Virus record (IMG/VR): IMGVR_UViG_3300001748_000019
Coordinates: 1-28,525 of that record
Reading direction: 5' to 3' (one strand)
Source of the DNA: a virus
Length of the DNA stretch: 28,525 nucleotides
Below the pieces are notes generated by a model. The model was given only the letters and a program-made list of their open reading frames with translations, ran no database searches and had not been told where the DNA came from. The first letter of the stretch is position 1, and each line of letters starts with the position of its first letter. Made by a program: the position numbers and the translations under genes. Below are positions 1 to 28,525 of this stretch, one piece after another.

Positions 1-1
1 C

Positions 2-181
2 AGAGCAGCCGTTATTCAATGTAAACATCCCTATAAACGATATCGGATTATTGCAGCCCTTTTAGAGGCTGGTTTTACACGCATAGGTGTGCATAATAAA
101 TACTTATATGTGGATAACGATGATATGAAAGCTGATGCTATATTTCCGTTCGATATGATACACGAAAGAAGTATTAAATAA
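2..181 (+). CDS. C-terminal end of probable peptidase M15-like protein (5' truncated)
   Basis: The open frame runs in from the window edge and encodes 59 residues before TAA. The segment GFTRIGVHNKYLYVDND resembles the C-terminal metal-binding strand of M15-family D-Ala-D-Ala carboxypeptidase-like endolysins of Bacteroidetes phages, where the usual pattern is GF.RIG....FIHVD. If so, the protein would cut peptidoglycan cross-bridges at lysis. The histidine expected before VD is tyrosine here, so zinc binding may be impaired or the assignment may be wrong. The gene is followed at once by a hairpin terminator, so it closes the preceding (lysis or late) transcription unit. The family call rests on remembered pattern similarity only. 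Confidence 0.5.
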   Translation, partial: RAAVIQCKHPYKRYRIIAALLEAGFTRIGVHNKYLYVDNDDMKADAIFPFDMIHERSIK

Positions 182-183
182 GT

Positions 184-213
184 GGGCTAGCCCCTTTTAA
201 GGGGGCTAAGCCC
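184..213 (+). terminator. Hairpin terminator after the M15-like gene
   Basis: GGGCTAGCCCC pairs with GGGGCTAAGCCC around a TTTTAAG loop, with one bulged base. It starts three bases after the stop codon. The downstream tract is TATATTATA rather than a clean T run, so termination efficiency is uncertain. Confidence 0.65.
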
Positions 214-345
214 TATATTATATTATATATTATACTAGTATTATATTATATATGTTATTATATTATATTATATATTATATATACTATTACATAAAAATAA
301 ATTTTATGTAATAATATTATATTAAAAAACTTTTTATATATTAGC
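214..345. repeat. Low-complexity A/T tract
   Basis: About 130 bp made almost only of TATAT and ATTATAT words, with one or two G/C bases. It lies between a terminator and the first gene of the replication and recombination block. It could be a DNA-unwinding element or a curved upstream region. No coding potential is visible, and no TAnnTTTG box is seen before the 365 gene; the nearest candidate is TATATTAG near 336. Confidence 0.6.
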
Positions 346-364
346 AGCATAAATATCAAACACT

Positions 365-613
365 ATGACTGCAATACAAGAAATAAACTTCTATAATAAT
401 TTTGACTTATTGGCTGAAACACTAAAAGACCACGACCACCAGGTCGTGCGAGCACTGAATGAGATAGCCATTTACGTGGCAGGCTTGCATATCGAAAACA
501 GAGACAATGCAACATTCATAAATAGCCTCAAACAGGAGTGCTACGAAAAGGATAATATGATAGATGTATTGTCTTTTATGTGTGATCCTAATGAGTTTTT
601 GGTAAAAGAATAA
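365..613 (+). CDS. Small acidic protein of unknown function
   Basis: Encodes 82 residues that I do not recognise. No signal peptide or membrane segment is visible, and the N-terminal half looks helical (residues 8-45). It is the first gene after the A/T tract. The ERF gene follows after 19 bp, but that gene has its own promoter inside this gene's 3' end. Its place at the head of the recombination block suggests an early accessory protein, which is inference from position only. Confidence 0.7.
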   Translation: MTAIQEINFYNNFDLLAETLKDHDHQVVRALNEIAIYVAGLHIENRDNATFINSLKQECYEKDNMIDVLSFMCDPNEFLVKE

Positions 614-628
614 TTTTTTATATATTTG
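596..628 (+). promoter_or_regulatory. Bacteroidetes-type promoter for the ERF gene
   Basis: TTTTTG (596-601) is followed by exactly 19 bp and then TATATTTG (621-628), matching the TTTG-N19-TAnnTTTG consensus of Bacteroidetes housekeeping promoters. The ERF start codon begins at 633, only 4 bp after the -7 box, so the transcript would be leaderless or nearly so. The -33 box lies within the last codons of the preceding gene. Confidence 0.65.
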
Positions 629-632
629 CATT

Positions 633-1217
633 ATGACTACGCTAGTAAATAAGTTGGTGAACATTCAGGGGAGGCTGAAGGCACCTAAGAACCAAAGGAA
701 TAACTTTGGTAAATACAACTACCGAAGCTGTGAAGACATCCTTGAGGCTGTCAAACCGCTTCTAGCAGAGCAGGGACTTGCCCTGACTATTACAGATAAT
801 ATAGAATCAGCAGGTGGATGGGGTGAAGACCCTGGTATTTCATATGTAAATGCTACCGCTAAAATTACTGATGGTAAAGACTCTATATCTGTATCTGCAC
901 AAGCAGGAGTTGACCCAAATAGAAAGGGAATGGATATTGCCCAATCGTTTGGTTCGTCCTCTTCATACGCTCGCAAGTATGCGCTCAATGGTTTATTCTT
1001 AATCGATGATACCAAAGACGCTGATGCGACTAATACACACGGTAAAACATTGGTAAGACCAGATGAAAAAGTTGACGTTAAAAAACCAATGTTGAAACCG
1101 AACACACCAGAGTTTGATAAGGTGAAATCTTATATGGACAATGGAGGTGATATAGAAAAGGTGCAGCTGAAATACAACATTTCGGATGCAGCAAAAATTA
1201 AATTAGTAAATAAATAA
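633..1217 (+). CDS. erf: ERF family single-strand annealing recombinase
   Basis: Encodes 194 residues. The ERF-type core runs from about residue 5 to 135 and includes the signature segment SYARKYALNGLFLIDDTKDAD (about 111-131), with the aromatic/basic YARKYAL and the acidic IDDTKDAD that mark ERF superfamily proteins. Family members bind single-stranded DNA and anneal complementary strands in phage recombination and genome circularisation. The C-terminal 60 residues are lysine-rich and probably a separate small domain. A RecE/Cas4-like exonuclease (5223) and a RusA resolvase (2368) in the same block complete a plausible two-component recombination pathway. The start at 633 is supported by the promoter immediately upstream. 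Confidence 0.9.
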   Translation: MTTLVNKLVNIQGRLKAPKNQRNNFGKYNYRSCEDILEAVKPLLAEQGLALTITDNIESAGGWGEDPGISYVNATAKITDGKDSISVSAQAGVDPNRKGMDIAQSFGSSSSYARKYALNGLFLIDDTKDADATNTHGKTLVRPDEKVDVKKPMLKPNTPEFDKVKSYMDNGGDIEKVQLKYNISDAAKIKLVNK

Positions 1218-1223
1218 ATAAAT

Positions 1224-1508
1224 ATGGCAGCATTAACTGAAATCTCAATCGATGTCAAGAAAATTGACAAAAGTAAATTATATAAAGGTCAATACCTTAA
1301 TCTGACTGTAGCGACTCGTGATGAGTTGTCTCAATACGGACAGAACGCATCCGTCTTCTACGCTCAATCTAAAGAGGAACGTGAAGCTAAAACACCTAAG
1401 AGTTATATCGGAAATGGCAAAGTTGTTTGGACCGATGGTAACATTAAATCAGCTAAGGATCTTAATCCCGCTGAAACCGAAACCCTTGACTCTAGTTTAG
1501 AGTTCTAG
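1224..1508 (+). CDS. Conserved phage protein, possibly a ssDNA-binding accessory factor
   Basis: Encodes 94 residues starting 7 bp after the ERF stop codon, so it is surely co-transcribed with it. It appears beta-rich (ISIDVKKID, YLNLTVATRD, GNGKVVWTDG) and ends in an acidic tail with a terminal hydrophobic residue (ETETLDSSLEF). That tail loosely recalls the C-terminal tails of SSB proteins. Pairing with ERF and the acidic tail make a role at single-stranded DNA possible. No family signature confirms this, so it should be treated as a hypothesis. Confidence 0.7.
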   Translation: MAALTEISIDVKKIDKSKLYKGQYLNLTVATRDELSQYGQNASVFYAQSKEEREAKTPKSYIGNGKVVWTDGNIKSAKDLNPAETETLDSSLEF

Positions 1509-1530
1509 TGTTGTCTCTTTTGTTTGACCC

Positions 1531-1560
1531 AAAGGGCGGTGTAAAATCCGCCCTTTTTTA
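1531..1560 (+). terminator. Rho-independent terminator closing the ERF operon
   Basis: A perfect 9-bp stem, AAAGGGCGG (1531-1539) with CCGCCCTTT (1548-1556), encloses an 8-nt loop and is followed by a T run. It lies 22 bp after the stop codon of the 1224 gene. Confidence 0.9.
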
Positions 1561-1577
1561 ACTACTAAAACCAAGAG

Positions 1578-2396
1578 ATGACATTACAAGAGAGATTTGA
1601 ACAACTTAGAGCAAAAGCGTACATCGACCCATATAAAGAGGTTGAGCGTCCGCCTGTAGCAATTAGCTATGGCGAATACAAAACAAAAAACGATATATTT
1701 CACACGCCCATAGGAACTTATGGGAACTTCAGTTTCGTACAAGCACCACCAAAGAGCAAGAAGACATTCTTTATATCTATGCTTGCGGGGGCTTACCTTA
1801 CAGAGACAACAAAGTACACCGGTAATATAAGAGGACACAGAGAGGGAAAAAGATTAGTACATTTCGATACTGAACAGGACACACACCACGCTCAGAGAGT
1901 ATTTAAGAGAGTACTTCAAATATCTCAGTACAACGGTCTTAATTATGACACCTTCGGTCTAAGGACTTTCTCAACACAGAATAGGGTAGAGTTTATAGAC
2001 TTATATCTTAAGCTATATGGCGAAGAAACAGGTGTAATGATTATTGACGGTGTTGCTGACCTTGTGTTAGATGTGAATGACATTAAGGAATCCAATGACA
2101 TAGTGCAAAGGATTATGAAATGGACTGAAATATACAGTGTACATATTATTGTGGTTATCCACAGCAACTTCAATAGCGATAAGCCCACAGGACACTTAGG
2201 GTCGTTCCTGGAGAAAAAGACAGAGACACAGATACAACTTAAGGTCAGAGAAGAGAACGATGACATCGTAGATGTTATATGTAAACGCAGTAGGGCTTAT
2301 CCGTTTGAGGATTTTAGCTTTGAGGTAGATAGAGAGGGGACGCCACAAATAATAGATAAAATCGACAATGTACTCAGAATTGACACTCCGTTTTAA
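1578..2396 (+). CDS. RecA-fold ATPase, RepA/AAA_25-like replicative helicase or helicase loader
   Basis: Encodes 272 residues with a RecA-like ATPase core. The Walker A region is APPKSKKT (56-63), a variant in which the second conserved glycine is lysine; KxKS/RKT-type loops occur in related Bacteroidetes mobile-element ATPases. Walker B is VMIIDG (153-158), followed by an ADL segment as in hexameric RepA-type helicases. VVIHSN (193-198) fits the sensor strand with its histidine. The likely role is DNA unwinding or ATP-dependent loading at the replication fork. It overlaps the RusA gene by 29 bp. One copy of the 14-bp dispersed motif lies in the coding sequence and encodes Cys-Lys-Arg-Ser-Arg. 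Confidence 0.75.
   Translation: MTLQERFEQLRAKAYIDPYKEVERPPVAISYGEYKTKNDIFHTPIGTYGNFSFVQAPPKSKKTFFISMLAGAYLTETTKYTGNIRGHREGKRLVHFDTEQDTHHAQRVFKRVLQISQYNGLNYDTFGLRTFSTQNRVEFIDLYLKLYGEETGVMIIDGVADLVLDVNDIKESNDIVQRIMKWTEIYSVHIIVVIHSNFNSDKPTGHLGSFLEKKTETQIQLKVREENDDIVDVICKRSRAYPFEDFSFEVDREGTPQIIDKIDNVLRIDTPF
2281..2294 (+). repeat. Single intragenic copy of the 14-bp motif
   Basis: GTAAACGCAGTAGG differs from the TTAAACGCAGTRGG consensus only at the first base. It is in frame as Lys-Arg-Ser within the ATPase gene. Confidence 0.65.
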
Positions 2397-2784
2397 TTTA
2401 AAGCCAACACCGCACCAATCCTTTAGAAGGGGCAGAAACGGTGTTGCATACACACCCAAGAAGATACTCGACTTCAAGAAAGACGTAGCTTGGGAGTTGT
2501 CTAACCAGCTAAACAGCGACTTTGAAATCATTAAGGCAGGTACGCCCATCATAGTGGAGTATCTGCATTATTGTTTTGAGTTTCCCAAGTCCACAGCTCT
2601 TAAACGCAGAATAGAGGGTCTACAGAAGACTACTAAGCCTGACTTACTAGACAACCTGAACAAAGCGTTCATAGACGCTTTGGAAGGGATAGTGTTCGAG
2701 CAAGACCAAAATATCGTAGAGGTAAAAGACTTAAGAAAGTTTTACGGAGAAAGCAACTATATCAAAATAAAATTACTATATTAG
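2368..2784 (+). CDS. rusA: RusA family Holliday junction resolvase
   Basis: Encodes 138 residues. The N-terminal strand LTLRFNLKPTPHQ, then YTPKKILDFKKDV (28-40), and the C-terminal KPDLLDNLNKAFIDAL (90-105) with FEQDQNIVE (110-118) match the RusA layout. In that family acidic residues in KPDxDN and a later DD or QD coordinate Mg2+ for symmetric junction cleavage. Here the likely catalytic set is Asp92, Asp95 and Asp113. KPDLLDN carries one residue more than the usual KPDxDN, so the exact assignment is uncertain. The gene starts inside the 3' end of the ATPase gene, suggesting coupled translation. It would resolve recombination intermediates made by ERF before packaging. Confidence 0.88.
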   Translation: MYSELTLRFNLKPTPHQSFRRGRNGVAYTPKKILDFKKDVAWELSNQLNSDFEIIKAGTPIIVEYLHYCFEFPKSTALKRRIEGLQKTTKPDLLDNLNKAFIDALEGIVFEQDQNIVEVKDLRKFYGESNYIKIKLLY

Positions 2785-2788
2785 CAAT

Positions 2789-2953
2789 ATGTTTGGAATA
2801 TCATTTTTTCCCATATATGGGGTTGTAGCTGGAGTTCACATAAAGGACTCGACAATGGATGGAGTACCTACTGAGGAAGGGGACTATATGATGGTTCAGT
2901 TCCTCTTTTTTATTTTTGGAATAAGCCTTATATATGTTAGAGATATTAACTAA
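2789..2953 (+). CDS. Putative small membrane protein
   Basis: Encodes 54 residues with two hydrophobic stretches (about 2-18 and 35-51) joined by an acidic loop, STMDGVPTEEGD. It starts 4 bp after the RusA stop and overlaps the sigma factor gene by 20 bp, as is common here. A TATGTTTG word (2788-2795) covers its start codon. If that word acts as a -7 box, a transcript from it would lack this start codon and would serve the sigma gene instead. Function unknown; overlap style and hydrophobicity favour a real gene. Confidence 0.55.
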   Translation: MFGISFFPIYGVVAGVHIKDSTMDGVPTEEGDYMMVQFLFFIFGISLIYVRDIN

Positions 2954-3512
2954 GAAAAACGATGAGTGGCTGTCTATGGCTAGGTCTATCTGTAAAGATA
3001 ATGACCTTGCCAATGACTTAGTTCAGGAGATGTATCTCAGGATAAATAAGTATATTGATAATCCAGATAGAATAATGAAGAATGATGAGGTTAATTCATT
3101 CTTTGTCTATACCACACTTAGAAATCTATTTTATGATTATAAAAAAAATAAAAACAATAATAACAAAAGTTTTGAGGAGTATAGAGGTTACTACACGGAC
3201 GACTCGGATGAAAGTGTTATCAGCAAGTTTGCAGTACTTCCAGACCAAAGAGAGAAAGATGACCTTATGGAGGAGGCATACTATAAAATATCTGAAGCCA
3301 TATATCAGGAGGTTTCAACCTGGCATTGGTATGATGAGAAGTTATTCAAGTTATACTTCCTTACTGATAAATCTCTTAGGGACATTGCTAAGGATACAAA
3401 GATTTCACTTACGAGTATATATAACTCTTGCAAGAACTATCGAGAGAAACTTGAAGAAAAGTTCGGAGAGGATATAATGGATTTTTACAACGAAGATTAC
3501 GATAAGATATGA
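2934..3512 (+). CDS. Phage-encoded RNA polymerase sigma-70-like (ECF-type) factor
   Basis: Encodes 192 residues. DLANDLVQEMYLRI (24-37) matches the conserved helix of sigma region 2 that contacts the core polymerase clamp. TLRNLFYDYKK (61-71) fits region 2.3/2.4, which binds the -10 or -7 element. KLYFLTDKSLRDIAKDTKISLTSIYNS (139-165) fits the region 4 helix-turn-helix for the -33 element. An acidic Asn/Lys-rich linker joins the two parts. It probably redirects host RNA polymerase to a subset of phage promoters. Candidates are those in this window with unusual upstream regions, but that link is inference. It overlaps the next small gene by an ATGA. Confidence 0.8.
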   Translation: MLEILTKKNDEWLSMARSICKDNDLANDLVQEMYLRINKYIDNPDRIMKNDEVNSFFVYTTLRNLFYDYKKNKNNNNKSFEEYRGYYTDDSDESVISKFAVLPDQREKDDLMEEAYYKISEAIYQEVSTWHWYDEKLFKLYFLTDKSLRDIAKDTKISLTSIYNSCKNYREKLEEKFGEDIMDFYNEDYDKI

Positions 3513-3643
3513 GACGTAGAAAAACAAAAGCAGAGATAAATAATAATGTAAGGTTTATTCCTACAACGGAATTTCAAAGCACATATTATTATAGTAGAAC
3601 CAACAGGAAGTCAGGGTATATTGATAGATCACTAAAAAGATAA
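3509..3643 (+). CDS. Small basic protein of unknown function
   Basis: Encodes 44 residues, strongly basic at both ends (MRRRKTKAE and NRKSGYIDRSLKR) and Tyr-rich in the middle. Its ATG overlaps the sigma factor stop in an ATGA junction, which argues for translational coupling. It might bind nucleic acid or act with the sigma factor, but no domain is recognisable. Confidence 0.6.
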   Translation: MRRRKTKAEINNNVRFIPTTEFQSTYYYSRTNRKSGYIDRSLKR

Positions 3644-3645
3644 AA

Positions 3646-4065
3646 ATGAACATACCAGAAGCACCAAAAGATAAACGCACCAAAGCATATAAGGAGTGGA
3701 AAGCTAAATATGATTCTGCACCTAAAGGCTTAGGGGATACCATAGAAAAAATTACCACAGCAACAGGAATAAAGAAAGCTGTAAAGTTTTTAGCTGGAGA
3801 GGATTGTGGTTGTGATGAGCGTAAGGAAATACTAAATAAGAAATTTAAGTATGCAAAGCCTGAGTGCTTCACTGAAGACGAATATAACTTTGTTGGTGAG
3901 ATAATAGATAGCGGGATTAACACACTTTCTATAGAACAGAATAGAAGAATGGTTCAGATATATAACAGAGTTTTTAACGACAACAGAAAGCCGTCAGGCT
4001 GTTCGTCTTGTTTTCTAAATAGCGTATTTAAACCACTAAAAACATTGTATGCAACTTATAAGTAA
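3646..4065 (+). CDS. Conserved Cys-containing phage protein of unknown function
   Basis: Encodes 139 residues. It contains GLGDTIEKITTATGIKKAV (28-46) followed by GEDCGCDERKEILNKKF. I recall this arrangement as a recurring N-terminal module of hypothetical proteins in flavobacterial phages. Cysteines at CGC (about 54-56), PEC and the C-terminal CSSC could bind a metal ion or form disulfides. It starts 2 bp after the preceding stop and overlaps the next gene by 17 bp. No enzymatic motif is visible. Confidence 0.75.
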   Translation: MNIPEAPKDKRTKAYKEWKAKYDSAPKGLGDTIEKITTATGIKKAVKFLAGEDCGCDERKEILNKKFKYAKPECFTEDEYNFVGEIIDSGINTLSIEQNRRMVQIYNRVFNDNRKPSGCSSCFLNSVFKPLKTLYATYK

Positions 4066-4444
4066 AGAGGCTGAACTGTTTGAGTTTCTTAAACGCAGTA
4101 CGTATCCTGATCTTGTTAAGGCAAGAAATCAGATGAGTCGATGGGATTGTTATTCCCCATCGACAAGACACCGAGTAGAATTAAAATGTAGAAAGACACA
4201 CTATGAGACGTTACTCATCGAGAGAAAAAAATATCAAGCCCTTGTGGACACCTGTGAGGCTCATTTTGACATTCCTATTTATATATGTAGTACTCCTTCT
4301 GGTATATTCGCATATAATTTATTATGCGTTTCGCCTGAGTGGGAAGTCAACAGAAGAAATCCAGCTACTACTCAGTTCGCTAATGGGGCTAGAGTAGAAA
4401 AGGAAGTAGCATATTTACATACAAATTTATCTATAAAATTATGA
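4049..4444 (+). CDS. Probable PD-(D/E)XK-like small nuclease-fold protein
   Basis: Encodes 131 residues. The order W-D-C-Y (Asp33), then VELKCR with an ExK pair (Glu44, Lys46), then an ERKKY helix and the strand PIYICSTPSGIFAYNL (76-91) looks like the core of PD-(D/E)XK proteins. In those, an acidic residue and ExK coordinate Mg2+ at the active site. This suggests a small endonuclease or a nuclease-derived protein in DNA processing. A copy of the dispersed 14-bp motif encodes LKRS at residues 14-17. It overlaps the next gene by 4 bp (ATGA). Confidence 0.6.
   Translation: MQLISKEAELFEFLKRSTYPDLVKARNQMSRWDCYSPSTRHRVELKCRKTHYETLLIERKKYQALVDTCEAHFDIPIYICSTPSGIFAYNLLCVSPEWEVNRRNPATTQFANGARVEKEVAYLHTNLSIKL
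4089..4102 (+). repeat. Single intragenic copy of the 14-bp motif
   Basis: TTAAACGCAGTACG matches the consensus in the first 11 bases. It is read in frame as Leu-Lys-Arg-Ser near the N-terminus of the nuclease-like protein. Confidence 0.6.
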
Positions 4445-4779
4445 GAGACGCTAAAAAACCATTTTACGGAGGAGGATATTTTTCATCCTCCACTGCAAAA
4501 ACAACAGAAGACAGAAAGAAGATACCTGTTTACTCAGGTGTTTTAAAATACTTTCCTGATGCAATAAAAGAAGTTGCTAAGTGTAGTTATGCTGGTCAGC
4601 AACAACACAACCCTGATAAACCTCTAGCGTGGGATAGAAGCAAGTCGGGAGATGAGCTTGACGCTTTAATGCGTCACCTCATCGATGCAGGAACAATAGA
4701 TACAGATGGCATAAGACATTCAGCTAAAGTGGCTTGGAGGGCATTGGCCAATCTGCAAAAAGAAATAGAGAATGAATGA
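4441..4779 (+). CDS. DUF5664-like (dATP/dGTP diphosphohydrolase N-terminal domain) protein
   Basis: Encodes 112 residues. The sequence runs VYSGVLKYFPDAIKEVAKCSYAG, then HNPDKPLAWDRSKSGDELDALMRHLIDAGTIDTDGIRHSAKVAWRALANLQ. That matches the pattern of the phage domain named dATP/dGTP diphosphohydrolase N-terminal (DUF5664), with its DALMRHL...D.DG.RH.A...WRALA core. Acidic and histidine residues in that core could bind metal. The expected role is nucleotide pool control or a related housekeeping step during phage replication, but the catalytic activity of this stand-alone domain is not established. It is coupled to both neighbours by short overlaps. Confidence 0.7.
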   Translation: MRDAKKPFYGGGYFSSSTAKTTEDRKKIPVYSGVLKYFPDAIKEVAKCSYAGQQQHNPDKPLAWDRSKSGDELDALMRHLIDAGTIDTDGIRHSAKVAWRALANLQKEIENE

Positions 4780-5029
4780 GAATGATTTAATACAGGCGGG
4801 ATTTAAAAGAGTAGATGTAAAAGAAGAAGACGTTGGTGAGAAAGATTGGTTTTACTACGAATATCATTTTAACGAACACCTATCGCTTCTTGCTTGTCGT
4901 AACGACAATGCTGAGTATGGATCGTGGGAGTGGGAGGTTGATTTCTTTGAACCTATAGACATACGATTCGATAATTTAGATAAATTAGTCAGTATTGTTT
5001 GGCTTAAGGAAAACCCAAGAATAAAATAA
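4772..5029 (+). CDS. Hypothetical acidic protein
   Basis: Encodes 85 residues, acidic and aromatic-rich (WFYYEYHFNEH, YGSWEWEVDFFEPIDIRF), with an alternating pattern suggesting a small beta sheet. It overlaps the preceding gene by 8 bp. I recognise no family. A predicted structured RNA starts 6 bp after its stop codon. Confidence 0.7.
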   Translation: MNENDLIQAGFKRVDVKEEDVGEKDWFYYEYHFNEHLSLLACRNDNAEYGSWEWEVDFFEPIDIRFDNLDKLVSIVWLKENPRIK

Positions 5030-5034
5030 AAATA

Positions 5035-5096
5035 TAACCCGAAAGCAAGATTAATTAACTATAGGGATGGTTATTGCAGTCTTGTGAGTAGGGTTA
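5035..5096 (+). ncRNA. Predicted three-helix RNA element with a bulged-G-like internal loop
   Basis: The 78-bp gap between two genes folds as one long arm. P1 pairs 5035-5040 (TAACCC) with 5091-5096 (GGGTTA). P2 pairs 5046-5052 (CAAGATT) with 5078-5084 (AGTCTTG), 7 bp with one G-U. P3 pairs 5057-5061 (AACTA) with 5068-5072 (TGGTT), closing a 6-nt loop. The P1/P2 internal loop has GAAAG on one side and TGAGTA on the other. GAA abuts P1 on the 5' strand and AGTA abuts P1 on the 3' strand, the order seen in bulged-G (sarcin-ricin) motifs. It may be a cis-regulatory leader for the 5108 and 5223 genes. No known family recognised. Confidence 0.45.
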
Positions 5097-5107
5097 AAAT
5101 ATTAGAT

Positions 5108-5245
5108 ATGAATAAGAAAAGACTGAGTCAGGCTCAACAGATAAAGCAACTAGAAAAAACCGTTGCGCAGCTCCAAGAGATGTGTGTATACCTACATCAA
5201 ATGATTACTAAAGATAAAGAAGATGGAGACGATAAAGCTTCTTGA
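5108..5245 (+). CDS. Short coiled-coil protein of unknown function
   Basis: Encodes 45 residues with a heptad-like pattern over QIKQLEKTVAQLQEMCVYLHQMI (residues 11-33), predicting a short coiled coil. It follows the structured RNA element by 11 bp and overlaps the exonuclease gene by 23 bp. It may oligomerise or pair with another protein. The function cannot be told from sequence. Confidence 0.6.
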   Translation: MNKKRLSQAQQIKQLEKTVAQLQEMCVYLHQMITKDKEDGDDKAS

Positions 5246-5966
5246 TGGGACTGATTGGGCTGTAGAAGACCTAATCGAAAAAATGTACGATAATGAGTTT
5301 TATTATGGCTACCTTAATAAGGCTTGCCTGTCCTCATCATCTTGCAAGAAACTTCTGGAGGGCATCGACAGCTATTTAGGCAACAGAGAACCTTTGGATG
5401 CAAATATGAAGCCTCTGCGTGAAGGGAGGCTTATTCACGTTTCACTATTAGAAAAAGATAAGTTAGATGATTACTACCATTTTGTTGATGTGGCTACTAG
5501 GCGTAATAAGAGCTATAAGGAAGCTGCTAAAGACCCTTCGCTGGAGGGTAAAGAGATTATGCTATCTAAGGAGAAAGTATGGGCGGAAGGCATTGTTGAT
5601 GCTATTCTGGACAACCCAACAGCAAATGACTTATTTACAGGAGGAGAATATGAAGTACCAGGAATTAACTATGTGCAAGGACTTCCCTTCAGGGCCAAAG
5701 CAGACTGTTTAAGAGGCGATAGGATTGTGGACCTCAAGACCACATCCGACATCGATTCTTGGCAGTACAATATGGATTTATATGGATATGACGCACAAGC
5801 CTATATTTATATGTCGATATTTAAGAAAAAAATGTTTACCTTTGTTATCGTAGACAAAAGAACACTAAAGGTAAAAACATATGACGCAACCCCCGATGAT
5901 ATACAGCAAGGTAAAGAGAAGGTTAGCGAGGCAATTGCAAGCTATATTGAGGGAGTGGGATTTTAG
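5223..5966 (+). CDS. RecE/Cas4-like PD-(D/E)XK exonuclease
   Basis: Encodes 247 residues. REGRLIHVSLLE (67-76) gives the conserved histidine of the RecE/lambda-exonuclease-like fold. PFRAKADCLRGDRIVDLKTT (155-174) gives the catalytic core, with Asp161, Asp170 and Lys172 in the D...DxK arrangement. The aromatic YGYDAQAYIYMSIF (187-200) is the typical Q-Y helix that follows. Such enzymes degrade one strand of a double-strand end to make single strands for an annealing protein, and the ERF protein at 633 is the expected partner. Family members go by names such as exodeoxyribonuclease VIII-like or DUF3799. The 3' end overlaps the next gene. Confidence 0.82.
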   Translation: METIKLLDGTDWAVEDLIEKMYDNEFYYGYLNKACLSSSSCKKLLEGIDSYLGNREPLDANMKPLREGRLIHVSLLEKDKLDDYYHFVDVATRRNKSYKEAAKDPSLEGKEIMLSKEKVWAEGIVDAILDNPTANDLFTGGEYEVPGINYVQGLPFRAKADCLRGDRIVDLKTTSDIDSWQYNMDLYGYDAQAYIYMSIFKKKMFTFVIVDKRTLKVKTYDATPDDIQQGKEKVSEAIASYIEGVGF

Positions 5967-6165
5967 AACTCCTGTAGTAGAGGAGTTTTTCATCCTCACC
6001 TGTAACGATATTCTTGCTGGAGTATCACTTGATGATATCTATGTCAGCCTCAACTTGTTTGAGGAATTGGAGGGATATGAGGAATGTGAGGGAATACTGA
6101 TGGCTTGTGAATTGGTTACAACATTAACAGTACAAATATTATTAAATAAAGAAGACGATGAATAA
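5881..6165 (+). CDS. Hypothetical protein, start uncertain
   Basis: Encodes up to 94 residues. The ATG at 5881 would overlap the exonuclease by 86 bp. The part that looks like a stable protein begins near WDFRTPVVEEFFILTCNDIL, so a later TTG start near 5950 is also possible. The C-terminal two thirds are acidic and helical (SLDDIYVSLNLFEELEGYEECEGILMACELV). It overlaps the DnaA-like gene by 8 bp. No family recognised. Confidence 0.6.
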   Translation: MTQPPMIYSKVKRRLARQLQAILREWDFRTPVVEEFFILTCNDILAGVSLDDIYVSLNLFEELEGYEECEGILMACELVTTLTVQILLNKEDDE

Positions 6166-6733
6166 TGAACTAGCACAAGAAGTGCAAAGAATAGAAAAGA
6201 TAGTTTCAACAGTAACAGGCAGAGACCTTAGAAGTCCGATAAGAGACCATAAGAATGTTATGGCTCGTTCTATATTTTATAGGATAACATATGACTTCCT
6301 TAAACGCAGTGGGTTTGGGTCTGGTGCTAAATCATATATAGCTAAGTATATTAGAAAAAACCACGCCACAATATTGCATTCGTTAAAAAACTTTGAATTA
6401 GACATACTTGATTCTCCATTAAACAGGAAGATGTACTTCAAGTCTCTTGAGGTGTTTAACAGTTTAGGTGATGTTTATAATAATATTGATGAGAGAGACA
6501 TTACTATTGATAACCTGAAAAACAAAATAACCGAGTTACAGTTACAATTAAAGGACGCTAGACCTTATCGCAAAGAAGTTCAGCTACTTGTGGATTTAGT
6601 TAACGACATTCCATCAGACAAGATAGAAGACGCAGAGTTTAGGATATTAACAATGTTAAAAGGATTTAAGATTGAGCCGAAAAATCAGCAAACAAAGACT
6701 TACAGCACTTACGAAACTGTTACCTCGTTCTAG
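6158..6733 (+). CDS. DNA-binding protein with DnaA domain IV-like helix-turn-helix
   Basis: Encodes 191 residues. MARSIFYRITYDFL (35-48) and SYIAKYIRKNHATILHSLKNFE (59-80) match the two signature helices of DnaA domain IV. There an ARxIA-like helix precedes the (K/R)xHxTI/Vxxx recognition helix that reads DnaA boxes. The AAA+ part of DnaA is absent; instead a coiled-coil stretch (about 113-136) follows. It could bind repeats at a phage origin or act as a regulator. A perfect copy of the dispersed 14-bp motif encodes LKRSG at residues 48-52, between the two signature helices. It overlaps the next gene by 62 bp in another frame. Confidence 0.65.
   Translation: MNNELAQEVQRIEKIVSTVTGRDLRSPIRDHKNVMARSIFYRITYDFLKRSGFGSGAKSYIAKYIRKNHATILHSLKNFELDILDSPLNRKMYFKSLEVFNSLGDVYNNIDERDITIDNLKNKITELQLQLKDARPYRKEVQLLVDLVNDIPSDKIEDAEFRILTMLKGFKIEPKNQQTKTYSTYETVTSF
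6300..6313 (+). repeat. Single intragenic perfect copy of the 14-bp motif
   Basis: TTAAACGCAGTGGG, identical to the intergenic array copies, is read in frame as (Leu)-Lys-Arg-Ser-Gly in the DnaA-like gene. Confidence 0.8.
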
Positions 6734-6926
6734 GAACTTGGAAGCACAGAGCTATTGTCTTAATAACGGTTACAAGATATATCCAATCCCTGAAGGATTG
6801 GATTATCGCCTTGAGATAGAATACAAAGGGCAAAAGAAATTAGGAGAGAAGTTGTATAGCAAAACCGAATGGTATAATGCTATATGGGAATTATACGAGA
6901 AGATATATGAAGGAAGTAGAAATTAA
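6672..6926 (+). CDS. Small conserved-looking protein of unknown function
   Basis: Encodes up to 84 residues. The core YKIYPIPEGLDYRLEIEYKGQKKLGEKLYSKTEWYNAIWELYEKIY looks like a compact beta-beta-alpha domain. The 5' end overlaps the DnaA-like gene by 62 bp, so the true start may lie further in. The 3' end overlaps the methyltransferase start by 20 bp. I recognise no family; the arrangement suggests co-translation with the methyltransferase. Confidence 0.65.
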   Translation: MSRKISKQRLTALTKLLPRSRNLEAQSYCLNNGYKIYPIPEGLDYRLEIEYKGQKKLGEKLYSKTEWYNAIWELYEKIYEGSRN

Positions 6927-8283
6927 TCACTTAGACTTGTTCTCAGGTATAGGTGGATTCCATTTAGGATTCGAGCGTGCAGGATTCAAGATTAACTCTT
7001 ACTTTAGTGAGATAGATAAGTACGCAATACAAGTATATAAAGATAAATTTAAAAACAGTAATTATGTCGGATCAATTACGGATGTTCGTGGAGGAGACCT
7101 CCCCGACATCGACCTCATCACTTTCGGAAGTCCTTGTCAAGACTTCAGCCTTGCTGGAAAACGTAAAGGGCTTGGGGGCGAACGAAGTAGCCTTATCAGT
7201 GAAGCAATTAGACTCATCAGAGAAAAGAGACCTCGTGTTTTTGTCTGGGAAAATGTTAAGGGAACATTCTCCTTAAACAATCGCCAAGACTTTGCGGCAA
7301 TCTTGCAAGCGTTTACCAACATTGGGGGTTATAGACTCGAATGGCAACTGCTTAATACAAAGTGGTTTCTACCCCAAAACAGAGAGAGAATCTACCTTGT
7401 CGGATATCTTGCAAACGGAAGTGGAGGACAAATATTTCCTGTCGGAGAAAGTGGTAAACAGACTGATGAGCTACAGGGACAACAAGGAAATACCTGTACA
7501 CTCACAACAAGATACGAAGCGACAGGAAACGGAAGCTACGTTATTGAACGTAAACTCAATGCACAAGAAGTAGAAATAATAGATAAAAGAGGCAACATTA
7601 AAGCAGACCAAAATAATATACCTACTGTTGTTGCTGGTTACCATAAACACCCAAGTGATTCCCCTTATTTAGAAATAAAAACAAATAACTTAAAAGGATA
7701 TGAAGTAGAGGTGGGAACGCTAAGAACGCACAATGACGGGAAAGGTTTTAGGAAAATTAAAGATGGAGATTGTCCTACAATACCTGCAAGAGCAAGGGAG
7801 GATGGCTCAGGTCAACCAATTGTCAAGGTAAACTCAGCAACATCAAAAGGTTATGAAATAGCTGAAGAAGGTGATAGTATAAATTATTCTGTCCCTACGT
7901 CTAAAACAAGAAGAGGTAGAGTTGGTAAGGGTGTAGCTCAGACTTTAGATACAGCTTGCAATCAAGCGGTAGTAAACCCCGCACAAATAGGACAGTCTAA
8001 AAAAACATTTGCTTATAAAAATGGAACAATGATAGGAAAAGATAATCAAGATGCTTTTACTATTAGGTCGGCAAATCCAAATGGGGTAAAAACAGAAAAT
8101 ATGATAAGAAGACTAACACCAATCGAATGTGAAAGGCTACAAGGCTTTCCAGATGATTGGACTAAAAAGGGTACTGAAGGTGTAATAAGTGACACACAGC
8201 GTTATAAGATGTGTGGAAACGCAGTGACAGTAGATGTTGTTGCAGCTGTAGCTGAAAGAATAAAAAAGGTAGTCTATGCCTAG
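6907..8283 (+). CDS. DNA (cytosine-5) methyltransferase
   Basis: Encodes 458 residues from the ATG at 6907. I prefer this to 6877 because it places MKEVEINHLDLFSGIGG at the usual distance from the N-terminus. All main C5 motifs are present: I (DLFSGIGG, 10-17), IV with the catalytic Cys77 (GSPCQDFS), VI (ENV, 115-117), VIII (QNRERIYLVG, 157-166), IX (RLTPIECERLQGFP, 402-415) and X (MCGNAVTVDVV). The target-recognition region between VIII and IX is long, about 235 residues. It transfers methyl groups from S-adenosylmethionine to cytosine, probably to protect phage DNA against host restriction. No cognate endonuclease gene is adjacent, so it looks like an orphan enzyme. The recognition site cannot be predicted here. 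Confidence 0.93.
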   Translation: MKEVEINHLDLFSGIGGFHLGFERAGFKINSYFSEIDKYAIQVYKDKFKNSNYVGSITDVRGGDLPDIDLITFGSPCQDFSLAGKRKGLGGERSSLISEAIRLIREKRPRVFVWENVKGTFSLNNRQDFAAILQAFTNIGGYRLEWQLLNTKWFLPQNRERIYLVGYLANGSGGQIFPVGESGKQTDELQGQQGNTCTLTTRYEATGNGSYVIERKLNAQEVEIIDKRGNIKADQNNIPTVVAGYHKHPSDSPYLEIKTNNLKGYEVEVGTLRTHNDGKGFRKIKDGDCPTIPARAREDGSGQPIVKVNSATSKGYEIAEEGDSINYSVPTSKTRRGRVGKGVAQTLDTACNQAVVNPAQIGQSKKTFAYKNGTMIGKDNQDAFTIRSANPNGVKTENMIRRLTPIECERLQGFPDDWTKKGTEGVISDTQRYKMCGNAVTVDVVAAVAERIKKVVYA

Positions 8284-8695
8284 ACAAAAGGGAGAGCGTA
8301 AATATATGAAGAAGACCGATGGTCGGAAGGGCAATGGTGCAAAGCGTGGCGATGCACTTGTTCGGAAGACTATGGCCACTCCTGCTAATCTGAATAAGGC
8401 TAAGAAGAACAGGTCTAAAATACTTGCAACCAATGCGATAGAGGAGGTTTATGGGTCTGAGGCTAACTTCTGGAAGATGGTTGCTGAGAAGGCAGAGAAC
8501 TCCCAATATGATCGTAAGATGGTTATTGAGTATATATACGGTAAAGCAATGGATAATCCTGATGCGCTAAGCCAAGCTAAGAACATAGATTTTTCTATTG
8601 TGAATATATTTCCAGGCTCTGAGCAACCAAAAGAAATAGAAGACATAATCGATATAACACCTGAGGAAGATGAAAGTACCGAATCTGAATCCTAA
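8276..8695 (+). CDS. terS: Probable terminase small subunit
   Basis: Encodes 139 residues. The N-terminal 45 residues are strongly basic (MPRQKGERKYMKKTDGRKGNGAKRG), the middle is helical (RSKILATNAIEEVYGSEANFWKMVAEKAE), and the end is very acidic (ITPEEDESTESES). It overlaps the methyltransferase stop and the large terminase start (26 bp). Basic DNA-binding N-terminus, oligomerising helices, acidic tail and the position directly before terL fit a packaging-initiation protein that recognises the phage genome. The family is not identifiable by motif, so the call rests mainly on position. Confidence 0.65.
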   Translation: MPRQKGERKYMKKTDGRKGNGAKRGDALVRKTMATPANLNKAKKNRSKILATNAIEEVYGSEANFWKMVAEKAENSQYDRKMVIEYIYGKAMDNPDALSQAKNIDFSIVNIFPGSEQPKEIEDIIDITPEEDESTESES

Positions 8696-9881
8696 GTACA
8701 AAGCATTTGGTAACGACTCCAGATACTTTATTACAACAGGTGGTAGAGGGTCTGGTAAGTCTTTTGCGGTAAACGTATTCTTACTGCTCCTAACATACGA
8801 GAAGGGGCACAAGATACTCTTTACACGGTATACGATGACCTCCGCAGCATCGTCTATTATTCCTGAGTTTATTGAGAAGCTGGAACTTATGGGTGTTGTC
8901 GAGGACTTTCGCATAACGAAAGACGAGATAACAAATATTAAGACGGGGTCTTCCATATTGTTTAAAGGAATCAGAACTGCTTCAGGAAACCAAACAGCGT
9001 CACTGAAATCGTTAAACGCAATAACCACCTTTGTCCTGGATGAGGCTGAAGAGCTTACGGATGAAGATACCTTCGACAAGATTGACCAATCGGTTAGGGT
9101 GAAAACTAAACCTAATAGGGTCATCTTAATACTTAACCCAACCACTAAGGAGCATTGGATTTGGGGGCGTTTCTATGCGAATAGAGACATCCCTGAAGGA
9201 TTCAATGGTATAAAAGATGGCATCACATATATTCACACCACATACCTAGACAACACTGACAACCTGTCTCAGTCGTTTCTAAATCAGATAGCAGAGATTA
9301 GAAGACGTAGACCTGAGAAGTACACACACCAGATACTTGGTGGATGGATGGAAAAGCAGGAGGGTGTTATCTTTACTAATTGGAGAGTGGGAGAGTTTAA
9401 CGATAACTATGAAACTATCTTTGGACAGGATTTTGGTTTCTCTGTTGACCCCACTACACTTGTGAAGTTGTCTATTGATAAGGGCAATAAGCGGATATTC
9501 CTTAAGGTAATGTATGCTAAGGTAGGGATGTCCACTACTCAAATAGCAGACTATAATATTAGGTATGCAGGTCCGCACCTTGTGGTGTCGGACTCTGCAG
9601 AACCACGACTAATTAAGGAGATTAAACTGAAGGGGTGTAACATTACCCCGACCGTTAAACGCAGTGGGTCTATATTATCAGGAATAGCACTGCTCCAGGA
9701 CTATGACCTCATTGTTGACCCCGACTCCACAGAACTGATTAAGGAGCTGAATAACTATGTTTGGGCTACTAAAGGACAAACAAAGCCTGTAGATAAATGG
9801 AATCACTGTATCGATGCCATCAGATATGCCGCTCAATATGTTTTAGTAAATCGCACAAAAGGTGCTTATACTATTAGGTAG
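8670..9881 (+). CDS. terL: Terminase large subunit (Terminase_3/PBSX type)
   Basis: Encodes 403 residues. The packaging ATPase domain has Walker A GGRGSGKS (24-31) and Walker B TFVLDEAEE with Asp124 and catalytic Glu125. The C-terminal RNase H-fold nuclease has GQDFGFSVDP (Asp254), VVSDSAEP (Asp308) and CIDAIRYA (Asp382), the three metal-binding acidic sites. It cuts the concatemer and drives DNA into the prohead through the portal (26473). The length is normal for the PBSX-like group. A perfect 14-bp motif encodes KRSG at 330-333, a point where related terminases also have a basic residue followed by a GS(I/V)L segment. It ends the first large gene block. Confidence 0.96.
   Translation: MKVPNLNPKYKAFGNDSRYFITTGGRGSGKSFAVNVFLLLLTYEKGHKILFTRYTMTSAASSIIPEFIEKLELMGVVEDFRITKDEITNIKTGSSILFKGIRTASGNQTASLKSLNAITTFVLDEAEELTDEDTFDKIDQSVRVKTKPNRVILILNPTTKEHWIWGRFYANRDIPEGFNGIKDGITYIHTTYLDNTDNLSQSFLNQIAEIRRRRPEKYTHQILGGWMEKQEGVIFTNWRVGEFNDNYETIFGQDFGFSVDPTTLVKLSIDKGNKRIFLKVMYAKVGMSTTQIADYNIRYAGPHLVVSDSAEPRLIKEIKLKGCNITPTVKRSGSILSGIALLQDYDLIVDPDSTELIKELNNYVWATKGQTKPVDKWNHCIDAIRYAAQYVLVNRTKGAYTIR
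9655..9668 (+). repeat. Single intragenic perfect copy of the 14-bp motif
   Basis: TTAAACGCAGTGGG inside terL, in frame as (Val)-Lys-Arg-Ser-Gly. A weaker match, TTAAACGCAATAAC, lies upstream at 9012-9025 in the same gene but in another reading frame. Confidence 0.8.
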
Positions 9882-9896
9882 TTTAAAATATTTTTG

Positions 9897-9904
9897 TATA
9901 TTTG
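9897..9904 (+). promoter_or_regulatory. Candidate -7 promoter element after terL
   Basis: TATATTTG lies 16 bp after the terL stop codon. No clear TTTG is found 19 bp upstream, so the -33 element is weak or the site needs an activator. Transcription from here would read the structured untranslated region 9935-9992 and the first motif array before reaching the gene at 10201. Confidence 0.4.
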
Positions 9905-9934
9905 TTGTGCCAAGAGGCGTTAATTCAATTAGAT

Positions 9935-9992
9935 AACCCTCGGTTTTGTTAGGTCTTGACTCCATTTTTAGAGACCTCTCAGATTGGGGGTT
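9935..9992 (+). ncRNA. Predicted structured untranslated region or small RNA
   Basis: AACCC (9935-9939) can pair with GGGTT (9988-9992), enclosing a 6-bp hairpin, AGGTCT (9951-9956) with AGACCT (9972-9977). It begins about 30 bp after a TATATTTG box and ends just before the first repeat array. There is no coding capacity. It could be a leader, a small RNA or a weak terminator. Confidence 0.3.
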
Positions 9993-9997
9993 TATCA

Positions 9998-10074
9998 TTA
10001 AACGCAGTAGGGTTTCTTAAACGCAATAGGGTTTCTTAAACGCAGTGGGCTTCCAAATTCTTAAACGCAGTGGG
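9998..10074 (+). repeat. Array 1: four direct copies of the 14-bp motif
   Basis: Copies start at 9998, 10017, 10036 and 10061, spaced 19, 19 and 25 bp. They read TTAAACGCAGTAGG, TTAAACGCAATAGG and twice TTAAACGCAGTGGG. Spacers are GTTTC-like. The array is followed by CTGAGAG at 10079, 18 bp after the start of the last copy. It lies between the structured region and the phased promoter of the 10201 gene. The layout resembles replication iterons or repeated regulator sites. Confidence 0.85.
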
Positions 10075-10115
10075 CTCGCTGAGAGCCACCCCTCTCCACT
10101 CCAGGTTCATAATTC

Positions 10116-10171
10116 TTAACGATTTCTTAACATTAGCTTAACGTTAACTTAACGTAGACATTGTATGTTTG
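10116..10171 (+). promoter_or_regulatory. Promoter A: four 11-bp-phased TTAAC sites plus TATGTTTG
   Basis: TTAAC begins at 10116, 10127, 10138 and 10149, exactly 11 bp apart, and the -7 box TATGTTTG is at 10164-10171. The sites lie 48, 37, 26 and 15 bp before the -7 box. No TTTG -33 box is present at 19 bp, so these sites probably replace it as binding sites for an activator or alternative sigma factor. It serves the genes from 10201 on. Confidence 0.75.
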
Positions 10172-10200
10172 TGGTATCAAACAATTAAAAACACACTATT

Positions 10201-10386
10201 ATGAAACACACTAAATTATTTATAGTATTAGATGAGGCTACCCTTCTAACGATGAAGGGAGCCAACAATAAGACGGCTAAGTTTGCTACTGAAGAGGAGG
10301 CTGATTGGGCAGCCGCCGGTAAACTAGAGATGTGGACCGTTGTTGAGGTTAACTTCAAGCACAGGTTCTTACACCATAAAGTATAA
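10201..10386 (+). CDS. Small protein of unknown function
   Basis: Encodes 61 residues: a beta strand (KLFIVLDEATLL), a loop, a helix (KFATEEEADWAAAGKLEMW) and a second strand (TVVEVNFKHRF). It is the first gene downstream of promoter A, with a short A-rich leader. It is probably an early or accessory protein; no family recognised. Confidence 0.7.
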   Translation: MKHTKLFIVLDEATLLTMKGANNKTAKFATEEEADWAAAGKLEMWTVVEVNFKHRFLHHKV

Positions 10387-10402
10387 CACTAAAAAGTAAA
10401 TT

Positions 10403-10636
10403 ATGACAACAACAGAATTTAATCCTTATAACTACGAGGCTCATTACGACCACAGAATAGACGTAGATAATATTAGCTATAGCCTTTATAGAAAAGGCGA
10501 AACTTTCGAAATAGGCTATGTTCATTATAATGTTAGAACTAACTTCGCTCACGTCACAATAGGTGACATAAGTGAAGAGAGTTTTGAAGATGATATTGCC
10601 CTCGCTATTGAGAGTAGAGAAATTGAATTAAAATAA
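10403..10636 (+). CDS. Small acidic protein of unknown function
   Basis: Encodes 77 residues, Tyr-rich and acidic (NPYNYEAHYDHRIDVDNISYSLYRKGETFEIGYVHYNVR), probably a small beta-sheet fold ending in an acidic helix. It starts 16 bp after the preceding stop and belongs to the promoter A unit. No family recognised. Confidence 0.7.
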   Translation: MTTTEFNPYNYEAHYDHRIDVDNISYSLYRKGETFEIGYVHYNVRTNFAHVTIGDISEESFEDDIALAIESREIELK

Positions 10637-10650
10637 TAAAAACAAAAGAT

Positions 10651-10986
10651 ATGGCAACAAGATGCACAATTAAAATAGACGGTATAAACTATGCTAAGAT
10701 ATATAAACATTGGGACGGATATCCTGACGGTATGCTAACTTGGCTCAATGAGTTTAACAATGACTTTAATGAGAATAGAGGTCACGACCCTGAATATAAA
10801 TTTGCTCAACTACTGAGGTTCGCTCAAAGGAAGGCGGAAGAGTTTGGCTTAGATAATAGCAGATATACAGGCTGGGGAGTTATTCCTTTTAATAATACCT
10901 GCTGGGCTGAGTACGAATATACCCTCACAAAGGATGGCGTTAGATTAATTGAAGAGCCTGAGCTGAAAAACTTAACATTAGCTTAA
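10651..10986 (+). CDS. Conserved phage protein of the MATRxTIKI...HWDGYP type, function unknown
   Basis: Encodes 111 residues. It begins MATRCTIKIDGINYAKIYKHWDGYPDG, a start I recall from a widespread family of hypothetical phage and bacterial proteins with a strand, then YxHWDGYP, then helices. No activity is established for that family to my knowledge. The last codons and the stop lie inside the two TTAAC repeats of promoter B, so this gene's 3' end doubles as the regulatory region of the next gene. It is the third gene of the promoter A unit. Confidence 0.75.
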   Translation: MATRCTIKIDGINYAKIYKHWDGYPDGMLTWLNEFNNDFNENRGHDPEYKFAQLLRFAQRKAEEFGLDNSRYTGWGVIPFNNTCWAEYEYTLTKDGVRLIEEPELKNLTLA

Positions 10987-11006
10987 CATTAGCCTACTTA
11001 TATTTG
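10972..11006 (+). promoter_or_regulatory. Promoter B: two 11-bp-phased TTAAC sites plus TATATTTG
   Basis: TTAACATTAGC occurs twice in tandem (10972 and 10983), and TATATTTG is at 10999-11006, that is 27 and 16 bp after the two site starts. It is a shorter version of promoters A, C and D and overlaps the end of the 10651 gene. It serves the gene at 11033 and those downstream. Confidence 0.65.
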
Positions 11007-11032
11007 TGGTGTAATTTTAAATATATATAATT

Positions 11033-11320
11033 ATGACTTGGATACTAACAAAAAAGAAAACACGAGTAGAAACATTCTTAGACGCTACAGAAGGCGGTAA
11101 GATATTTAGTGCCACCTTTGAAAAAAAGGATGGCACGATTAGAACGATTAACTGTCGTAGAGACGTTAAGAAGGGCGTTAAAGGCGTAGGTATGTCTTTC
11201 GACCCTATGAGTAAAGGACTCCTTGTGGTGTATGATATGCACCGTAAAGGGTTTAGAATGATTAACCTGGATAAACTTATCGAGGCTAAAGTAAATGGTA
11301 AAACAATTAAATTCTTATAA
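11033..11320 (+). CDS. SH3 beta-barrel-like protein (DUF2693-type)
   Basis: Encodes 95 residues. The pattern FSATFEKKDGTIRTINCRRDV...LVVYDMHRKGFRMINLDKLIEAKVNGK fits the phage family annotated as SH3 beta-barrel fold (DUF2693). In that family an F-x-K-x-D-G-x-x-R hairpin is followed by V(Y/F)D....GFR.(I/F)N...(I/V). The molecular role is not known. It sits right after promoter B, so it is likely well expressed. The next gene starts 1 bp after its stop codon. Confidence 0.65.
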   Translation: MTWILTKKKTRVETFLDATEGGKIFSATFEKKDGTIRTINCRRDVKKGVKGVGMSFDPMSKGLLVVYDMHRKGFRMINLDKLIEAKVNGKTIKFL

Positions 11321-11321
11321 G

Positions 11322-11594
11322 ATGAACAAAGAAGTATTTATATTAAAGACAGTAAGTTTACATAGCACCACAGGTGTTGTACATATTGAGTCAGTAGGTT
11401 TTGACCCTGAGGATTCAGCATACATAGAGATTGACGCTAGAGCTTTACTAGAGGATATTCCAAGCCTTTACAAAATGGCTAAACAAGCCATAAAACAGGA
11501 GGAGGAATATGAACTTAAAAAGTATGTTGACTTCAAGAAGGAACTTGCTGGAGACTATAAAGGTAAAAGAGGTCGAAAAAAATCTATCGCATAA
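11322..11594 (+). CDS. Small protein of unknown function with basic C-terminus
   Basis: Encodes 90 residues from the ATG at 11322, chosen over a further-upstream non-ATG start because it follows the preceding stop directly. It contains beta strands (EVFILKTVSLHSTTGVVHIESVGF), a helical Lys/Glu-rich middle and a basic tail (DYKGKRGRKKSIA) that may bind nucleic acid. No family recognised. Confidence 0.65.
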   Translation: MNKEVFILKTVSLHSTTGVVHIESVGFDPEDSAYIEIDARALLEDIPSLYKMAKQAIKQEEEYELKKYVDFKKELAGDYKGKRGRKKSIA

Positions 11595-11595
11595 T

Positions 11596-11751
11596 ATGGA
11601 TAATGAGACCCTTAAATTGGTAGAGGACTGCAGGGATTTATTGAGAGATATAAATTCCTGCACGGACTCCAGAGATAGCTCTAAGAAGCTAATAGAAAAA
11701 CAGATATATGAACTAAATAAATTAATAGACAATGAACTACAAGAAGATTAG
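11596..11751 (+). CDS. Short helical protein of unknown function
   Basis: Encodes 51 residues, starting 1 bp after the preceding stop. It is almost entirely helical, with heptad spacing (LKLVEDCRDLLRDI, SKKLIEKQIYELNKLIDNEL), suggesting a helical hairpin or coiled coil. It overlaps the next gene by 20 bp. No family recognised. Confidence 0.6.
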   Translation: MDNETLKLVEDCRDLLRDINSCTDSRDSSKKLIEKQIYELNKLIDNELQED

Positions 11752-12016
11752 AAAACTACAGGAAGAGTATGGCGTTGCTAATATGCAACGCCTAATCGAT
11801 GACGGTTCCGTATGGCATATGGAGGGGTCAATGGGGCGCAATGCAATGAGCCTGCTAGAGACAGGTCAGTGTATGTTACCCAAGAAGCAATATAAAGACT
11901 TCTACGGCAATATAATTCCTTCAAGGGATGATGTTAAACCTGGTACTACAGGAAGCTATCAGAACGCTGTAAAGTATTGGGAGTCTATTCACGATTATGA
12001 TGCGATGTATGTGTGA
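11732..12016 (+). CDS. Hypothetical phage protein
   Basis: Encodes 94 residues. KIRKLQEEYGVANMQRLIDDGSVWHMEGSMGRNAMSLLETGQCMLPKKQYKDFYGNIIPSRDDVKPGTTGS looks like a compact globular protein. I have an impression of similar hypothetical proteins in Bacteroidetes phages but can attach no function. It overlaps both neighbours by a few bases, so it is translationally coupled. Confidence 0.7.
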   Translation: MNYKKIRKLQEEYGVANMQRLIDDGSVWHMEGSMGRNAMSLLETGQCMLPKKQYKDFYGNIIPSRDDVKPGTTGSYQNAVKYWESIHDYDAMYV

Positions 12017-12134
12017 GATAGTAAGTAATTGTTGTGATGCTCCACCGATTTGGAACACCGACCTTTGTTCGAAGTGCAAAGAACACGCAGACTTCATCGA
12101 CATTGACGACATAAGCGACCTATTTGATTCTTAA
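12009..12134 (+). CDS. Small zinc-ribbon-like protein
   Basis: Encodes 41 residues. Cysteines at 2, 8, 9, 20 and 23 (CEIVSNCC...DLCSKC) form a CC...CxxC knuckle pair typical of small zinc ribbons with an NCC.AP......LC..C.EH pattern. The tail is very acidic (DFIDIDDISDLFDS). It overlaps the preceding gene by 8 bp. Its TAA stop lies inside the first motif copy of array 2 (the TAA of TTAAACGC). It may bind another protein or nucleic acid. Confidence 0.7.
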   Translation: MCEIVSNCCDAPPIWNTDLCSKCKEHADFIDIDDISDLFDS

Positions 12135-12161
12135 ACGCAGTAGGTTCTTAAACGCAGTGGG
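12131..12161 (+). repeat. Array 2: two direct copies of the 14-bp motif
   Basis: TTAAACGCAGTAGG (12131) and TTAAACGCAGTGGG (12148), spaced 17 bp. The first supplies the stop codon of the zinc-ribbon gene. CTGAGAG follows at 12166, 18 bp after the second copy starts, as in array 1. Confidence 0.85.
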
Positions 12162-12177
12162 GTTTCTGAGAGACAAC

Positions 12178-12214
12178 AGCCCCCTTATTTAGACTGATTC
12201 TAAATAGGAGGGCT
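12178..12214 (+). terminator. Long hairpin terminator of the 10201-12134 gene cluster
   Basis: AGCCCCCTTATTTAGA (12178-12193) pairs with TCTAAATAGGAGGGCT (12199-12214) at 14 of 16 positions. The following T-rich tract overlaps the first 11-bp-phased TTTAC site of promoter C, so termination and the next initiation region are directly joined. Confidence 0.8.
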
Positions 12215-12280
12215 TTACAATTTCTTTACAGTTTCTTAACATTAAGTTAACATTTAGCTAGATAGGACGCCGTATGTTTG
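12214..12280 (+). promoter_or_regulatory. Promoter C: four 11-bp-phased sites plus TATGTTTG
   Basis: TTTAC at 12214 and 12225 and TTAAC at 12236 and 12247 are spaced exactly 11 bp. The -7 box TATGTTTG is at 12273-12280. The sites lie 59, 48, 37 and 26 bp before the -7 box, in the same register as promoters A and D. It serves the Gp88-like gene at 12303. Confidence 0.75.
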
Positions 12281-12302
12281 TAGCAAATCTAAAAATAAAA
12301 AT

Positions 12303-13058
12303 ATGAGCAATTTTGAAACTAATGTATGGGACGCCGTTGCAACGAGCGTGCCAAATATGCCAAAAAAACTACTTTCACCAGGTAGCACGAATGCGAAGAC
12401 AGCAAAGAATGAGATTAAGACTTTTATACTTTACTTGATGCCATATAACCAAAACAGCGAAGGTAAACAGTTGTGCCCTCACGCGTCCAAAGGTTGCGCG
12501 GCTGCCTGTTTAGTCAGTGCAGGGCGTGGGTCCTTTAGTAATGTAATAAAGGCGCGAGTCAATAAAACTGAGCTGTTTATAAAAAATAAGCTAGCCTTCC
12601 TAAATAAATTAGCTGACGAAATTACGCAAGAAACTAAAAAAGCAAAGGACGGCGGCTATAAGGTTGCCTTCAGGTTAAATGGGACCAGCGATGTAGACTT
12701 TGTATATATGTTAAAAAAATATGGTTTCTTAGATATTGAGACACTACAGCCGCACGCGGTTTTGTACGATTATACAAAGAATATTCAGAAGGCTATACGA
12801 TATAAAAACCACCCTAACTACACAGTCACATTTTCACGTGCTGAGGACAATGCCGTACAAACGGCGTTGGCAATAAAACACGGTCTAAACGTTGCGGCGG
12901 TTTTCAATGAGCTGCCTAAAGTTTGGCGCGGTGTTGAGGTTGTGGACGGTGACACTAGCGACCTCCAGATGCTCAAATACAACGGCGTCATATTAGGGCT
13001 AAAGGCTAAAGGGCAAGCACGCAAAGACACAACAGGTTTCACAATATTAAACGGATAA
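12303..13058 (+). CDS. Gp88-like phage protein with cysteine cluster
   Basis: Encodes 251 residues. KLLSPGSTNAKTAKNEIKTFILYL (22-45), CPHASKGCAAACL (59-71) and FRLNGTSDVDF (121-131) fit the phage family known as gene product 88, first named in mycobacteriophages. That family has a conserved C-x6-C-x3-C cluster and an FRLNGTSD segment. The cysteines could hold a metal or iron-sulfur cluster; the biochemical role is unknown. Codon use (GCG, CGC, GGC) is richer in G/C than in the surrounding genes, which hints at a different origin. It has its own strong-looking promoter with the phased sites. Confidence 0.72.
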   Translation: MSNFETNVWDAVATSVPNMPKKLLSPGSTNAKTAKNEIKTFILYLMPYNQNSEGKQLCPHASKGCAAACLVSAGRGSFSNVIKARVNKTELFIKNKLAFLNKLADEITQETKKAKDGGYKVAFRLNGTSDVDFVYMLKKYGFLDIETLQPHAVLYDYTKNIQKAIRYKNHPNYTVTFSRAEDNAVQTALAIKHGLNVAAVFNELPKVWRGVEVVDGDTSDLQMLKYNGVILGLKAKGQARKDTTGFTILNG

Positions 13059-13061
13059 ATT

Positions 13062-13247
13062 ATGTACTTTAAACCTTTAAACTATAGCGACACACTCCAC
13101 GAGGTGACAAGCGAAATGTATGCGCCTTTCAAATATCATATGTTAAACTTAGAACAGCGTTTAAATGTAGTAGGCGAAACTCATAGGCGAATGAGACAAC
13201 ACGCACTGAACGCAGTGGGCTCCGCTAAACGCAGTGGGCTCCATTAA
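13062..13247 (+). CDS. Small protein whose C-terminus is encoded by the 19-bp repeats
   Basis: Encodes 61 residues and starts 3 bp after the Gp88-like gene. The N-terminal 45 residues look like a normal helical protein (SEMYAPFKYHMLNLEQRLNVVGETHRRMRQ). The last 15 (HALNAVGSAKRSGLH) are encoded by motif copies in two different frames, and the TAA stop comes from the third copy. The original stop may have been displaced when the repeats appeared. Function unknown. Confidence 0.6.
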   Translation: MYFKPLNYSDTLHEVTSEMYAPFKYHMLNLEQRLNVVGETHRRMRQHALNAVGSAKRSGLH

Positions 13248-13257
13248 ACGCAGTGGG
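13206..13257 (+). repeat. Array 3: three 19-bp direct repeats
   Basis: Units start at 13206 (CTGAACGCAGTGGG), 13225 (CTAAACGCAGTGGG) and 13244 (TTAAACGCAGTGGG), spaced exactly 19 bp, each followed by CTCC. The array runs out of the 3' end of the 13062 gene into the intergenic region. It is followed by short inverted repeats (CCCTG/CAGGG near 13276) and two similar words, AGGGAAATCCGAC and AGGGGAAATCTGAC, before promoter D. Confidence 0.85.
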
Positions 13258-13326
13258 CTCCCCTCCAATTTGCCCCCTGTCAGGGAAATCCGACCCTCCT
13301 TGTAGGGGAAATCTGACACTCAGTTC

Positions 13327-13393
13327 TTAACGATTTGTTAACGATTTCTTAACATTAAGTTAACATTGGGCAACATAGATTTTTGCATATTTG
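13327..13393 (+). promoter_or_regulatory. Promoter D: four 11-bp-phased TTAAC sites plus CATATTTG
   Basis: TTAAC begins at 13327, 13338, 13349 and 13360, exactly 11 bp apart. The -7-like box CATATTTG is at 13386-13393, one base off TAnnTTTG. The sites lie 59, 48, 37 and 26 bp before it, identical to promoter C. A TTG at 13366-13368 lies 17 bp upstream of the box. It serves the gene at 13450 after a leader of about 50 nt that contains GTTCCACGTGGAAC, a palindrome (13420-13433). Confidence 0.72.
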
Positions 13394-13449
13394 TACTAAC
13401 AAAACGAGGGAACGACAGGCGTTCCACGTGGAACATTAAAACAGACAAG

Positions 13450-13665
13450 ATGAATACTTTTAATAATTTAAAACCAGAGATACAAAAGAATCTTAGAGAA
13501 AACGCTAAAAAATACAACACCGTCAAAAGTTTAGTATATCGCTTAAGAGGTAACGGAAGCCGATACAACTTAAGTTTTGACGACGTCAGAGACGTAATGT
13601 TCTGGGGCGGTGCTAGCCTTAAAGATACTTCAGTGAGCGACGTCTATAACGCTATATTCAAATAA
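13450..13665 (+). CDS. Small basic protein of unknown function
   Basis: Encodes 71 residues from the ATG at 13450. An upstream in-frame TTG at 13366 lies before the -7 box, so it cannot be the start of a promoter D transcript. The protein is helical and basic (PEIQKNLRENAKKYNTVKSLVYRLRGNGSRYN) followed by DDVRDVMFWGGASLKDTSVSDVYNAI. It might bind DNA, but no recognised helix-turn-helix stands out. First gene of the promoter D unit. Confidence 0.7.
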   Translation: MNTFNNLKPEIQKNLRENAKKYNTVKSLVYRLRGNGSRYNLSFDDVRDVMFWGGASLKDTSVSDVYNAIFK

Positions 13666-13666
13666 T

Positions 13667-13768
13667 ATGAGACCACAAACAACACTGGAAAAAATAGCCC
13701 TATTAATAGCAATAATTTACGGCGCCGTCACTTTTGGCGGTGCTGTTGTAATCCTTTTAAATTTATAA
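13667..13768 (+). CDS. Very small single-pass membrane protein
   Basis: Encodes 33 residues starting 1 bp after the preceding stop. After a short polar N-terminus (MRPQTTLEK), residues 10-32 are continuously hydrophobic (IALLIAIIYGAVTFGGAVVILL), giving one transmembrane helix. It lies between two small accessory genes in the promoter D unit. Possible roles are in membrane modification or superinfection control; this is inference. Confidence 0.6.
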   Translation: MRPQTTLEKIALLIAIIYGAVTFGGAVVILLNL

Positions 13769-13770
13769 CA

Positions 13771-13953
13771 ATGAGACACAACAAATTTAATAAATTTGAA
13801 GCCGGTATAATTGAAGACGCTTTAAACCTTTGGTGCGATACTTTTGTACAGGAAATAAACGACGGACAAAGTTCTTTATTCCATCCGGACTTTCCTAAGG
13901 GTATTAAATCCGATATTTTAGACAAAGTAAGAGACCTGACAAAAAAAAGCTAA
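13771..13953 (+). CDS. Small conserved-looking protein of unknown function
   Basis: Encodes 60 residues. FNKFEAGIIEDALNLWCDTFVQEI is an amphipathic helix, followed by GQSSLFHPDFPKGIKSDILDKVRDL. I recall similar short proteins (KFE..I.E.AL........EI) from Bacteroidetes phages without known function. It starts 2 bp after the preceding stop, and a terminator follows its own stop codon. Confidence 0.68.
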   Translation: MRHNKFNKFEAGIIEDALNLWCDTFVQEINDGQSSLFHPDFPKGIKSDILDKVRDLTKKS

Positions 13954-13965
13954 TATATTAATTCT

Positions 13966-13999
13966 GAGGCGGTCTGACGTTGTTTGTTCTAGCCGCCTC
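13966..13999 (+). terminator. Hairpin terminator after the 13771 gene
   Basis: GAGGCGG (13966-13972) pairs with CCGCCTC (13993-13999) around a 20-nt loop and is followed by TCTTTTCCTTT. The stem is GC-rich and starts 12 bp after the stop codon. Confidence 0.75.
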
Positions 14000-14015
14000 T
14001 CTTTTCCTTTCAAAT

Positions 14016-14174
14016 ATGCATTACCTCCACATTTTAGACTACTCCACCGGCACAAATACAGCGTATACATACAACGTGCCGCCTGACGATATCGAGCTTC
14101 AAGTGATAACCTTAGGTCACAGGTTAAAGGACTGCGAGTGGCTACTTTCAACGAATAAACCGGAAACTCAGTAG
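14016..14174 (+). CDS. Short protein of unknown function
   Basis: Encodes 52 residues from the ATG at 14016. Earlier in-frame starts would fall inside the terminator hairpin. The protein (HYLHILDYSTGTNTAYTYNVPPDDIELQVITLGHRLKDCEWLLST) has a strand-loop-strand-helix pattern like small phage proteins of the type YxYD..TG......VP. It is followed by a terminator. No own promoter is obvious, so it may depend on read-through. Confidence 0.55.
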   Translation: MHYLHILDYSTGTNTAYTYNVPPDDIELQVITLGHRLKDCEWLLSTNKPETQ

Positions 14175-14181
14175 GGTGGCT

Positions 14182-14219
14182 CAGGGCAAACAACGTAAAA
14201 CGGACTGTGCCCTGTTTTA
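14182..14219 (+). terminator. Hairpin terminator ending the accessory region
   Basis: CAGGGCA (14182-14188) pairs perfectly with TGCCCTG (14208-14214) and is followed by TTTTA. It begins 8 bp after the stop codon of the 14016 gene. Confidence 0.75.
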
Positions 14220-14541
14220 GTACCCACGTTTAATCAAATCAACCCAAATCGAAATGGTCAAGCAAGGACCTCTAGATATATTTGATGTTTAGGAATGAGG
14301 GCACACCCGAATATATATATTACATATAATATTTACCAAAAGAACATACCCCTCCCGTTTCCCCACTTATATGGTACTCTTATATTATATATGTTTTTAT
14401 AATAGAGAGATATTATATGGTTTATAATATCCTGGTAGTGGATGTGCGTGTATGCCTTTTTATGCGGCATCCACGACACCAGACATATAAGTAACTGTTT
14501 TCATATGGATTTTGTTGTATTTTCAGACACATTTATTTTGT
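14220..14541 (+). other. Non-coding A/T-rich region before the tail genes
   Basis: No convincing gene is present. It contains a TATATTTG word at 14277-14284, long A/T runs (about 14312-14335 and 14367-14430) and an imperfect hairpin (14432-14482): CTGG and GTGGATG pair with CATCCAC and CCAG. It could carry a small RNA, an origin or a regulatory region for the late genes. I can support only the structures named. Confidence 0.5.
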
Positions 14542-14549
14542 TATATTTG
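14542..14549 (+). promoter_or_regulatory. Probable late promoter for the tail and head genes
   Basis: TATATTTG lies 48 bp before the first tail gene and overlaps the inverted repeat ATTTGTAACAAAT (14544-14556), which could be an operator. TTTGTTG lies about 25-30 bp upstream, further than the usual 19 bp. The leader ends AAGTTATATATATATG, the same sequence as before the 26112 gene. No phased TTAAC sites are present, unlike the promoters of the accessory region. Confidence 0.55.
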
Positions 14550-14597
14550 TAACAAATACCCTTTGGTACATATTAAAGCATTCTAAGTTATATATAT

Positions 14598-15302
14598 ATG
14601 ACTAAAGAATTTGATATAAAAGTCCCTGCGGTACAAGAGAATGTGGAGTTGCGCAAGTACCAAGAATATATAAAACTAATGAAGGACAACGGTGAAAATA
14701 TAGACCCTGACTTTCATAGGTTAAAAGTCCTTCAGATATTTTGTGGATTAGAGCTTGAGGAGGCGTACAAACTTCCTGTTGCCGAACTAGACTTTATTGT
14801 TAACCATATAGTGGATATCATAAGCAAGAAGGCTAAATTACAGCGCAGGTTCACTATGACCGACCGAAGCGGAAAAACAGTTGAGTTCGGTTTTATGCCC
14901 AATCTGAGCGAAATGAGTTTAGGTGAGTACATAGACTTAGAAAGTTATATTTCGGATTGGGAGCAAATGCACAAGGCACTTGCGGTTATGTACAGACCGA
15001 TTATCGGGGGTAATAAGCAATTCTACGAAATAGAAGAATACAAAGGTTCTGCTAAGTATGCAGAAATAATGAAGGATGCTCCAATGACCGTTGCACTCGG
15101 TTCTACCCTTTTTTTTTACAATTTAGGGAACGAACTGTTGAGAATTATGAATCACTCTTTGCAGCAGCAGGTTCTTCGGGGGATGATGGAAGTTATGGAC
15201 GAGAACAGTCCTTCGGCAAAAAATGGGGGTGGTACTCATCAATATACGCACTCGCTGGAGGAGATGTCCTCAAGTTTGAAGAAGTTACAAAAACCAATCT
15301 AG
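14598..15302 (+). CDS. Tail assembly chaperone (zero-frame product)
   Basis: Encodes 234 residues. Core elements are FHRLKVLQIFCGLELEEAYKLPVAELDFIV (39-68) and FGFMPNLSEMSLGEYIDLESYISDWEQMHKALAVMYRPI (about 97-135). I associate this pattern with a protein preceding the tail genes in flavobacterial siphoviruses. It lies upstream of the tape measure and has a second overlapping frame at its 3' end, which is the hallmark of tail assembly chaperones. It would bind the tape measure protein and help polymerise the tail tube. The zero-frame end after the slip site (GGGTHQYTHSLEEMSSSLKKLQKPI) is polar and looks unstructured. Confidence 0.68.
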   Translation: MTKEFDIKVPAVQENVELRKYQEYIKLMKDNGENIDPDFHRLKVLQIFCGLELEEAYKLPVAELDFIVNHIVDIISKKAKLQRRFTMTDRSGKTVEFGFMPNLSEMSLGEYIDLESYISDWEQMHKALAVMYRPIIGGNKQFYEIEEYKGSAKYAEIMKDAPMTVALGSTLFFYNLGNELLRIMNHSLQQQVLRGMMEVMDENSPSAKNGGGTHQYTHSLEEMSSSLKKLQKPI

Positions 15303-15385
15303 GGAAGTGTTTGATGTGGTTGGAATTTGAAAAGGAAAAGAATAAACTAGAAGCCGACAGAATTAAAAAGGCATATAAAAAATGA
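14598..15385 (+). CDS. Predicted -1 frameshift product of the tail assembly chaperone
   Basis: The zero frame contains A AAA AAT at 15218-15224 (codons GCA AAA AAT), a standard X XXY YYZ slip site, followed by a G run. Slipping back one base continues as TGG GGG TGG from 15224 and adds 53 residues to TGA at 15383-15385. The added part, WGWYSSIYALAGGDVLKFEE and then CLMWLEFEKEKNKLE, is far more protein-like than the zero-frame tail and resembles C-terminal extensions in related phages. The next gene starts within its stop (ATGA), as expected if ribosomes arrive in this frame. A sequencing error or a mutated gene would look the same on DNA alone. Confidence 0.65.
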
Positions 15386-15843
15386 GAGCAGTATACGAAG
15401 TATTAGACAAAATAAAGGACAAGCTTAGACAGTCCCCTAACATACAAACAGTATCGTTTGGAGACCTGTTCAGTGTTGACCTGAATAAGACGGACATATA
15501 TCCTATTGCACATATCAATATGGGGAATGTATCCTTCCAGGAGTACAAGCTTGAAGTAACTATAAACCTCCTCCTATTGGATGTTGTAGACGATAACAGG
15601 GATGCGGATATGACGGATGACTTCTACGGCAATGACAATCTTCAGGATATCTTAAACACTCTGTTGGCGGAAGCCAACATCCTTATAGCAGACCTGAGAA
15701 GGGGACAGGGTTATGAAGACTTGTTCCAGATAGAATCTGACCTTACTGCACAGCCGTTCTTAGATAGGTTTGAGAATCAGCTTGCTGGGTGGGGTATAGA
15801 CATTGTGATATCGTTCCCGAATAACGAAGTAACTATTTGCTAA
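15382..15843 (+). CDS. Probable tail terminator or tail completion protein
   Basis: Encodes 153 residues. FGDLFSVDLNKTDIYPIAHINMGNVSFQEYKLEVTINLLLLDVVD (about 26-70) and the C-terminal PFLDRFENQLAGWGIDIVISFPNN form an alpha/beta fold like tail terminator proteins. I recall this sequence pattern in tail modules of Bacteroidetes phages. Its place between the chaperone and another completion-like protein supports a role in capping the tail tube or joining it to the head. Its ATG overlaps the stop of the frameshift product, and its TAA overlaps the next ATG. Confidence 0.62.
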   Translation: MRAVYEVLDKIKDKLRQSPNIQTVSFGDLFSVDLNKTDIYPIAHINMGNVSFQEYKLEVTINLLLLDVVDDNRDADMTDDFYGNDNLQDILNTLLAEANILIADLRRGQGYEDLFQIESDLTAQPFLDRFENQLAGWGIDIVISFPNNEVTIC

Positions 15844-16364
15844 TGGCAGCTAGAAGTCCACTTACAGGCAAGTTTGCTAGGGTTCAAGAGGTCCTTGAAG
15901 AACTCGCAAGGGATGTTATTATTCCTGAGTTACAACAGACCTTAAGAAACCAAGACAAGGTGGTGGGCGCAAAACCGCCACCACTTGTCGATACATTCGA
16001 TTATGACCTTTCTGAAGATGGAGTTAATATATTTTCTACTTCTTCATATTCAGGTTCGGTGGATTTAGGATATAACGGTCCTAGACCTCCATACAAGAGT
16101 ATTCTCCAAAACATTGTTCCTTGGGTAAAGAAGAAAGGAATAAGACCACGCAATAAAAGCGGAAGGTATGTACGTATGACGGACAGTTATATAAACAGAA
16201 CTGCATTTGCGATAGCTAATAAAATAGGTAGAGAAGGGTATTTAGGTTCTAATTACGTGGGGAAATCATATATAAACGTAGTAGATATAATAACAAAGTC
16301 CTTGAGCGAAGCCTATGCAGAAGATATTAGAAATATGCTAAACGAAAACATAAGTAGACAATAA
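15843..16364 (+). CDS. Probable HK97 gp10-like tail or neck protein
   Basis: Encodes 173 residues from the ATG at 15843, which shares a base with the preceding TAA. A helical N-terminus (VQEVLEELARDVIIPELQQTLRN) is followed by a strand region (DTFDYDLSEDGVNIFSTSSYSGSVDLGYNGPRPPYKSILQNIVPWVKKKGI). The latter loosely fits the gp10/tail-completion fold, in which a W(V/A)..KG segment follows a Y...V..G pattern. The C-terminus is helical. The assignment rests on order in the tail module plus weak motif similarity. Confidence 0.5.
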   Translation: MAARSPLTGKFARVQEVLEELARDVIIPELQQTLRNQDKVVGAKPPPLVDTFDYDLSEDGVNIFSTSSYSGSVDLGYNGPRPPYKSILQNIVPWVKKKGIRPRNKSGRYVRMTDSYINRTAFAIANKIGREGYLGSNYVGKSYINVVDIITKSLSEAYAEDIRNMLNENISRQ

Positions 16365-17737
16365 TGGCAACAAAGATAAACGTAAGGAGTCCATATTTTA
16401 TAAAAGCTACAGCGGAGACAGGTACACTAAGCAGTGCTGTAATGAGTTTATATATATATGATGGCACATTAACAACTGACAAAGGAACTGCAAAATACAC
16501 TATAGAGAAGACAGCTCTGTCTGGAACAGATTACGTTGTGTTCGAGATATCAGAACTCGTTAGAGACTATCTAGATATTGAGTTCAATGGTATATACGAA
16601 AGTTCCACCTCCCCCGAGATAGACCCTGTGCGATGGGTAGAGTCTGATATTGTAATAACAAAGACCGAATCGGGAACAGCCACATCAACAACTTCCAATA
16701 AACTTGTAGATACAGCAGGGCAGTTCACAGCCAACGTTAAAGTTGGAGACATTGTAAGTAACACAACAGACAATACAACAGCGAGCGTCACTGCTATAGA
16801 TAGTAATACGCAACTTAGCTTGTCCGCAGATATTATGGCTTCTGGAGAAGCGTATGTTATAAAACAAAGTTCAGCTTCTCAGTCTGGATTAGACACAAAT
16901 TACATTGCCTTTGATGGGTATGGATATTTTGAAGATGGAGTAAACCCTCAACTTAGCAGAACACTATTGCAGTCAAACAATACAATATTTAGAATAGATG
17001 ATTTCAATGTTCGTGTCCCCGTCTTTACGGAGGACACTAACAGTGTTACATTCTTTTATAAAGGAGAAGAGAAGAGAACTCAAACAATATCAACCTCGAC
17101 TAATACCAATGCTCAAATAGATTATATTACGGTATCTGGAAGCGACAATACAGACAGCTATAGGCAAAGAGTATTAGCTGATAGTGGAACATTTGAAGAT
17201 AACAGCCTTTTAGATGACTTTCTAAATAGTATAGACATAGGTCTAGTAGATGAATTATATGTAAATTCAGATAGCGGGACAGAAGTAGTCAAGATAAAGA
17301 CTTTAGATTGCTCAAGGTATGAACCAATAAAGGTGACTTTTGTAAATAGGTTTGGTGCATTGCAAGATATGTTCTTTACACTTAAATCTATAGAATCTAC
17401 TGATGTAAGGTCGGAGCAATTCAAAAGGTCTATATTCAACGAAAGCACACTTTCCTACAAGACATATGAGCACCAAAAACAATTATTTCACACAAATGGA
17501 AGTGACAGGATAACGCTAAACACAGCCTACATTGACCAGGAACAGAATAAAGTTATAGAAGAGATTATGTTGTCTGAACAGACTTGGATTACACGACTAA
17601 CGGACGAAGAAGAGTTGGTGTTACCTGTTATGCCTAAAACAAAATCTGTTACTTACAAGACAAGTGTTAACGACAAGTTAGTTCAGTATACTATTGAGTT
17701 TGATATGGCATTTGACAAGATAAATAATATTCGATAA
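16364..17737 (+). CDS. Large tail structural protein with an inserted beta domain
   Basis: Encodes 457 residues. The flanking parts (IKATAETGTLSSAVMSLYIYDG..., and CSRYEPIKVTFVNRFGALQDMFFTL near 316-340) match a tail protein type often found before the next gene in flavobacterial phages. Residues about 103-168 form a separate Thr/Ser-rich beta module. It runs TATSTTSNKLVDTAGQF, then VKVGDIVSNTTDNTTASVTAIDSNTQLSLS, a pattern I recall in many marine phage structural proteins. The protein probably belongs to the tail tip or baseplate. Its stop overlaps the next start (TAATGA). Confidence 0.6.
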   Translation: MATKINVRSPYFIKATAETGTLSSAVMSLYIYDGTLTTDKGTAKYTIEKTALSGTDYVVFEISELVRDYLDIEFNGIYESSTSPEIDPVRWVESDIVITKTESGTATSTTSNKLVDTAGQFTANVKVGDIVSNTTDNTTASVTAIDSNTQLSLSADIMASGEAYVIKQSSASQSGLDTNYIAFDGYGYFEDGVNPQLSRTLLQSNNTIFRIDDFNVRVPVFTEDTNSVTFFYKGEEKRTQTISTSTNTNAQIDYITVSGSDNTDSYRQRVLADSGTFEDNSLLDDFLNSIDIGLVDELYVNSDSGTEVVKIKTLDCSRYEPIKVTFVNRFGALQDMFFTLKSIESTDVRSEQFKRSIFNESTLSYKTYEHQKQLFHTNGSDRITLNTAYIDQEQNKVIEEIMLSEQTWITRLTDEEELVLPVMPKTKSVTYKTSVNDKLVQYTIEFDMAFDKINNIR

Positions 17738-19992
17738 TGAAGAGAACGGTACAGATATATGTTGCTGATGCGGATAATGTTCTGCAACGTCTCGACCTAT
17801 TCAAGGACGAGACGATTTCACTTACAGATACCATACAAGATGTAAGAGACATAGCAAAGGTATTTACTGAGTTTAGTCAGTCATTTACTGTTCCTGCATC
17901 AAAAACCAATAACAAGGTTTTTAGGCACTTCTATAATGCAGATATATCAGATGGATACGATTCAAGGCTTCTTCATAACGCTAGGATAGAGATAAATAAC
18001 ATACCATTTAAGAGGGGATTTATCACTCTTGAAGGTGTAGATATGAAGGATAATAAACCTAATTCCTACAGAATAACATTTTATGGCGAGACTGTTACTC
18101 TTAAAGATATTATAGGTGACGATAAATTAAGTAATCTTAATTTTCCTTCCTCATTAAATAAAACATATTCTGATTCAGATATATTAACTTCTTTGAAACT
18201 AGACCCTTCTTCTAACGATGTCATAACACCCTTAATCACACACACGCAGAGACTATTCTATAGTTCAACTACGCACGTAAGAAGCACTGGTAATTTGTTT
18301 TTTCATACAGGAGATGGAAGTCATCTTCACGGAGTTAGATGGGATAACCTAAAGTATGCCTTAAGAGTACATCAAATTATATTAGCTATACAATCTACAT
18401 ACGGCATAACTTTTTCTGATGACTTCTTTAACACCACAAATGAGACATATTACAACTTGTTTATGTGGCTACATAGGAAAAAAGGTTATGTAGAGAATCT
18501 AAGTGGGTTTAATGAAACTAAAATATCCACATTTGGAAGTGATACAACTACAGCAGGATGCGATGCTTTAGGTACTTTTGGAGATGCTTTTACTGAAGGA
18601 GGTGTATCTTACCCCTACTTAATAAACGCCTCTTCTGACTCAATGGACGTAAGAGAACCGATTAGGGATGAAATGAATAAGTTTCAATTAGATTTATCAA
18701 CATCGTCTTCAGTTCCATACACACTAAGAGTTACAAGGAATGGTGTAGACATTTTTAACACAAGTGAGTTAGTTGGAGATACAAGAATAACAGACAGCAG
18801 TTTGGAAGATGCAGCGGGAGCTACTGGCACGGATAACTTTTTTACTTGGGTTTATCAGCCTGGGATATATGAAGTCTATGTAACTCCTGAATCAACCATA
18901 AATATAACATTCTCTATGATAGAGTGGGATATAAGATTTGAGAGACCAACACCTGACATTAGTAAAGAATTTTGCACAGGAAGTATAGTTACAGGTGGCT
19001 CTTTTGATTTTATTATATCTCAACAGATACCAGATATGGGGGTTATAGACTTTCTTACAGGTCTATTTAAAATGTTTAATCTTACTGCATTCGTAGAATC
19101 AGATGGAACTATATACGTAGACACTTTAGATGAGTTTTATGTGGACAAGCAGTCTTCGGGTAATCCATACACAATAGACGAGTTCGTTGATTCAACTAAA
19201 AATACAGTTGATTCTGCGCTTCCATTTAGAGAGGTTAAATTCAGATATGAGGATACAGGGACGCTTCTAGCAAAACAGCACGAACAAATAGCAGGTACTG
19301 TTTGGGCTGAAGAAGAATTTAATAGAAACAAGTTTGCTAGTATTGGCTTAGCTGAGGTAAACACAAATATATCTGGAGAGATTTACACGGTAGAAGCTCC
19401 ATTTGGTCATTTAAAGTTCGAGAAGATAATCGATACAAGTGATTCAAGTCAAACCACTATTCAATGGGGATATTCTGCTGACGATAACTTTAACGAGGAT
19501 TCAGGTGATTACGATTCCTACATAGGTAAACCTGTTTTGTTTTACCCAATATTAAACCAAGCTAAAGACCCTGAAGGAGGTAGTAATGTTTCCATATCAT
19601 TTGTAGACGATATAGATACGGAAGGAGTGTTTCAAGACCACGAAGAAATAACAGTCCCTATAAATATGCCATCCAATTCTGTTTATTTTGACCCAACATC
19701 TCCAAATAACAGTAAAAACATAAACTTTAAAGCAGAGAAAAACGAATACCAAGGTAGTGAATTTGACCAAACACTATTTAAAGTTTACTATGAAACATAC
19801 ATAAAACAGATGTTTACTAAAAGTAACAGGATAATAAAGCTAAAGGCTTACTTACCCCTGCGTATTCTACTGAACTATACACTTGCAGATAAGTTTATAT
19901 ATAAAGGCAGAAAGCATCAAATAAACAGTATTACGACTAACCTTACAACAGGAGAAAGCGAAATAGAACTCTTAAACATAGTAATAGAATGA
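17737..19992 (+). CDS. Large tail tip or baseplate-like protein
   Basis: Encodes 751 residues. The N-terminal 130 residues include DTIQDVRDIAKVFTEFSQSFTVPAS (31-55), HFYNADISDGYD and INNIPFKRGFITLEGV, a start I recognise from large tail proteins of Bacteroidetes siphoviruses. The middle is rich in beta strands. GVIDFLTGLFKMFNLTAFVESDGTIYVDTLDEF (about 435-467) resembles the hub-domain fold of tail proteins that work at the tube end. The size, and the position between the previous tail protein and the tape measure, suggest a baseplate or host-recognition component. No enzymatic motif seen. Confidence 0.62.
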   Translation: MKRTVQIYVADADNVLQRLDLFKDETISLTDTIQDVRDIAKVFTEFSQSFTVPASKTNNKVFRHFYNADISDGYDSRLLHNARIEINNIPFKRGFITLEGVDMKDNKPNSYRITFYGETVTLKDIIGDDKLSNLNFPSSLNKTYSDSDILTSLKLDPSSNDVITPLITHTQRLFYSSTTHVRSTGNLFFHTGDGSHLHGVRWDNLKYALRVHQIILAIQSTYGITFSDDFFNTTNETYYNLFMWLHRKKGYVENLSGFNETKISTFGSDTTTAGCDALGTFGDAFTEGGVSYPYLINASSDSMDVREPIRDEMNKFQLDLSTSSSVPYTLRVTRNGVDIFNTSELVGDTRITDSSLEDAAGATGTDNFFTWVYQPGIYEVYVTPESTINITFSMIEWDIRFERPTPDISKEFCTGSIVTGGSFDFIISQQIPDMGVIDFLTGLFKMFNLTAFVESDGTIYVDTLDEFYVDKQSSGNPYTIDEFVDSTKNTVDSALPFREVKFRYEDTGTLLAKQHEQIAGTVWAEEEFNRNKFASIGLAEVNTNISGEIYTVEAPFGHLKFEKIIDTSDSSQTTIQWGYSADDNFNEDSGDYDSYIGKPVLFYPILNQAKDPEGGSNVSISFVDDIDTEGVFQDHEEITVPINMPSNSVYFDPTSPNNSKNINFKAEKNEYQGSEFDQTLFKVYYETYIKQMFTKSNRIIKLKAYLPLRILLNYTLADKFIYKGRKHQINSITTNLTTGESEIELLNIVIE

Positions 19993-20126
19993 TAAAACAC
20001 ATTTTAGACCTTTTAAAGTTAGATGACTATTATGGCGTGTCGCCTTACATCGACATCGCTAAAGGAAAGTATCAAGCACCTAAAACAGTAAAAGAGGCAA
20101 TTAACAAACGAAAAAGATTTAAGTAA
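19989..20126 (+). CDS. Small basic protein before the tape measure
   Basis: Encodes 45 residues, basic at the C-terminus (KTVKEAINKRKRFK). Its ATG lies in the last codons of the 17737 gene (ATGA), and its TAA overlaps the tape measure ATG (TAATG). Translation is therefore coupled on both sides, which argues for a real gene. Function unknown; it may assist tail assembly. Confidence 0.65.
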   Translation: MIKHILDLLKLDDYYGVSPYIDIAKGKYQAPKTVKEAINKRKRFK

Positions 20127-22162
20127 TGGCAAACCAAGTACAAGATATAAAGATAAGGGTAAAGGTTGATGGAGCCGGTCAAGCTTACGTTCAGATAGAC
20201 AGACTAGGAACGGGCTTTATGAGGGCTAGCACGGCAGCAAAACAAATGCAAGATGCTATAAAGAAGCAAAACCCAATCTTAAAAGGTTCTGTTGCTGATT
20301 ATGCAAGGCAAATAAAAGCACTTAAAACCGTAAGGGATAATACCGCTAAAACCGCTGCAGAGTATAGAAAACAAAGTATATCTATAGAGGAGTTACAAAA
20401 GAAGCAAAGAGCTTTGACTGTTTCTACAAATGCAGTAAACAAAGTTAATGAAGACCAAGTCTCAAACGCAGGTCTTGCAGGAGCAACTCTTACGGAACTT
20501 GGTCGTACAATATCTGATTTACCATATGGTATACAGGGTGTTGCAAACAACTTGTCTCAGTTGTCAACATTGTTTGTTACATTGGTGGCTAAATCTGATG
20601 GCGCAAAAAATGCGTTAAAACAATTAGGTGCGCAGTTATCAGGTCCATTAGGAATTATCTTATTATTTCAGGTAGCTATATCTGCAATAGACTTTTTTGC
20701 TAAAAAAGCTAGAGAAGCTAAAGCTGAATTAGATGACTTCTCAAATTCTTTTGGTCAGTCTGCAGCAAACTTAAGGGCATATCAAACTCTCCTTAACTCA
20801 ACAACAGTATCAGAAGAAAATAAATCTTATGTGGTTAAACAAATCAAGGAGGAGTTTGACGGTTTAAACGTGGAGTTGGACGAAAATAATCAATTAACTA
20901 AAGAGTCTAATAAGCTTATTGATGAAAATATATCCAAATTAAAAAAGCAGGCTGAAGCTAGGGCATTATTCGAAAGACTTGTTGAACTCAACACTGAGAA
21001 ATTAAAGATAGAGTTTGAATTAAGAAAGGCTCTTGGAGATGATTATGACAGATTTATACATAGTCTTAATGCTTCTGTTGGGGCATTAAGTGGCGCAGGG
21101 GGTGCTCTACTAAGTTTCTTAGGTGTTGATAAGATTGAAGGTTATTTGGAAGCTTTAGGTAAAACAGACGAAGAGATAGCTGATATCGTAAAAAGAATAT
21201 CTGATTTAAACCTAAATATATTCGAAGACCCAGATAGTGGTAAGGGTATGAAGGAATACTTAGACGATTTCAATAAATATATTACAAAAGAAAATGATAA
21301 ATTGAATGTCGCCATCAATCAATCTGAAATAAAGAGGCTAGAAGAGGTAAGAATGCAAAGGTCCAATGCCCTTAGGATAGAGATTGATGAAAGGAAAGCG
21401 AAGGAGAAAAAGAGATATAAGGATGGCTTGATAACTTGGGAGGAATACTTAAGTAGGAGGGCGCAAATAAACGATTTATATAATAGAAAGTTAGCTCAGA
21501 TAAACACTGAAACAGATAGAGAAATATTAGAAGCTCAAATAAAACAAATGCTAGACGGGATGAACCTTGTAGCTACTTTAGCAGATGATTTGTTGGAAGC
21601 TGAAATAACTAGGGAAGAAAGAAAAACAACTATAGCTAATAACCAACTAAAAGAGAGGCTTAAAAACGAAAAACTATCTGCACAAGAAAAGGAGGCTATA
21701 AATAATCAGATAGCAGCAAATGAAGAGGCGTTAGCAAAGAAAAGGGATAAGATAGCTGAAAAGCAGTTTAAAATAAATAAAGCTGTAAATATAGCCACCG
21801 CCCTTGCGAACACATATTTGGCAGCAACAGATGTTTTAGCTAGAGAGAAATTAGGTGTTGTAGGTAAGATATTAGCTATGACTGCCGTGATTGGAGCTGG
21901 TTTAGCTCAGGTTGCAGCTATTGCCAGAACTCAGTTTGTCCCATCTGGAATAGGTGCCGGTGGTGGTGGTGGAGCAGGCGGCGGCGCAGGTGCTACAATG
22001 CAAGCCCCAGACTTCAACGTAGTGGGGGCTACTGCACAGAGCCAATTAGCTGAGACTATAGCAGGTGCTGAGGCTAGACCTACTAGGGCTTATGTTGTTG
22101 GTAAGGATATTACTACACAGCAAGAGCTAGATAGAAATATAACCAACATAGCATCCTTCTGA
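20126..22162 (+). CDS. Tail tape measure protein
   Basis: Encodes 678 residues, mostly helical. ELGRTISDLPYGIQGVANNLSQLSTLF (124-150) is a segment I recall from tape measure proteins of Bacteroidetes phages. A hydrophobic stretch (SGPLGIILLFQVAISAIDFFA, 172-192) and another near 565-605 could insert into the host membrane during DNA entry. Long Lys/Glu-rich coiled coils occupy about 330-560. A Gly-rich hinge (GIGAGGGGGAGGGAGA) precedes the C-terminal 60 residues. The protein sets tail length; at 0.15 nm per residue the tail would be about 100 nm. It follows the chaperone and tail genes in the expected module. Confidence 0.85.
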   Translation: MANQVQDIKIRVKVDGAGQAYVQIDRLGTGFMRASTAAKQMQDAIKKQNPILKGSVADYARQIKALKTVRDNTAKTAAEYRKQSISIEELQKKQRALTVSTNAVNKVNEDQVSNAGLAGATLTELGRTISDLPYGIQGVANNLSQLSTLFVTLVAKSDGAKNALKQLGAQLSGPLGIILLFQVAISAIDFFAKKAREAKAELDDFSNSFGQSAANLRAYQTLLNSTTVSEENKSYVVKQIKEEFDGLNVELDENNQLTKESNKLIDENISKLKKQAEARALFERLVELNTEKLKIEFELRKALGDDYDRFIHSLNASVGALSGAGGALLSFLGVDKIEGYLEALGKTDEEIADIVKRISDLNLNIFEDPDSGKGMKEYLDDFNKYITKENDKLNVAINQSEIKRLEEVRMQRSNALRIEIDERKAKEKKRYKDGLITWEEYLSRRAQINDLYNRKLAQINTETDREILEAQIKQMLDGMNLVATLADDLLEAEITREERKTTIANNQLKERLKNEKLSAQEKEAINNQIAANEEALAKKRDKIAEKQFKINKAVNIATALANTYLAATDVLAREKLGVVGKILAMTAVIGAGLAQVAAIARTQFVPSGIGAGGGGGAGGGAGATMQAPDFNVVGATAQSQLAETIAGAEARPTRAYVVGKDITTQQELDRNITNIASF

Positions 22163-22197
22163 TAAGAACAAAAAGCAACTCAATAAGTTATTAATAT

Positions 22198-23724
22198 ATG
22201 GAAGAAATAAAAGTAATCGAACTAATCATCGATGAGGAGAATGAGGTTAGCGGAATAGACGCTATCTCAATCGTAGACGACCCCGCAATCCAGGAGGACT
22301 TTATTATGCTTAGTTCTCAGGAGGTAAAACTTGCAGAGGTAGACCAAGAGAAGAAAATACTTATGGGTCCAGCACTTATCCCCAACAAAAAGATATACCG
22401 CAGAAATGGAGAGGACGAATACTTTATATATTTCTCTAAAGATACCGTCAGAAAAGCCTCAGAGCTTTTCCTGACGAAAGGAAACCAAAATAATGCTACT
22501 TTGGAACACGATGGTAAGCTAGATGGCTTATCAGTAGTAGAATCTTGGATTATAGACGACACAAACCAAGATAAGTCTCGTAAATATGGCTTTGACCTAC
22601 CAAACGGCACTTGGATGGTGTCTATGAAGGTGTATGATGATGAAGTTTGGTCAGATTACGTTAAAACAGGCAAAGTAAAAGGTTTCAGCATCGAAGGACA
22701 CTTCGCAGATGCTATGGAAAGACCCCAAGAGCAACTTCCTGAGTATGGTGATGAAGAATTAGAGGCTTTATCACTCATAGAAGAGCTTACGGGTGCTTTA
22801 GACGTTGAATTACGCACATATGATGATTACCCTAAGGCTGCAAGAGAAAATGCACAGAAAGTCCTCGATTGGCGTTTACGCTATGGTCGTGATGAGGTCA
22901 AGGGAATGACTAGGGTGGGTTGGCGAAGAGCCAATCAGCTCGCTAAGGGACAAAAAATCAGCCGTTCAACGATTGCCAGGATGGCTTCCTTTAACAGACA
23001 TCGTAGAAACGCACAGATTGACCCAGACTTAAGAGGAACTCCCTGGAAAGATGCAGGGTACGTTGCTTGGCTTGGTTGGGGAGGCACTGAAGGTGTAGAA
23101 TGGGCTATTCGCAAGATGAAGCAGTTCAGAAGAGGTCAGTTTGCTTCTATGTTAATTAGTGATGATATGGCAATCATAGATGACCGCCTTGCATACTCCA
23201 CAAAAGAGCTTGCTGAGAGGGCAGCGCAAGATATTGGATGCGAAGGATACCACGAACACGAATTTGAGGGTAAAACCTGGTATATGCCGTGCAAAGAACA
23301 TAATCTAGCAGAGATAGGACCAAGAGGCGGAGTAAAAGAATCTCCTAAAGCTCCAAAATCGGACACTCCGAACCCTAGACCAAAGGGTGAGGGGTCCGCT
23401 AAAGGTGATGCGTCAGGAAAAACAGGTGCTAAGGTATCCGCGCAAGACAAGAAAGCCCTACAAAAGAAGGTGGGCGAATTTAACGACCGCTACAAAGAAA
23501 AATTAGGGTATGGGGTAACCGTTGGAATGTTATCTTCAGTGTTTCAGAGAGGTTTAGGGGCGTTTAACACATCCCATTCACCAAATGTTAAGTCAGCTTC
23601 GCAGTGGGCGCACGCTAGAGTTAATGCTTTTATGTATTTAGTCAAAAATGGAAGACCTGAGAACGCTAAATACACTACAGATTACGATTTATTACCTAAA
23701 AAACACCCTAAAGCACCAAAATGA
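22198..23724 (+). CDS. XkdF-like head maturation protease fused to further phage domains
   Basis: Encodes 508 residues. Residues about 55-170 fit the XkdF-type phage serine protease: GPALIPNKKIYRR, LEHDGKLDGLSVVESWII with His104, GTWMVSMKV, and KGFSIEG with Ser164 as candidate nucleophile. Residues 207-312 (DDYPKAARENAQKVLDWR...RVGWRRANQLAKG...WLGWGGTEGVEWA) are a helical domain often seen beside phage proteases and portals. Residues 347-370 contain the short GCEGYHEHEFEGKTWYMPC segment. The C-terminus (435-508, RGLGAFNTSHSP...QWAHARVNAFMYL) fits DUF5824. It probably processes scaffold and capsid proteins during head maturation; roles of the added domains are unknown. It precedes the scaffold and capsid genes. 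Confidence 0.75.
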   Translation: MEEIKVIELIIDEENEVSGIDAISIVDDPAIQEDFIMLSSQEVKLAEVDQEKKILMGPALIPNKKIYRRNGEDEYFIYFSKDTVRKASELFLTKGNQNNATLEHDGKLDGLSVVESWIIDDTNQDKSRKYGFDLPNGTWMVSMKVYDDEVWSDYVKTGKVKGFSIEGHFADAMERPQEQLPEYGDEELEALSLIEELTGALDVELRTYDDYPKAARENAQKVLDWRLRYGRDEVKGMTRVGWRRANQLAKGQKISRSTIARMASFNRHRRNAQIDPDLRGTPWKDAGYVAWLGWGGTEGVEWAIRKMKQFRRGQFASMLISDDMAIIDDRLAYSTKELAERAAQDIGCEGYHEHEFEGKTWYMPCKEHNLAEIGPRGGVKESPKAPKSDTPNPRPKGEGSAKGDASGKTGAKVSAQDKKALQKKVGEFNDRYKEKLGYGVTVGMLSSVFQRGLGAFNTSHSPNVKSASQWAHARVNAFMYLVKNGRPENAKYTTDYDLLPKKHPKAPK

Positions 23725-23864
23725 GAAAGAAGTTTGAAACACCATCATACAGTAGTCCAAGAGGCGGTAGGAGAGGCTGTTTATGCAAAGACGGAAAGAC
23801 CTACAGCAAGAAATGTTGTGATGGAACACTCAGAGCGCAGGGAATAGGTAAAACTAGAGCTTAA
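23721..23864 (+). CDS. Small cysteine-rich phage protein
   Basis: Encodes 47 residues. GCLCKDGKTYSKKCCDGTLRAQGIG (20-44) is a compact motif I recall from many small proteins and protein ends in flavobacterial phages (CLC.DG.YS..CC.G...AQGIG). The four cysteines could bind zinc or form disulfides. It overlaps the protease gene by 4 bp (ATGA). Its location among head genes suggests a virion or assembly protein; function unknown. Confidence 0.72.
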   Translation: MRKKFETPSYSSPRGGRRGCLCKDGKTYSKKCCDGTLRAQGIGKTRA

Positions 23865-23925
23865 AAATACAACAGACACATAATTATTAAGTTAAATACT
23901 TAGTTTAACCCTATTAAATTAACAT

Positions 23926-24402
23926 ATGAAAGCTAACGAAATCGTAGAGCGTTTCAAAAATATTTTGCTTAGCAATGAAGCTGAAGTAGAGCAAGCTCCT
24001 GAAGTTCAGGAAGAAAAAGCTCCTGCAGTTGAAGAGCAAGTAGAACTTTCTGAAGACGTGAAAGACATCGAAGTTGAGGCTTCTGAAGAGGTAGAGTCTA
24101 CCGAAGAAGTTGAGGCTGAATATGAGGATAAGATGGAAGAAGAGGGTATGGAAGAAAAGTATGCTACTAAAGAAGATTTAGCTAAAGCTATCGCTGAGGT
24201 TAAGGCTATGGTTGAAGAGCTTAGTTCTCAAAAAGAGGAAGAGCTTGAAGTGCCAACTGAGCTATCTTCTCAAGAGCCTGCTGTAGAGCCTATCTCTCAC
24301 AGTCCTGAAGCAGAGGTTTCTAAGAAGCCTTTGAACCTTTACGCACAAAGACGTGCAATGACTACTAAAGATATTGTATTTAACAAACTATTTAATTCAT
24401 AA
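23926..24402 (+). CDS. Probable capsid scaffolding protein
   Basis: Encodes 158 residues with very high Glu content and low complexity (residues 18-75), then a coiled-coil helix (KEDLAKAIAEVKAMVEELSSQKEEE, about 82-106). The basic, conserved-looking C-terminus is LNLYAQRRAMTTKDIVFNKLFNS. An acidic helical rod with a basic capsid-binding end, placed directly between the protease and the major capsid gene, fits a scaffolding protein removed during maturation. It lies 2 bp before the capsid gene. The call rests on composition and context. Confidence 0.65.
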   Translation: MKANEIVERFKNILLSNEAEVEQAPEVQEEKAPAVEEQVELSEDVKDIEVEASEEVESTEEVEAEYEDKMEEEGMEEKYATKEDLAKAIAEVKAMVEELSSQKEEELEVPTELSSQEPAVEPISHSPEAEVSKKPLNLYAQRRAMTTKDIVFNKLFNS

Positions 24403-24404
24403 AA

Positions 24405-25349
24405 ATGCCAACAACCACATCTATTACAACAACTTACGCTGGTGAATTTGCAGGCAAATATATCTCTGCAGCTTTATTGAGCGGTAAAACTTTGGCTGAC
24501 GGTGCAATCACTGTAAAGCCAAATGTTAAATTTAAAGAGGTAGTAAAGAAAATCTCTACAGATGCAATCGTAAAGGATGCAACTTGTGATTTCGACCCTA
24601 CATCTACACTTACACTAACTGAGCGTATCCTTCAACCAGAAGAGTTCCAAGTAAACCTTGAGCTTTGTAAGAAGGACTTCCGTTCTGATTGGGAAGCAGT
24701 ACAAATGGGATATTCTGCATTTGACCAACTTCCTTCTAACTTTGCTGATTTCTTAATCGGTCACGTAGCTGCTAAAGTAGCTGAGAAAACTGAGCAAACT
24801 ATTTGGGGTGGTGTAAACGCTACTGCAGGTGAGTTTGACGGTCTTACAGTACTTATGACTGCTGATTCTGATGTAAATGACGCAGCTAACGGTTCTGAAA
24901 CTTCCTATACATCTTCTAACATTGTTACTTTGCTTGGAAATGTTGTAGACTCTATTCCTGCTGCTGTTTACGGTAAAGAAGATTTGACAATCTATGTTCC
25001 TACTGTAGCCCTTCAGGCTTATGTACGTGCATTAGGAGGATTTGGTGCTTCTGGACTTGGTGCTGCTGGTGTTAACGCACAAGGACAGCAGTGGTACAAT
25101 ATGGGTAATGCACTTTCTTTTGAAGGTATCAAAATCCAACACGCTCCTGGAATGCCATCTGACCACATCGTTGCAGGTGAGGCTTCTAACATCTACTTCG
25201 GCACAGGTCTATTAGCTGACCACAACGAGGTTAAATTGTTAGATATGGGTGACCTAGACGGTTCTCAAAATGTAAGAGTTATTATGCGATATACTGCAGG
25301 TGTACAATATGGCATCGGTGGTGACCTTGTATTACAAACTCTAGCATAA
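24405..25349 (+). CDS. Major capsid protein
   Basis: Encodes 314 residues. Evidence: it follows the protease and scaffold genes, has a strong terminator after it, and its codon use is the most uniform in the window (repeated GCT, GGT, AAC, GTA), as expected for the most abundant virion protein. Sequence features such as LCKKDFRSDWEAVQMGYSAFDQLPSNFADFLIGHVAAKVAEKTEQTIWGG (about 87-136) fit the spine-helix region of HK97-fold capsid proteins. PSDHIVAGEASNIYFGTGLLADHNEVKLLDM fits the A-domain strands near the C-terminus. I cannot place it in a named family, but the role is well supported. Confidence 0.82.
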   Translation: MPTTTSITTTYAGEFAGKYISAALLSGKTLADGAITVKPNVKFKEVVKKISTDAIVKDATCDFDPTSTLTLTERILQPEEFQVNLELCKKDFRSDWEAVQMGYSAFDQLPSNFADFLIGHVAAKVAEKTEQTIWGGVNATAGEFDGLTVLMTADSDVNDAANGSETSYTSSNIVTLLGNVVDSIPAAVYGKEDLTIYVPTVALQAYVRALGGFGASGLGAAGVNAQGQQWYNMGNALSFEGIKIQHAPGMPSDHIVAGEASNIYFGTGLLADHNEVKLLDMGDLDGSQNVRVIMRYTAGVQYGIGGDLVLQTLA

Positions 25350-25372
25350 TAAAATAAATTGTTAAACATAGA

Positions 25373-25408
25373 AGGGTAGGTATGCCTAGAGCCTACCTGC
25401 CCTTTTTT
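25373..25408 (+). terminator. Strong terminator after the capsid gene
   Basis: AGGGTAGGTA (25373-25382) pairs with TACCTGCCCT (25394-25403) with one mismatch and is followed by a T run. It would raise capsid mRNA stability and limit read-through into the following genes. Confidence 0.85.
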
Positions 25409-25421
25409 AATACCAAATAAT

Positions 25422-26027
25422 ATGAGCTGTGATTTATCACTCGGAAGAGAAAGACCTTGCAAAGACTCCGTTGGAGGATTAAAGGCAGTTTACTTCATCA
25501 ACTACGGTCTTATTGATGCTTCTTTTGACGCAACTGACACCGATATGATTGATGGTCTAGGTACAGGGCTTAGTGCATACAGATATGACCTAAAAGGAAA
25601 CTCAAATCTTGAGCAAACAATCACTTCCTCTACCGATACAGGAGGAACATTTTTTGAGCAAGTTCTTACATTGGTACTTCCAAAACTAACAGTTAAGGAC
25701 CACAAGGAAATTAAATTGTTAACATTTGGACGACCACACATCATTGTAAAAGACAACAACGATAATTACTTTATGGTTGGTCTTGAGCACGGTGCTGATG
25801 TAACAGGGGGAACTATTAGTTCTGGTGCTGCTATGGGAGACCTAAGTGGATATACTATAACACTTTCAGGAACTGAAAGAACACCTGCTAACTTTGTTGA
25901 CGTTACTGCTGAAACAGATGCTCAGTTGACTTTAGGCGATGCAAGCACAATTACTGTAGTGCCTGGAACTGTTGCTGACGTAGACGTTGATGACGACTTA
26001 TCAGGAATACCAGGAGGTAATAACTAA
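25422..26027 (+). CDS. Probable major tail tube protein
   Basis: Encodes 201 residues. It begins MSCDLSLGRERPCKDSVGGLKAVYFINYG and contains EQTITSSTDTGGTFFEQVLTLVLPKLTVKDHKEIKLLTFGRPHIIVKDNNDNYFMVGLEHGADVTGGTISSG in overlapping beta strands. This pattern (GR..PCKDSVGGL, and later GADVTGGTI.SG) is familiar from abundant structural proteins of Bacteroidetes phages. Strand content and length fit a tail tube protein. Residues about 165-201 look like an appended surface domain, Asp-rich with low complexity (VADVDVDDDLSGIPGGNN). It is flanked by terminators on both sides, consistent with high independent expression. Confidence 0.6.
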   Translation: MSCDLSLGRERPCKDSVGGLKAVYFINYGLIDASFDATDTDMIDGLGTGLSAYRYDLKGNSNLEQTITSSTDTGGTFFEQVLTLVLPKLTVKDHKEIKLLTFGRPHIIVKDNNDNYFMVGLEHGADVTGGTISSGAAMGDLSGYTITLSGTERTPANFVDVTAETDAQLTLGDASTITVVPGTVADVDVDDDLSGIPGGNN

Positions 26028-26049
26028 TAACCACCTTCTTAAACGCAAT

Positions 26050-26077
26050 AAGCCCTGCCTCACGGTGGGGCTTTTTT
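26050..26077 (+). terminator. Terminator after the tail tube gene, joined to a motif copy
   Basis: AAGCCC (26050-26055) pairs with GGGCTT (26068-26073) around TGCCTCACGGTG and runs into TTTTTT. The partial dispersed motif TTAAACGCAATAAG (26039-26052) overlaps the ascending stem. Confidence 0.82.
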
Positions 26078-26097
26078 GTAAACAAATACTACCTCTT

Positions 26098-26114
26098 TAA
26101 GTTATATATATATG
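26098..26114 (+). promoter_or_regulatory. A/T leader shared by two late genes
   Basis: AAGTTATATATATATG occurs here and before the 14598 gene, each time ending in the start codon. Both are preceded by a TTTGTaAACAAA-type inverted repeat (26076-26088 and 14544-14556). It probably sets translation initiation or a late operator. The 22198 gene has a related leader, AAGTTATTAATATATG. Confidence 0.45.
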
Positions 26115-26471
26115 AATGTATTAGCTCCTGTTCAGACTAACCAAGAATTGAAAATAGTTCCTAGAGGTTACAGACCTTCTGGAACTGACTATACAGTTAG
26201 GCTTACTGAAGACGGCACAGGCAAAACAGAGACGCTTACAAACGTAAGTGCGGACCAAGATGGGAACTATATGGTATTTACTGTAGCATTTACAATACTC
26301 ACTAACAACTCTATGTACAACATAGAAGTAGAGAGGGATAATAAGGTAAAGTTTAGAGGAAAAATATATTGCACAGACAGGTCTAGTAAAAAGAATAAAG
26401 TTTCTCTAAACACCAACAAATACACAGAACATAGTGCATCTCCTGCAGGGCAAAAATATATAACAATTTAA
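26112..26471 (+). CDS. Small beta-rich virion-associated protein
   Basis: Encodes 119 residues with an immunoglobulin-like strand order (QELKIVPRGYRPSGTDYTVRLTEDGTGKTETLTNVSADQDGNYMVFTVAFTI, and YNIEVERDNKVKFRGKIYCTD). Such single-domain beta proteins before portal genes often decorate heads or link structural parts. No family is recognised with certainty. It has its own shared A/T leader and ends 1 bp before the portal start. Confidence 0.62.
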   Translation: MNVLAPVQTNQELKIVPRGYRPSGTDYTVRLTEDGTGKTETLTNVSADQDGNYMVFTVAFTILTNNSMYNIEVERDNKVKFRGKIYCTDRSSKKNKVSLNTNKYTEHSASPAGQKYITI

Positions 26472-26472
26472 A

Positions 26473-27705
26473 ATGGCAAGAAAGAAAAAATCAGAAGGAG
26501 CAATCAGAGTAGTCAATCTACAGGGATATACAATCCCTCAGATTAAAGAAGACTACCGCAACGATTGGGTTACTTACGGAGAAGACAATAACTACTTCGG
26601 AGACCTAATCGACAACTATCTTAGCAGTCCAACAAACTCCTGTTGTATTAACGGTATTGTGGATATGATTTACGGAAGAGGATTGTCTGCAACGGACAGC
26701 GAAGAGAAGCCTGAGATGTTTACTCGCTTCAAAATGATATTAAGAGACGAAGAGGTAAAGAAGTTAGTAAATGATTATAAACTGCTTGGTCAAGCTGCTA
26801 TTCAGGTTGTATACAATAACAGTAAAACTAGAATCACTTCTCTTACGCATTTTCCTATGGAAACGCTAAGAGCTGAGAAAGCTAAAGAGGGTAAGATACA
26901 AGCATATTACTACCACCCTAAATGGAAGGATTACAAACCATCTGACGAGCCTAAGCGTATACCGACATTTGGTAATGGTAAAAATAGCGAACCAAGAGAG
27001 CTTTATATTATCCGCCCTTACAGACCAGGATTCTATTACTATGCACCTGTAGATTATCACGGATGTTTACAGTACTGCTCGCTTGAAGAGGAAGTATCAA
27101 ACTACCATATAAACAATATTCTTAACGGACTTCAGCCATCACTCTTAATCAACTTCAATAACGGAGTGCCAGACGAAGAGGCTCAACAACTCATTGAAAC
27201 GAAAATCCAAGATAAATTCGGAGGAACATCCAACTCAGGGAAGTTCATCTTAGCGTTCAATGAAGACCCTGACCGTAAAGCAGACATAGAGCCTATCCAC
27301 CTCCCAGATGCACACGCACAATATCAGTTTCTATCTGATGAGGCTCGTGAGAAGATTATGCTTGGTCACAGAGTAGTTTCTCCGATACTTCTTGGCATCA
27401 AGGATAACACAGGCTTCGGAAACAATGCAGAGGAGCTTAGAACGGCTTCTGTGCTTATGGATAACATTGTTATCAGACCATTCCAAGAAAAGATAATAGA
27501 GTGCCTTAAAACGATTTTGGCATTCAACGAGATTGACCTTAACCTATACTTCGTTACACTTCAGCCGATTGAGTTTACTGAGCTAGAAAATATCGAGACT
27601 AAGATTAAGCGTGAGGAAGAAACGGGAGAGAAGTTATCGGCAATAGACCGAGTAAAGTCACTATTTAAAAAGAAAGAAGATGAAGGCACTGTTCGTAACG
27701 ACTGA
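26473..27705 (+). CDS. Portal protein
   Basis: Encodes 410 residues. A WVTYGEDNNYFGDLIDNYLSSPTNSCCINGIVDMIYGRGL start (32-72), the YYHPKWKDY strand and the helical HRVVSPILLGIKDNTGFGNNAEELRTASVLMDNIVIRPFQEKIIECL segment (about 297-343) match portal proteins. The helix after NTGFGNNAEEL corresponds to the wing/stem region of the dodecameric ring. The charged C-terminus (KREEETGEKLSAIDRVKSLFKKKEDEG) is typical. It forms the DNA gate and the docking site for terminase and connector. It lies downstream of the capsid gene rather than next to terL. Confidence 0.88.
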   Translation: MARKKKSEGAIRVVNLQGYTIPQIKEDYRNDWVTYGEDNNYFGDLIDNYLSSPTNSCCINGIVDMIYGRGLSATDSEEKPEMFTRFKMILRDEEVKKLVNDYKLLGQAAIQVVYNNSKTRITSLTHFPMETLRAEKAKEGKIQAYYYHPKWKDYKPSDEPKRIPTFGNGKNSEPRELYIIRPYRPGFYYYAPVDYHGCLQYCSLEEEVSNYHINNILNGLQPSLLINFNNGVPDEEAQQLIETKIQDKFGGTSNSGKFILAFNEDPDRKADIEPIHLPDAHAQYQFLSDEAREKIMLGHRVVSPILLGIKDNTGFGNNAEELRTASVLMDNIVIRPFQEKIIECLKTILAFNEIDLNLYFVTLQPIEFTELENIETKIKREEETGEKLSAIDRVKSLFKKKEDEGTVRND

Positions 27706-28189
27706 AGATTTAAGACGTAAGTCGATTGTAGGAGGTACTGTAGATGCTGATAAATTCATTCAGTTCATCGAGGTAAGTCAGGATATCCATATCCAAAACT
27801 ATCTTGGCACTGTGCTGTACGACAAGATGCAAGAACTAATCGTAGATGACGAAATAGACCTTCCCGCAAATGCTGACTACAAGACTCTCTTAAACGACTA
27901 TTTAACGCCGATGCTTATTTGGTTTGCTCAGTCAGACTACTATATGTTTGCATCGTATCAAGTGAGTAATGGGGGCGTATTTAAGCATCGAAGCGAGTCT
28001 TCAGAGACTCTCTCGATGCAAGAGGTGCAATATCTAGTGGAGAACTCTCGCAATAAAGCGGAGTTCTACACAAGAAGATTTTTGGATTATATGACGTTTA
28101 ATAACGATTTGTATCCTGAATACAATGCTGCAAACAATGAGGGTATGTACCCAGACAAGTCAGATAATTTTAATAGTTGGGTTTTATGA
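27680..28189 (+). CDS. Head-tail connector protein (DUF6712-like)
   Basis: Encodes 169 residues. MKALFVTTEDLRRKSIVGGTVDADKFIQFIEVSQDIHIQNYLGTVLYDKM (1-50) and LTPMLIWFAQSDYYMFASYQVSNGGVFKH (about 75-103) fit the helical connector proteins annotated as DUF6712 in Bacteroidetes phages. These resemble the gp6/gp15 class of adaptors that bind below the portal. It overlaps the portal gene by 26 bp, which supports coupled expression and a shared role at the neck. Confidence 0.7.
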   Translation: MKALFVTTEDLRRKSIVGGTVDADKFIQFIEVSQDIHIQNYLGTVLYDKMQELIVDDEIDLPANADYKTLLNDYLTPMLIWFAQSDYYMFASYQVSNGGVFKHRSESSETLSMQEVQYLVENSRNKAEFYTRRFLDYMTFNNDLYPEYNAANNEGMYPDKSDNFNSWVL

Positions 28190-28241
28190 GATATAAGCCA
28201 AAAAAGGAAAACATAAACAAGTTAAAACAGTTTTTAAGTAG

Positions 28242-28376
28242 ATGCCAATACCAAGACCAACACCAGGAGAAAAGCAACGGGATTTCATCCAGAGATGTGT
28301 TGCACAAATTGGCAAAGAATACAAAACAGGTCAAGCGTTAGCAATCTGTTATAAAGAATATAGAGAAAACAAATAG
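28242..28376 (+). CDS. Small conserved phage protein (PIPxPxPGE...RCV...LAICY type)
   Basis: Encodes 44 residues: MPIPRPTPGEKQRDFIQRCV, then GQALAICYKEYRENK. This compact motif (DFI.RC........Q.LAICY) is common in small proteins and protein ends of Bacteroidetes phages, often near portal or protease genes. Function unknown. It lies 52 bp after the connector gene and 2 bp before the next start. A longer overlapping frame at 28186-28341 is less convincing. Confidence 0.7.
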   Translation: MPIPRPTPGEKQRDFIQRCVAQIGKEYKTGQALAICYKEYRENK

Positions 28377-28378
28377 AG

Positions 28379-28525
28379 ATGCCAAACGAAATATATCACA
28401 GAAGCGAGTGGGGAAATCCTAATTCTGAAGGTTGGGGAGATATTTACTTTGACCCTGCTGCTACTAATAAGCTGTACAATCATTCTGACTATTACGAGAA
28501 CTCTGATGGCACAGATAAGATATTA
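28379..28525 (+). CDS. Start of a phage structural protein (3' truncated)
   Basis: The first 49 residues are visible before the window ends: MPNEIYHRSEWGNPNSEGWG, then DIYFDPAATNKLYNHSDYYENSDGT. I recall this start in proteins next to connector genes in flavobacterial phages, but the function is not established. It begins 2 bp after the preceding stop codon. Confidence 0.68.
   Translation, partial: MPNEIYHRSEWGNPNSEGWGDIYFDPAATNKLYNHSDYYENSDGTDKIL

Follow-up and report, generated by a model that had tools for sequence, protein, structure and literature searches.

TTAAC arrays resembling host Pho boxes at four predicted promoters of an ocean phage of flavobacteria

Phage use of the host Pho box is already known from cyanophages. 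In cyanophage S-PM2d, which lacks pstS, several promoters are bound by purified PhoB from Synechococcus (PMC10976474), and the same source, citing Zeng and Chisholm 2012, describes a Pho-box promoter for the pstS of cyanophage P-SSM2. Genes of marine cyanophages with Pho boxes respond to phosphate shortage in the host. The source also cautions that phage Pho boxes cannot be predicted reliably unless binding is tested (PMC10976474). In E. coli and the cyanobacteria, Pho boxes are composed of 8-bp units joined by 3-bp linkers, with the cyanobacterial version consisting of CTTAACCT 11-bp tandem repeats in at least three copies (PMC1906773). Among the Bacteroidota, PhoB of Bacteroides fragilis binds the pstC promoter (PMC3547664) and a Flavobacterium PHO regulon under Pi depletion has been described (PMC8115612), with no binding motif found in the accessible parts of these two papers. 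Our literature search on TTAAC in promoters of Bacteroidetes, and on Pho boxes of this group and of the phages infecting it, gave nothing usable, and no stated Pho-box sequence for Flavobacteriales was found in the literature searched. Here, we propose the TTAAC triple as a concrete Pho-box sequence for this order.

The window, by which we mean the whole stretch of DNA analysed (28,525 nucleotides), is a 28.5-kb virus record that encodes terminase, portal, exonuclease, ERF, RusA, and methyltransferase proteins. It comes from an ocean phage of flavobacteria, with the host placed no more closely than this group. By terminase, the nearest cultured phages have Flavobacteriales as hosts (Nonlabens and Riemerella), the closest by terL being Nonlabens phage P12024L (53%), in which we looked for a TTAAC triple and found none. 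A DNA search revealed no near phage relatives, and a terL search of 296 Flavobacteriales genomes, made for host assignment, returned a single distant match. One window protein with a sigma-70 region 2 is, by its sequence, a possible phage sigma factor; a sigma factor is annotated in P12024L as well.

Table 1. Coordinates of the predicted promoter elements and of selected genes in the window
Feature	Position	Strand	Remarks
Sigma-70 region 2 protein	2934-3512		PF04542, 4.9e-7
Array A, Pho-box-like	10116..10153	+	TTAAC at 10116, 10127, 10138, 10149
-7 box of promoter A	10164..10171	+	TATGTTTG
Three small ORFs downstream of promoter A	10201..10986	+	61, 77, and 111 aa; no Pfam match
Array B	10972..10987	+	two TTAAC, at 10972 and 10983
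-7 box of promoter B	10999..11006	+	TATATTTG
First gene after promoter B	11033..11320	+	WYL_2 domain (Sm-like SH3); small protein
Array C	12214..12251	+	TTTAC at 12214, 12225; TTAAC at 12236, 12247
-7 box of promoter C	12273..12280	+	TATGTTTG
Gene after promoter C	12303..13058	+	GP88 family (PF17338), phrog_1617; no function assigned
Array D	13327..13364	+	TTAAC at 13327, 13338, 13349, 13360
-7 box of promoter D	13386..13393	+	CATATTTG; first base off consensus
Small ORF after promoter D	13450..13665	+	no Pfam match

Directly 3' of terL, four predicted promoters (A to D) are found within 3.3 kb (Table 1). The original prediction had described them as having TTAAC or TTTAC sites spaced by 11 bp and in phase with the -7 box, and each of these positions was found again. 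Counted back from the first base of the -7 box, the sites in promoter A lie at 48, 37, 26, and 15 (with an extra TTAAC, out of phase, at 20), those in promoter B at 27 and 16, those in promoter C at 59 and 48 (both TTTAC) and at 37 and 26 (both TTAAC), and those in promoter D at 59, 48, 37, and 26, with the register of B differing by one base from that of the other three. As for the -7 boxes, those of A, B, and C match TAnnTTTG exactly, and that of D has one mismatch. The absence of a TTTG at the 19-bp distance, as claimed earlier for A to C, also held, and no TTG occupies the -33 position in any of the four, which is what would be expected of an activator-dependent promoter. As in a Pho box, the arrays contain at least two head-to-tail units with an 11-bp period and are placed just upstream of the -7 element, where a -33 element would be. 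The + strand of the window contains 10 TTWAC pairs 11 bp apart and six triples, the - strand contains neither, and the averages over 300 dinucleotide shuffles were 0.26 pairs (maximum 4) and 0.003 triples (maximum 1). With up to three mismatches allowed, the triple pattern has 16 matches where 2.5 were expected, and all shuffles stayed below 16.

The 11-bp head-to-tail repeats, three or more to an array, and a nearly identical core are shared with the cyanobacterial SphR/PhoB box, though in the phage unit TTAACA precedes a run of ATT-rich bases and the box is located at a TAnnTTTG promoter. TTAACA-like repeats are also found in the PhoP sites of Bacillus subtilis, where the repeat core and spacing are alike and the phylum and promoter differ. 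When compared with the marine cyanophages (P-SSM2 pstS and the S-PM2d genes), the likeness lies in phage genes with host PhoB sites, predicted ones in our case, the phage promoters here matching the Pho box of the host group. In contrast, the phylum and the sigma system are different, regular TTAAC triples to quadruples stand without a -33 element, and several boxes are contained in one 28-kb contig. Further, no pstS, phoA, or other phosphate-acquisition gene was seen downstream of promoters A to D; control of such a gene is not universal among the cyanophages either, as S-PM2d lacks pstS.

As a separate observation, a repeat, TTAAACGCAGTGGGCT, is present in 12 copies in the window, all of them on the + strand, as clusters (10001-10080, 12134-12166, and 13209-13262) immediately upstream of promoters A, C, and D, and as single copies at 2284, 6303, and 9658. 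This repeat is found in nearly all of 95 related phage loci, where every copy is on the + strand and the - strand has none, and our guesses for it are a Chi-like, packaging, or transcription signal.

In related phages, an array triple (score of at least 13 of 15) was found directly 3' of terL in 53 of the 64 contigs having at least 350 bases after this gene, many of which are close relatives, so that these counts are not independent. The same 64 contigs gave no triple inside terL, one in reversed sequence, and none in shuffled sequence. After de-duplication, the phage family has 17 distinct arrays. Here, the last unit usually reads TTAACATTGG, and in most of the related arrays the TAnnTTTG starts 26 bases past the start of the last TTAAC. 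The genes that follow the conserved array vary from contig to contig, though proteins resembling the WYL_2 protein of promoter B also follow arrays in related phages. In locus L017, the spacing is 16, as compared with 26 in L018, a near relative, and this is a 10-bp deletion that keeps the same face of the helix. A TTAACA-rich noncoding region in Felix O1-like phages (L556) might recommend replication iterons, or chance tandem repeats, with no promoter role. Yet those repeats are on both strands, and the arrays in the window are confined to one strand with a fixed register to the -7 box, the natural spacing variants are one helical turn apart, and shuffles do not yield arrays, so we regard this explanation as almost certainly wrong.

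Beyond this family, an IMG/VR scan gave at least 75 de-duplicated arrays, a few of them from the window phage's own family. Exact TAnnTTTG offsets among those listed were 26-28 (18 arrays), 36-38 (10 arrays), and 14-16 (3 arrays), against 0.07 expected by chance per offset; as the scan pattern demanded a TTTG within range, the peaks are visible and the total frequency is not. The original prediction had asked for such a register in other phages, and the peaks at 26-28 and 36-38 agree with it. Among the matches listed, none of the 18 proximal arrays (at 25-28) is accompanied by a -33 TTG, as compared with six of the 10 distal ones (at 36-38). The pattern resembles that of an activator taking over the -33 contact at close range and supplementing it from one turn farther away. 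Among Tenacibaculum phages, the cultured Larrie (L555) has three arrays (at 11123, 15198, and 19995), each with a -7 box 37 bases past the last site and small genes of no assigned function around it, and pT24 has one array before a structural (prohead) gene. In rumen Prevotellaceae, each genome contains 100-400 TTTAACTCC arrays, with no assigned use. Two of these genomes (G002 and G004, with L107 and L139) have 11-bp arrays of the TTTAACTCCCC type by the hundreds, with up to 12 or more units.

To find the same arrays in hosts, we searched 196 Flavobacteriales genomes for exact triples, blind to gene positions. These are rare, with 40 of the 196 having any, mostly at one or two places (usually 0-2 per genome), and the statement in the original prediction that flavobacterial genes are commonly preceded by TTAAC words is not borne out for these arrays. 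The arrays so located precede pstS (L219), phoB (L221), Na/Pi symporters (L223 and L527), and a porin near pstS (L220 and L224), with a TonB-receptor family also among the genes downstream of the extracted host arrays. In the small-genome Flavobacteriales, arrays lie between divergent phoB and pstS (L219 and L221) and follow pstB-phoU (L223); others lie between phoBR and a transporter-like gene (L222 and L527). The L222 gene was considered by eye to resemble a PiT phosphate transporter, but has no Pfam match and was thus left out of the phosphate-gene count. The upstream triple score had a median of 13 of 15 for 19 pstS genes, as compared with a median of 10 and a maximum of 12 for 30 gyrB genes. 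Measured from where the last TTAAC starts, the TTTG of the -7 box begins at 30 bases in phages and at 31 in hosts. The same sequence is found before pst and pho genes of the host group, and the response regulator encoded beside pstS in Flavobacteriales scores best with PhoB models, albeit below their cut-offs. Given that the same array is found at host phosphate genes, it is very unlikely that these promoters are served by an activator or a sigma factor encoded by the phage itself, even with a sigma-70 region 2 protein encoded in the window. The -7 boxes fit the TAnnTTTG consensus of the host primary sigma (PMC9723704), and no other clear DNA-binding regulator was seen among the window proteins scanned.

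From 31 distinct phage arrays, and with phage data alone, we built a profile of the repeat unit. Over the complete 1.92-Mb genome of one Flavobacteriales member (G017), this gave four matches above 16 bits and none in the reversed genome, namely at a Na/Pi symporter (27.2), a porin (26.0), a site inside an open frame (21.1), and pstS (18.0), the three intergenic ones being side by side in the pst locus, within 7 kb. Over 296 Flavobacteriales genomes, for which the best-scoring places were listed and E-values are rough, nine of the 20 matches listed for genomes in which pstS was located fall no farther than 7 kb from that gene (about 0.8% expected per match; binomial tail about 6e-12 for the matches listed), and about half are not near pstS. 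A general strong-promoter element that needs no regulator, acting by UP-element-like contacts of the alpha subunit or by phased bending, would suit the in-phase spacing over three to four turns, the AT-rich units, and the wide occurrence in IMG/VR. We nevertheless judge it decidedly unlikely, as the matches in G017 are pst-locus promoters plus one or two open-frame sites and no general set of strong promoters, and, in contrast to loose AT tracts, one specific word, TTAAC, recurs with every turn of the helix.

The main caveat to a PhoB reading is a second class of array. In larger Flavobacteriales genomes (Flavobacterium/Chryseobacterium-like, from a reading of their proteins), a TTAACC-type triple (TTAACCnnnCATTAACC) in the same register is conserved between sensor-kinase and outer-membrane receptor genes (L229-L235 and L240-L248). 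As this class adjoins a sensor-kinase gene, TTAAC repeats of 11 bp may be read by two or more regulators of the OmpR/PhoB type, and the phage arrays might then bind another host response regulator of this family with a related site. However, the units in the phage belong to the TTAACA type seen at the pstS, phoB, and symporter sites, and not to TTAACCnnnCA, and the phage profile picks out the pst locus both in a whole genome and across genomes, which makes a regulator other than PhoB unlikely. Also counting against PhoB, though less so, are the profile matches distant from pstS, the many Prevotellaceae arrays, the pT24 array before a prohead gene, and the absence of phosphate genes downstream of promoters A to D.

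The anatomy and conservation of the arrays are established, as is their identity in sequence and register with the sites at host pst and phoB loci. On this basis, we consider it likely that the arrays are Pho boxes read by the host PhoB, from which we infer the phosphate response, the sigma contact, and the timing in infection. With several of its genes preceded by the hosts' phosphate-uptake switch, the phage probably activates them via PhoB. Upon phosphate shortage in the host, this response regulator, once phosphorylated, would bind adjacent head-to-tail 11-bp repeats (consensus CTTAACATTAA), with one monomer per repeat and dimers on pairs. Since the promoter-proximal repeat overlaps the -33 position, this is where PhoB would touch sigma and RNA polymerase and so make up for the missing -33 element, with transcription proceeding from the TAnnTTTG -7 box. 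Four short operons, mostly of early-type genes with no assigned function, would in this way be coupled to the phosphate status of the host. Side-by-side binding of an activator, as first suggested, is supported by the match to host phosphate-gene sites and by the missing -33 TTG, as through this match is the use of a host factor; intrinsic bending, the other suggestion, is unneeded and has no separate support.

What is new here, relative to the cyanophages, is the phylum, the type of promoter, the density and conservation of the boxes, the absence of phosphate genes downstream of them, and the Pho-box sequence proposed for Flavobacteriales. Tentatively, and with some doubt, PhoB promoters might serve Bacteroidota phages generally as a phosphate switch or timer, in two architectures, with the array either replacing the -33 element or lying one turn upstream and adding to it. 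As a timer, replication would drain phosphate, the host PhoB would fire, and phage genes would be turned on with no phosphate-uptake gene in the phage. If true, phage use of the host phosphate sensor would extend from cyanophages to phages of the Bacteroidota, which are major ocean and gut bacteria, and early phage genes with no assigned function would become testable with one environmental signal.
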